Assembly (NCBI GenBank): GCA_002049455.2 | Contig: KV918777.1 | Coordinates: forward strand, 248,001 to 312,000 | Length of the DNA stretch: 64,000 bases | Origin: Porphyra umbilicalis | Lineage: Eukaryota; Rhodophyta; Bangiophyceae; Bangiales; Bangiaceae | Direction: 5' to 3' | Shown: positions 1-64,000 of the stretch, piece after piece | Numbering within the stretch: the stretch's first letter is position 1 | How the letters are laid out: every line of letters begins with the position of its first letter | Notes under the pieces: model-generated | The model's input: the letters and a program-made list of their open reading frames with translations, nothing else | The model's database searches: none | Told to the model about the DNA's origin: nothing | Position numbers and translations under genes: made by a program

Positions 1-440
1 TGGTAGCTGCCGATTGCGCCTTCGTCAATGCCGCACGCACATAACAAGTGCCCAATCCATCGTTTCCATCAAGGGAGCGGGAAGGTTCGCCGCCGTCGTG
101 TCGACGCCATGCACCACCAACGCCGCCGGCTCGGCGGGTCTGGCGGCAGCCGATTGCAGCAACGACCACGCATCACGCACCAGACAAGTGATCACACAGA
201 CGTTGAGGCCATCAAAGGGGGGGGCGTCGCCACCGTCAGGTCGGCGCCGCGCGCCACCAACGGCGTCGGCACAGCGGGTCTGACGGCAGCCGATGGCACC
301 AACGTCCACTCGGCCCGGTGGTGACACTTTCCCACGCGGACAGTGCTGGCATCGACAGGGAGGCGGTCGCTGCCGCCGGGTCGGCGCCCCGCGCCGCCAA
401 GGGCGTCGGCTCGGTAGGTCTGGTGGCAAGTGAGTGCTTC
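1..440. repeat. 140-bp tandem repeat, about three diverged copies
   Basis: Equivalent words recur at exactly 140-bp spacing. The word gcagccgatt or its variants begins at 6, 146, 286 and 426. The word tcggcgcc or tcgacgcc begins at 101, 241 and 381. Copies are diverged by substitution with almost no length change. Because 140 is not a multiple of three and the frames are not conserved between copies, this is read as non-coding satellite-like DNA. It lies directly upstream of the hAT-derived gene and may belong to that element's 5' end or be older flanking sequence. Confidence 0.8.
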
Positions 441-582
441 AAGGCTGCGTCGTGCGACGAGGAGGTGGCTGTTAGGGACGGTTACCGTTCTGTGGCGTGA
501 TGGATGAGACTCGCAACTTCCAAGAGACGCAATCTTCTGCGCCTCGAGGCGTGACCGGGAGCGCCACCGCGCCTCAAGGGCG

Positions 583-3104
583 TTGCAGGGGGCTGTTGCT
601 TCCCCAAATCGGCGGATCGGTGGTCAGGGACATGGCTCTGGTGCCATCGAAGATGTGGCAGACAGCGAATTCATGTTGACGGGCGACACGACCGAGACTA
701 TCTTGGCGTTATGCGGCGACGCTGGCAAGGACGTGCCCGCGACTGTCACTTACGACGATGCGTAGTACCGACGCATGGAGAAGTCGACCGTGTCGCGTAA
801 GATGCGGTCCGCAATGTGGGGCTTTGTACAGCTGTACGAGCTCTCAAGCGCCAGGGAGCAACACAAGGTCGCAATGTGCTGTCTTTGCCACCGGCTTGGC
901 AAGCATGCCCTGATCATTTCGCGAAGGGGAAACAACTCCAATGGAAACAAGCACTTGGAGTACCACGCCAACAAGGACGTGCCAACCGTGAAGCAGCTCG
1001 CACACGCCCGGGTGACCTTGTACATCATGCGGAAAGTAAGCGGCGGCACCAGAGAAAGGCAGCTGGGCGAAGACAACAAGATCACCAAGTACGTCAAGCA
1101 CGATCAGCGCGAGCACCACCTGAGCTTTGTGAGAATGCAGATGATGACCATGTCACCGCATTTTATCTCATCGAACGCCTTCATGCGCTCCTTTCTTGCC
1201 CAGGTTTCCACCTACACGCCACCGGTACCCGACACCGTCACGCACCACTTGTTGGAGCTCCACATGTACCTTTTAAGCCTTGTGAGGAGAAAGATCGCCA
1301 ACGTGAAGACGGAGTTTCGCGGCATGGCATTCTGCCACATGGTCTGCGACCTGTGGACGGAGAAGCACCGCTCGAACGCCTTTCGATCGGTGGTCTTCCG
1401 CTGCGTGGACCCGATAAGCATCAAGATGGAGGTGGTACACCTGGGCGTCTCGCTCTTTGTGGGCCGGCACGACAATGCCAGCATCCGCTGGTGGCTCTCT
1501 CGGTTGCTCGCAAGCTCTGGTCTATCTGAAGCGGAGATCTCGTCTAAAACGACAGACTCAGGGGTCAACGTGCGCGAGGCCATGTGCAGCTTGCAGGCCG
1601 CGTAGCTGCCGTGCTTCTCCCACTTGCTGCTTAACGCCGTCCATATCTCTTTGGGCTGGACTGGCGACGCTGGAATAACAGCCAGCGTGACCGACTCGGA
1701 CCTGGTTGTGATTGGGCGACTCCACAAGAGCAAGAACCCGCGCGTCAATACCGTTTTGGGTAGGATGCAAAAGCTGCTCGGTCACTTCAATCATTCCGAG
1801 CGAAGCGTGGAGCTGTACAACCGAGTGCCCGTGCCATTTCCTGACCCGCAGTCGGGGCCGCTACCCCCACGGTCGCTCCTCAGAGACATTATCACTCGCT
1901 GGAGCTCCACGTACCGAGCCATCGCGCGTCCTTACACGTGTCACGACCGGCTCGCGGCTTTCTTTGCGTCCCCTGACGTGGGTGACGTACCTAGAAGGCG
2001 GGACCTGTCACCCGACGACTGCGATCGCCTGCGCCATGTCCTCGGGGTTCTCCGAAATTCCTTTGAGGTGAGGACGCGGACGGAAAGCACCGTTGACCCT
2101 GTGTGCGGCCTCGTGTCCCTGCTTGGATTCCTACGTCAGGCCCTGTACGCGCCGTGCTTCCGCATGCCGGTACCCCCCAGGACCGCCCTGGAGGTGGGAA
2201 GCGACGCCATTCAGAAGTACTGCGCTGCCCACTCGATGCAGTTGGTGGTTGAGGTGAATAACTATCTCTACGCGACCGATAACCGGTACGTGAAGCCAAC
2301 CCCGGGAAAGAAGGCGATGTGCGAGGAGGCGGCTACGGTCGTCGCGGTGCTCCGAACACAGGTTGACCCGCGCTTCTTCAACAGTGACGACGCTTCCAGC
2401 AATATCCTCGACTGTCCGGCTGTGCTGGCTTCGTCCATGGTGACGCCGGGTGGCCCCCGCCTCTTTCGCGAGGTAGCCCGCCTTGTCGATCAATCCGACC
2501 CTGTAATGAGGGCCACTTTGATCGTGCACGACCTTTGCGCCAAGTTCGTCTCACCTGCTTTGAGGGCCCCCAACGCGCGGCAGGCACAAACTCCCTCTGC
2601 GAGGCACCGGGCGCGGTCCTGCCTCGTCGATCTGTGCGCAGACGACGACGACGGTGCGAGTGCAGTCGCCACGCCAGAAGCAACTGCTGCACAGGAGGAG
2701 CTCGTGGTGTTCCTGAAGTCGCCCGATATTCCTCGCCCGATATTTCTAAGAAACGTGACGCCATCCAGTACTGGTGCTCACATAAGGCCAAGTGTCCCTC
2801 GCTAGTTGTGGTAACAGCGTCGGTGTTGGGGGCCGTGACGTCGTCAGCGGCGTCGGAGCGGGACTTCTCTCTCGCGGGTAACATCATGCGCAAGTCGAGG
2901 GCGTCGGATCTCCCTCGCCATTTGGCCATGCATTGCTTCAGTTACGACAACGTCGCTCCCTTTTTTTTGCTCCCCGCCAACCTCGACGACGTGCAGCGGC
3001 TCACCATGGAGGAGGCGAGGAAGGCCCGCACTGACATGACGTTTGGGGGCGCGAGTGCGTATCAAGAGGACGATACGGATGGGTCTGATAATGAAGAGCT
3101 GTGA
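583..3104 (+). pseudogene. hAT-superfamily transposase, broken copy
   Basis: Reading one frame from 583, an N-terminal segment carries a BED-like zinc finger (CCLC followed by spaced His near 870-960). Next come the hAT catalytic contexts CDLWTEKH (about 1345) and TTDSGVN (about 1550), the hAT-typical TRWSSTY (about 1893-1915) and a C-terminal dimerisation block with SSAASERDFS (about 2838-2868). The frame is interrupted by TAG at 763-765 and TAG at 1603-1605. A 14-bp tandem duplication at 2721-2748 moves the 3' part from frame 1 to frame 3, which ends at 3104. hAT transposases cut and paste DNA with 8-bp target duplications; I could not identify the terminal inverted repeats. Domain order and sequence support hAT strongly. 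The copy is not expected to make full-length protein unless the stops are bypassed. The start is uncertain: 775 is the first ATG after the first stop, and 583 is an ATG upstream of it in the same frame. Confidence 0.85.
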
Positions 3105-3345
3105 ATGGGGTGTAATAGGGCTGTTAACATAAGGCTGTTCAGATGGCGTATACCTTGAAAGGCCATTTAAGCGGAAAAAAACATCGAACTGTTAACTTCG
3201 GACGCAATAACAACAGAAGACACTTCTCAGAAGTACATCTTTTTCTGTGACGGATCGCAACAACAATACGTGATCTCCAGTGCACGTCGGTGCAGGTCCT
3301 GCAATTTATTCCCAATAGGTGCTGGTGATAACAGGACTTACTTCT
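3105..3345. other. intergenic sequence downstream of hAT copy
   Basis: AT-richer than its surroundings and includes the likely 3' end of the hAT element. No gene is recognised. Confidence 0.4.
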
Positions 3346-3359
3346 TTCCAGAGAACCCC

Positions 3360-3935
3360 GCCGTCGCCGACGCGCCGCGCGTGCCGCCACGCCACGCATG
3401 CCGCCGCCGCCGTGTTTGTCACGCCACGGCGGCGGCGGCGGGGGCGGCAGCGGCGGCAGCACGCCGCGCGCGGTCGCACCGCAGTGGCGCCGCCAGCGTG
3501 GCGCGACGGCGACTGGCGAGGCTGCAACCGGCGCGCCGCCGCCCGCGCAACATGCGCACCTCCCCCCCCCACACCCGACCAACGCGCCGCCCTTGAAACC
3601 GCCGCGCCTCGCAGCCGCCGTACGCCGCCGCCGCCGACGCGCCCCGCGTGCCGCCACGCCACGCGTGCCGCCGCCGCCGCGATTGTCACGCCGCCACGAC
3701 CCGCCGCGGGTGTACCCCGCCGCCGCCGACGCGCCGCGCGTGCCGCGACGCCACGCGTGCTGCCGCCGCCGCTTTCGTCATATCACGGCTGCGGCGGAGG
3801 CGGCGGCAGCAGCGGCAGCACGCCGCGCGCGGCCGCGCTGCAGTGGCGCCGCCGGCGTGGCGCGGCGGCGACCGGTGCGCTGACGCCCCCGCCCCCTACC
3901 AACGCGCCGCCCTTGCCGTCGACGCGTCCTGCCGC
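3360..3935. repeat. GC-rich low-complexity block with internal repeats
   Basis: Composed largely of CCG/CGG-type words. A sub-repeat beginning gccgacgcgcc(g/c)cgcgtgcc occurs at 3366, 3633 and 3724, each followed by a similar stretch of roughly 60-130 bp. Long open frames run through it on several frames at once, as expected from composition alone, with Arg/Ala/Pro-rich translations. I do not call any of them genes. Confidence 0.7.
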
Positions 3936-3993
3936 CTCGGCTACCCTCCGCTGCGCGGAGGGAGGCCTGCGTCAACATCTGTGGCATCAAAGA

Positions 3994-4016
3994 GGGGGGG
4001 GGGGGGGGGGGGGGGG
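3994..4016 (+). repeat. poly-G tract, 23 nt
   Basis: An uninterrupted run of G from 3994 to 4016. Such runs are G-quadruplex-prone and are common assembly or sequencing error sites, so the exact length is uncertain. Confidence 0.9.
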
Positions 4017-6804
4017 AGTGGCGGATTGCAGCAGGTGTGGCTCTTGGGGCGGGCCACCTGCACCCAGTCGCTCGCGGGCAGTCTTCGGCAAGAGGTCATT
4101 GCCGCCTGGCGCCTGCCTACGAACCATGTCCGCGTCGTGACAGCACCGTTGGCTTGGAGGGTTGGGCGACCAGGCGAGCGGGGGAGCGGGGAGCGAGAGA
4201 GAGAGAGGGGTAGGCGTATCACGGCCACAACAAAGCAGCAACGAGAGGCTGGCGCGGTGGGGCGAGGTGCACAAGCGCTGCCAGATCCGGCGTGGCACGC
4301 AATTGAAGCCGCGACCAAAGAAATGGTCGAAAAAATTGAACAAGTACATTACGAACTTGTTTTGCATTTCTCCTTCTCAAGTGCACTTGCTTTCGTGCGA
4401 CGGATAACGATAAGCGTAACAGAGCGTTCCGGACCCCGACCTTATGCCAGGGAGATACAGTCTGTCTCCAATGCTGTCCACCTCCTATACACTGCGGGTC
4501 GGTATTTCATCGCCGGGATAGTTCTAAATTTGCCGGCTTGTAAATCTATAACGAGTAGACGCGAAAGAATGCTTTGAGAAAGCCATGCAAAGCTCCTGTG
4601 AGATGGCCTCAGCATGTTTTGGAGGATCATGTGCACAACAGTTCCGTCGATCAGCGAAAATCCTACATTTCGGATTGCCTGATTCTCGAGTGACCTCCGT
4701 GATTCGGCAGTTCATCACTACAGTTCTGGACTCGTTCAACGGATCATCTTCGGGACTGACTCTGGGATCGTTCCAGAAGCAGTGTCATCCTGACCCACAG
4801 ATCATCTCGGGGACTGTCATTCGAAAAAATAGTGACGACTTGTTCAACTGATAGTCTGACTGCCTCTTCCGCAAATAAAATGTCTGCCTATTCGGTCAAC
4901 AGTGTGAACAAAATCCTTTTGACACTCTCTCCATTCAGACCAATGCCCATCGTGGAATCTGACATATCATTCATGCGCTTGAGTCTCTGGTGCGAGTGCT
5001 TCTGATACGTATGGATCCGGGGGATTGCGAGTATTGAACCGGGGGATTGCGAGTTCGGGACGTGCTGAGTTAGGATGGTAGCGAACGAGATTGCCACTGA
5101 GCTGAGGACGAATTTACTGCGCGTGTGGGAGACCCAATCATTCATAAATCGGGACTGGGTGCGTCCGGGACTTCACGGTATTCTCGATGTGCGAGCCGAC
5201 GCATGTTTACCCAGTTCCCATCCCCTCTGCGCCGGGAAACAGCGTGTCGGTCGCACGACTACCAAATCACATTGAGGCTCCCTCTGCACACGTTTCGTGG
5301 CCCAGGAGCGACGCCCCATGGGCAGGTCTTGCTCTCTGATCGGTTTCGGCAGACCCTCCTCACGACGTCACTCGAAGTAGTCCAGGCTATCATCTACGAT
5401 TGAGTCCTTGAGACAGGAATCTAGATCAATCTTGCGCACTCGTTCACTCAATCTATGACGACGGTCCCCAGGATGATTGTACTCCGACGCCAGGACAGTC
5501 CTGAGCACGATCCTCAGGATGATCTTACGCCCACATCAGGACAGTTCTCAGCACGATACGCAGAACGATCAGAGCCAGCGAATCGGAATGATCCTTCATG
5601 AGCATGGGGCAGCAACTTCGCCGGACAATTGCCGAATCTGCAGGTGCTGGTGTGAGGATGATTCCCACTGAATATCGGTGCAGATGGTCTTCGAGCACTT
5701 CTGAACTCCACTGCGGGCTTTGTCTCCAAGATCTACAAGAAGTGGGCATAATTTGATCGCATGATCAATGTGCGACAGTTCTGCGAACCGTCGGTGGGCG
5801 AGTTCGAATCTGGCAGTTCTCAGTTTTAAGGAATCGGGGACAAAACGCTGTGTAGTGACCGTACGACCAGCAGGTAGCCCACATTTTACAGTCAGTCTTC
5901 GTCCATATCCCACGCTCCGGAAGAACAGGTGTCGTTGCCGTTTGCACAGTCGCTTTCGAATACTCATGTAGCCCGCTAGTCCGAACCCGCACTTACTGAT
6001 TCACATGCGGAGTGTTGACAGTGAAGCAGTTGATCTGACGTCTTGCAACACGCGCATCCGAATCCGCCATCTGACGCTCTTGTCTCAAAGCAGCAGGGAG
6101 AGAGATGCTGAGGCACCTCCAGATGGCCAGTGTACAAGTCTTTAAGCACCCAGATAGTCAAGGACGAACGAGGGCTTGCTCATGGACACCCTGGACGACT
6201 TCCTGGCGGTATGAGGTCTCCATCGGAACGGATGTGGAATCGATTGCGATCCTCCTGCAATCGTAGTTCTCGATCTCAAGTGAACCTCAGTCCACAAGCA
6301 ACGTCCAAATTACGAAACCGAGTGAGTTCCGTCCATATGCCAGTAGGCCAGCATCCGCACGGGATATGGATGAAGACTGGCTGTATTGGGTCACGCAGGG
6401 CTGCAACTCCCACTCAGTTTGCCCAAGTAGGAGGCATTACGCAACGCACAGGGAAAAGTGGTACGCTTGGGAAGCCCTGGTCTCAAGTATAACAGTACCT
6501 CATATCTCACACTGTTCGGATCATATCCTGCGCCGGTGTTGAACAGGGATCAGCTGACAGCACACAAATGGAATATTGGTCTACTACTTCCACGTGCTGG
6601 GGGAAATTGTCGCCGCTGTGCAACCGTCTTCTTCCCTGTGTAGAGTGTGATGCACATGTGTATCCCTCTTGCGCTTCCACCAAGGCGCTCAATGGAAACG
6701 ATGTACAGACAATATTTATGGATGACCGGAAACTTGGCGCATGGCTGTGCTTCACAACGAAAAATAACGACAAAGTAAAAAACAGAGGTTCTATTCGAAA
6801 GTAG
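4017..6804. other. gene-poor sequence
   Basis: No reading frame here has recognisable domains and all open frames are short. Minor structure includes a GA-rich stretch at 4185-4210, a 22-bp direct duplication (ccgggggattgcgagt at 5017 and 5039) and a 46-bp duplication at 5470-5562. A GTTCGAATC word near 5802 resembles a tRNA B box but no tRNA can be folded around it. Confidence 0.5.
5470..5562. repeat. 46-bp tandem duplication
   Basis: Three anchor words recur at 46-bp spacing: ggatgat at 5471 and 5517, caggacag at 5491 and 5537, and (g/c)agcacgat at 5503 and 5549. The two copies have diverged by scattered substitutions. Confidence 0.7.
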
Positions 6805-8125
6805 TCAAGACGGCCGACGGCACTGAAGATTCTTGAGCCGCCGAGTCAAAGCCACTCGCAAGGGGCACACCTCCCTGTCGCGTCTGCGTTGTCGCAGGCG
6901 CTAGTCGAGATCACATTGATGTCGCAAAATGTCCACCCCCGACGCACACGCGGCGTCGTCGACGCCGAGGTCCTCCACACAGGGGCTCCTGCGGTCCGTC
7001 AAACAGTTGTCCATCTTGACCGCCACTCGGAGGATTTTGCTGCACACCGCCAGAGGGCAGCGCAAAGGCCGCTACAATATCCCCCACCGGCCGACAATCT
7101 GCCCAAAGACCTGCTCCGCAAACGTGCGCGACGAGCTGAGCCAATATTTGAACGAGTCTTTGTCCCACGGCAGGTTCTTCCCCGCCCATGGGGTCAGCAC
7201 GCGGCGGCCGGCCACGTAGGCGTCGTCGGCCGCCACCCAAAGCCCCTCCGGCAACGACCTTTCAGCGCCCAGGACCGCTGCCAAACCGCTCGTAGCCAGC
7301 GCCGTGATATCATGGCAGGATCCTGCCGTCACCGCCGAGAGTAACTGGACGTTGAAATCCGCCCCGACTGCCGCCTGGACGTTAATCGCGACAAAACCCT
7401 TGCGGGTCCAGGATGCCATCAGGTCTGGCAGGTCGGTCACGCGCGGGCGCTGAATGCGCAACGCTAAGCCGTCGATGGCCGAAACACACCCACGGAGTGA
7501 GTTGCGCTGTCCCTTAGAAAAGAGCTCACTTTGCGTGACCAACTCGGCATCTGTTGATGGGAATTTGATGTTGCGCAAGAAGGGCGCACCATGCAAGGCA
7601 GCATGCACCTACAAACAATGAACGAGGGAAAAATTCCAGCAGACTGGATTGGAGCTCGGGTCAGCACGGTGCCATAAAACGATCAGCAAAGGACAGCCAT
7701 CGAAAAATGACAACAGAAAAGCAGCCGAATACGTGAAACAGAGAGGAAGTCGAGGGCTTTCTCAACTCAATCCCTCGAGAAGCACGGCGACGCAACGCAC
7801 GGCCAGGACAGGGAAGCAGCAAACGTACCTAGTGGAACACAGTGTACACCGTGGAGCGGCCAACACCAAAAGCTAGCATACAATCCAGGTATGACACGCC
7901 TGCCAGTAGGCGGAGCGCCATAGCCAGTCTTCAGTCCACAGGGATCCCCTCCCCGCTGGACAGCACCGCCATTTGCTCATCCACGTTCAGCCGGCCGCCG
8001 AGAGCTTCCCGCAATGCGAAAAAGTCATCCCTCGTCATGCGGAAAAGGAGGCGGAAATCCTTGTCGGACACCTCGTGAAGACCGCGAAGCCATCTCAGAC
8101 GCGTGCGACAACAACGTGTGTACTC
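6805..8125 (-). pseudogene. PIF/Harbinger-type transposase (DDE_4-like), broken copy A
   Basis: On the minus strand the conserved N-terminal part (LRWLRGL...FRLLFRMTRDDFFALREAL) ends at about 7931. It is followed, after an in-frame TGA (7931-7933), by RLAMALRLLAG and a GRSTVYTVFH segment. A GTACGT donor and a TTTGTAG acceptor then define an intron at 7609-7828, joined in phase 0. Exon 2 carries the DDE residues in AIDGLALRIQ, AADDAYV and RTFAEQVFGQIVGRW, and ends in the family-typical Arg-rich RRD...LT..L...RRP tail at 6805. Stops interrupt it at 7931-7933 (TGA), 7829-7831 (TAG), 7072-7074 (TAG, in GIL-stop-RPLR) and 6901-6903 (TAG). Family assignment rests on the spacing of the DDE triad and the RWGIL.RPLR motif. 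The element ends were not found. Confidence 0.8.
7609..7828 (-). other. predicted 220-bp intron in Harbinger-type copy A
   Basis: On the minus strand the donor reads GTACGT and the acceptor is a pyrimidine-rich tract ending TTTGTAG. Removing 7609-7828 joins the upstream STVYTVFH frame to VHAALHGAPFLRN in phase 0, matching the continuous helix expected in this transposase family. The codon just before the donor is TAG (7829-7831). Confidence 0.65.
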
Positions 8126-10221
8126 ACGGGGGGACGCAGCAGCAACACACGCTGCGGCGTGCACAACCGACACAACAGCCGCCGCGGCGGTAATGGCCAC
8201 CGCGGGTTGTGCTCTGCGCTGCCGCGACCGGCGCACTCGAGAATCCGCTACGCAGTGCCGTCGACCAGCCGAAGGCCAGCGCGGAAGCGCCCGGCGCGGT
8301 CGCGGCGTAATCGTAGGGGCCAAAAGATGTGTGTCGACGTGAACGGCGACGTCAACCGCGCGTGCGTCAAGGTCCAGTCGTTGTCGAGAAGCGAGAGCGG
8401 TAGCGGGCACAGCTTGCTGGGCGCTATATGTCTGTCCTGACGCGGGGTGCAGGTCGTCCGACGGTCGCCGTTCCGGCCACCTGGCACGCGCAGCTTCCTC
8501 ACGGATGACACCCCGTCGTGCACGGCCTCTGGATGGGACGGCGTGTTGTCTGGCCGTGAGAAATGAAACTGATTGGATATGTATTACTGTTAATAGTCTT
8601 TCCATCCGGGAAACTGGGTCTAAACGCTCGAGTGGCAGGACGCGCAGCGCGGTGGCGCCAGGGTCGTTCACGGACCTCACATCTGTCGGCGCAGGCAACT
8701 CGTGCGCACTCGGCCAGCGACAGCAGCCGCTTGAGCCGTGCATCCTGTGCCACCGTAGTGTTGTCAGTGCTAGGGGCTTCCAGTAGGTTGGTTCCCTAAC
8801 GCAGCTCCAGTGCTCCTCTGCTCCTCCCAGACTGTCGTGTGAGCCATTCGTGCAATCCACGCTGACGTGTCGGCCGCAGCAATGAGTCTTGTGACCAGCG
8901 AGTTTCTCGCAGGGTCCAGGAGTTTTTCTCTTTTCGATTCTCGCTGCAAGGATCCGAACTTGATCGCCGCAGCCTTTTCAGCTAGAAGATTGTGATCGCT
9001 CAACGTCGCCGGCTTGCTTCGTTCGACTGCGAAGCGCGCCCGTGGGCGTCGCTTTCAGAGCGAGTGTCCACCAAGTTATCACATATGGATGATCTGATTG
9101 GCCAGAGCGGGGTGCTGCACGGTGGCTCCTCTCTGACGTCCCCACGCCCCCGCGAGTGGACATGATTTCATGCCCCCTTCTGCAAACATCCATCGCTGAG
9201 CCGCCGTGAGCGTCCCGCGCCCGAGTGCTCGTTCCGCTTGGCAGGCTGTGCGGGTGCCCTGTTCTGGGGAAGCTGACGCAGCAGCAACATCAGCGCCCCA
9301 CGTGGCTGCCTCAGCTTCCAACTGAATAAAGGCGGTGCCTCACGTGCCCCCTGCGGCATTCAAGTCAGCCATCCGATGGGGGGAAGGCGGCTATTTTTAT
9401 CCCACATCTTTCCAGGCCCTCATAGAATTGCAGGGGCTTGCGCTCGGAGGTCCCGGTGTCTGGGCCTTCGCACGTGCCTCCTGGAAAGGGTGAAAAACTC
9501 GTGTGCGATTCCTGGTACAGCCTGTGAGGGTTCGAGGTGGTAAGTGCAGGATACGCATGTTGGGTCCACATCCGGGTCGTAGGTCAGAACGTTCTGTTGG
9601 CGCCTCCGCCTGCTGTTTGCGTTGCGGACACGGGGCGGCGTGATTGGCGGGACAGGAGAGGACAGGCCAAACTCGCTGTCTGATGCCCTGGCAGCGGACG
9701 TACAGCTTCTTTATGGGGCCGCTTCTCGGCGTCCGCGACAGCAGGGAGCACGTTCAGAGGTGTGAGCACCGGCAGCCTTCTCTTAGCGCGGCACTGTCCG
9801 AGTGCTTTCTCTTACGAGGCGCTTGATTTGGAGCACTGCACGCCGCCGCGATGGGGGGGTCGGGAGTACGTGCACAAAGCGCCTCCGGAGCTGCGGTGTG
9901 CCTCGTGGGAGCGGTAGTGTGCTCCATGGTTTCAGGCCGTCTCGCGCAGCCACAAGACGACTTTCTCTTTTCTTGCAGTGCCGTTGCGGCTCTCCTGTCG
10001 CGACGGTCTTGTTCCTATCAGTATGCCCTTGCTTTCCTCCTCCGTTTACTCCGCCTGTATGTGTCTCCGCCGTCGTGCCGAGGCTTTTCCTGTACACTCT
10101 CGCGGCCCGTTCTCTTCTACTTTTCTGCTGGGTTAGTCTGACACCCTATGTTTTTGGTCTACCTTTTCTTCCTTCATTCGGTCGCCGTCGCACTATTCCG
10201 TTGAGTTGTACAGACGTTTCC
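8126..10221. other. no gene recognised
   Basis: The 5' flank of the broken transposase continues as an Arg/Ala-rich open frame to 8860 on the minus strand, but its upstream part has no conserved content. From 8.9 to 10.2 kb I see no domain, RNA gene or clear repeat. Confidence 0.4.
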
Positions 10222-12211
10222 ATGCCGTGTCCCCCGCGCCTGCCCCCCATCTCATCCCTGCTGTCGTCCTCCACAAATAACTCCCCGCCGCGTCGTCCAA
10301 TGACGCTCCCATCGCTGCCGCCAGTGTGGAACTACCCCCCGTTACCACCGCTGCCCCCTCTCAAGTCCCTCCCTCAGTCAACCAACCCAGCGACGGCGAC
10401 CTAGGCGGCGTCCCTCCCCCCACTTGTTTGGCCTGCACCGGAACGGGGCACGCCACGCACGGCCACGTTCACTCTTCCGTCGATCAACATTGACTCCGGG
10501 TTGGATTTCGACGGGGTAGGGTCCTCGGCTGTGCGTACGGACATCCCTCTCAATGAGGTACCCTCTGGGAAGACGTCGGTGCTCCTTAGCACCCCCCCCC
10601 AAGTTCTCCCCGCAACGACTGTCCGGATGCATGCGGTGATTTCAACAATCCGGCTGCACCTGGGCTTCATCGAACACGCGCAACATCTAAGCCTTCGTCT
10701 TCATTGGACGACAACTACGCATCCGCAACGGACGACGGTGGGGTGGCAGAGCGGTTGGGAGCACGTCAGCGGAAGCGGATCAACCGCTGCCGCTCGTTGG
10801 CCGCCACTTCTGATGCAGATGGTCACCGTTCCAACCGTCGCAAGCGTTCTAAATTCCGACTCACGCGCGGCCTCTCGCCAGGGCCTGACGGCAAACACCC
10901 CAATGGCACATGGGGGGCCCCGCTACGCATGCTGATCATGAACTTGTGGGTGGCGTTTGTTGAGAAGGAACTGCGCCGACCCGGCACCAGCATGCCGCTG
11001 GCCCTGGTGAATGCGTCTAAGTGAGTAGCGGGCCAGAATGAGATCCTCGAACTGCCCTTTGTCATCAAGGACAAGGCGATCAAGGGGGTGATAGACAAAA
11101 TTCGCGCCCACACGGAGGAGCGGCGGAGATTTTAGAGACGGACGGGGGCGGCACCCACAGCGGTGCCGTTGAGCGCGCCGCGCACAACGAGGCGCAGGCT
11201 AAGACGTGGCGCATGACCAGCGACGCCATGCAGGATCTGGTGCGCAAGGCCAAGGAGGTCCTGTCTCACACTGGTGCGACCAAGAAGACGGCGCCGGTGG
11301 CGAGCGGCTCGGCGCGCCGACGCCGACGCGCATCTGTCAGGGGCGACAGACGCTCAGGCGATGCCGACAAGCACGGCAGCGATTCAAGTACTGTGAAACG
11401 TGGCACCCACAAGTCGCAATCGGATGACAGCGACTTAGAACTGGGGATATTTCCAGATTGCCTGACGCCCCCACGCTCGACCTCGCGTGCAGCTGCCCCC
11501 AGCGCCAAGGCGGCTACCCCGGCCACCCCGGCCAACCCAGCCACCTCGGCTACCGCTCGTTCGCTGCGCCGCGAGGGCGGTGACGCCGATGGGGGTGTGC
11601 TTCCAGTGCCATCGGCGCGGGGTGGGGCAACTGGATGGTCGAGGCGCATGTCGCCGTCGTAGAAGGAGGGGCACGCGGCGCTGTATTCGGTCGGCGCGCT
11701 CGCCCATGTGATGAGCGAGGGCTTTGTCGTGGCGTCGGTCACCGAGAAGACCGAGGCCGACTCCACCGCCGAGGTCGTACGTATCCCGGAGGCCGCCGCG
11801 GAGCGCCGCGCGGCCGAGACAAACGCACGGGTGAACCGCCAGAAAGATTTGGCGGAGAAGCGGCAGCAGGCGGATCTGTTGGTCGCCGAGCGGAAGGTGG
11901 CGTTCGAGGAGAAGAGGGCGGAAGCTGTCGCTATGATGGCGAGGATGGCTCACGAGGGCAAGCAGGAGCAGTAGAGGAGCACGCTGTTGAGCGACCAGCT
12001 GAGGCTGCTCAGCCAGATGCACCCAGCCAATTCCTCCAAGGAGATCCTCGACGCCTTCCTCAACCTCGGTTCGAGAATTGAGAGGACGTTGGGAGCGTCT
12101 ACAGGGGGGGGGACTCCAATGCATGGCAGCCAGTCCTGTGCTGGTGGTGGCGCCGACGCTGACGACGGCGCCCAGGGTGTGGCGCGGGCGACTGGACGGG
12201 GGGACCCATGA
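10222..12211 (+). pseudogene. accessory ORF of Harbinger-like element, decayed
   Basis: A single ancestral frame can be followed through three pieces. The N-terminal Pro/Ser-rich part runs from ATG 10222 with TAG at 10402-10404. A shift at a C-run near 10590-10600 leads to a basic segment and PDGKHPNGTWGAPLR...MNLWVAFVEKEL, then TGA at 11022-11024, with the frame continuing VAGQNEILELP. A second shift near 11130 leads to ETDGGGTHSGAVERAA and an Ala/Arg-rich stretch, with TAG at 11660-11662. The last part is a charged coiled coil (RIPEAAAERRAAETNARVNR..., 11790-11970), with TAG at 11972-11974 followed by RSTLLSDQLRLLSQM. I do not recognise a catalytic domain. Its position opposite a transposase suggests the DNA-binding partner ORF of a Harbinger-type element. 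Confidence 0.5.
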
Positions 12212-12371
12212 TTTAGAGGGGGTACTGTGGATGTGCGGGAGTGGGAGCGATTATTTGACCACCTTTCGGGAGGGGGCCGTGTGGGGGATAGAGAACATTA
12301 GCCAGGATCAACCTGATGTAGAGAGGATACTCCAGCTTTGCATTCAAACTCCTTCCAGACCCTCAGTACTT

Positions 12372-13869
12372 TTACTGCGCAGTTGTCTTCATGAAGGCAA
12401 GCACGTCTCTCTTCACGCGAGAGCGACACTCCTCGGCCCCGTCATCCCCCATCAGGCCGTCGATCGGCGGATCCGCTTTAACAGCCGTCAAAAAATCGGC
12501 ATCCCCCAACGAGTGGCACACATTGTGCAACACGCAACACGCAAGGATCCACTCCAAAGCCAACCTAAAACCCTCCTCGGTACCAATAGAGACGCGAAGC
12601 TCCTTCAAGCTCATCCACCACCCCTTCAGCATTCCGACCACGAGCTCGGCGACCTCCCGCAAGCGCGCGAGCTGCCAATTATAGTTTTTGTTCCGCTGCA
12701 ACTCAGCAGCAGGTGCCTTGTCGGGGCCGACCACACGGGCTGTGTGGTACATGCCCTTGTTGCCAAGCAAATATTCCAGCAGAGAAAAAGGGTCTTCTGG
12801 AAATAGATGCCAATCGGCGTGCTTCTGGATCATAATTTCACTGGCCGCCCCCGTGAAGCCCAGGGTGACGGAGATGATGTTCCGGTCGTGGTCACACGAG
12901 AGAAGGACGAGGATGCTGTACCGATCATGCCGGTCCCAGTACGTCCAGGGTTTGACTCGGGGGGCCTAGGCGAGGGGGATTTGGGAGCCGTCGGTTCAGC
13001 CCACGCAGCCGCGGAACCCATAGGTCTCCCATGCGTACTGAGCCTGCTCTTGCCGTCGTTTCGCCGAAGGCCACACAATGTAGGTATCGGAGAGCTTGTT
13101 GACGGCGCGAATAAAGACGCGCATGCACTGCACGACCATCCCGACGCTCAGACCAAACGCGTTGGCGACCCCGATGGCACCTGAAAAAGACAAGAAGAAT
13201 ACTGACAAATAACATAAAAGAGTAAATGTAAACAAAAAATAGGGTGAGCCAGTCTGAGAAAAACAACCAACCAACGGACTTGAAAAAATCAATCATCAAA
13301 TAGGCGGGGTAGAACGTACTTGCGGCGTTCCCTTAGTGCCCCAGACTGAACAGTGCAACCTTTTGCATGAGGTCAACAGGAAAGAGAGGGCGCCCCGTCC
13401 GTCTCTGCTTAGGTAGATGAGCAGGCACAAGTAGCGCCAGCTGCGCGTATGTGGCCCGGTCCATTTGCATGAACTTTCGCCACTGGTACTCTGGCAGGGC
13501 GTCCAGAACATACAAACTCCAGTTAAGGCTCTTGGGTATAAAGTCCCGGTCCATGCGCAGGTTACGGGTCTGCAGGAGAACCTGCAGCCGCTGGCACGAC
13601 ACCCAAAGTGAAAAAGACACCAAGGACATGCCGGCCAGACCGTGCGACGCCAGCGTCTGCTTCGGCCACACCCCGGAGACCTCCAGGCACACGAGAAGCG
13701 TGAGAGCGTACACGTCCCGCACGGCGCGCCGAATGGCAATCTTCCAGTAAGAGACACGCATCATCGTGTACGTTGCGGCGGCGAGGTTGCCGCGCGGTTC
13801 TCGTCGAGCACTTCGTGGGCACCGCGAGTGACCGCTTTTAACAACGCCGCACGCGGTCGTGCATGCCAC
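12372..13869 (-). pseudogene. PIF/Harbinger-type transposase, broken copy B
   Basis: Exon 1 ends ALPEYQWRKFMQM...LMQKVALFSLGH, then TAA (13333-13335) and GNAA. An intron at 13181-13319 (GTACGT donor, pyrimidine tract with CAG acceptor) joins in phase 1 to AIGVANAFGLSVGM. Exon 2 contains the first DDE context TDGSQIP, then LLEYLLGNKGM, where the family usually has Asp at the Asn position, and REVAELVVGMLKGWW carrying the Glu. It ends naturally at 12372. Internal stops are TGA at 12996-12998 and TAG at 12966-12968. The missing second Asp and the stops mean this copy should not be catalytic. It is clearly related in organisation to copy A at 6.8-8.1 kb but not a recent duplicate. Confidence 0.75.
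13181..13319 (-). other. predicted 139-bp intron in Harbinger-type copy B
   Basis: Minus-strand donor GTACGT and acceptor CTTTTTCAG, with an AT-rich and pyrimidine-rich interior. Removal joins the GNAA and AIGVANAFG segments in phase 1, giving continuous family-typical sequence. The interior contrasts strongly in base composition with the GC-rich exons. Confidence 0.75.
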
Positions 13870-15940
13870 GTCCTTGTTCCTGTCAGACAGACAACCAAAT
13901 CTCGTGTGAAATCACACACTGTACGTCGTTCCAGCATTTCCCGACCTGCTGTCAAAATTCCTGCAAGGTCTTTTCAGCACGTCCGGGTCTGCTGTCAAAT
14001 TTCTTGTGACGCCCGAGCGGGCTTTCCATTGCCCCAGACCAAGGCTCCCTGAAAACAACCCCGCTAGGGGCCTGCGCAATTAGCCAGATCAGATGAGCAG
14101 AGGAGCGGAGGAGGAGCATTTTTTTTTCGAGTTTATGAACCACCCTAGTGTCGCAGGAACCCGTAAAGCGGGCGATGTCTGTGGAGAGGGACAAGCTGGG
14201 GGCGGGGGGGCGCGCTCTTTGTACGTTCCGTGGTTGTTCGGACAGATGTGGCGCGCAACGGATCCCTAACAGCACCGGCAGGTGTTCGCTGAGCGACAGA
14301 TCCTCAGCTGCTCCCAGGCACGTCCTCCGTCCGTCGTCATCATCGCGATCGGGATTGTGCGGCTCGCAAGCTTTCTCGTGCTGGCGAGTTGTCCAGTCCG
14401 TCAGCGCTGGGAATCTTGGTCTAAAACGCAAACAATGGTGCACCGTCAAGAGCACCTGTTCTCAATCACGGTGAAACATCGGACTTACTCTTGCAGTTTG
14501 GCTCAATCACGTTCACGCGGGCTCACCGTCTAGACTGGGCTTGAGAAATGGAGCATGCACGTTTGCGCAAACAAAGATGCACACCCGACCGCTGCGAGCA
14601 TTGATATGTGCTATGGGGAGACCCATGATATCTCCGGGTGATGTGTGACATTTTAAGCACCCGGAACAGGTTCGCCGGGCCCTTGGACCGACAAAGGCTG
14701 AGAGCAGCTGGAAAAACCTGAGTGACCCGGTGGCAAGTACCTGCAGACACCCGCGGTGGTCTATGTGAGACGATGCCAGAGCATGCACGCTGACAGCCAA
14801 ATTAGGACAAGACTTCTTAAGTCACCGGCCACAGCGCTGTGGCACCGCTGCAGCGGTGCCGTCAGGAGCGTCCCCCCTCACCGGCCCCTCAAGTTTGCTC
14901 GCAGAGGCTGAATCGGCCTCCAAACATGCGTGCCGTTTGATGAGTTCTTGCAATTCTTTTCCGTCCGTTCGGGCCGTTCATTGGCCCTCCGAACTCGTGA
15001 GCTCCCTGACCAGTAGATCGCCTTTGTTGATTGACATCGAGACGTGTCACTGACAATATATTGACCAATCACCATCGATGAAGGGTACAGCAGTGACTGG
15101 GTTCAGCCCACCTGCATTTCTTCTGGGGCATCAGATGGCACAGGTGCGCAGTCTCTGTCTTGTGGACTGTGGAGAGCCGGCTCCAATACTGTGAAACTAG
15201 TTCGCCTGACGCAGCCAACGGGCACGTGGTCACATTCATTGAACCGGTGTTCTGATAGGGATTGGGCAGTGTTCTTGACATTGAAGAATGGGAAGTCATT
15301 GACTGCTTGATGAGCCATCAGTCCCGCGTCTCACTATGTGCCCGTGCCGGGAATGCCAGGTGCAATTGCACTTGGGATGCTATCGGTCCCCTGAAGCCAG
15401 GTGAGAGACGGTCTGATGGACATCCTGGCATCGGTCCACCTTCACAGCACTCCGCAGAACCGTCGCCACGATGGAATTTTACATCTTTGCTCGAAATTCA
15501 TTGTCCGGACCTCTTTGTGAGATCATTTTTTTTGTCCACCGACGGTTCGCTGCCAAATGCGAGCGGGGCTCCTGTCTGCTTCTTCATAGATCTAGGGCTA
15601 CTTTGCCAACGGACAGGGACGCTGAAATAATTTCGGACCCGTCCATCCACTTGCACTCAGATGCTCTGCACGCAGACGGCCGTTGTGCGCCTCGTGCACG
15701 CCCGGGCATGCTCCAAGCAAACAGGGCATGCGGAGCGCGAGCTACCCTGCTCGTCCTCTGTCGCGCTCCTTCCAAGACCACCGCCTGCTTCGGCTCGTCC
15801 GCGCCGGGTGGCCGTTATCGTGCACAAGTTTCTGTGGGGTGTATTTGGTGTGGCAGGCGCGACAAGGGGGGTGGAAGAGTTGGTGTTTCAAACATGGATG
15901 TAGCTAAGGGGGGGGGCGTAGCGCGGCATGTGCTGAAACT
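13870..15940. other. no gene recognised
   Basis: Mixed-composition DNA without long or domain-bearing reading frames. A short local duplication (ctgctgtcaaa at about 13950 and 13990) lies just outside the transposase start and could belong to the element's terminal region. Confidence 0.4.
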
Positions 15941-15949
15941 GAGGAGAGG

Positions 15950-16515
15950 AGGCGACGACAACCTGCAATGACCGTGATGAGCGTGGATGGGAATGACATG
16001 ACGGGCGAGCGGTGGCCACTGCCTGCGGGCGAGGAGCGTTGACTACTTTCCGGTAGGAGCCAAACGCTACTTGCGGGCGGAAGGAGGCGACAACCTGCCA
16101 GAGGGAGGTGGCGACAACCTGCCGGTGGGGCGGCTGCTACCTTTGGGCATTAGGCGGTGGCGACCTGGGGGCAGGGGGCGTGGACTGTTCCGGGTGGGAG
16201 CCGTAGACCAGTTGCGGCCGGAGCGTGGCCACCTCATTCGGAACAGGGATGGCCACTACATGCGGGCGGGGGGTGACGATGACCAGCGGGCGGGGCGGCT
16301 ACTACCTGTGGGCGTTGGCGACTACAACCGGTGGGCAGTGGGATGCGACGACGTGTGTGTGGTGCGTCACTTGGTTGCGGGCTGAGGGTGCCACTCACCA
16401 GCGAGGGCTGGCCAGTACCGGTGGGCGGGGGGTGGCGACACCCCGTGGGCTGGGCGACTACAACTTGTGGGCGTGGGGTGGTGACGACCTGTGGGCCTGG
16501 GGCGCTGGTACCTGT
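15950..16515. repeat. G-rich minisatellite, 20-27 bp degenerate units
   Basis: Successive units resemble ggcgac(t/a)acctgtgggcgggg with variable length, for example near 16083, 16107, 16316 and 16460. Roughly two dozen degenerate units can be followed. Open frames through it translate to GDYNLWAWGGDD-like repeats, but the period is not held in frame, so it is read as a minisatellite and not as a coding repeat. Confidence 0.75.
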
Positions 16516-17694
16516 GTTGAACATGTTTTCTGAGATTGGTTTTTCCATATGATGAGCGAGTCAGATGAAGATGGCTTTCTCAAACGAGTCCGGCGGATCT
16601 GCCCGCATATCTGACGAAGGCGAGTCAAAAACACATAAAGGATCTCAAGATTGTCGTGTATTCTTTGGTTCTGGTCAACCATTGTTATTCCCCGACAGGG
16701 ACGATTTGACGGAGTGCTGTGTTGGCAAACGTTTGCACTCGCAAACGTGCATGCAGGAAAGCACCATATGCGAGTTTCGCTTGAAAATTATGCGCGAGGT
16801 ACATACGCATAAACCAACTACACTTGAAAGTCCCTAATTGCACTACAGATCTGCTAAAAGAACGGAGCTCTGTTAAGTTCTCATGGAGGATTGCGCATTG
16901 TAATCACACTCCATTCGGCCATCATCGTCCCCTGGAGGCTGGGGCCATGTGGCGTGCACGTGGGGTGGAAACTCGTTTGAACGAGGCTGGTGGGGCCATC
17001 GCGGCTGGAAGGCTGCTTGCCGCCGCTGGCCCTTTGAGCGAACGGGAGGCACGCCAGCCTGCAAGCCGCGGCGTGTGTGTCGGAAAGCCCGAGAGCGCCC
17101 GTCGCCGCCCCACGCGCCCGCTGCGGCAGCCAGTGTGTGGGACGCGCCCCGCGTCAGTCGTGACGGGCGCGGCGGGGTGGCGGCGGAGTGGAATGTGGGC
17201 GCCGCCATCTGGCGCGTGGTGCTGCTACTGCATCGACGGCCGCGGCGGGTACCCGCAGGCGCTGGTGCCGCCCGCTGCGTCGACCGAATCAGTCTGACGC
17301 CCCTCTCCGTGAGTGGGGGTCGCCGCGCGTGGCAGGCGGAGTGGCTGGGAGCGTGGGGGGTCGTATTCGGTTGGTGGAAGCAGCGCCAGGGTGTGCCTGT
17401 GGGGGCTGTGCGGAGGCGTTGTTGGTGGCGCCCGCGCGCCCTGCCCGCGCTGCTGCGCTAGAACAGACGACCGTGCCGTCGGCGATCGCTGCCTGGCATC
17501 CTTTCTCGTCGCTGCCTTCCTCCTCATCCGCTGGTCGCGGACTGACCGACGGCGGGGTTGGCGTTTACGGCGCTCGCCTGGAGCACTCGCCACCGCCCTT
17601 GCCTCCTCTTGACCGCCCTTGCCTCCTCTGCCCCCCCCCCTTGGTCCTGCGCGGCCTGTTTGTAAGACCCCGCCCCCTGTGTCGCCGCGCCACC
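16516..17694. other. upstream region of the HAD-like gene
   Basis: The first 350 bp are AT-richer, and the remainder becomes steadily GC-richer towards the HAD-like gene. Open frames here are Arg/Pro-rich and composition-driven. The promoter of the downstream gene presumably lies in the 3' half, but no TATA-like element was identified. Confidence 0.4.
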
Positions 17695-19143
17695 ATGCCG
17701 AGGCCACTACCCCCCCCCCTCGCCCCGCGCGACGCCTGTCCCTGCCCAATGCGGCCGCCACCACATTTGTCGACGGTGGCGGCGCCCGCCTTTGTCGGCG
17801 CCCTTCCCGTGGCCCTAAGCCCGTCCCCCTGGGCAGGCTGGGGCCCCGCCCGCGCCTCCACCCGGCGGCGGCGGCCACCACGCGCGCCTGCCGTTGCCGT
17901 CGCCCGACGCGGGCGGGCCCGGTGCCCGCCCGCAACAGCCATGGTGTTTCTTCCCCCTGGCGGCATGCCGCCCCCGTCAGACGACGACGAGGAGTGGGGG
18001 GGCGACCCGCTGACGCCCCCGCCCGTACCCGACAATGACGAGACGCTCTCGGACGCTGGCTCGGCCGTCACGGACGAGTCCCCCGCCGCGTCGCGCACGC
18101 TCATTGAAGGGGAGGACGAAGAGACAAAGTCCCTCGACGGCTGGGACGTGGCGACGCCCCGCAAGACGGCCATCACGGCGGCCGCGGCGGCGGCCGCCGC
18201 GGCCGCCAAAGCCACCTCCTCGGCCTCCTCATCCGGCCGCATCGACGAGCTCCTCCGCGGCACCGCCGCCGACTATGAAACGTGGGAGTCGCGCGCCGAC
18301 GCGCGCTCCCTCACCGCCGTGCGGGGCATGAGTCAACGCCGCATTGGCGCGTCGGAACTCAACGCCTCCCTCGCCGCCGACCACCTCGCCCGACACCGGC
18401 ACGTGCTCGCGCCCGACGAGGCGTTTGGGGCGGTCTTTACCCTCGACGCGCTCCTCGCGACGCGGCGGCAGGAGGAACTGGCCGCGTGGCGGGCGGTGGC
18501 GGCGGCGCAGACGCCGCCGCTGCCGCCTCCCGACTTTGACGACATTCTCCGTGCCGAGTCGATGCCCCCCGCCCTCGCCGTGGAGCGCGTCTTTTATTGG
18601 AGCCGCGACTGGGGGGACGTGCAGCGGCTGCTGCGCGCCAAGGATGAGGTGCTCGCGGCGGGCGCGCTGAGCACCGTCGAGGCCGTGCCGGGCGCCGTCG
18701 GCTGGCTCGAGGCCCTCGGCCGCTATGGCGTCCGCGCGTGCGTGCTCGCCGAGGGAATTGGGCGCACGCAGGTGCGACGGCTGCTGGCGGCCATGGGCCT
18801 CGACACCATCGTGCCGGCGCTCGAAGTCGTTTCGGCCGACGATGAGTGCGACACGTCAGAGCAGGCGCTGCTGCTCGCCTCGTGCCGCGTCGACCGTCCC
18901 CCGTGCAAGGTGGTGGTATTTTCCGACGCGCCAGGGGGGGTGACCGCCGCGCACGAGGTGAGCGCCAAGGCCGTGGCGCTCGTCGGCGCGTACAAGGCGT
19001 GGGAGCTCCGCGCAGCCGACTGCTGCGTGGGGGACTATGACGAGTTGAAGGTCATGAATGTAAGACGGTTGTTTGCCGAGGGCGGGCCGGGCGTCGGCGA
19101 GCCAGAGGCGCAGCTGGAGGTGCAGACCAAGACGGGTCGGTGA
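17695..19143 (+). CDS. HAD-superfamily-like protein, probably plastid-targeted, nucleophile missing
   Basis: The C-terminal half follows the HAD hydrolase fold. Motif I is at FTLDALL (residues about 248-254), a helical cap includes FYWSRDWGDVQRLLRAKDE (about residue 302), and motif II-like and motif III/IV-like segments are KVVVFSDAPGGVTAAHE and VALVGAYKAWELRAADC. In active HAD phosphatases motif I is DxD; here the first Asp is Thr (TLD, residues 249-251), so catalysis is doubtful. From memory, the WSRD cap motif and the altered motif I resemble a plant plastid HAD family (Arabidopsis At4g11570-like), which supports a photosynthetic host. I chose ATG 17695 (context caccATGcc). It gives an Arg/Ser/Ala-rich, acid-poor leader with an AFVGALP segment like a plastid transit peptide. 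ATG 17941 (gccATGg) is the alternative and would start the acidic DDDEEW region. There is an 11-Ala run near residue 165. The gene is intronless and ends in TGA. Confidence 0.75.
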   Translation: MPRPLPPPLAPRDACPCPMRPPPHLSTVAAPAFVGALPVALSPSPWAGWGPARASTRRRRPPRAPAVAVARRGRARCPPATAMVFLPPGGMPPPSDDDEEWGGDPLTPPPVPDNDETLSDAGSAVTDESPAASRTLIEGEDEETKSLDGWDVATPRKTAITAAAAAAAAAAKATSSASSSGRIDELLRGTAADYETWESRADARSLTAVRGMSQRRIGASELNASLAADHLARHRHVLAPDEAFGAVFTLDALLATRRQEELAAWRAVAAAQTPPLPPPDFDDILRAESMPPALAVERVFYWSRDWGDVQRLLRAKDEVLAAGALSTVEAVPGAVGWLEALGRYGVRACVLAEGIGRTQVRRLLAAMGLDTIVPALEVVSADDECDTSEQALLLASCRVDRPPCKVVVFSDAPGGVTAAHEVSAKAVALVGAYKAWELRAADCCVGDYDELKVMNVRRLFAEGGPGVGEPEAQLEVQTKTGR

Positions 19144-20066
19144 GGGGGCGCGGCGCGGCGCGGATATTGGTGTGGCGGCTGAGTGCTCCTCGCACATTCC
19201 TTTAGTTGTTTTGGGAACGGAAGGCGGGCGGACGTGGAGGACGTGGGCGCCACGGCCGTGGCTTTGCTTGTACGTGCGCCTGCTGCCGGCCAGAGGTGGT
19301 GTCCCGCACGCACCTGTCCGCGCCTTTTTGACGTTTTTGGAGGGTGCTTTTTATAGTGGAGCTATGCAGCGGCGTTGTAGCGAGGCGTTTGTTTCGTTGA
19401 CACAATGCTGGTCTGCCCATCTATCTTTTGGTTTGCAACGGGGGTGCCACGCCACCTTTCGTTGTTGCTATTGACGCTTGTGCGTGAATGTCGTAGCGTC
19501 CTGCTTGCTCTTCGGCGTCATGCACTTCCTTTTGGACAGAAATGAGATGGGCCATGTTGGCTGCAACAGTCCAAGTTGCAAGAAGCGGGCCATGTCTGAA
19601 CGGCCTGAGTGGGTCAACTCAAGATGAGACATGAGCCTCAGCACAGAGCACCGGTGCAAAGCATCACGAAGAGAAAAAACAAGTCAACCGATATGTACAG
19701 CACGTCCGCGCTTGACAAAGGGAAGCTCCACCGGCCCGTCGACGGGCCAGTGCGGTCCGCACCGCTCGAGCAAACACGAGCCGCCGGGACACAACTGCCC
19801 CGCGGCCACCACCAACACTGACGCAATCTTCCACCCACACCCCTCAACACCCGCCTCTCCCACCCCAAATACAACGCCACACTCATCACCCCGTTCACCT
19901 CAAACCGCCGCCTGCACCTCGAGCAAGCACTGTCCACCCCGTCCAGACGCCCGCTTGTTCGACGCCTTTGTTGGTCGTACGGGTTGCATCCCGCACGACG
20001 TCGTGCTGGCCGACCGCCACCCACGGTCGACCGCGTCCTGCGGTCCACCACCACCAACGCCCCCGC
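19144..20066. other. intergenic region between HAD-like gene and H3
   Basis: Contains the 3' flanks of two convergent genes. No metazoan-type histone stem-loop is obvious downstream of the H3 stop. No other gene is seen. Confidence 0.5.
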
Positions 20067-21598
<1,532 letters not shown>

Positions 21599-22850
21599 GC
21601 AGTGTGGCGCTGGCGACGGTGGCGACGGTGGCGACAGCAGGGGCCGGTGGTGGTGGCGGCCGGTGGGAGCGGTGGGGGTGGCGGTTGTGGTTGACCGCCG
21701 GGGTTGGCACGGCCTGGCCGCGAGCTGTGGCAGCTCACTCGGGGGGTGTCGACGCCCAACAAGACTGCTATGGAGGAGGGACGGGGGTGAGGGGGTGGGA
21801 TTCTCCCCCGGTTGAGACCACCCTTTTGCTGTGCGAGAGCTTGTGGATGTGTGGTTTGCGCGACAAGGTTTGTGGCGGCAGCGACTGCTGGGCGCGGTGG
21901 CTACTGCAGCCCGCGAGGCAACGTTTGCGAGTCTGCTGGAGTGTGTTGGTGCTTCTTGCCTGTGTACAGAGGAGGCTTTATCAAGGCTCTTTTTTTTCCT
22001 CCTTCGACTTGACCGACTGTTGCACTGAGGTCGTGCACTAAGATGGGCGATGAGTCTTTTTGCACAATCAACAGCAGCGCAGCACAAGTCGGCGTGCTCC
22101 TCGTCAGCTTCACCTCGGTTGGAGCGAGGGGATGATGAGGCACACACTTGTAGGAGGCGCTCGTGTTTGGCCATGAGAATAACGCTGTATGGGCGACGTC
22201 CATAACCATCTGGTGGTGGTGCTCTTGACTCGGAAAAGCAGGCGCATGCCCAAAGCACTCGCACCAAGCACGCACGCGCGCGACGCACATGGCAGTGTCC
22301 CACCCCCCCCAATCTTGCAGCACCGTCACATCGTCTGTTGCCAACATCATGCGCAACGCCAGCACATCCCGACCACACACCGGACCCACACACGCGCAAC
22401 GGTGGCCACGCTCGATAGGACGCAGGCACGCACCTCGTGCGCCAACCTCCCCAATGCCGCGTGGGCGCGCACCCTCGTCGTGACCGTGACGGGCACGATG
22501 CACACCCGTTGCGGCGACGGCCGCCGCCGCCGTCTCCATTTCCACCAGGGACCCCGCCGCCCCCCCGCCAAGCACACTCGGCCACCAGGGAGGAGAGGGA
22601 GCCAGCCCCTCGACTCCACAGGCGGCCGAGCGGCTCAACGTCGGCCACCGACCGCCGTCGACGGGTCGTGCCGCCCGCCAAGCCACCCCACGGCGGGCGC
22701 CGCGTCGGCACCGGCTCCGCGGGCGCGCCGCATGGCGGCGGTCGTGCCTCGGCCCCACGTCGGCACACCCCGTGGGCGTCGACGGTGCCCGCGTAACCGC
22801 CATTGCCGCCGCCCTGAATGGCGTCGTCAGGGGCAAGCCCCGCCGCGGCA
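21599..22850. other. no gene recognised, GC rising to the right
   Basis: Downstream flank of H4. Very long open frames cross it on the minus strand, but they are dominated by Arg/Pro/Gly/Ala and run into the extreme GC block, so I treat them as compositional artefacts. Confidence 0.5.
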
Positions 22851-23513
22851 GCGGCACCCACCACCCACGGAATTGCGCGCGTGCACGCGCACGGGCGGTG
22901 GCGGCGGCGGCGGCGGCACCGCCCACGGGTTACCCCCTGCGCACGGCGGCGGCGGCACGCCGTCGGCGCCCGCCGCCGGCCACGTCGGCACGCGCCACCC
23001 CGGCCGCACGCCCGCCGCACGCCGCCGCGCGCCCGACGGGGGCGCACGGGCGCCGCCTGTGGGGGGGAGGGGGGGGGGGAGTGCCCGGGGCGGGCCCCGC
23101 CGCCACCCCCCCCGCGCGCGCACAGGCGCACGTGCACCCCGCGGCGGCGGCGCGCGGGGCCCCCCGGGAGCGGCCGGGGCGCCCCGCCGCCCCGTGTCGC
23201 ACGCCCCGGCGGCGACGCGGCGCCCACACACCCCGCCCCCGTCGACGCGGGGGGGCGGGGGCGGGGCCAACGTTGGGGGACTCCTCCCCCCCCCCCCCCG
23301 CACGGCGGCGGCGGCCGGCGGGGGCCACGGCCCCGCCGCCAGTGGCGCCTCCCGGCGGCGGCGGCGGCGTCCCCCGCCCGGAGCGGCGCACCCCCCCCCC
23401 CCCCCCCCGGTGCGCGCCGCCGCGCCGCCGCGCCGCCGCGCCGCCGCCGCCACCCGGCCCCCGCCGCGCGGCCGCGCCGCCACGCCGCCGCGCGGCGCGG
23501 GGTGGGGCCCCGC

Positions 23514-23560
<47 letters not shown>

Positions 23561-24900
23561 GCCGCCGCCGCCGGCCGCGGCGGCCGCGTCGGCGGCGACG
23601 GCGCGTCGGCGATGCCGCGGGGGCCGACACGGGCGGCCGTGCCGCCGCCCGAGTTGAGGCGCCCGCCCGCGCGTGTGTTTTGCTCTTGTGATTCCGTGGT
23701 CGCGCACGCCGCCGCCGCCCCTGCGCCCGCCGCCGCGACCGCCTGCGGGCGTGCCGACGGTGCGGCAGCGTGGCGGCGCGGGCGGCGGCGGCGCTCCCCC
23801 CCGCCGCGCCCGCCGCCGTCGTCACGGGGGTGGGGCTCGGTGGCGGGGGGTGGCGCGGCCCCGCCGCCGCACCCGTGCCGAGCGCGGGTGGGCGGGCGGC
23901 GGCGGCGGCCGCCGCGGCGGCGGCGGCGGCGGCGGCGCGCCCGGCGGGTCGGTCGGTCAAACCCGTCGGGCGGGCGGGGTGCCCCCCGCCCGTCGGCGGG
24001 GGGGGGGGGGGGGGGGGCGGCGCGGCCGACGGCCGGCGGCGCGCCCCCCCGCTCCTGCGGCCGCCGGGGAGACCGTGCCGCCCGTCGCGGCGGGTCGTGT
24101 GGCCGCACGACCCCGCGGCCGCGTCGGCGGGCGTGGAGCGCGGAGCGGTGCGACGCGCGTCGCGCTGGCGGCGGTCGTTCGGGGGGGTGGTCCCCGCCGC
24201 GGGCGCCGACCGGGGCGCCGCCGCAGACGCGGGGGTCGGACGCGCGGCGGGCGCCGCGGGGGCGCCTGGCGGCGCGTTTGGGGACGGCTGGCGGACCGGC
24301 AGGGGGGGGGGCGGGGGGGGTGGGCGGGCGTGGCTCCCCGTCACGGCTCGTGCCGCGCGCGGTGTACCCTGACGCCGGGCGGCGGGGTGGCAGGTGCCCT
24401 CGGCTACTAGCGCGTCTGGGACGGCTGCCGCCGGCGGTCGGGCGAGGATGAGGCGGCCGGTGGGTGTCGGCCTCGTCAGACGGCGCGGCCGACGGTCGTG
24501 GCCGGTGCCGGGAGGGGGATGCCCGCGCGTCCCACGCAACGGACCGTGGCGGGGGTCGGCGGGGTGTCGGCGCGGCTCTCCACGCAACGGCCGCCCTCGC
24601 GCAGCGGCCGGTGGGTTGCAGACCGCCGGCGGGCGGTCCGCGTCGGGCGGCCGCGCCGACGCGCGCCGCCGTCGGGGAGGTGGTAGACGCGGCGGCCCGT
24701 TGTGGGTGTTGCCGGCGCGGCCGCTGCCGCCGCCACCGCTGTGGCTTGGGGCGGTCCCCCCCGTCCGCCCGTGTCGTTGGCAACCGCGGAGCGGCCCCGC
24801 CGCACGCCGCCCGCCCCCGCGTCTCGCCCCGCCAGTGGCGGTGCGGATGGCGCCGCGCTGGCGGCGACACTAGGTGGTTGGGAGCGGGGTGCGCGTGGCC
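22850..24900. repeat. extremely GC-rich low-complexity block
   Basis: Almost entirely G and C, with a (CCG)n microsatellite of about 14 units at 23515-23557, a C18 run at 23391-23408 and a G20 run at 23998-24017. Several frames on both strands are open for hundreds of codons at once with Arg/Ala/Pro/Gly-only translations, which is what such composition produces. No domain is visible. Related but non-identical blocks occur at 3.36-3.94, 25.95-27.1, 33.9-35.1 and 57.1-57.7 kb. Confidence 0.75.
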
Positions 24901-25528
24901 ACCCGACGCGCTTGTGCGGAGCGGCCGCCTCCAAGGGAGCGGGCGGTGGCACGCGCGGCACGATCCCGCGCCGCCGCCGCCTCGATCGGCCGCACCGTCG
25001 CGCAGTGCCGGCGTGGGCGTCTGACTCGACGAGCAGGGGCGGCGGGGGGGGGGTAGGCGGCTCCTTCTGCAGCGGCACGCCGCGCGCGCCCCTGCGCTTC
25101 TGCACGTGGCGCTGCTGTGTCGGCGACTGTGCTTCCACGGCCGTGGGCGTGGGCCGGGTGTTTGCGCTACACGGCGCCGCCGCCTGTGACCCGCACTGGC
25201 GTGACGGACGCATATGTGACCCGGACTCGACTTGGGGCGGATACTCTTCCCCTCGGTACATATGTCGTGTCTGCAAACTCTCTTGTTGCCCTCTGCTGAG
25301 GCGGTTGGCCACTCCTTGCCCATGGATTCTGACGCTTGCTCGTGTTTGGCAGCGCCCGCCCCCACCACCTCCACCGCCGCTATCCAGCGCCAGCGGCAGC
25401 CACCCACAGACCCCGCGTCGGCGCCCGCGGCGCTCAGACGAGGGATCGGCACACGGCACGGCAGCCAAACGGTCAGCTGCTGGCCACCGGATAGGGTGCA
25501 CGAGGTGTGTGTGACTCCTTTTGCATTC

Positions 25529-25655
25529 TACAGCCGTTCTCGCAAAAACCTCGCACGCCAACTGTTGCTCAAATCGGCCTTTGCGACCCCATGAAGGCCG
25601 ATTTGCAAGAGTTGTGTGACAGTTGGCGTGCGACGTTTTTGGGAGAACGGCTGTA
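25529..25655. repeat. 127-bp imperfect hairpin
   Basis: The outer arms (25529-25564 and 25620-25655) pair over about 36 bp with two mismatches. An inner helix pairs caaatcggcctt (about 25569-25580) with aaggccgatttg (25594-25605). The arrangement resembles a foldback element or a small-RNA precursor-like stem with an internal bulge. Confidence 0.75.
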
Positions 25656-25949
25656 CTTGTTGTCGTTCTACTATTTCTCGCTCTACTTCTCTCTCTTTGT
25701 GCGGTCCAGGAATTGCGAATTACTACCCTGACATGCGAATTACTACCCGTGCCTTATTGGATGTCAATTGTGGAACATGGTGTAGTTTCATGGAATCCCC
25801 TCACCTCGTCCTCTGCCCTCGTTGACCCCCTCTCGCAGCGGCGCTCGGGTCGCGTGCGTCGTAGCGTCTTGCCTCTGCCGCGCGGCGTCGCGCCTCTCCT
25901 TCCCCGCCCCCCAGACTCCCGTCACGTCGCGATGCACCCTCGTTGCGTC

Positions 25950-27100
25950 CCCCCCCCCCCCGCCATCCGCCCGCCATGGTTTGACCGGCCACCCGCCGCC
26001 GCTCCCGTGCCGACGCTCGTCTGCTGCGGCGTGGTGGCGCCGCCGGCTGCCGCGCCCGCCGTCGGGGGGCGCCGCCCGCGGTGGGGCGGCCGACCGGAAA
26101 CCACGTTGCGCGTGGCGGTGGACGACGCGCGCGGTGGGCAGCGGCGCCGTCGGCGCCACCGCGGGGACACTGGGTGGCCCGGCCCGCGGCACCAAGGGGG
26201 GCGACCACGCGCGCGGGCGCGCGGGCCCGTGGGGGACGCCGCCGCCGGTGGTCGGTCTGTGGGGGTGGCGGCCGTCACCGCCGCAGCGGCCGCCACCGCA
26301 CGCGCGCGGGGAGCGGGCGGCGCCCGTGCGGGCGCCCTCCTCGTCGCCCGCGGCGGCGGCCGACGGCGTCTGCGGGTCCGCGACTGCCCCCCGCGGTGGG
26401 CGGTGCTGCCGACGAGCGGGCAGTTGGCCGCGCGCGGCGGGCGGTGAGGGGGGGCACGGTTGACGCACTCAAGGCGGCACCGCGGTGCCTGTGTCACCGC
26501 CGTGGTGGCGGCCGCCATCACCACGGCACCGCGCCGGTGGCGGCAGAGTGAGCCGACGCCACGTCGGACGGGCGGCGTGGCAGCAGGGGGCGCCGTCGCC
26601 GTGGCCATGGACGGCGACTGCGGGTGCGGCCGCCAGCGCGGCCGCTCGCCCGCCATGGGCGGCCGGCCGCGGTGGCGGCGGCGGTGGCGTCCGGCGGGGC
26701 CGCCGCCGCCGCGGCCGCCGTCGCGACCGCGGTGGCCGTGGCGCCGTCAGCGACACGCGGTGATCCTGTGCGGCGGCCGCCGCTGCCGTCGCCGCGCGCC
26801 GTCGTCCGTCCCCGTGGCGGGAGCACCACGGCGTTGCTGCGGCGGCGACCTCCGGCGGCCGCAGTGCAGCTGCTACACGACACACCCGGCTGCCGTCGAC
26901 GACGTCGGTGCGAGTCAGTGCGGCGGGGTTGGGGGGGTGGGGGAGGGGGGGGGGGGGGGAGGGCCTTGGTGACGCTGCGGGTGGGCCAGTGTGGGCGGCG
27001 TGTGCCCCCCTCACGACCGACCGGTCGGCCGAGTGCTTTGTCGCGCGAGAAAATACGCGCCTCTGCACCACCCACCAGGTGGCAACGGGCGGCGGACGGC
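25950..27100. repeat. GC-rich low-complexity block
   Basis: Same character as the block at 22.85-24.9 kb, with CCG/CGG-rich words and multi-frame open reading without domains. A phrase near 26523 (cacggcaccgcgccgg) recurs near 34970 (gacggcaccgcgccgg), which suggests the blocks belong to one family. Confidence 0.6.
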
Positions 27101-28984
27101 CCCGTTGGCGGCAGCGGCTGCCCCCTTTCTTTGCCGTCGCCGTCGCCGACCGGCGCGCGGTCCACCGCTGCGACTCGCGCGTGTCGGGCGGGCGGGTTTC
27201 TCTCTGAGAGTCGACGGACCCCCTGCGTCGCGCCAAGCAGTGTGGCGGTGGTCGTCGCCCGACCGCCGCTGCTTGAGTGCGCCCGTGCAACCGCCGCGGG
27301 CGTCGCGGGGGAGGATTTGCGGAGGGGTGGCGCCCCATGGCGACGACACGGCAGGGATGTGGGTCGATAATTTCACGCGATAATTATCGTCATAATTATT
27401 ACAAACTATCGAAATCATGCCAGCACGCGCTGATAATGATCGTCGGTGGGCCACGTGTTCGCATTTAATTTGAAGAACATACATGTCATGCCGCAAGTGG
27501 AACAAGCGGATCCTGGACTCGCTACAGTAACACCGCCTCTGTCCGTCTTCGTTTCCGGAGTTCGCCTGCTCAATGCCCCTACTGCACCACCGGCATGTGC
27601 GCACCCGACCACCGCGGTGCAGGTGGGAGGAGTACCGATATATGCCATGCTACACTCCTGCCTGGCCGTACGCCGCGTGGTGGCGGCCGCCGCTATCGCC
27701 GTCGTGATGGTGTGTGTCGGTTTGTTGGTCGTTGCCGCCGCGTTCCCGCTCACATGCATGCCATCTCTTCGCAAGCTGGTCGCCATTTCTCCTCCCCCCT
27801 GCATTTCCGAGGGCAACGCCTCACACACCCCAACCCTGGTGAGGGTGTCCGTGTGGCGATCGCGGTCGGCCCACAACCACCTCCCCCTTCGACCCCCCCC
27901 CCTTCCCAAAGGCGGCGGCGGCCGCCGCGCGAGCTGTCCCGCCCGTCGCCCCAAATGACGGCGAGCACGTGCTGCGCGGTGGAGGCGGCCGCCCACCCCC
28001 ATAGGCATCGTGTGGAGGGGCGCGAGAGACGTGTTGAAGGAGAACTAACAGGCTGTTACAGTAGACGAGACATGATTCAGGTCGTCCATCAAGTACTTTC
28101 AGAAGAAGTCGGGCTGATGGTTTCTATAACCATGATTGATAACTATTAATAATTATGGAGAAAAGAAACCATCAATGATGATTTCGTCGAAATCTTACAA
28201 CCCTGCGACACGGGAAGGGGAGCCGCCGCCCGGCGAGACTGGCGGCGGGGCCACCGCAGTCGGGCTTACACCTTGTACAGTCGAGCGTCAGTCCTCAAGT
28301 TGGTACCTGTCACACACTAAACAGCAAAAAAACATGGTCAATTCGGGTCATGTCGCCAGATTTCTGCAGATTGTATTTACAAACAGTTCGACCAATATTT
28401 AATCCAAAACCCGTTCGAAAGCTGCCAGTGATACTGACCAAATGTGCAACTATTGACCCATTACCACGTACCGGGTGGACAACCCGACCAGGGAGGCGCT
28501 TGAGTCCCTGCTGGGACTGTCAGGCGCTGCACAGTCCACGGGATGGCAGGTCAGCCATTGGCCTGGTGCGATCTGTTGGTGGACTCCACGAAGCCAAGTC
28601 GAGCCGCCCCCAATCAATCAGGCTTGTCAAACATCCCTCCTCGCGCCACAGATGCGCCTCATAACTCGGTGTGTGCCCCACATATGGATCATGTATGAGT
28701 GGATGAGTGGGGCTCGTGCATCATGGTTCAGAGGCGGTCCGGCGGGCTCGCTACCTCGGGCGGGCCACTCACGAAGCAGGGACCCACATTACAGTGGAAC
28801 AGAGGCTCCATGGTCCACAGTTCTGACGTCGGCACTTTCCTTGTGTGGCGCATCCGAGCTCTCCTCAGGCTGAGCTGCCCGCAGGGCCGCCCTGCTGCGC
28901 TCGAGCGGGTTTGTCCGAGGGGCGGACTTGGCCGTGTGCGGCGAGCCGCTGCCTCAGTGCACTAGCCACTGCTCGCGCCCGTTC
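27101..28984. other. mixed region with AT-rich palindromes; no secure gene
   Basis: The GC-rich block gives way at 27.36 kb to AT-rich DNA with a perfect 12-bp palindrome (cgataattatcg, 27378-27389). A second AT-rich hairpin (arms 28116-28126 and 28164-28174) lies 0.75 kb away. The two may mark the ends of a small non-autonomous element. A minus-strand open frame (27415-28008) ends in a Cys-containing segment (CSTCGMTC) but has no family I recognise, so I do not call it a gene. Confidence 0.4.
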
Positions 28985-28992
28985 TATATAAG
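28985..28992 (+). promoter_or_regulatory. TATA box of the serine protease gene
   Basis: TATATAAG at 28985-28992 lies 186 bp upstream of the protease ATG, in the context of a region that otherwise lacks A/T runs. It is the clearest TATA box in the window and supports transcription of the downstream gene. Confidence 0.65.
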
Positions 28993-29170
28993 CTCGGGCT
29001 GATGCAGCCAGACGGCGTCAATGGCTGCCACCCTCCAGGCGCACACACCGACGCCGCGCTGTCGATATCCTTCTCCGTGGGTCACGGTCACCGGCTTCCC
29101 CTACCCGTTCGTCTTTGCTGCGTTCCAGCGCACGGGCTGGCGCCGCTGTCGGTGACAGACCGCCTCAGCA

Positions 29171-30889
29171 ATGGGGACGGCCGCGTGGATGCGCCGCTCC
29201 CACCATGCCGCCGTGATGGCCTTCCTCGTGGCCACGGTCGCCATCGTCGCTGCCGCGCTCGTCGCTGCCGTTGGGGCGGCTCCGGCGGTGACGGGTGGCC
29301 CCAGTGCCCTTCACGCGGTGGGCACCCTCGCGACGAAGTCACCGGCCGCCAAGGCGTGGTGGACGTCCTCTCAACCGACGGAGTTCGATCTTGTCCGCCT
29401 GAGGCAGGCGGCACGACAGGGCGAGGTCGACGTTTTGGGACTGGAGCTTGACGCCCGTCGATACTTCGTTAACTTTTGTGACGGCCCGGTCACGCTAAAC
29501 GCCACCTGTCCGTGCTACTTCAAGCCTCTCGTCAGGTCCTCCGTGGCTGGAATTTCGCTTGACGTCACCCTGGCGCTCACCCCGAAGCAGCCGGAGGGTA
29601 CGACAGCGGCCGTTCTGAAGGCAGCCAAGCGCTCTCTAGCCGCCGCTGTCATTGACGGCGCCCCGGCCAACGAGCCCGACTTGTTCAACCCTTCGATTTT
29701 GACCTTCAAGGCCCCTAATGTCATCATTCGAGAGCCGGTGACGGTGACGGTGACGGCCACGAGGCGGGGGGGGCCCAATGACCGTCCCACATCGGGCGAG
29801 TGTCCGGTGCAGTTGAACCTGATCCTTCGCCCTGTGGAGCCAGTGTGCCCGCGGCTCGACATCTCGGCGACAGGTCAAGGGGAGGTGGTCGGCACACCTC
29901 CGTCGGGGCTGTCGAGGGTGTCGGCCGCTCACCCTTCAATCGGCGGTGGCGGCGGCGGGCCGCTGACCCGCCACTTGGAAAGCCCCGTCGCACAGCCCGC
30001 CCCACGAGTCGTTGGCGGGACGCGCCTCAACGACAGCGCCGCCCGCGCATGGGTTGTGCAGCTCTTTGTCAAGAACGGGACTGAGGAGGTCCTTGGCCAT
30101 TGTACCGGATCGCTCATCGGCCGCCGCCACGTCCTCACCGCTGCGCACTGCATGCTGCAGGCGGGGGACATCGTGTCGTTTTTGCCGCCATTGCCATTGC
30201 CTATGGACGACGAAGCGGCGCGCCTAGCCGCCCGCACCAATGTCACCATCACTGAGGTCACGGTATTCCCAGACTACCAGGATGGCTTGTTCGACTATGA
30301 CATTGCGGTCGTGCGTCTCGCCGCCGACGCGCCCACGTGGCTACCACCTCTTGATGGGGATGGTGACGGCGGCGCGCCGACGCCGATGCCTCTGGTGTTC
30401 GTCAACCACGACGAGTCGCTGCCGGTTGACGACACGGGCGGCCGCATCGCCGGCTTTGGCGCGGAGACCCAAGAGTGGGACGCGAGCGACGACAAGGAGC
30501 GTTCTGTGGACGTGCGCTTCATATCCTCCGCCGACTGCGAGGCGACTCACCGCGCGATCGACGAGTTTCTGGGACTCAACGAGACGGTGGGGGGTGCCGT
30601 CGCCCACACCCCCGAATTGCACGTGTGCGCTGCAGTGCCCGACGGCGGCTGTGATTCGTGCCAGGGCGACAGCGGCGGGCCAATCTATCAGACGCTCTCG
30701 CTCCCAACGAGCGATGCCGACGGGCCGCTCGCCACGGTGCCCGTTGTCGTGGGCGTAACCAACTGGGGCATCGGCTGCGCCTTGCGGGGCGTTCCCTCCG
30801 TGTACACCCGCGTTTCGACATATGCAGAGTGGGTTGACAACATCGTGGGGGCCTACACCGGCCCGCCGGCGGACAACCTGCCGTGTTGA
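29171..30889 (+). CDS. secreted S1-family (trypsin-like) serine endopeptidase with novel N-terminal domain
   Basis: An intronless 572-residue preproprotein. Residues 1-40 form a signal peptide (basic MRRSHH, then a long hydrophobic stretch ending near VGAAPA). Residues about 45-270 form a Cys-containing domain I do not recognise, followed by a Gly-rich linker. R279 precedes VVGG, the usual zymogen cleavage point. The peptidase domain has His in TAAHC (H326), Asp in DYDIAVV (D377) and Ser in GDSGGP (S501). An Asp six residues before the Ser (D495) corresponds to the specificity-pocket residue of trypsins and predicts cleavage after Arg/Lys. NWGIGC and PSVYTRVSTYAEWV complete the S1 C-terminus. 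The start ATG has the context agcaATGg with a TATA box upstream. Likely secreted or vacuolar. The substrate is unknown. Confidence 0.92.
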   Translation: MGTAAWMRRSHHAAVMAFLVATVAIVAAALVAAVGAAPAVTGGPSALHAVGTLATKSPAAKAWWTSSQPTEFDLVRLRQAARQGEVDVLGLELDARRYFVNFCDGPVTLNATCPCYFKPLVRSSVAGISLDVTLALTPKQPEGTTAAVLKAAKRSLAAAVIDGAPANEPDLFNPSILTFKAPNVIIREPVTVTVTATRRGGPNDRPTSGECPVQLNLILRPVEPVCPRLDISATGQGEVVGTPPSGLSRVSAAHPSIGGGGGGPLTRHLESPVAQPAPRVVGGTRLNDSAARAWVVQLFVKNGTEEVLGHCTGSLIGRRHVLTAAHCMLQAGDIVSFLPPLPLPMDDEAARLAARTNVTITEVTVFPDYQDGLFDYDIAVVRLAADAPTWLPPLDGDGDGGAPTPMPLVFVNHDESLPVDDTGGRIAGFGAETQEWDASDDKERSVDVRFISSADCEATHRAIDEFLGLNETVGGAVAHTPELHVCAAVPDGGCDSCQGDSGGPIYQTLSLPTSDADGPLATVPVVVGVTNWGIGCALRGVPSVYTRVSTYAEWVDNIVGAYTGPPADNLPC

Positions 30890-31079
30890 TCGCGCACGCG
30901 GCGTGTCCTCGCCGCGAGAGGGGTGGCTGCCGCCACCGCGGCCGGTTGTCTAGAGCCGAGATTCCAAGGCTGTCCGTGGGAGGATGGCCGAAACATATGC
31001 GTGACGTTTTTTCTTCCAGCCACGGTCGCAAGATCGTACTTGACAATATGGTTCAAAAAGTGAGTGATATGTTTACAAG

Positions 31080-31390
31080 CCGATAGTACAGCCAGTTCCT
31101 GTGTTTGTGCCATGCAGTTTTGCTGGCGTGGCCAAGGATGGTTTGGTGTCGCCTGCGACCTCCGTTTGGCCAACCCCAAACCCCACGCAGCGGCACGTGC
31201 CACTGGATCGTGGCTGAAGGAAACAGCCTCAACGGAGCGCCATTCTGTTCAGGCGCCTGTTCCCGAACAAGCCCTCAACAAACGCGATTCTGTTCCAGTC
31301 CCGTTCGGACGCACGGACCTGGATCTCGAGTTTTCGAAAGAAATGGGCGGATCAGCAGAGGAAAGCGGCCGCGACCGCCTTGATTAGCAG
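31080..31390. repeat. AACAG/CTGTT palindrome element, copy A
   Basis: Contains ccattctgttcaggcg, cctgttcccgaacaag and gcgattctgttcc, followed by a tail (cctggatctcgag...gggcggatcagc) that recurs after copy B at about 32755-32795. The shared tail shows common ancestry with copy B. Confidence 0.65.
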
Positions 31391-31439
31391 CCCAACCAAA
31401 AACGGCTTAGTCAGAAACTATGCAGTCCCTGCATGAAAG

Positions 31440-32130
31440 TCTTCGCAGCCAGGTTTCACATTACATGTGCTGATTCGCTGTCGTGCTGACCGCCGGACCA
31501 ACAGAAAGCGCCTCCCCGTCGCATCCAGACGAACAAACAGTATTCTTTTTATTGAGAGCTACCAACACACGGCTCAATGTGTCGACCCAAACTGAAGCAG
31601 ACACATACACGTCAAAAGTACCATATATCGACACGTAGTGCCCAAGATAAGTAACACAGCACACACTGGAGAAAGGAGCATGTCAGCGCGTCCGTGGTCA
31701 CACCGGTCAACTTGTTCCTCAAGAGAAAACGCCATGACGCCACGTGCGGGAAAAGGGACAGCTGCGTCACCGTTCCACGGTCTTGTGGCAAGAAGTAGTC
31801 GGCACAAGTGGAGGGGGAGGGAGGGGGGGAAGGGGAAGGCATGCGGGGGCGCGGGGGGGATGCATGCGAGCGCGGAGAGGGAGACAGCGAACGTACGGTG
31901 GGCGCAGGAGAAGCGCGCTCGGAGACGACGCATTTACCAAGCGGTTGGGAAGGCAAGGTAGGGGTGATAGGCTACCAGGGAGGGAGAGGGAGAGAGCAAG
32001 AGTGAGAGAGGGTGGGGGAGGAGGGAGAGGTAGCGTGCAGTCAGACAGGTGGCGCTGACGTCCGTCTGACATTCAAGTCGAAGTCGGGCACATGTGAGGT
32101 GGGTGGCTACGAGCGTGAGGTGGAAGGCGG
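31440..32130. repeat. GA-rich repeat segment, copy 1
   Basis: Purine-rich DNA containing ctcaagagaaaacg, gatgcatgcgagcgcggaga and gtggcgctgacgtccg-type words in this order. A diverged second copy with the same order of words lies at about 33030-33500. No gene is recognised inside either. Confidence 0.6.
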
Positions 32131-32339
32131 CCATGCAGCTGCCTGTCGCACTGAGGTCCCGGTGGGAGATTGCTCAGCCGTTGACCTCGTGAGAACACGG
32201 ACGAAACTACGCATTTGTTTTGAGTTGCTCTCAGAAGGCAGACAGTCCTGGACATCTGCCTTTAAGTTTCTGCTGGAAGCCGTGTAAGCTTCCCCATTCT
32301 AGTTCTTCTTGATTTTTTCACAAATGTTTGCCGTTACTC

Positions 32340-32795
32340 AAACCATGTCCTGGCACGTGCCTGGACCTCCCACGAGAGAGGGCAACAGCGGCGCCGAACA
32401 GAATCGCAATCCGTTCGGGCTTTGTTGCCCGAACAGGAGGCGCAACAGATCAGCGTTTGTTTGTCTGTTCCCGAACAGGCCATTCTGATCGGCATTCTGT
32501 TGGCCTGCACCTTCCAGCGACGATGGGGTTGGCACGTGCCCGCTGCATGGGTTGGCCACACAGAGGCCGCGGGCGCCCGCTGCATAGACTCCCTCTGGCA
32601 AGGGATTCCTGGCCGGGCAGAACCCCCGCCGCGCGCGATGGCCCTATCGTCGCAACTGGCGACGCCCCCAACAGAACGTGATTCTGTTCGGGTGGCTGTT
32701 GCCGAACAGGCGCCCAACAGAGGCCATTCTGTTCCATGATTGTTCGGTGCTGAGCTCTGGATCTCGTGGTTGCGTCCGAAACGGGCGGGTCAGCC
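32340..32795. repeat. AACAG/CTGTT palindrome element, copy B
   Basis: Both ends carry clusters of CCGAACAG and CTGTT half-sites facing each other, for example gccgaacagaatcgc near 32392 and gattctgttcggg near 32680. The ends therefore look like complex terminal inverted repeats around about 250 bp of unrelated interior. Probably a non-autonomous DNA transposon. Confidence 0.65.
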
Positions 32796-32989
32796 CCGGC
32801 AAGCAGGCTGGCATACCGTGAAATGAGCCATGCCATGGTACGACTTATTCAAACGTAATGAGGTTTTGGATTTAGAGTCCACGGCCCGGCCGCCGAGTAC
32901 ATGTTTTGTGTGGAGCAGTAGCTTCGTGCTTACCGTTGCAGGGCTGCGCCTACCCGATGCGCCTAAACTGTGTTGACACATACCAACAA

Positions 32990-33500
32990 TGCGCTCAACG
33001 TAGGTACTCCTTACCCGCAAGACAGAAACATAGCACAGACATGAGACGGAGCGTCCAATAGAGCAGACTAAACACATGCCGGAGAGAACAGCAAGTCCAA
33101 GTGTCTGTACAAACAGTTAGAGCGGCCCTCAAGGAGAAAACGGTCGCTCGCGGCGAGCGAGGACATGGTCTTTTCGCGGAAGCACGATGGTCGTGCGAGA
33201 ACAAACAGTACGTGGAAGATGAGGGGGCGGAGGGGGCAGAGCGGGCAGACACGAGCGGGTTGAGGGGAAATGCATGGAGGCGCGGAGAGTGAGGCACGAC
33301 CAGAATGATGCGCGGGAGAGAAGTGCCTTTGGAACAGACGCACGCAAGGAGAGGGTCCAAAGAAGCGGTAGGGGTAATGAGTCGAAAGGGGGGGAGCAAG
33401 AACGGGAAAAGGGGGTGTGAGGGAAACAGCGGCAGTGCCAGGCGAGAAATGTGGCGGTGACATCCGGACGACGACAACGACGTGGAGGCAACGACGCATG
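32990..33500. repeat. GA-rich repeat segment, copy 2
   Basis: Diverged copy of the 31440-32130 segment, with ctcaaggagaaaacg, aatgcatggaggcgcggaga and gtggcggtgacatccg in the same order. Together with the flanking palindrome elements this gives a repeating module of roughly 1.4 kb. Confidence 0.6.
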
Positions 33501-33714
33501 CGGTGTGGGCGGCTGTGAGCTCAAGGTTCGCGGCCGTCTGCTGCGCTGGTCCGTCGGGAGATCGTCGAAGGTTCTACTGTATTTGTTCGTGAAGTGCATG
33601 AAGATAGCATGAAGTGTTGACATTGTGTTCCTCATTGACTTATTAATGTGCTAGGCACCTCTGATTTCTTCCTGCTTGTCTAATGCGCGGACTTCAGGCG
33701 TAACAATCATCAGC

Positions 33715-33885
33715 TCCTGGCACATGCATGGTTCTCACTCGGGAGAGGCAAACGGCAGCACCGAACAGAATCGCATTCTGTTGGGGCTCTGTTGCCCGAA
33801 CAGGCCGCCCAACAGAAGGGCGTTTGTTCGCCTGTTGCCCAACAGCCGTGCTGTTCGGCGCTTTGTTAGGCCGCCGCCAGTTGCG
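33715..33885. repeat. AACAG/CTGTT palindrome element, copy C (partial)
   Basis: Starts with the same lead-in as copy B (tcctggcac...gagaggca) and shows tight palindromes: AACAGAAT-cgc-ATTCTGTT at 33764-33782 and CTGTT-gcccg-AACAG at 33779-33803 region, then CTGTT-gccc-AACAG and AACAG-ccgtg-CTGTT. It runs directly into a GC-rich block at about 33885, where copy B has its own interior. Confidence 0.65.
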
Positions 33886-35120
33886 ACGATGGCGTGCGTC
33901 GGCGGGGAGGGGGGGGTCGACCTCTGGGCGGACCTGCGGGAGGACGACCGCCCCCCCCCCCCCACGCCCGTCCCATGGCCACCCCACCGACGCTGCCACC
34001 GGCGCGCCGCCCCGCGGGTGGGCCCCCGCCCCGCGGCCGCCGCCGCTCGCACGGGCGCCCGCGGCGCGGGGGTGCGTCGCCCCGCGGCCGCACGGCGGCG
34101 CGTCCCGCCCCCCCCCCCCCCCCCCCCCCGCCCCGTCCCCCTTTCCGCCATCTCGTCGTGGTGCGCCCACCCCCCCCCCCCCCCCCCCCCGCCCCGCCCG
34201 CGACGGGCCGCACGGGACCCGCCACCCCCACCGCGCCGGCGGCGGTCGGGCGCGGCGCGCCGGCGGCGGCGGCCGCCGCAGCGGCCGGTGCGGGGCGGCG
34301 CGCCCCTGCCGCGGCGGCGGCCGACCGGCGGCACCGGTTGCGCGGCGCGGCGGGCGACGCGCGTGGCGGGCCGCGGCGGCGGCGGTGGCACCGCCGCCGC
34401 CGCGTCGGCGGCGGGCGGCCACGGAGGGAGCCGCCGTGCCGCCCGTGCGCGTCGCGGGCGGCGGTGCCGCGACCCGTGTCGGTGGGGCCATGGCAGGCGC
34501 CGCCGCGCGGCCGGTGGGGACGGACGCCGGCTCCGCCGCGCACCCCGGCGAGGCACCCCGGGGGGGGGGCGCACGCCGGTGGCGGTGCGGGGGGTGGTGC
34601 GTGCCGCCGCCGCCGCCGCCGCCGTTGCCGCCGCCGCCGCCGCGGCGCAGAGCCGCGGCGGCCAACGTCGTTTGTGTGTGGCGAGGTGGCGACGGCGGCG
34701 GCACGGGGGAGGGCGGTGGTGGCAAGGCGCCGAGCCTCTGCCTCGACGCGCTCGACAGTCGCGCCGCTAGCGCCGTTGGACAGTGCGGGGCGTGGCGCCC
34801 GCGCGCTGCGGAGCGCCCCGTCGCCAAAAGTGGCGGCGTTGCCTTCCCCCCCCGCGACCCCGCCACCCCCGAACCCCCCCCCCCCCCACGTCATGAGCGA
34901 CAACCGACCGCCGGCGGTGCCAGCCACGTCACCGCTAGCGTCACTGCCGCGGTGGCGCCCGCCAACACGACGGCACCGCGCCGGCGCGGGCGGCGCCCGA
35001 GCCGCCCGAGCCCCCGCGCGGCGCGTCGGCGGCGAGAGGGGACCGGCGGCCGCTCCACGGCGGCCGCAACAGCGCCCGCCCGCACCGCCGGGCGGCACAG
35101 TGGGTCTTAAACCAGGTTCC
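33885..35120 (-). repeat. GC-rich element with defined terminus
   Basis: A GC-rich low-complexity block with long C-runs (about 33950, 34110 and 34170) whose right edge is a sharp 23-bp sequence (35098-35120, ending aaaccaggttcc). The exact reverse complement of that sequence begins the GC-rich block at 57079. The edge therefore looks like an element terminus. Coding-like frames inside are compositional. Confidence 0.6.
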
Positions 35121-36506
35121 CTGACCGGAGTTTGCCTCCGACATTTTTCCCCCTCCCCCCCTCAGAAGGGTGTTTTTTTTGCAGAAAACAGGGCAATTTG
35201 TCAGGCATGTCGAGCAGGATGAGTACAAACATGTCTCGGTCGCAGTCGATTTTAACTGGACGAGTGGCGGAAACGTGCTCCATCGGCCAGTCGTGTCAGG
35301 CATGCTCGGCACTTTTTCTCGCTTTTTGCACCGATTCGCTGCAAATCTGTCGGGCGTGTCCAGCAGAAGAGACTTGTCCTGCAGACGAGGCACGTTTTTC
35401 TTGTTTGTGTCATGCGCGATCCGCCCCGTGTTTTCTGCCAAACGTGCCAATCGTGTCAGCAGCTTTGCTGTTGCAGATCGTCGCAGCGCGTCGGCGTTGT
35501 CAAAGTCAGCGCCACCAAAGCCGACGCCGCACATTGGCTGGTCGACGTTGCTTTCGCCAGTGCACCCAATGCCATCGCTGACATGTCCCGGCTGGCCGCC
35601 GGACTGGTTTTGCTGCGCCTCACGACTGGCCTACTGGCGTGGGACTGGGCGTACCGCCACCACAGGGGCGGGTGGCGGTCGCCGCCCTGCCGCCGACGCC
35701 GCCATCTGCGCGGCGGTCGGCCACCGTGCTCTTGGCGCCAGCGGAGGCGGGGAGCGAAGTGGCAGCGATCAGCGGCAGCAGCCGTAAGTCGGCAGCGTCA
35801 GCGCGAGGCGCGGCGCGCGAGCGGCAGCCCGCAGTGCCAGGCGCTGCACGAGATAGCGCGCCGTCTGGGCTAGCGCGCCGTCTTGGGCACCACCCGCGTG
35901 TGCGGGCTCTCGACGCGCCCCGGCGCGCGCCGCCGGGCGTCGCACCGTGAGACGAGTGTGCGCCGTGCCGACATGCGGCGGCGACAGACACGACGCGGCC
36001 GTAGTTGCACGCGCGGCGGCGGCGGCGGTGACGGCGCGGGTGAGAACGGTGGCGGCGGCCCGTGCGGACTGCGGAGGCGACGGCGGGCGCCGCCACTGCC
36101 AGGGCCGGATGGGGAGGTGGCGTTGGCTGCCGCCTCCGGCACGGCGGCGGCGGCCACGACAGCCCAGCCACGTTGTTGAGGCGCCACCAGATGCCGCGTA
36201 GGTAGCCTCCGCTTGTCAGTGTGCCCCGAACCCGGCGAGGCACAGTGTTTTGTCTGAAGCAGCACAGTGACGAGGGCGCACGAGCTTTTTGTCGTCGGCG
36301 GCGCAAGTAGAGAGTGCGAATTCGGCCGTGCGATAGTGCACCGCATGCTTGTACAACTCAGAAGGCTTCACGATGGGACACAACGGTCACGTCACGACCC
36401 TCAACCACTTGAATCACGCCCCAGCCCCTCTCACTATGTCTGCGACAACTCGGAACGACAGCAAGCCCGACCCCCATCATCGCAAACCGCCCACCCACAA
36501 GGCCCA
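35121..36506. other. no gene recognised; degenerate short-word repeats
   Basis: From 35.17 to 35.46 kb, short words such as tgtc(g/a)agcagg, cgtgtcaggcatg and aacgtgccaatcgtg recur irregularly, giving Cys-rich translations. A similar word-rich stretch (aaacgtgcc) lies at 56.57-56.88 kb, on the corresponding side of the other element with the shared terminus. From 35.6 to 36.2 kb the DNA is GC-rich without a gene call. Confidence 0.4.
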
Positions 36507-38627
36507 TTACTCTGGCATGACAGAAGACGACAAGCTCACGACCATCCCCTCCTCTCTCAGTGGCGGCAATGCCGGCCAACCTGCCGTCACCCCAGCGCAC
36601 CAGGGGAGCCGGAAGCGTTTGGAGAGGTCCAAGTTGAGCTTGGTGAAGAAGGATGTGCGCAGAGAGAACTCGGAAGGCTCTGAACACTGCAAGGTGCGGA
36701 CGCGCAGGCCACAGCTTGGACCACCAAGCTCCTCGCCGAGGCCGGTCATGAACTGGTTGCGCGTGACGTCACACGCATCTTGAAACTTTGCGAGCGCATG
36801 GTTGACGTCGTTCGTGCCGTCATCGGATGCCGACTGGGTGACTGCAGTCCGGAGCTCACCTGCGCCGTTGTCGTGTTGGACGACGGCATCTTCAAACCCG
36901 ACGATGATCGTGTATGTGCCTCCTCCCGTCATCTTGGACTTGTTGACGCCCTTCTTGCGCCCGACCGCCTGGCTCGCACCGGCCGCGTCGCCGGTCGCAA
37001 ATACGGCCTTGTCCGACCCGCTGATCGCCGCTCTCTCACTATCCGCGTCGTCGACTGCAGCCGGGCAGCCGCCCATGCCGCCGCTCGCGTCGTTCACCTC
37101 ATCGTCGGTCTTGCAGTTCAACGCGACCATCTCTGTGTCCTCGTTGCGGCGCTCCACCCCTTCACCGTCTTCGCATTCCAACCCCATCTCGCTCTTGTCT
37201 AGCATGCCGCGAGTTTTGTCGCACAGCACGACCATCTTGCCGCGTTGCTGGTAGGATGGGTCCGTCAAAAAAGGGAAAATAACTGTGAGCAGGACGCCGC
37301 CATGCTCCCAGTACTTGTTGGGCGCCACCTCCTGAACGCAAAACGGCACGCGTTTTCCCTTGTTGAGTGGATCGGAGAGGACGAACTTCTTGGCTGCCTC
37401 GACCTCCTTGGCCAGCTTAGCGGCAATCATTGCCGGCGACGGAGGGGTACGAGAGCTGCCGCCCTTAGATGCATTGCTGGTTCGTTTGGCGCCGCTGAGT
37501 TCCTTGCGCCCCTTGCCGCTAGATGCCTTCACCCGACGGGCAACGCCAACTTTCGAAGGCGGCGGCACAGGCGGCAACCCCGGAGACGCGCGGTTGGCCG
37601 GTAACGGAGAGCCAGCCGACGCTGCCACCGCCGTGCCTGCGGTCAATGGTAGTGACAATGGGGACGCAGGCGCCGCTGCCAGTGCCGTAGCAGCAGCCAG
37701 CGCCGAATGTTTGGGGACAGCAACCTCTCGCGATGGCGTGTCTGAGGCTGCCACAGCCCGATCGGAAACGGCAGCCGGCACCACCTCGTCCGCCGATGCA
37801 GCTGCAAAGCTGATTACGGTTGTCCCTCGCGGAAGCGTGTCGGCGGCCGGAACAGCATGTTCAGGGGGCTGCTTACCGCTTGCAAGTTGAAGAGGCAGGG
37901 GGGATCCGCGACCAAGAGGGTCGTCGTCGGCCTCCATGTCGGCTCTTGGCATCCTTGGCGGCCGCGGGTCGTCAAAATGCCCGTCTTCGACACCTTGACC
38001 GACGGTCACACTGAATGGCACGCTGCCTTCCGCTCCGCCTGCGGTGCCGGCCAGTGCAAGCGTCTCAGCAGCAGAAGCAGCTGCCGCCAACTCCGAATCT
38101 CCAACCGGAAAACGGTCCTCATCCGCTGACGAGGGCGCACTGTCGCCCAACTCCCCATCAGAGGCGTCAGCCGTCGCCTCAGTGCATGGGCCGGCGACAG
38201 ACGGACCTGACAGCAGCACAGGTCGCAGGATGTCCAGCGTCCTCTGCACAGCGGGATTGACAGTAACCAGCGCTGCCTCCCAGTCAATCGAAACCCGCAC
38301 GAGCTCCCGTGAGGCGATGCTCGCGCTGCTGGCGCGAAAGGAGTCGAAGTGCGGTGGAACCCACTGTAGCTTGTAGAAGGATGGTAGGCTTCCCTTCATC
38401 GCGCAGCTCTTGACGTGCGTGCGGATCAAGCACTTGAGGTGTGCCGGGAGAGCATCGGCTTGGTTGTCATCACCATGAAGACAGAAGCTGTCCCGCAGCC
38501 GTACGTTGCTCACAAGCTGCCCGCGCTGCATTCGTAGCGGGTTGACCAGCTTTTGGACCAACTCCCATTGGAACGAAGGAGGCTGGGCACGGCACAAGTT
38601 CTTCTCCTGTTCAAACGGGTTTTGCAT
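36507..38627 (-). CDS. large orphan protein, unknown function
   Basis: An open frame of about 700 codons on the minus strand with balanced amino-acid use, unlike the compositional frames elsewhere. ATG 38627 is the first in frame; the frame is open a little further up to a TTG at 38666, so the start may instead be a splice junction. The N-terminal part (NLCRAQPPSFQWELVQKL...RLRDSFCLHGD) and C-terminal part (FVLSDPLNKGKRVPFCVQEV...WEHGGVLLTVIFPFL) look globular. The middle, about residues 160-380, is low-complexity Ala/Ser/Pro. I recognise no family or catalytic motif. It could be a host orphan gene or an ORF of an uncharacterised mobile element. Another minus-strand frame lies just upstream at 38797-39474. 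Confidence 0.5.
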   Translation of the reverse strand: MQNPFEQEKNLCRAQPPSFQWELVQKLVNPLRMQRGQLVSNVRLRDSFCLHGDDNQADALPAHLKCLIRTHVKSCAMKGSLPSFYKLQWVPPHFDSFRASSASIASRELVRVSIDWEAALVTVNPAVQRTLDILRPVLLSGPSVAGPCTEATADASDGELGDSAPSSADEDRFPVGDSELAAAASAAETLALAGTAGGAEGSVPFSVTVGQGVEDGHFDDPRPPRMPRADMEADDDPLGRGSPLPLQLASGKQPPEHAVPAADTLPRGTTVISFAAASADEVVPAAVSDRAVAASDTPSREVAVPKHSALAAATALAAAPASPLSLPLTAGTAVAASAGSPLPANRASPGLPPVPPPSKVGVARRVKASSGKGRKELSGAKRTSNASKGGSSRTPPSPAMIAAKLAKEVEAAKKFVLSDPLNKGKRVPFCVQEVAPNKYWEHGGVLLTVIFPFLTDPSYQQRGKMVVLCDKTRGMLDKSEMGLECEDGEGVERRNEDTEMVALNCKTDDEVNDASGGMGGCPAAVDDADSERAAISGSDKAVFATGDAAGASQAVGRKKGVNKSKMTGGGTYTIIVGFEDAVVQHDNGAGELRTAVTQSASDDGTNDVNHALAKFQDACDVTRNQFMTGLGEELGGPSCGLRVRTLQCSEPSEFSLRTSFFTKLNLDLSKRFRLPWCAGVTAGWPALPPLREEGMVVSLSSSVMPE

Positions 38628-38796
38628 AGAGATGAACGTGCAGGAGTATGCAGTCAAGTAAGACAACCACGGGAACGGCCGTCAGTATGAGCCGCAGCGT
38701 GTGCCGGGGTGTCGTTCGATAAAAGCGAGCACCGAGGCCGGAACAAGTCGCTTGGACGCGATGGCGGTCCACGAATGAGCAAGCGAAGAAAGAACG

Positions 38797-39474
38797 TCAC
38801 TGCCAACCACACCCCATTGCAATCACATAGCACCACAACGAACGAACCACAATGCGCCTCTTACACGCCATCTTCTTAGTGGTTGAGCCAAGTGCTGCCG
38901 CCAATGACACGGCCGTCTTGACCTCGCTCCGGTCTAGCTTGACTGTGAAAAAGCGCAGTAAAGCAGCCTCCGCGGCTTTGTCGTGCAGCCCGACCAGATG
39001 TCGTGCCTCCCAAGCCACGAGTGGAAGCGCCAACGTGGGAAAGCGCGAGCAAACAGTCGGAGGTGACGCATCAGGGGCGAGCAGCACCTGTAGCAGCGAT
39101 GCTGGCCCTTGCTCCGACAGGCGGGAGTTCCCAATAGCAGCAAGAGAGCGAGTGCGCCGCATGCTAGACATGGTGACAGCAAGGGGATCAAGTGGGACAA
39201 GGCCGATGCGGTTTCCCAAGAGGAGCACAGCGTGCTCGCCACAGCTGTCGTGACGGCACACGAGCTGTCGATATGGGGTCCGCCTACCCTCCGACACCCT
39301 CTCCTCACACGCTATGCGCTCTCCTCTCACCCCAGCGGTAAAAATAAACTGATAAAACGAGAAAGGTACGACGGCTGAACGAGCCACTGGTAAGAGCCAA
39401 GGTGAGCGGGCTACCAAAAGCTTGAGGGAGCGGTGCCAAGCCGCGAGGGAAGCAGCGTCGACACTGGCCAGCAT
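38797..39474 (-). CDS. possible upstream exon or separate small orphan protein
   Basis: A 225-codon open frame with balanced composition (for example AWHRSLKLLVARSPWLLPVARSAVV and LPLVAWEARHLVGLHDKAAEAALLRFFTVKL). Near its 3' end the minus strand reads ATGGCGTGTAAGAGG, in which GTAAGAG (38864-38858) is a good splice donor, so it may be spliced to the large downstream frame. The phases I tried did not give a convincing join. No family recognised. Confidence 0.3.
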   Translation of the reverse strand: MLASVDAASLAAWHRSLKLLVARSPWLLPVARSAVVPFSFYQFIFTAGVRGERIACEERVSEGRRTPYRQLVCRHDSCGEHAVLLLGNRIGLVPLDPLAVTMSSMRRTRSLAAIGNSRLSEQGPASLLQVLLAPDASPPTVCSRFPTLALPLVAWEARHLVGLHDKAAEAALLRFFTVKLDRSEVKTAVSLAAALGSTTKKMACKRRIVVRSLWCYVIAMGCGWQ

Positions 39475-41400
39475 TTTCGGGCCAGTTCTCGACCGACAAG
39501 ACGCTCATGACATTATCCCGCAGGCTGAGAGAGGCGCGGGTGCACGCCGTGTTGTCAGTCAACAGAATACGGCTCTAGGCGTCAACGGGCGCAAGTGATG
39601 AGCACCAGCAGTCACAGCCGCGCGTGCCGGGTGTCAGTCACTGCCAAGGGCGGCAGCGTGTCAACAATCGGCAGCGATGACGGCTACGGCCACGGGTGGG
39701 CGTCAGGGCGTCGCGTTAGTGCAGCTGGGGGATGCAGCTGCATCCATGCGCGAAGAGAGGGGCTGTCCCGCGCTGGTCTCAAGAGTCGGAGTAAGTCATA
39801 GACAGTGACGGGGCCTTACAAACGCCAAGTCACTGTGGTGAGCTGCGCTCGTCACATTTCCATACACAATGAACTCAAGGCACGACATATCTGGACGACA
39901 AATACATGCATTACTGCTCTGAAATTACTGTACGAAGGCGCCTTCGAAGCTGTAACACAAAAAGCAGAGCTTGAAGCCGGGCAACCAAAGAGGAACGCAA
40001 CTGGCTGACGTGCAGGGTGGAGCAAGGGCGGCGGCAGTAGCTCCTGCCGACACAAAAGCATCCTCCCAGCCGCCTCCGTCACGCCAATGGCCCCCGCGCA
40101 GCTGCGCCATTTTTTTGCGCGTGCGCGTGCACTGCCGTCCCCAACCGCCCAACAAGGTATACAGCGGATGCTTCCCCACTCGTCAATGGCATAAAAGCAA
40201 GACATTTTCGAGCAGTCAACAACATCTCCTCCACGACCCGGGCGGCGTCGCTGTGCAACGCGGGCCGCCCCTCGTCGGCTCACAAGAGACTGTGAGGGAA
40301 AAAAAGCAAACGGGCTGCTTCGAGAGGTCGACCGACGCAGCGCCGCCTGTCGTAATGCCTCTGACTCTCAGCGAAGCCGACGATGACCAGAGCGCGGCAG
40401 CGGCGGTCGTCTGAGGCGGAGAACAAGTGTGGCACGCACCACCAGGCGGCAGCTGTCGGCGAGACCCTCGCCAACGTCGACGACTCCGACAAGCCACCCG
40501 ACGCAAAGACGACCGGTAAAGTGGCGCTGGCAGCGCCGAGGGGGGCAGAAGGGCGAACGCATGGCGCCAGCGGCCGCTTGGGGCTTCCCCCGGCAGAGAA
40601 GCCTCACACGGCCGTTCAATGTTCACAATTGGCCGTATGGAAAAGCGGCGCAACAGGCCCCGCTCGCTAGCGTTACAAGGAGCGACAGAGACCACGAAAA
40701 GAGCGAGCAAACGGCGGCGCCGGCTGTCGGCGGGGGTCCATCGATTTGGCCGCCGCCGCGAAGGCGCCCAACGTCTCCGCAGTCGGCGCTGAGGAGCCGC
40801 ACAACTCTGCCTGCCGCCGAGTCACTGACCGATAGAGAGGGTGACAAGTCGAGTACACGGCGGTGACGTCCGTTGGCGTTGACCTTGTGGACGTTGCCGG
40901 CGCCCGGGAGCCGACGGACACAACTGCGCCCGGCTGCGTGGCGTAGACCGACAGAGAGGACAAGCAGAGTGAGCGAATGATGCCAGCAACAGCTGGCGAC
41001 CCCCGAGCTCACGGGTGCGATGCCGAGGATCCCGCACGATAGTCACCCAACGAGGAGCCAGCCATCCGAGGCCACTAGCTCACCAGCGCTGGCGGCCGGC
41101 GCTCCCACTCGGGTGGCAGGGACGTGGGTGCAATTTAGAAATCCAAAACGTGCGTGGGAGACAGGGTCAGTGCAGGACTGCGGAGGTGAGGACGAGGAAC
41201 GGAGCGATGGGGAAGGGGGAGAGAGCAGAAGTGGCGATTGTTTGCTCCGGCGAGAGCGGCCTCCTTGTGTTGTCGTCGTTCCGTCTCAAACTGAGGGTCC
41301 CAGTCAGCCAACAACGTACAGTGCCTCTTTGCCTTGCCTTGACGTTTCAAATTGGTGGCGGAGCGACAGTCAGTCAACGTGTCGAGATGCTGTTTACAGG
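39475..41400. other. no gene recognised
   Basis: Moderate-GC DNA with many short open frames on both strands and none showing domains. No RNA gene or clear repeat was found before the 94-bp array begins at about 41.4 kb. Confidence 0.4.
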
Positions 41401-41424
41401 ACGCTCCTTCGCCTGCTTGCCTGT

Positions 41425-42200
41425 GGCTGCCAGTCCTCGTTACCTCCCAGTCAGCTGGCACTAGAGTAAGCACTTTTCGGACTCCCATTGGACTACTCGA
41501 ACTGAGTCTAAAATCTCGATCTCGCCATCCAGACGTTACATATTCAATATCAGCCGGAGGGGTCCTCTTCATGGTGTACCCAGCAGAAGATCTGCAACTG
41601 GTCAGTCGTCGTCCAGCCGATGAGTCATCCGTTGCGACCCTGGGTCGTGACGGCAGCTGCCACGTCACCCCTCTTGCCTCCTTGCATTTGGCTGCCCGGG
41701 TGTGCCAGCTGATGGCACACTTGTTGCGACCCTGGATAGTGACAGCAGCTACAGCAGCTCTTTGACTGTCTCCTGTATCGCGGACCTGCCAGGGAGCCGC
41801 CAGCTCATGGGAGTCCCGCTGCAACCCTGCATAGTGGCAGCGGATGACACGTAGTCGCTCTTTTCTCCTATGTTTGTTGGCTGCTCCAGGCTACCAACTC
41901 ACGGATCGTTTGCTGGGACAATGAGCAGCACCGGTAGACGCCACGTAGTCACTCTTGTCCCCTGACTTCGTTGGACGCCTGGGGCTGCCAGCTCAAGGGT
42001 CACGCATTGTGATTGAAAATAAAACAGCAGCTTCCACGCAATCGCATTGCCCCGATGTGTTGTTGGCTGCTGGTGTGTACCAGCTCATGGCACACTCGTT
42101 GTGACCCTGGATGGACACAGCAGCTGCCACGTTACCTCCCCTGTCTTCTTTGTTGCGTGCCTACCTGGGAGCTATCAGCACATGCGAAACCTGGTGCGAC
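41425..42200. repeat. 94-bp tandem repeat array, at least seven diverged units
   Basis: The anchor (t/c)ccagct(c/g)a or a close variant begins at 41613, 41705, 41800, 41894, 41988, 42080 and 42175, which is a spacing of 92-95 bp. Possible older copies lie at 41430 and 41529. Each unit carries, in order, the anchor, gttg(t/c)gaccctgg, acagcagctgccacg and a ccccttgtct-type stretch. Units are diverged, so the array is old. It ends about 560 bp upstream of the CenH3-like gene. Confidence 0.8.
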
Positions 42201-42759
42201 CCTCGGCGTTGGAAGTAGCGTCCAAGACATGCCCCGCGCAGGGGTTGCGTTTTTTTTCGGACAGCTGACACATTGACAGTCGTCAAGTGGTTATCGACAT
42301 AGTAGGCCCACTCAAGGTCCGCCGCAGTCACGCCGTACCTCAAAACCTCCCGCGGCGCGTCATGCACAGTCAGAGCCTGTAGGTACGTGTCTGGGCTTGC
42401 TGCATGGAAGAGACTCCTTTTCTGGAACAGGAGGGGGTCGACGCGTGACAGCTGCAGCGCAGGTCAACTCATGACAGTGAATGACGGCCAGGACAGAGCA
42501 GCCATGACAGGGGCTACATCTTCTTTGCGTGTCCCGATTTCTCGGCTGGCTCGTCCGCCAACAGGGCCCCACCTGTGCATAAGAAAGACACGCAGCAACT
42601 TGGACTGTCAGAGCGGGGGGTGCCAACTGCCTCCACCCCCATCGGTCCTGCTGCCGCCGCCACCCCTGTCTGGGCGACGCCCAGTCCGCGCTCGAGTTCC
42701 TCAGCCCGCGCCACTCCCACCCCTACTCGCAGCGAGCGCGCCTCCCCCTTGCAAACGTC

Positions 42760-43182
42760 ATGGCGCGGACTAAGCGGGCGAGCGACGACTTGCTCAAGGC
42801 CAACACTGCCATTGCGAACGCAAGAAAGATGGTCAAGAAGGCGCCCCGGAAGAGCGGTCCCAGGACAAGCATCCTTCGGGAGAGGCCGCGCTACAGGCCG
42901 GGGGAGCTGGCGCTGAGAGAGATCCGGCAGTTCCATAAGACAACAATGCCCGTCATCCGCAAGCTTCCTTTTGTGCGCCTCGTACGCGAGCTCGCACAGA
43001 ACGCGGTTGCTACATCCTTCCGCTTCAAGGCAGATGCCCTCGCTGCGCTGCAAGAGGCAGCAGAGGCCTATGTTGTGCACCTCTTTGAGGATGCGAACCT
43101 ATGCGCTGTGCACGCCAAGCGCGTCACCATTATGAGCAAAGACATCCAGCTTGCGCGGCGCATTCGGGGCGAGCGGGCGTGA
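42760..43182 (+). CDS. divergent histone H3, candidate centromeric H3 (CenH3/CENP-A)
   Basis: A complete intronless 140-residue H3-fold protein with ATG in a good context (cgtcATGGcg). It begins MARTK but the tail then departs completely ([19 protein letters not shown]), losing the K9, K14 and K27 contexts. The core shows the CenH3 hallmarks. Gln in the RRFQK position is His (QFHKTT). Loop 1 reads [16 protein letters not shown], one residue longer than the [15 protein letters not shown] of canonical H3, and the FKTD Thr context is lost. The [14 protein letters not shown] helix resembles plant CENH3. The C-terminus ([20 protein letters not shown]) is nearly canonical, so the fold is intact. 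CenH3 replaces H3 at centromeres and recruits the kinetochore. A non-centromeric H3 variant is the alternative. Confidence 0.75.
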
Positions 43183-45600
43183 TAGAATGCCTTCGTTTCA
43201 ACAAAGTGAGTGTGAGTGATGGCTTTGGTTTTCGTTTGTCACATCCCCGACGTAGTAGAACACGCGACATGCATCGTATCTATGCTCTGCAGTCGTACAA
43301 GTTGTAAAAAACAAAGCGATCGTTCTTCCGCAGTGAACGCGGCAAGCGCGGCGAAGGGAGCATAGCTTGTCACCTCCACACACGAGGGCACTGCCGCGGC
43401 CACGCCGGTCGCCTCGCGCGACGTTGCTTACGGTAGATCAGCTCATCGCGTGGTTGCTGTGTTATCGCCGACAGGGCCCGCTAACCACAGACTCACAACC
43501 GCCGGCCGCCGCGTTTTGCAAGCTGCAGCGGTGGCGGCCACTGCGCACGGCGGCTGGGCGCAACTGACTTGCCCCGGGCGCGAGCGGCAGCCGCAGTGAG
43601 CTCGGTGGCAGGCACCACTCCTTACTACAGCCGCAAGCGCCAGCAACATCACACGCGTCGCTCCGCACCCAGTTACCGACCGCGCAGCCCCGCAGCGTCG
43701 CACATCTCTCCGACGCGGCTCCGCCCACAGCACGTACCGCCGTGCACCACCTACCGCGATGCCGCCGTTCGGCCTCCAATCTTGTCTGACGTGGTACGCG
43801 GCGATGCACCGGATTGTCTGCGGCCGACGGGGAATTGCCCCGACAACGATAACAAGACGCAGCCCCACGATCCCCAAGGCAGCATCTCGGTCACGTATCA
43901 GGCAGTTGTCGAACTGACGCGTGTCGAACCCCTGGCAGCAAGGGACGCTGTCCAGCATGTTATTGTGCGAACTATGGCAGAGTCTCTGCCAAATCTATGG
44001 CCCGGGCCATGTGCCGCAAAATTACTTTGGTCTTCTGGCATTGACTCGTCCATCCAATATCAGGTGCCGTACATCGGCATGAACTAAGCTAACTAGAAGT
44101 TGTTCACATGAAAGTCGATATTGGGACGATGCTCATCAATTGTTGATGACTTCACCGCATCATAGTGAGTGTATTGCTTGTCGCCAGCCGCCGCTAACCC
44201 AACAGACGCAGTCGTGTCGCCGCCACAGCTGTCATCGTCTCCCCGTGACGTCGTCGTTGGGCATCTCTCCGTTGGCGTCCGAACCCCCCGCTCGTCATCG
44301 TCGAAACCCTCGCCCGTCGTCGCAGCCACCTCGCCCGTCGTCGCAGCCACCTCGCCCGTTGTGGCGACCCCCCCCTTGCCCCTCGTTACAACCCTCCTTC
44401 AGATGCCTTCACCCCTCAACCCGTCGTCAAGAACCCTTCCGGACGACGGACGCACTGCGTCCCTGCGCCTGTCGTCGTTGCGGCCAGTACACGCCATCTG
44501 CGCGGCGTGTAATTAGGAGATCGACGTGGTAACCAAGACGCGGACGCACGAGCCACTGATTCAGTGCGAGTGTCATGTCATGGAGGCCGGAAACGGCGGC
44601 AAGGTAAGAGGAGCTCGCGATTCGCTTGCCGTGATTGCTTTTATGGAGCTCGCCTCTCACTGGCCGTGATTGTTTGTATTTCCGCGTCCATTTTTATGGC
44701 CTCGAGGAGGTAGTGGCCGCTCCGCGCAGCCCCATCATGTTGCTTACATGCTGACTTGCAGGTGTGACCACTTTTCGCTTCCTCTTTCTGTTCTTCTTTT
44801 TTTTTTTGTCTGCTGCAGGGGAGGCGAAACCGATGATGGCACATAGGCCGAAGTCAGTGCGCACAAGCACGCTGCGCGGCCTACTGCAGTGGTGCGCCGC
44901 GACTACGCAGTCATGCGCGTGGCCGGCAATTGGCGCTCCGTCTCTGTTTCTCCGCGTGCCAGCTGCTGCTGTCACCGTCCTGCTTCCCGGCGGGCCAACA
45001 GCCAGCGTGTTTGTTGCGCGCCGTGTGGACAGCTGCAGTCGCCTCCGAGGCCGCTCCGCCTGTCCACTTACCCCCGCCTCACTACTAAAGGTTGTCTAGA
45101 GAGAAAGGTGCAGGGCCTCTTAGACTTCGCTGCCGCTCGTCTCATCCTAGGGCGTAGAATACGAGTCATGACTCCTTTTCGAACCGTCTTTGGGCCCTGT
45201 TCTTCGAGTTCACAGGTAGTTAGACATCTGTGTCGGAGCACTCGCGCCGCACGAAGTTGATTTTATCATGTCGCCTTCTGCAGTTATCACAGCACAGGCA
45301 TGAGACACGCAGCTGCTCCAGCCGCCCCTGTTCGTTTGCTCGCCGAAGCTCACTTTTACCTCGTCCGAAGAAGTGCCGGACGCAAGAGTGCCAGACGCAC
45401 AATGAGGTCGACAGTAACGTGGTCTGAAAGCCCAGCTTCTACTCGAGGTGGGGCTGTTTTGGTCGCAAGCATGAGACGGTTCGTACACACTAAACGCAAG
45501 ATCTGTGACGCAAGCACACTGCTTCCACGCAAAACGCATGTACACGGCACTGGCTCATTCCACATTCTACACTTCAGCATCGTCCAACACAAGTGCTGGG
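43183..45600. other. no secure gene; splice-acceptor-like tract near 44.8 kb
   Basis: Open frames at 43443-44087 exist on both strands without domains. At 44312-44355 a 21-bp unit (gcccgtcgtcgcagccacctc) is repeated in tandem. At about 44775-44818 an unusually strong pyrimidine tract (T-run of 11) ends in ctgctgcag, typical of a 3' splice site. It is followed by a 90-codon open frame, but no donor or gene model could be established. Confidence 0.4.
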
Positions 45601-45639
45601 CAGAACAGGTGATTGGCGATGGGGCGCCCCATAAGATGC

Positions 45640-46380
45640 CCGACGCCGCACCTCCCGCCGCCGCGGTGCTCGTCGACGAGACGGAGAGGAGAAGCTGCAA
45701 CAGACGGTGGCGTCCGTAGGCGTCGACGACGTCGGCCATGCAGCGGATTCCGACAGTGGGCCCAACCAGGGGAACAATATGGCGCCCGTCGAGGGGAACG
45801 AAACTGTGCCCAACGAGCTGACGGACAAGGGGCCGATGAGCGCCCCGGAAAGGTGCACGAGAAAGCGCTCCGGAAAACGCCCGACGCCGCGCCTCCCGCC
45901 GTCGCGGTGCTCGTCAACGAAGCGGAATCCGACAATGGGCCCGACAAGGGGAACAAAATGGCGCCCGTCGAGGGGAAAGAAAATATGCCCAACGAGGTGA
46001 CGGACAAGGGGCCAATGAAAGCCCCGGAAAGGTGCACGAGAAAGCGCTCCAGAACTCTCCCGACGCCGCGCATCCCGCCGCTGCGGAGCTCGTTGACGAG
46101 ACGGCGAGGAGGAGCTGCATCAGGCGGTGGCGGTGGCGTCAGTTGGCGTCGACGACGCGGCGTCTGCCACGAAGCGGAATCCGACAATGAGCCCACCAAG
46201 GGGAACAAAATGGTGCCCGTCGAGGGGAACGAAAAGATGCCCAACGAGGTGACGGACAAGCGGCCGATGAACGCCCCGGAAAGTTGGACGAGGACGCGCT
46301 CCAAGAAAATCCCGGCGCCAGGCTGCCCGATGGCGAGGTGTCCGTCAAGAGACACGGCGAGGAGGGGGGGTAAAAGCTGG
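45640..46380. repeat. decayed tandem repeat, 179-252-bp units, formerly coding
   Basis: The word gcgga(a/t)tccgaca begins at 45743, 45922 and 46174, each followed by the same 110-bp segment. Translated on the plus strand, all three copies give a related peptide of about 48 residues (ESDNGPDKGNKMAPVEG..., then MPNEVTDKGPM and APERCTRKRS), but in different frames. This indicates an ancestral repeat protein now broken by indels. I do not recognise the repeat. Confidence 0.65.
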
Positions 46381-48560
46381 TAGCGTCAGTTGGCGTCGAC
46401 CCCGCAGTGGTCGATGCGATGCACGACGAGGGATCCGACGAGTACGCGGAAGAGGTCCCCGACGGCGCTCTCGGGCGGGGGAAGGATTGGGCCTGTCATC
46501 GACAGTGTTGGATACGTTTCGACAATGGTCATGGGTCACCGAGCAGCGGGAGCAGGAGATGAATGCATGAAGGCTGGCTGCATGGTTGGGGCAGCGTCCC
46601 ACTCTTGGTCCACAAAACTGAACTGAAAAAGGCTGGCTCATCAACAAGAATCGTCATTGTTTTTGCTGTGGCCTAATAGGTTGAAGTACGCCACATGTAC
46701 ATCATTTTGGTATGGCATCAGGAAAACCTCTCGCTACTGGATCCAATTGACACAAGGTCCTATTGGCCTGTACATGTGACAGCGAAAGAGAACTCCCGCC
46801 CATCACATGGAGCTCCTTCATTTTTCTATCGCACCGCCGACAGGCGGACTCTAGCGGTGTCAATCAGCCATCAAAGCTTTAGACACCGACCCAAGTGACA
46901 CGAGCCGGTACTTTGAGAAAGTTGACCTCGCCACCACATGACCATGTTCTCACGCATCTCTGAAGCCCCAGTGCGCCAAACACATGTGATAGAGCGATAA
47001 CACTCCCGCAGTGTATGACAAAATCGCCCTCTGGGTGCATCAACAGTCACGACAACAGTCCTTGGAGTCTTGAAGATAAGAAAAGCAAACGAGACGCCCC
47101 GCAGAACAGAGTCCCGTCGCAGTTGTGACAGTGTACTTCCTGTTGACGCTACAGGGCGACGTTCTCGGTAGAAATCAAGAGGAACCCGTGCCAGTGCGTT
47201 TCCACCCTGGTTTGCGCTCACTGAAACAGTGGATTGTCTGCACACTGCCGTTCTATGGCAGGTGGAGTGCAGCACAGTACGGTGAACTCGTACACCTTTG
47301 TTTGTTCGTCGTTGGCAGCCTGAAATACCTTGATGATTTACATTCCGTATTCTTTGCAAACTTGCAGTACAATGATTTCCAGCTACATGATAGCCCGGCC
47401 TGATATCGTTTCAGAGGAGAGGTGCGTTTCCAGGTCGTGAAGGGGGTAAGCATGAAAATCGGCAAGGGCGCTGCTAAATCACCGATCTTTGAACGGGAAC
47501 TCACTGTACCAGGCACTCACGAAGAAAAGGATCCCGGTCGGCTCGATCCTTCCTTGACATAATGCCAGTCAGCAACAGGAACTGCCTGCGCCTGGAAGTG
47601 CTCTCAGAGCTTTAACTGGATGGCAACTTTGGTGTTCACCCATGCGATGAAAATCAAAGGTGACTTCCCAAGAACAGGTTGTATCAACTGCACGACATCG
47701 AACAAACTGCCCTCGAGACCACTGCCACATCTCGTCCACACGTCCTACTGGGTCCCCGCAAAAACTACCTCCGGCCCTACACAGCATTCACGGTCGTACT
47801 CGACCTACTGGAGCCCTGGGAAGATGACCTCCCGGACAACGTAGCACTCGGGGTCTTGCCCGGCCAACCCGCGTGGGCGCACCCGCGAGAAGACGACGGC
47901 AACATCCGGGACAGCAGCCGTGGCAAAGGCGGCTCGTGTCGCGGCCGCCTCTGTCACGGCAATGTCAGCAGGCGTGGAGACGTCAGTCCCCACCAGCGTC
48001 GGCGTGAGGGAGGCTATCTTGGCGTCATCGCCACCGTAGACGGGGGTGACAGTAGGGGCATGGCAGGGACGGAAGTTGAAATAGCCGCTCTGGACGTAGC
48101 CGCAGCGGTGGCAAACGAAGCTGCAAGACGACATCGTCCGTGAGGGCGAGTTGAGTGGTGGAGAGCTTTGTTGTGTGGAGGACACCCGTGCACGCGGCAG
48201 TGTGGGTCGCCGGTAGGGTGGGAGTGTTGATCGGCTGCTGCTGTGGAAAGCTCGTCTGTTTGGCCGCCGTGGCGACGCGCTTTCCTTTTGTAGCCTCTAT
48301 GCTCTGAAAGAGAGCTGGACAGGAGTGCCCCCGCAGGCCAGCATGTTGGCTGTTTTTCCAGGCGCCTTCCAGTGGCTACGGGAGAGCGCGACAGGCCTGC
48401 TCGCCCACGGCAGCACGCTCGCTGTGCCCCCCCTGCAGCCTTGGGCTTGCTTGTCTACGACCGTGCGCTCCGGGTAGAGATCAGTCGTGCTAAAAAATCA
48501 CGAAGCTTGCGCCGTCCACGTCGCTTTTGCACAAAACGCTACCTTGGGACAAACATGACA
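46381..48560. other. no gene recognised
   Basis: Moderate-GC DNA with short open frames only. No domain, RNA gene or tandem repeat was identified. Confidence 0.4.
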
Positions 48561-49260
48561 GTTGACAGACTCATCAACTTTAACACTTTTGCTGGACATT
48601 CTTGGCCAGATCTCTGCTCACTTTTTGTCTCTCCTCCCGCGATACTTGACTCAACAGCGAGGTCGTCGGCAGAGAGCGCGGGATGTCCCCATCCAAGAAA
48701 CTGCCATGAGGCAGCCGCAAAAGCGCGCTCGAGACGCCCAGGTGTCGCCTTGTACGAAAAATTGCTTGGAGGAGAGGTTAGGTCTCACGACATGATCAGC
48801 TCAAATATTCTTCCCGGTCGCTTATCGCCCGATCTGCTCATTTTTACTCCCTCTTCCCCAGACAAATGACTCAGCGCCTAAGTTGTCCATGATGCAGACA
48901 CGAAAGCTCCGTCGTCTGCGTGTATGCTGTGCAGCGCCTAGCGCATGTGGGTGTAGTACGTGGCTCGGTCGTTGCATTAAACGAGCAAGAGAGGCACGCG
49001 AGGGACGCCCAGGTAGAGCCTCATACAAGCTGCTCCCTCGAAAACAGAGATGAGGAGTGCCCAGTAGAGCATCTCAAATATTCTGTCCGGTCAATCTTCG
49101 CCGGATCCATGCTCATTTTTGTCTCAGCTCCCGATACCATTGACCCAGCAGCCACGTTGTTGCCGGAGAGTGCGGTATTGCTGGATCCAAGAAACCCCCG
49201 AGAGGCACAACCATCCTTCTCTGCGTGCGTGCTGTGCAGGTCCCGCCCATGCGCGACCAG
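48560..49260. repeat. 220-275-bp tandem repeat, three diverged units
   Basis: The word gctca(c/t)ttttt(g/a), followed by a ctc...gata or accattgac(t/c)ca(a/g)c segment, begins at 48616, 48836 and 49111. Downstream words (gagagcg(c/g)gg, atccaagaaac) recur in copies 1 and 3, and gacgcccaggt recurs at 48737 and 49006. Units are too diverged and of unequal length to be coding. Confidence 0.65.
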
Positions 49261-49485
49261 TACGTGATGCGGCTGTTGCACTCGATACCGCGGGGAGGTC
49301 GCTGTGCGGCCCCGCCAGGAGGGTGAGCGTCTTGAGGGCGCGTGGGTGATGGGGGGTGCGGCACGCGGACGGAAGCGCGGGCTACATCCTCCAGCACATA
49401 TGAGGTCACCTGTGGTGGGATGCTGGCCATCTTCCCGCATCTGCGCACCCCTCCATGTACAACTCTGTACCTTTTTCGCGGTACG

Positions 49486-50484
49486 ATGAGGATTAAACGC
49501 CCCCCCTCGTCTACCACGGAGCGGCGGAGAGCCGCCGTCGTCGCCGCGGCTACCGCTGCGAACCCTGTCATCTCGGACGCCGCCGCCCGGGCCGCCGCCA
49601 ATCTGGTCGCCAATGCGGCCACACGTGGCGCGATTGGGCTGGGTCTGGAGCCCGACGCACCAGCCCAGGCCCTAGCCACTGCGGGCGATGCGGCTCACGA
49701 CCCCTTGTCCTCGGAAGGGAATGCGGACGAGAAGACACTCGCCCTGGAGGCGGCCGAGGAAGAGAGGTTGGCCGCTGAAGATGATCAAGAAGCCGCCGAC
49801 GACGCTGCTGCCAAGGCTGCCGAAGCCGCGGCGGCGGCGGGGGACGCCGCTGTCGCCGCGGCCAATGCCGAGGAGGCGGCCGACGCCGCTGCCGCCAGAG
49901 CGGAGAGCACCGCCAAAGCTGCTAGAGAAGCTGCATCTGCTGCCGCGGACGCCCAGGCAACCGCAGAAGCGGCAGCTGATGCCTCGACCAAGGCGTCTGC
50001 TGACGTGGTGGTCCATGCGGCGGCTCGCGTGAAGGCCCGCGCCGCGCGCCTTGCGTCTCTACAAGTTGCGGCTAAGGCGCTGCCCGATGCCGTGGAGGAA
50101 GACGGGGACATCCAAGCTGCCGGGAACGGTGACTCTGCAGCGCTAGTCCCCATGAACAGCAACTTCGTACAAGTCAACGTCGTTGGTCTGGATGTGCTGC
50201 CGGCAGCGGAGCATCCTTTCCGTGCCGGCTGTGTGATGCCGACTACTGCGGGCGCCGCGGGGGTGCTGTGTGGCGATATTACAACGACGCCGCCGGCCGA
50301 CGACGGCCCCATGCAAGATGCGGCACGGAGAGCTCTTCGTCTCTTGGCCACCAACGGCATTTCGCTCGGTCTTCAGGACGCGCCCGACGAAGCTAGAGTG
50401 GTCACGGAAGAGACGGCGGTAATTGAGCAGCAGGCTAAGCGGGCTCGGCGCGATGGGCCCAGCTCCCCGGACGGGGCAAATTGA
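49486..50484 (+). CDS. alanine-rich coiled-coil protein, possibly an accessory ORF of a mobile element
   Basis: I chose ATG 49486 (MRIKRPPSSTTERRRAAV); the frame is open upstream to 49342 but that leader lacks the composition of the rest. The protein has 332 residues. Residues about 10-60 are an Ala-rich helix. Residues 90-200 are almost continuous Ala/Glu/Asp/Lys helix with heptad-like spacing (AAEEERLAAEDDQEAADDAAAKAAEAAAA). The C-terminal third is mixed and ends with a basic KRARRDG segment resembling a nuclear localisation signal. No enzymatic motif. It lies 0.7 kb upstream of the large transposase in the same orientation, so it may be a second gene of the same element, though a host gene cannot be excluded. 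Confidence 0.55.
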   Translation: MRIKRPPSSTTERRRAAVVAAATAANPVISDAAARAAANLVANAATRGAIGLGLEPDAPAQALATAGDAAHDPLSSEGNADEKTLALEAAEEERLAAEDDQEAADDAAAKAAEAAAAAGDAAVAAANAEEAADAAAARAESTAKAAREAASAAADAQATAEAAADASTKASADVVVHAAARVKARAARLASLQVAAKALPDAVEEDGDIQAAGNGDSAALVPMNSNFVQVNVVGLDVLPAAEHPFRAGCVMPTTAGAAGVLCGDITTTPPADDGPMQDAARRALRLLATNGISLGLQDAPDEARVVTEETAVIEQQAKRARRDGPSSPDGAN

Positions 50485-51180
50485 AAGATGCGCTCCATTC
50501 CCTCAAGCGTTGGTTGGGGCAATGTACTGGTCATCAACAGTTCAACCCTTGTACGGGAGTTACATGTGCCTCAAAATACTTGTCGTTGTATGAAATTGAG
50601 TGGGTCAACTATACAACGGTCTCCAGCCTCCTTGTGAATATTTAGATGTGGGGAATGTCACCGGCCTCTGTTTTGTGTTTTCGGGATGGTCTCCCATCGC
50701 ATGCAGACTAGCTCAGGAGAGACCGAGAGCAAACGCGGCCAACGGATGTGGGCCTTTGCACGAGGCCCCCAAGTCCAATCACGCAGTGTCAGCTGACGCT
50801 GCAACTTGCTGTGAGCTGCCGCGCACCTCCACGGTGCCACCCGTGTCGACTTGAACTGACAACTGCGCGGCGATCCGTTGGCGCGCGGCCGGACGCTCAT
50901 CCTCCCTCCCCTCCCCCATCGTCGGCACCCAGACAGCCGGCGCCTGAACGGAGGGCCCTCCCCGCGGTCGGCGCAGCGCTCAAGTCGGGCGTCTTGTTGC
51001 AGCAGCTGGCGACGACGGACGCAGATGCGAGCGCCTGCTGCAGCCCTGTGATTTCCACTCCCCCCATTTGGTTGCCCCTCTCTCCTAGTCGCCAGTCGCT
51101 GGTCAGCGCCACCCAAACATGCGGAGCCGCTGCGGGAGGCTGCTTGAGCACCACCACCGGTGCCTTGCGTTGGGTGCGGC
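50485..51180. other. spacer between alanine-rich gene and transposase
   Basis: No gene recognised. The 3' half is GC-rich and probably holds the promoter or leader of the downstream transposase; no TATA-like element was noted. Confidence 0.4.
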
Positions 51181-54100
51181 ATGGCCGCCAGCCGCAACGG
51201 CGACTCCGATGGCACCTCAGCTGACTACTACGACAGCACTTCCGCCAGAGACGAGAGCAGCGCGCAAACGAACGGCAGTTGGACTAGTTGTAGCAATGAT
51301 GTCGACATGGATGCACACGGAGGAAGTACGGGAGGCAGCGGCAGCGCAGGTGATGGCGACAACATGTGCAGCGGCAGTGGCATGGACAACAACGGCGAGG
51401 ACGGCGCCGTCAAGTGGGGCAATAATGGAGCTGACGCCCGTACCTCAACAGGTGCCGGCACGGACGTGATGCGCATGGGACGGTCCGGCGCAACCTTTGG
51501 CATTGGCGGCGCCGCAGGTGGCCGGCAGCCGGGGCCAGCAGACCGCTCGTCAGCTGATGATCCGGCTGCAGGCAACAAGTCCGCTCAAGGTGCACCGTCG
51601 ACAGGAGATGAATCCTTCGCCCCTGAAGGGAGGGGAGTCCGGTCGCCTGCACGCTGCTGTGCTGTTGCCTGTGGTGCTGCCGGCTCGGGCACTGGTGGCG
51701 CGGGTGCTCATCGCGATGGATCGGGGTTCGCCCGCGTCCCTCAGCCACATGTGCATAGCATTGCCTGTGGTGCAGGGGCCCGGCGCCGACAACGGGAGGC
51801 GCCGCGCACGACGGAGGGAAAGTTCACCTCTCCGCATTCTTCTTCGCGTACGCTGCCTCATGTCTTGTTCCCCCTTGTCGAGGAGTGGGCGCCGCCCGAC
51901 TGTACGAGCGGCGAGGAGAACGATGGTACGAACAACGAAGACGGATCGGCTGTCAAGTGGAAGCGCTGGCTGATCCGGTCGCCTGTGACGCGCGCGCGTG
52001 GTGGGCTCGCGACGTTTTCGAAAGTGTCCATTTTCCGAGCGCCCCCGGCCATGCCAAGCTGGGAGGTGTACGTCCGCGCTGTGGCGTGGAGCCATCGGCG
52101 GCTTGGGTTCGACCAGAAGACGGCTGCCTATGACTCCATCAAGATCCTGTACGCGTCAATGCTTGCAGGCAGCTGCGAGCCTTTATCCAATAGCGCGGAG
52201 CCGTGGTCCTCATGGCGCGGTGTGCACGTCGGCGCCCGGATGACTCGTTCTGTCGTCAAGGGCGTTATGGAGAAGGCAACCCGGGCGTCCAAGAAGTGCG
52301 GGGGACGTCTGTTGCGTGGCGCGGTACTGTTCCACAAGAACCTTCCCATCGATTCGGACCCCTGGCACCAGAAGTGCAGCAAGGCGTCGGCGCACAAACA
52401 CCGCCGGTCTGGGGCGAGGTGCTACTCTGGCAAGGCTGCCGTAATTGGGCGAGGCCGTGCCGGCAGCATGCTCAAAGTCCTCACGAGCAGGCAGCTGGCC
52501 GATGCCCGCAGGATGGCCGAGCTGGACGTCGACTCGCCGCCTGTTGGGCGGAAGGGAGAGTCGACGGGTCGCCGACGCCGTGTCACCGTGGCCTATGGCT
52601 TGTCAGCACCGCGCAGCTGGCCGCGGAAGGAGCAGCTCTCGGCCTGTGGAAAGGCTCTTCTGGAGGACGACGCCCATGCGCGCCATTCCTTTGTCACTGA
52701 GGCGGCTGATGGTTCACTTGACGTTTGGGATTACATCCCCTACTCTGCTACCACGGGCCCACGAAGGTACACTAACGGCGCAGGGGTGACGAAGCAGCTG
52801 CGGACGCCGTGGGGAGCGTCGAATGGCATGCCCGCGTGGAAGGGGGATATCCCGAAGGACAACTCCTTCGCGGTCTTTGACGAAGATGCGGGTGCGGCAT
52901 CGAGTCCCACGGACGACGACGGCGACTCGGGCGGTGAGGCGGACTGGGAGGATTCGGACGACGAGGTGCACAGAGAGGAGTCACATGGGAGGGCGCGAGT
53001 GGCTCTGGACGAACTCATGTGCGGCGCCTCGTCGTTGCTTGTGAACGAGGATGGGTCTGACGAGATTTTGGTGCGTGCCGTTATGCTCGACGCCGCCTTC
53101 TCTCTTCAACGCGCTCTCGACATCGGAGTGAAAGCCAACCTGCCTGAACAGGAGGCTCGCGACGCGCCGCGAGCGGTTTTGACCCTCGGGGCCGACGGAG
53201 GGCCCATGCGCGGGCAGTCCGTTGTCGCTGTAACTGTCGCGCTCTCCACTCCCGTGCTGGCAGCAGGCCGGACCAACCTCCTTCCATTGGCGTATGTGTT
53301 TGGCGGGGAGAAATCCGTGCCTGCCACCATCTATCGATTTATTGGCTCCGTCGTGCGCGCACTGATGAGCACTAACTTGACGGTCGATGTCGAGCCGGAC
53401 TTAGATGGCGTCGACGACACAGTCAACCTGTCCATCGAGCTGACCATGGATGACGTGCTCCACGTTGCGGGTATGTTCTTTACCAAGGCTTCTGCGAATA
53501 TGTCAGCTGCTCCAGAGGGGCTCCCGTGTTGGTGGAGGGTGATGGGGGTACTGCAGTTGGAAAGCTTCAGTGTGCACGTGGTACGAGTGTCTCATTCCTA
53601 ACCCTAGAGCGCTACCCTGGTGGTTATTTCTTGTGTTGTCGTGTGCAGCCGACTTTGCAATGATCCACCTGCTGTCGGGATGCACCGGGTCAAGCGATGG
53701 GGGTCGGTGTGTATGGGGCGAGGACTGCCTCGTGCACGACTTTTTACGTCCGAGTCGCCACGTCGGAAGACGCAAAGACAGGACTTTGGCGGTGATCGAG
53801 CGGCAGTGGGAGACGGCCGTTTGGGCACTCGCCAACTTTTGCTTCTCGGAGGCCAAGGGTATCATCTGTGACGGCGCTATGTTCCTACTTTGCCCGTCGT
53901 GCGGACATCACGTGCCGATGGCCACCCGCATGGAAGGTACCGACTACTTGCCGGGCTGCCTGGACACGACGTGTCCCTCTTTCGACGAGAAGATTCCTAT
54001 CACGCCTTCCATTGCACCCTCGACGTTGACAAAAGCCTTCTCCAAGTTTCGGAGACTAGCGGGTGGTGTTCGGGGGTACCCGTTCCTGCGCGGCGTCAAA

Positions 54101-55615
54101 GTCAATTTTCAAGCTCCGGGCTTGCACTGCATCGGAAACATGGCCAAGAAGGTCGTCAACCTGATCCTGGAAAACTCCCATGAGACCGTGAAGGACGTCG
54201 CTCGCATCAACATCGAAGGGCTCGTCCAGCGCAGCGGTCTGGGCAGCCTCTACCTGAGACACTGGCTCCTCACGGTTGGTGCGGCTGTCGCCTGTCGCGA
54301 GCTGCTCGGGGCAGACGACAAGTGCTTTCGTCTTCTCCTTCAGCTCGTACAGATTCTGAACGCCAGCTGGCGCTCGGCGTTCACCGAGCAAGATGCGGAC
54401 GACCGCGAGGGGGCGGCGGCTGTGCTGGAGCTCGCTGCCAGCTTGCTGGCGCCGTTCTACGCGGTTCTAAAGCCACTCGATGTGCGCACGAAGAGCAGCG
54501 GTGTTCAGACGCTGTACCTCCACGCTGCGGTTGCGCACGTGCGGCGTCAAGCTGGAGATGCCCGCAGCGCGGTGGCCTACGTGGCGGATGACAACGTCGA
54601 AGGCCACATGAGAGGCGCCTCCCGCTATCTCCACGCGCGGGCCAACAACGCCCCTCGGGCACAGATTTTCACGGACCTGGCTGTGATGATGGATGTCTGC
54701 CTTCAAGCTCCCCCAGGCGCACGGCATGACGCTACCAGCCTGCTCTACACGACGCGGATTGAATACTGCCCCTGCATCTCCAAGATTGGCCCCGACCAGG
54801 TGGTCGACTACGAAGCGGCCCTAAACATTGCCCGCAACAACTCAATCTTCACCGTCACCGAGTACGCCGGTGGCGCCTTCGACATTGAGCTCCCGTTAGC
54901 GCGGTTGGTAGAGACAAATGCGGAACCAAGGCGCACCAAGAATGGGGACCTCCGAGGCGGGAAGAACGAGGTGCTACGCGGGGGGTTGAGCCACGAGCAA
55001 GGCTTCGTGTGCCTCTGCGTTTGTGGCAACCGGACTGGGGAGGGTGCGAGTGCCGTCGCCGATCAAGCCAAGAAGGCGGCATGGCGGCGCATGCACACCA
55101 TGAAGAATGAGGAAGCCAGCCTGCGAGCGGACGTCCGGGCCGCTGAGCAGGACGCTCGCGTACAGCCGAGGTCGCGCAAGGGCAAGGGACCCAAGCTCAC
55201 GGCACCCCAAATGGCCCGCAAGCGCAAGATCCAGCGGCTGCTTTGGGAGTCAAAGCTGAACCGCCATCTGCCGCCCCGGTCCGTTGCCATGGCAGTATTT
55301 CGGGGGTGGATAGGTGCCAGCGCGGAGTCCGCTGGCGCTGCGTCTGCATCTACGAGTACGGCTATCCGTGGAGCGTCGGCGTTGTCAGGGGCCGAAGCGG
55401 GAACTACATCGGCATCGGCTGGTGGCTCGGGCAAGAATAGCGCGATGGCGCGCAGCCAGAGGCTGGTGCTCGAGCTGTTTCGGACGCGGATGCACACCCC
55501 GGCCTTCTCTTTATGGATGGTGCAGTCCAAGGTTAGTGCAGATGATGTCCGTGATGCGACCGACACGCTCATTACTCGCTTTCAGGAGTGCTTGGGGAGT
55601 GTTCCTGCTGTTTGA
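51181..55615 (+). CDS. large DDE-type transposase of an unassigned family, in two overlapping frames
   Basis: ATG 51181 (gcggcATGGcc) opens about 800 codons ending at 53601. A second frame, one base on, stays open to 55615. Read together they give the pattern D...D...CxxC...E. GADGGPMRGQ carries the first Asp (53194) and is followed by NLLPLAYVFGG. IELTMDDVLHVAGMFF carries the second Asp (about 53450). ICDGAMFLLCPSCGHHVP and CLDTTCP form a Cys module. LYLHAAVAHVRR and VADDNVEGHMRGASRY carry the Glu (54599). The order matches a broad group of eukaryotic transposases I know only by pattern. The N-terminal 250 residues are Gly/Asp/Ser-rich, and the C-terminus has a basic RKGKGPKL segment. The join could be a 79-bp intron (53570-53648) or a frameshift. 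No TIRs found. Confidence 0.6.
53570..53648 (+). other. candidate 79-bp intron joining the two transposase frames
   Basis: GT at 53570 and a pyrimidine-rich tract ending gtgtgcAG at 53648, with a ctaac-like branch site near 53598. Removing it joins frame 1 to frame 2 in phase 1. The donor (GTGTGC) is weak, so a plain frameshift mutation in this interval is a real alternative. Confidence 0.4.
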
Positions 55616-57078
55616 CTTGTTTTGTGCGTGCTTGGTATGGTTTGGGACTGTTTGACTTGATTCGTGTCTGGCAGGGTGATCGTGGATGTGTGTGTATTGT
55701 GCATTCCCGAAGTAGTATCTACGGGGTTTTTCACACACTCGTGCTCACGCTTTCCAGCACTGTACACTGTGCCCTTGCGCACAACGGTCGCGCGCACCGT
55801 CGCCGCCGCGTTGGGCGTGCTTGTACAAGACAACGACGGGATCCTCCCTCGACCTGGTGCCCATTGACGCCCGAGACGCAGGCGCGCTGCTCGAAGAGCG
55901 CCAGCACCGCTGCACGGGCACACCGCGGCGGAGGGTGACTTGTCGGCACCGGACGCGCTGCCGTCGAGTACAGAGGAGGGGTCTCCGACGCCATTCCCAG
56001 TGGCGGCGGGCGGCGGTGGGCAGCGGGTGGCGCTCGTCAGGGATTGCTGTCGCCCCTGGTGCACGCGCCGGTCTTGCCAGCGAAGCGCCGGACGTCGCCG
56101 CCCGTCGGGGGCGCGGAATTTGCCGCGGAGGGGCGGTGTGCGCCTGCCGTGGAGCCGCGCGTCTGGGGGCCGCTGTGCCGGGATAGGTAGGTGCGGCGGC
56201 GACGCCAGGGGCCGCGAGTCTGGCGGTGGCGTTGCCGGGTTGAGTTGGTGGGGAGGCGACGTGAGGGGCCGCCAATCGCAGTTCGCGCCGCTCCGGTTCT
56301 GGCGTCTCTCGCCGTCGCCGGTGGCGGCGACGCCCGTGGGCATGTACGGCGTCGGCGCAGTTGACACGGCCGCCAGTCGATGGGAGGAAGCGGGCAGGGG
56401 GGGGGGGAGGGGCGACGGGGACGAGGGCAGGGGGAGGGGGGAGGAGCAACTGAGATGAGGGCAGGGGGAGGGGGGAAGAGGATGAGAGCAGGAAAAGAGG
56501 GGTGAGGAGGACACGGAACTGTCGACGCAACGGGTGCGAGGCGCTCGTACAGTCCCACGCTACCCACGAGCTGCAAACGTGCAGAAAGTGCCCGGGTCGC
56601 TCGCAAACGTGCCTGAAACAAGCAAAACGTGCCTCGAGTCCATGACAATCATGCACGAGGTGCGCCAGAAACGTGCTGTCCCTGTTCAACGTGCCGAAAA
56701 TGTGGAACGTCTGGCACTTCTAACAGATTTGTCCTGGCGAGATCTGCTTGTTTTCCTGCGCATCATGTCGGAATCTGTCCACCAGACCTGCCTCAAGTGC
56801 GGCACATGCGCGGCATTTTTGACGCATGTTCTGCACTACCAGTCGGATACTCGTGTGAAGGGTGTCTAGGAGAAGGCAAAACTTTTGGCTGCCGGATCTC
56901 CTGCTCGTACTCTTTTATGCGCCAGGCGCTTCAACCTCTCCTCTGTACCTCTCTCGTGTGGCGGTGCCTTGAGTTCCTGCAGACACGGTCAACCGGCCAG
57001 GAATGACCTTTCGAGCCCGATTGCAGATCTTCCAAGGGTCATTTGTGCCGCGATCTGGTCAGAATTTCTACCAGCCAT
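55616..57078. other. no gene recognised; short-word repeats near 56.6 kb
   Basis: Just after the transposase stop gtttgacttg is repeated at about 55611 and 55650. From 55.75 to 56.45 kb the DNA is GC-rich without domain-bearing frames. At 56.57-56.88 kb aaacgtgcc-type words recur irregularly. Confidence 0.4.
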
Positions 57079-57711
57079 GGAACCTGGTTTAAGACCCACT
57101 GTGCGGGCGGCGTGGGCGGCTCCGCCGCGACCGGCGGCGGCGGCGGCGGGTGCCGGTGCCGCTGCGCGCCCCGCCCACCCCTCCCGAGGCACCTGGCGGG
57201 CGGCCGTGGGGGCGCGGCCGCCGTCGCCGCCGCCGTTGCGCCGGCGCTCGCAATGGCGGTGGCGGCGGCGACGCCGCCGACGGGCGGCGGGCCCCGCGTG
57301 GCGGCGGCGCAACGGGTGGCGGCGGTGGCGGCGGCGGCGGCGGCGGCGACGGCCATTGACGGCGCGACGCGGTGCCGCGCGACCGCGCGACCGCGCGCGG
57401 TCGGCGCGGCGCGACCGCCGCGTTGCCGCCGCCCCGCCGTTGCCGTGTGTCGGAGGGGTCGGGCGGCGGCGTGCGGCGCCGCCGCGCCGCTTTCACCGCC
57501 CGTGCCGCCGGTGCGTGCCGTCGTCTCCCCGCTTGGACGAGAAACCACGACGCGTCGCGGCGGTGCCGCGGCGGCGACCAGTGGCGGTTGCGTGGCGGCA
57601 GTTCCCCCGCACACCCGCGCGCCCGCGACCGAGGGGGTGCCCCTCGGTACGGTGGGGTGTGGGGGGGGGGGCGGGGGCACGCCTAGTTAAGACCCAGTGT
57701 TCCTGCTCTTC
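57079..57711 (+). repeat. GC-rich element with imperfect terminal inverted repeats
   Basis: The left edge is 57079-57106 (ggaacctggtttaagaccca...). The right edge, read inward on the other strand from 57711, is ggaacactgggtcttaact. The two edges share ggaac(a)ctgg and ttaa, suggesting short imperfect TIRs, and both contain ttaagaccca in direct orientation. The left 23 bp are the exact reverse complement of the terminus at 35098-35120. The interior is CCG/CGG low complexity and non-coding. Confidence 0.65.
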
Positions 57712-58110
57712 TGGGTTTTCAAGAGAACTGTGGCCCTGGATTGGCTCCTCCCTCAAATACGACTGCTCATTGGTCACCAGGGGGAGTGTCAGATTCCACA
57801 TCCAAAGTTCCTTGCAGATTACAACGTGGACAAGGTCATCCGCTCTCATTGGCCCCGAGGGGACGTTACTGGTGTTCTTGTTTCAAGCTCCTTTCACGAC
57901 AATTGACATGCACCTAAGTGGCATCAGACCTGCTCCAACAGGCACGGACGAGATGCACACCACACAAGGACACAACTCCAACTGTGGTAATGCTCTCCAA
58001 GCGCTCTGTGGCTCGTTTTCTTGCGCTGTGCACCCTTGTGCACGCACCTTCGACTCCTGAGCACGCTCTTTGACCAGCAAACAGGTAGCCGAGGGAGCAA
58101 CATCTACAGG
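57712..58110. other. no gene recognised
   Basis: Ordinary-composition DNA between two repeat elements. Open frames are short and lack domains. Confidence 0.4.
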
Positions 58111-58912
58111 TTATTGTGCCCCGGGAAAGGTTGGGCCCGAAGGATTAGGCGAAATTAGTTAAGAGGTGCCCCAACGACCTTACTCGCGCAGGTGTCAGAT
58201 TTCTGGCCCGACCGCGACCTTTCCCCGGCCCGAACCGCGGATCAAGTTACGGAAGTCTCTTTGGTCAATCACATGCCCGTGTCCAACATTAGCTAGCGAT
58301 CGAGCGCCAGCGCGCTCGAAGTGCGCCGAGAGCCACTTCGCGCGCCGCGATGGTCTGTCGCCGATGTCGGAATGGCAGGAGGGCGCCGGGAGGTCCATTT
58401 TTGGCGCGCCAGCCAGCGCCAAAAATGGACCTCCCGGCGCCCTCCTGCCATCCCGACATCGGCGACAGACCATCGCGGCGCGCGAAGTGGCTCTCGGCGC
58501 ACTTCGAGCGCGCTGGCGCTCGATCGCGCACGAGTATCCAGACAGCCGTTGTCTCAGGCAGCCATCAAATCTGATATTGTCGACGATTCCAATTTTGAAT
58601 CTACCGGGGAGCGCAACACGTGGGCTCCCGCATCGCTAGATAACCCATCTGCTGCAGGCCACTGTCGGTTGAGAAGCATCAGGTATGTTGTGGGCAGACG
58701 ACCTTACCCAGGGGGGTTGGTGGGACCTTTCCCGCCGTGGTTCCTGCGAGTTATTGTCCGCGGGGAAAGGTTCCCCGGGGAGACTGCGAGAGAGCACTAA
58801 CGGCGCACGTGTCCCTGAGAATCCCCCCTCAGAGGCACTTGGAGTGGGTTCGGTGGGATAGGACTAACTAGGGGGCCTAATCGGAACTAGGGGGGACCTT
58901 TCCCGAGAGGAA
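58111..58912. mobile_element. foldback-type non-autonomous element with repeated GGGAAAGGT motifs
   Basis: The left edge (from 58122, cgggaaaggttgggcccg, then gattaggc and ttagtta) and the right edge read inward (cgggaaaggtccccccta, then gattaggc and tagttag) match in order, giving imperfect TIRs of about 45 bp. GGGAAAGGT occurs in alternating orientation at 58123, 58217 (minus), 58725 (minus), 58763 and 58897 (minus). The ttattgt(g/c)c lead-in is duplicated at 58111 and 58751. The long perfect hairpin lies inside. No protein is encoded. Confidence 0.6.
58296..58527. repeat. 112-bp-arm inverted repeat with 8-nt loop
   Basis: The left arm is 58296-58407, the loop is 58408-58415 and the right arm is 58416-58527. 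The arms are exact reverse complements except for one A/C mismatch (58371 against 58452), so identity is 111 of 112. Reading frames on the two strands translate to the same peptides because of the symmetry and are not genes. A transcript across it would form a single near-perfect stem. Confidence 0.95.
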
Positions 58913-59103
58913 GAACTTATGTTGAAAGCTCTACTGTGTCACGTAGGAAGTGAACTCTAATATTTCTATTTGCTGGGAAGTGGTCATTTCCCTGACGTTT
59001 CAGCATTCGATAGCTCACAATCGCTCTGGTGCAGATGGATTAGACATGCAAGCGATTACAGATTCCGACAACAGCGTTTACAGATGCCTTCGAGGAACCC
59101 CTA

Positions 59104-59544
59104 TTGCTGATCCCCCAATTCTGTCCTCATCGACCAGGAACGGTTCCTGGCGGTACGGTTCTTGTGGAACTGGCCATCTATTGGTTAAACGCAGCGGTAA
59201 ACAGCTGCTCAGCACGAATCTGAGACGTCGTATTGGCTCTCCCACCGCCACTTCCGTGCAGAACCGAGATCCTTCTTTTTCTTGAGATTTTCTTCCGATC
59301 CCTTCCGTGTCAAGAGAGCAACCGGCCCGCAATCGCTGGGATATCGAGATTTTCTGGGAGATACGCAGAAAAGTGCAGAAAAACGAAGGCGTCGATTGTG
59401 CGATTGGGGGCCGTACGGGCACATTCTGTAAAGATCGGGCCGGACATGCACTGCTGTCGGACTGCTCGACCAATGAGAGATCTGCATTCATTGCCGTTCC
59501 ACTACCGTTCCGGGGCGATGAGGACAGAATTGGGGGATCAGCAA
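59104..59544. mobile_element. Tc1/mariner-type MITE, 441 bp, perfect 29-bp TIRs, TA flanks
   Basis: 59104-59132 and 59516-59544 are perfect inverted repeats beginning ttgctgatcccccaa. The similarity continues imperfectly inward for about 25 bp (ggaacggt...tgg...acgg). A TA dinucleotide borders both ends (59102-59103 and 59545-59546), as expected for the TA target duplication of Tc1/mariner elements. The 380-bp interior encodes no transposase, so it depends on one elsewhere in the genome. Perfect TIRs suggest relatively recent insertion. Confidence 0.9.
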
Positions 59545-59786
59545 TACTGTATACACTCCACACAAAGGCCCAGAAATGGTCAAAAGCGCGCCTCTTTGCG
59601 GCAGTGTCAGCACTGCGTCTCCGCTCTCTTCATTTGTCTCGCCATCTCGTCATCTCGCCATTCTGTTGGGCCTTTCACACCACCACTCCATCGTCGTCAC
59701 CGAACCGCCATGCTCTCTGTAGCATATCTCTGCTACCAATTGGCAATTAGCCACGGGTAGCCCCCTTGACTGGCCGAATCCACGGA

Positions 59787-60110
59787 TGTGTGTGACTCGG
59801 CTTGTGGCACGCCCTTTGGGGGGTTACTTCCGCATTGTTTATTTTTTATTGCTTGTTTGCTTGCCTGTCTTATCTGTCTGCCGGCACTCACTACGATCGC
59901 TTGATCGGATGGTCGATCGACCAGTGCCGTTGTTTGTATTAAACCACCATGGGTCCGGGGTCGCCGTCGTGGGCACCACCCGGCTCCCCATCGGATGCCC
60001 TTCAACAAAAGGTCTTCTTCCTCGCCGCGACGGCGATAGAACTCGCTTTATTGCTTGGCTACGGTCGGTCTCAGTACACTGGTAATTGAACTAACGTTAT
60101 TAATACCACA
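59787..60110 (+). repeat. putative 5' LTR
   Basis: Begins TGTGTG and ends CCACA immediately before a TGG-starting primer-binding site. It contains an AT-rich segment (tttattttttatt, about 59840-59852) that could serve as promoter. The boundaries are inferred from TG...CA ends and PBS position only. Confidence 0.45.
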
Positions 60111-60112
60111 TT

Positions 60113-60126
60113 TGGTGGAGCAGCAG
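60113..60126 (+). promoter_or_regulatory. candidate tRNA primer-binding site
   Basis: TGGTGGAGCAGCAG begins two or three bases after the inferred LTR end. A PBS is complementary to a tRNA 3' end and so begins TGG; which tRNA is used cannot be told from this sequence. Confidence 0.45.
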
Positions 60127-60339
60127 GGGATACCCTCGCCTTCATCGTGCCTCGCGGCACGGTGTCCCCGAGAACTTTCTCGCTGCCTCGTGGCATTGTG
60201 ACGGTGTCGATACGGTCGCTTGGCGCGCGGGGCGTAAGCCATCGACTTGTGGGCGTGGTGCCGGGGGCATCACGGTTGAGATCTCCGACGTTGGCGCGCA
60301 GGGCGTAAGCCAAGTCGGAACACTTGTTCAGGTCCCAGT
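60127..60339 (+). other. retrotransposon leader with internal duplication
   Basis: The word ttggcgcgc(g/a)gggcgtaagcca occurs at 60220 and 60291, 71 bp apart. A tgcctcg(c/t)ggca word with a nearby cggtgtc also recurs at about 60151 and 60185. Such structured leaders often carry packaging or dimerisation signals, but the role here is not known. Confidence 0.5.
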
Positions 60340-61986
60340 ATGTCTACTGGTGGTACCGGCGGCACTCGGCGAGCCAGAGACGGCAAGTTGCCATCTGGCT
60401 ACCGGCCGCCGGGCGGGGGACAAGGCACTCCTGCCGCCTCCGACGCCCCCACGGACGGTGCTCCAACTCCTCCCATCCCTGCGGATCAAGCCGCCTCTGG
60501 GCAGATGCAGGTGGTGGAGAGCCTGAAGGCGGCCGTTGAAGCACTTCAGCGACGCCTAACGGCCCAAGAACAGACTAACGAGTCTCTGGCGCGAGCCAAT
60601 GACAAGTTGGCCGACGACGTCGAGGCCCTGCGCAAGGTCGACTCCCATGAGGAGGAACGCCGTGTGGCTAAGTCTCGCTGCCAGTCGGGCGACAAGACCA
60701 AGGACGTCAAGAAGACGAACAAGGTGATCAAGGACAAGTCCGTCCGCAAGGACGCTCCGGCTAACGCCGCGCTTTCCTCATCTTCCGACGATTCCGCGTC
60801 TGGGTCAAGCCCGACGTCGTCAGACGACGACAACCCCAACGCGACGGACACGTCCTCTTCGGACGATGGCCACGGGCCCCCACACCCGCCGTCGCCCCCA
60901 AGTGGGTCCTCGCCGAGCGAAAGCTCGAGCGAGTCGGACGCTGCCGCGCGCAAGCGCCCGACGCCCCCCACCAAACGGAAGGAGCGACTTGAAAAAGCCG
61001 ATAGGATCAAGGTGATCCGCCCGGCTAATAGCCGCTTCAAGACACTCCTGGACTACAGGACGTACTTCCTGATCCGCCGTCAACTGACGTATACGCCTAA
61101 AGAGGCACAGCGGTCGCACCGTCTCAACAAACGTTTGGACTGAGCGTTCCATGGGCAACAGCCATTCACGGGAGCCCTGCCCTTGGGCATCTTCACGTTC
61201 TCGACGACCTTTCGCCGCGCGTGCGACGCGGCTGGGCTGACGCACGGTCAAGCCCTTCCGCTTATGGTCTTTCGACTAGCCGGCAACGCCAAGATGGCCT
61301 TCTCCGGCGCGCTTAACAGCACCCTCGGACGTAAGCGTTACGCCATCCGTACCTACGGAGATGCCGTCAACTGGCTTCTTTCGAAGTATGCGACACACGC
61401 AACCATGGCTAACGCCTATCAAGACATCATTACGATGAAGCAACAAGACAACGAGGCGCCCACGGCCTTTGGCCATCGCGTGGAAACGCAATGCGACCTC
61501 CTGAACGGTTTGTTCGACATCCAAGACGTTAAGGACGTCTTCATCACTGGTCTTTCGGACCTTGTGCAAGCGCACGTACGGGTACTGAACGACCAGTTCC
61601 CCGACCGAACCCTGTCTGAGACGGTCGCCACCGCCCAGATGTATTGGGACGGTACGAACAAGTTGCGTTTGCAACTCAAGATTACCCGCCCAACGGCGAT
61701 CAAAGTCGCTTACGCGACACAAGACCAGCGGACGACGACGGAACGACCGTTCACACCGGTTCGCACCCCTCCGCCCCCTCGGGCTGCCGTCCCTCAAGCC
61801 AATCGGGCTGACATCTGTTACAACTGTAACAAGCCGGGGCACTTCGCCGCACAGTGTGCCGAGCCTTATCGCCCTCGCGAGCGTCGGCAACCGCCTATCG
61901 GCGTTCATGCCCTTGCGGACGGCAACGTCGAGGAAGACGAAGTCGAGCATCCGGCCGACGCCGTGGACGACTCGAAAAACGTCTAG
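60340..61986 (+). pseudogene. gag polyprotein of Ty3/gypsy element, one in-frame TGA
   Basis: ATG 60340 opens an N-terminal region with a coiled coil (VESLKAAVEALQRRLTAQEQ) and a Ser/Asp/Pro-rich linker. TGA follows at 61141-61143, and the same frame continues for 281 codons. The downstream part has the capsid-like segment PFTGALPLGIFTFSTTF and ends with a zinc knuckle CYNCNKPGHFAAQC (CX2CX4HX4C, about 61815-61856) typical of nucleocapsid. It packages the element RNA. TAG at 61984-61986 ends it inside the pol overlap. Whether the internal TGA is a mutation or is read through is discussed in the findings. Confidence 0.85.
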
Positions 61987-64000
61987 GCCGGGTGCCCGAC
62001 TTGGGGTTGCCCGGCGGAACGCGAAAGCGTACGGTGACAAGACTCTTACGTCGTGCCCTTCGGCACTATGAGATCGCAGCCACGTTAGGCCCATGCCTGC
62101 GCATAATGCGAAGTTGCCGCCCTGTCTTAGACACGGGCGCCGGGGTGAACATAGTGCGAACTAGTGTTCTCCCTTCGAACTGGATGGCTTACGCCGAAGA
62201 GTTGACTACGCTTCCGCGCATCCGAGATGCAAACAACAATCGTCTTGTGACGAAGTATGCCATTCATCTGTGTGTAGACACCGGAGGTGTGCGTCTATTT
62301 GACCGATTCCTCGTTGCCGACAACTTGTCAGTCCCGTGCATTCTTGGCACCGAGTTCATTGAACAAAACATCGAGGGCATTCTGCCGCGCTTGCGCAAGA
62401 TCGTCTGGCAAGAGCACGTGCGATGCACGGAAGAGCAACCTCGGCCAACGCCGATCTTAGCTTGTCTTAACGACAGCGCGTGGGACCGCCACTGGCAAGA
62501 TAAACCCGCTTGGGTTCGAGCCTGCAAACAGGTGCGTGTCAACGGACACAAGGAGGAGTGGATCATGGCCACGTGCGACACGCCTGGTATGGTTACCATC
62601 ACACCGAACATTCGGTTGTGCCGACACAAGGCCATGGCCGTCGCCCGCGGCATCGCCATCGTCAAACCGGACGAACCATTCCTGGTCAAGTTATGCAACT
62701 TCGGCAAGGACCAAGTCATTGTTCGCAAGAACTCTACCTTAGGGTTTGCGGAACCCTACCAAGGGCCGGTGCTTTCCGCCGTCTTGGATGACAACACCCC
62801 AAAGGGTGGAACCGATAACTCATCGGACGACGCGAGTCGTGACCCACTCGAGGACCTCGACCTCAGTGAGGCACCCGAGTACCTGCACAAGCAGATTCGT
62901 GACATGCTTAAGACGCATTCGTCTATGTGGGATGGAACCCTTGGCGTCATCCGTGCTACGGAGCACGCCATCGTCACTCCTCCCGACGCTCTGCCCATAC
63001 GGGCCCAACCCTACCGCACCGGGCCGTTCATACGGCAGATCATCGCTGATCAAATCAACAAGATGTTGAAGCTCAACGTCATTGCCCCTAGCCACAGTGC
63101 TTGGGCAAGCCCCGTGGTAATTGTACCCAAGAAGAACGGCAAAGCCCGGTTCTGTGTCGACTATCGTCGGTTAAACAACATCACCAAGAAGGATGCTTAT
63201 CCCTTGCCTCGGATGGAGGACTGCCTCGACTCCTTGGGAGATGCCCAGGTGTTCGCGTCTCTCGACTGCACCGCGGGGTACTGGCAAGTACCCTTAAGCA
63301 AGGACGACCAAGAGAAGACGGCGTTCACGACGCACTGTGGTATATACCACTGGTTATCCATGCCTTTCGGCTTGACGAACGCGCCCGCTACCTTCCAGCG
63401 CGCGTTGGATATTATCCTCTCCGGTTTGAAGTGGCAGATATGCCTCGTCTACTTAGACGATGTCATCATCTTCTCCGCAAACGCGGAACAACACGTCAAA
63501 GACGTTGACACGGTTCTTCACCGTCTCCGCGAAGCCGGGGTCACCCTCAACTTGGAAAAGTGTACGTGGTTCTCCGATGAGGTCGAGTACCTAGGACACA
63601 TTGTCCGCCCCGGGCAACTGCACGTGCACAACAAGAACGTGGATGCTCTGAAGCATGCCAAGTTCCCAACCACAAAGACCCAGCTGAAAAGCTTCTTGGG
63701 CATGTGCAACGTCTATCGACGGTTTGTCAAAGACTTTGCCAAACGAGCAAAGCCCCTGAACGCCCTGACTAGGGCCGAGATCCCACCGGATTGACCACCA
63801 CCGACGGACGTGGCTATCGCCGCCTTCGAGGACCTTCGCAACGCACTGTTGTGCCCACCGGTACTTGCCTTGCCGAAGGCCAATCGGAAGCTCGTCGTTG
63901 ACGTGGACGCCTGCGCCGACCAAGTTGGTTGTACCCTCCTCCAAGAGGAGCCGGGCGAACTGCTTCACCCTGTCGGGTATTGGAGCCGAGGACTCACTGC
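61854..64000 (+). pseudogene. pol polyprotein (protease, reverse transcriptase, RNase H start), truncated by window edge
   Basis: The frame lies one base back (-1) relative to gag and overlaps it over 61854-61986. The aspartic protease motif DTGAG is at 62130 and ILGTEF follows about 70 codons later. Reverse transcriptase blocks are VPKKNGKARFCVDYRRLN, FASLDCTAGYWQVPL (first catalytic Asp), MPFGLTNAPATFQ and YLDD (63450-63461), then EVEYLGHIV. TGA at 63792-63794 falls where relatives have Trp before the RNase H-like domain. The frame then continues AIAAFEDLRNALL, VVDVDACADQVGCTLL and HPVGYWSRGL to the edge. It copies RNA into DNA for integration. Confidence 0.9.
61974..61980 (+). promoter_or_regulatory. 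candidate -1 ribosomal frameshift site between gag and pol
   Basis: GAAAAAC is positioned in the gag frame as G-AAA-AAC, four bases before the gag stop TAG (61984-61986). It is close to, but not, the canonical X-XXY-YYZ heptamer because the first base is G. Pol is in the -1 frame, so slippage here would produce Gag-Pol. Confidence 0.4.

Follow-up and report, generated by a model that had tools for sequence, protein, structure and literature searches.

In other eukaryotes, loop 1 and the first half of helix 2 constitute the CENP-A targeting region, and Gln68 is the glutamine meant by the hallmark that the literature names for centromeric H3 histones (CenH3s). Plant CENH3s have a MARTK-type start, Arabidopsis CENH3 carries RPW near its end, and the nucleomorph of Guillardia is of red-algal origin. 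To our knowledge, the centromeres of multicellular red algae have scarcely been mapped, and a literature search, mostly by titles among the matches listed, returned no report of a CenH3 from Bangiales. If the gene described below is a CenH3 gene, it would provide a bait for ChIP and hence a centromere map of nori-type algae.

According to excerpts of published papers, a longer loop 1 and a replaced Gln served as criteria for the CENP-A candidate of Paradiplonema, which forms nuclear foci (PMC11633173), the CENH3 of Chlorella, which was used for ChIP-seq, starts with MARTK (PMC11005252), and the tail of the C. merolae cenH3 comprises 170 residues (PMC9145170). However, the extended loop 1 is said, in an excerpt of another paper, to be missing in the CENP-A of the Guillardia nucleomorph (PMC9252888), which suggests that loop 1 length is no absolute CenH3 criterion. 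An earlier note on this DNA had treated a longer loop 1 and the loss of the Gln before helix 1 and of the FKTD Thr as established hallmarks; the longer loop is apparently not universal. Moreover, the monophyly of CenH3s has been called uncertain in the available part of a further study (PMC3380720).

The P0001 gene and its parts

The gene P0001 lies in a 64-kb window that corresponds to bases 248001-312000 of contig C17, and the genome searched comprises 83.8 Mb in 665 contigs. P0001 is an uninterrupted ORF without an intron at positions 42760-43182 (+) of the window and encodes a divergent H3 variant of 140 residues (140 codons plus stop), which starts with MARTK and ends in ARRIRGERA. The histone fold is complete, as revealed by matches to the Pfam family Histone (PF00125, E 1.3e-35) and to H3 chains in the PDB (E 1.8e-43). 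Thus, the earlier description of an intact H3-type ORF with an ARTK start was correct, and, judging from the E-value, this 140-residue frame cannot be a chance ORF. P0001 also lies just over the Pfam cut-off of CENP-T_C (28.3 vs 28.1 bits; the canonical H3 of the window scores 23.5) and reaches that of CBFD_NFYB_HMF (21.4), both of which are taken as cross-matches among histone folds. A search of the genome for CBFD_NFYB_HMF gave six matches.

The N-terminal tail (residues 2-44; 42763-42891, +) consists of ARTK followed by a divergent stretch. It had been called unrelated to H3 after MARTK; the divergence stands, but the segment KKAPRKSGP resembles the K27/S28 stretch, a similarity that is borderline because 102 of 2000 shuffles scored as high. 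Two glutamines of the fold are replaced. The His59 codon (42934-42936, +) aligns with Gln55 of H3, a position that holds Gln in 63, Glu in three and Arg in two of the 73 H3 loci of the genome, whereas four loci do not align; His occurs in P0001 alone, in agreement with the His that the earlier note had seen in place of the Gln before helix 1. The second replacement, Q68V, was absent from that note. The Val72 codon (42973-42975, +) aligns with Gln68 in the PFQRL motif of helix 1, where Gln is found in 58 loci, Val in P0001 and in four loci of class D, Lys in L058 and L042, Arg in L027 and L071, Pro in L050 and Glu in L065, with four loci not aligned.

Loop 1 (NAVATS; 43000-43017, +) reads NAVATSFRF up to the RF motif, as compared with DFKTDLRF in the canonical H3 at 20067-20477 (-) of the window, which was used as the reference. 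The additional residue that had been noticed in this comparison occurs in no other measurable locus: in the 67 of 73 loci in which the loop 1 span was measurable, 66 have the canonical length and P0001 alone is longer by one (in the other six loci, the span was not measurable). The state of Thr80 depends on the placement of the one-residue gap, since Thr is lost in one alignment and paired with T80 in another; counting back from RF, a Thr of P0001 stands at the canonical Thr place. The FKTD context has indeed gone, as previously stated, but the proposed loss of its Thr is not firm. Further downstream, the His107 codon (VHLFED; 43078-43080, +) replaces a Gly of canonical H3 and corresponds to a His in three of six CenH3 references.

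The C-terminus (residues 122-140; 43123-43179, +) is nearly canonical, as had been observed before: a single exchange (S for P) separates its last 19 residues from those of canonical H3. In the final 31 codons, dS reaches 1.37 against a dN of 0.088, which argues that this end has been kept by selection; recent gene conversion as its source is excluded by the dS value. The view that so little C-terminal divergence is unusual for a CenH3 did not hold, because Cnp1 of S. pombe (letter-for-letter match to PDB 9lrv) ends similarly, in RRIRGA. P0001 lacks the hydrophobic C-terminal tail (for CENP-C), a feature that is not defining given the end of Cnp1.

Compared with its own canonical H3, P0001 shows dS 1.40 and dN 0.22 (dN/dS about 0.16); its divergence is old and constrained, with dS near saturation. 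These and all other rates are simple Nei-Gojobori counts for pairs of single sequences. The GC3 value is 0.743 in P0001 vs 0.926 in canonical H3. When 3 kb around P0001 were compared with the genome (40 of 48 candidates scored), matches were confined to the H3 fold and one 254-base stretch at 68% on C269. P0001 is thus apparently single-copy and located outside repeats; copy counts are lower bounds since the genome search scores the best candidates only. For relatives of P0001 in IMG/VR, 22 stretches fitted a pattern and none was confirmed.

The H3 family of the genome and its mobile members

With P0001 as the query, 75 matches at E <=0.01 were obtained in 73 loci, all of which were compared and sorted into classes by eye. 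Canonical H3 is encoded by L002-L005, and classes A and B comprise many dispersed copies. Class C is L030, with one stop in the tail frame, class D consists of L045, L053, L054 and L055, class E, with a long tail, of L047, L048, L052, L056, L057 and L059-L062, and class F of L058. Decayed copies with in-frame stops are L065 (C28:99025-99324), L066 (C211) and L068 (C304), and the remaining loci are fragments or decayed copies. With human CENP-A as the query and E <=10, four additional matches appeared, all of them weak and partial (E 0.006 to 3.3) and none spanning the fold; a search with maize CENH3 returned nothing beyond the 73 loci.

In the window, the canonical H3 gene stands head to head with a gene at 21287-21598 (+), about 0.8 kb away, which we take to be histone H4 by its sequence. 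The same canonical H3 protein is encoded by a second gene at C17:222707-223111. In the available part of PMC3380720, VG and SAVL are tabulated for Porphyra 'H3.1?', and these residues are found in the canonical H3 of the window as well as in L003; L002 carries those tabulated there for 'H3.3?' (S- and TAVL). On this basis, we regard the alga as Porphyra-like. Elsewhere in the window, there are two DDE_Tnp_4 transposase pieces at 7072-7419 (-) and 12372-12833 (-), an ORF of 572 aa for a trypsin-like serine protease at 29171-30889 (+) and a retroelement with a zinc knuckle ORF at 61264-61986 (+) and a reverse transcriptase ORF at 62106-63794 (+). Pfam gave no matches for ten further window ORFs, and Rfam none at the gathering threshold over the 64-kb window. 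In the genome, 12 phycobilisome-linker matches were detected, four on C665 and eight elsewhere; an 893-residue frame with three such matches suggests that C665 is plastid-like. These matches point to a red alga, and a source outside the red algae was rejected on their account.

Several variant classes are equally or more divergent than P0001. Class D proteins start with MARVKQ and extend beyond the canonical end with SRPW or SRP; L045 and L053 have ORFs of 167 aa, and the class is constrained (dS 0.817, dN 0.093). Two copies are part of a repeated unit, of which the copies at C137:43377-55851 (L045, L081, L082, L087) and on C37 (L055, L083, L084, L086) align as three blocks spanning about 12.5 kb and share the same end bases. 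The unit showed no recognisable transposase (C137 ORFs inspected by eye), lacked long inverted ends and gave no clear sign of a target duplication. L053 and L054 match L045 over about 510 bases, i.e. the gene region alone. Class E proteins start with MGRTK, several have tails of more than 100 aa, and six of nine copies share flanking DNA; constraint is evident from L047/L052 (dS 0.547, dN 0.021), and Q68 and T80 are kept in the eight folds compared. L058 (C240:94900-97400; starts MARTKNTARRTPPPPP) is a divergent H3 with Q68K and canonical loop length, whose flanks are largely single copy, with two stretches elsewhere at 68-69%.

Genes of classes A and B share kilobases of flanking DNA, at about 83-99.8% within one family among the rows listed. 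A comparison of three copies over 20 kb showed that the element spans about 13 kb and has the inverted ends GAGCAAACCCTGCAACGTCG; the copies are located at C98:131743-145135 (L075, L076), C8:968-14009 (L077, L078) and C58:20319-33565 (L079, L080); one base differs at one inverted end of the C58 copy. The three elements are flanked by 3-base target duplications, TGA, TTA and TCA, as judged by eye. On one side of the H3 gene is a transposase, which in the two copies scanned matched Plant_tran (E 2e-60 and 2.1e-59) and also DDE_Tnp_4; on the other side is a protein that, in the one copy scanned, showed a weak NAM-associated domain (E 1.4e-6). From the domains and target sites, we take the element to be of the PIF/Harbinger type. 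With up to one mismatch, its 20-base end occurs 61 times in forward and 54 times in reverse orientation, and the reversed control 0 times. Among 100 places listed, 25 inward-facing end pairs 5-20 kb apart were found (one element, on C245, being counted twice), and 22 of the 25 enclose an H3 locus. Moreover, of 72 H3 loci (all except P0001), 35 are no more than 12 kb away from a listed 20-base end. A location of P0001 inside such a transposon was rejected: the window contains no 20-base end at <=3 mismatches, and the flanks of the gene are largely unique.

Comparisons of A with B transposon H3s, one representative each, gave dS 0.894 with dN 0.044 and dS 0.706 with dN 0.049, and dN/dS between family representatives is about 0.05-0.07, which indicates strong constraint between families. 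Within subsets, the copies drift: 13 A1 copies have a mean dS of 0.0042 and dN of 0.0067, and for seven B copies the ratio is 0.80. Selection thus probably acted on the transposon-borne H3s during the divergence of the lineages, and individual copies probably degenerate once inserted. This raises the question of histones as parts of mobile elements. A literature search that covered listings and passages of PMC9145170, with most subscription journals outside its coverage, found no report of H3-carrying transposons.

Phylogenetic placement and likeness to CenH3s

A tree was calculated from 95 fold columns, with the loop insert removed, for 21 rows including six CenH3s, none of them red-algal. 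The sequences of human CENP-A, Cnp1 and the histone-fold part of Cse4 agree with PDB chains in every letter, and commonly cited sequences were used for the rows of mouse CENP-A, the CENH3s of Arabidopsis and maize, and human and yeast H3; the "Arabidopsis H3" row is an H3.1/H3.2 chain among the PDB matches, presumably from this organism. The CenH3 references cluster weakly (47/97), and P0001 adjoins class D (74/87), in a tree whose bootstrap had not settled. Constraining P0001 with the CenH3s is 7.7 log units worse (AU p 0.067). The corresponding AU p values are 0.10 for class D, 0.17 for class F and 0.23 for P0001 and class D together, and joining all H3s of this genome gives 0.037. Without classes E and F, P0001 stays beside class D (74/92; placement with the CenH3s at AU p 0.20); when class D is removed as well, P0001 groups with the CenH3 references at 61/50, which amounts to no support. 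The phylogeny that the earlier note had proposed as a check thus neither shows nor rejects CenH3 identity. The same holds for a place among its own canonical H3s: constraining P0001 with them is 12.2 log units worse (AU p 0.10), so that this position is neither supported nor rejected.

P0001 has 24 fold substitutions relative to five canonical H3s, 12 of which also occur in one or more of the six CenH3s; for instance, V is replaced by L before ALQ, as in five of six CenH3s, and G by H in VHLFED, as in three of six. The corresponding counts are 19/39 for L045 of class D, 7/18 for class A, 8/19 for class B, 12/26 for L047 of class E and 8/35 for class F, and the fraction among the CenH3s themselves is 0.29-0.45. 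On these counts, P0001 is not separated from the other variants by its share of CenH3-like substitutions. With human CENP-A as the query, P0001 ranks eighth, below all four canonical H3s as well as three copies of class B; with maize CENH3 it ranks third (108.8 bits vs 109.1 for canonical H3).

A candidate CenH3 and the competing readings

We consider it the best single explanation, with a probability of about 0.56, that P0001 is the CenH3 of this red alga, as the earlier note had proposed. This reading draws on the only extended loop 1, the exchanges Q55H and Q68V, the divergent tail, the apparent single copy and the old, constrained divergence. Also in its favour are the 12 fold substitutions shared with CenH3s, the place beside the CenH3 references once classes D, E and F are left out (though at 61/50), the presence of NDC80, and the known CenH3s with a MARTK start or a near-canonical C-terminus. 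It is weakened by the tree, which, with class D included, does not place P0001 with the CenH3s, and the main doubt arises from the other divergent H3s of the genome, L058 and classes D and E. Counted against it are the position beside class D, a loop longer by only one residue, the non-discriminating share of CenH3-like substitutions, the ranks in the human CENP-A and maize CENH3 searches, the lack of a hydrophobic C-terminal tail, the possible retention of T80 and, as a weak negative, the lack of a CENP-C match. As a CenH3, P0001 would take the place of H3 in centromeric nucleosomes, where a chaperone and proteins of the inner kinetochore would recognise its altered loop 1 and the altered first half of its helix 2; the inner kinetochore proteins would in turn bring in the outer kinetochore with NDC80. 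The genome encodes NDC80 (C139:12052-12411, E 4.9e-28); it probably has a conventional outer kinetochore, and a CenH3 of some kind may therefore be expected. Searches for inner components were weak negatives: the CENP-C profile PF11699 found nothing in the genome (8 of 14 control genomes gave signal, none over the cut-off), nor did the human CENP-C protein, used without a positive control, or the SANTA/KNL2 search, for which no control gave signal.

P0001 could also be a lineage-specific, stage- or chromatin-specific H3 variant without a centromeric role, its longer loop being incidental, and the true CenH3 could have been missed because it is split by introns, too divergent or unassembled. 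The genome indeed holds many divergent H3s (classes A-F), the trees that include class D keep P0001 away from the CenH3s, its C-terminus is canonical, and an exon-by-exon search could overlook a spliced CenH3. We regard this as unlikely, albeit deserving serious weight, since P0001 is an apparently single-copy, old and constrained gene and the sole measurable H3 with the loop hallmark, and since the human CENP-A search added only partial matches and the maize CENH3 search no further locus. Rather improbable is that the CenH3 is another H3 of this genome. L058 has largely single-copy flanks and has lost Q68, several class E genes have tails of more than 100 aa, recalling the long tail of the C. 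merolae cenH3, and some class E copies are constrained, and class D combines Q68V, RPW near the end as in Arabidopsis CENH3, constraint and 167-aa ORFs; the AU p values for classes D and F are no worse than that of P0001, and the Guillardia nucleomorph CENP-A is said, in the excerpt cited above, to do without the extended loop (PMC9252888). However, the longer loop 1 occurs in none of the L058, class D and class E loci measured, two of four class D and six of nine class E copies lie in repeated DNA, the eight class E folds compared retain Q68 and T80, and L058 has few substitutions in common with CenH3s (8/35). A decaying or non-expressed H3 copy, finally, would fit the lower GC3 value of P0001, but is extremely improbable given the intact ORF, the near-saturated dS, the dN/dS ratio and the low dN at the C-terminus, all the more as several decayed H3 copies elsewhere in the genome carry stops.

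A wider scenario, a long shot, combines the CenH3 reading with the mobile DNA. P0001 would serve as the host CenH3, and class D would stem from a copy of the P0001 lineage that the repeated, apparently mobile 12.5 kb unit has acquired. Together with the PIF/Harbinger-type transposons, which also carry selected H3s, mobile DNA might thus equip itself with chromatin proteins, one of them CenH3-like, so that its copies are marked or escape silencing.

Class D, the nearest neighbour of P0001 in the trees (without a star), shares with it PFVRLVRE, F before RF and VV in helix 2, and, in L045 and L055, PV before helix 1. It differs by the canonical loop 1 span, the residues past the canonical end, a greater divergence and the location of two of four copies in the repeated unit. 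Sequence identity of P0001 in the histone fold amounts to 73% with its own canonical H3, 63% with maize CENH3, 60% with Cnp1 and 57% with human CENP-A. With the canonical H3.1/H3.3 proteins (L002-L005) P0001 also has 18 of the 19 final residues in common, but the fold substitutions, the one-residue insertion, the other tail and a dS of about 1.4 set it apart from replication-type H3 and H3.3. Like CenH3, CENP-A, Cse4 and Cnp1, P0001 combines the H3 fold with a longer loop 1 and a replaced Gln68, and it shares VHLFED and A-L before the ALQ motif with several CenH3s and the MARTK-type start with Chlorella CENH3. In contrast, loop 1 is longer by two to six residues in all six references and by only one in P0001, no CENP-C was detected in the genome, the C-terminus of P0001 is canonical, and the residue after the loop is W or Y in all six and F in P0001.
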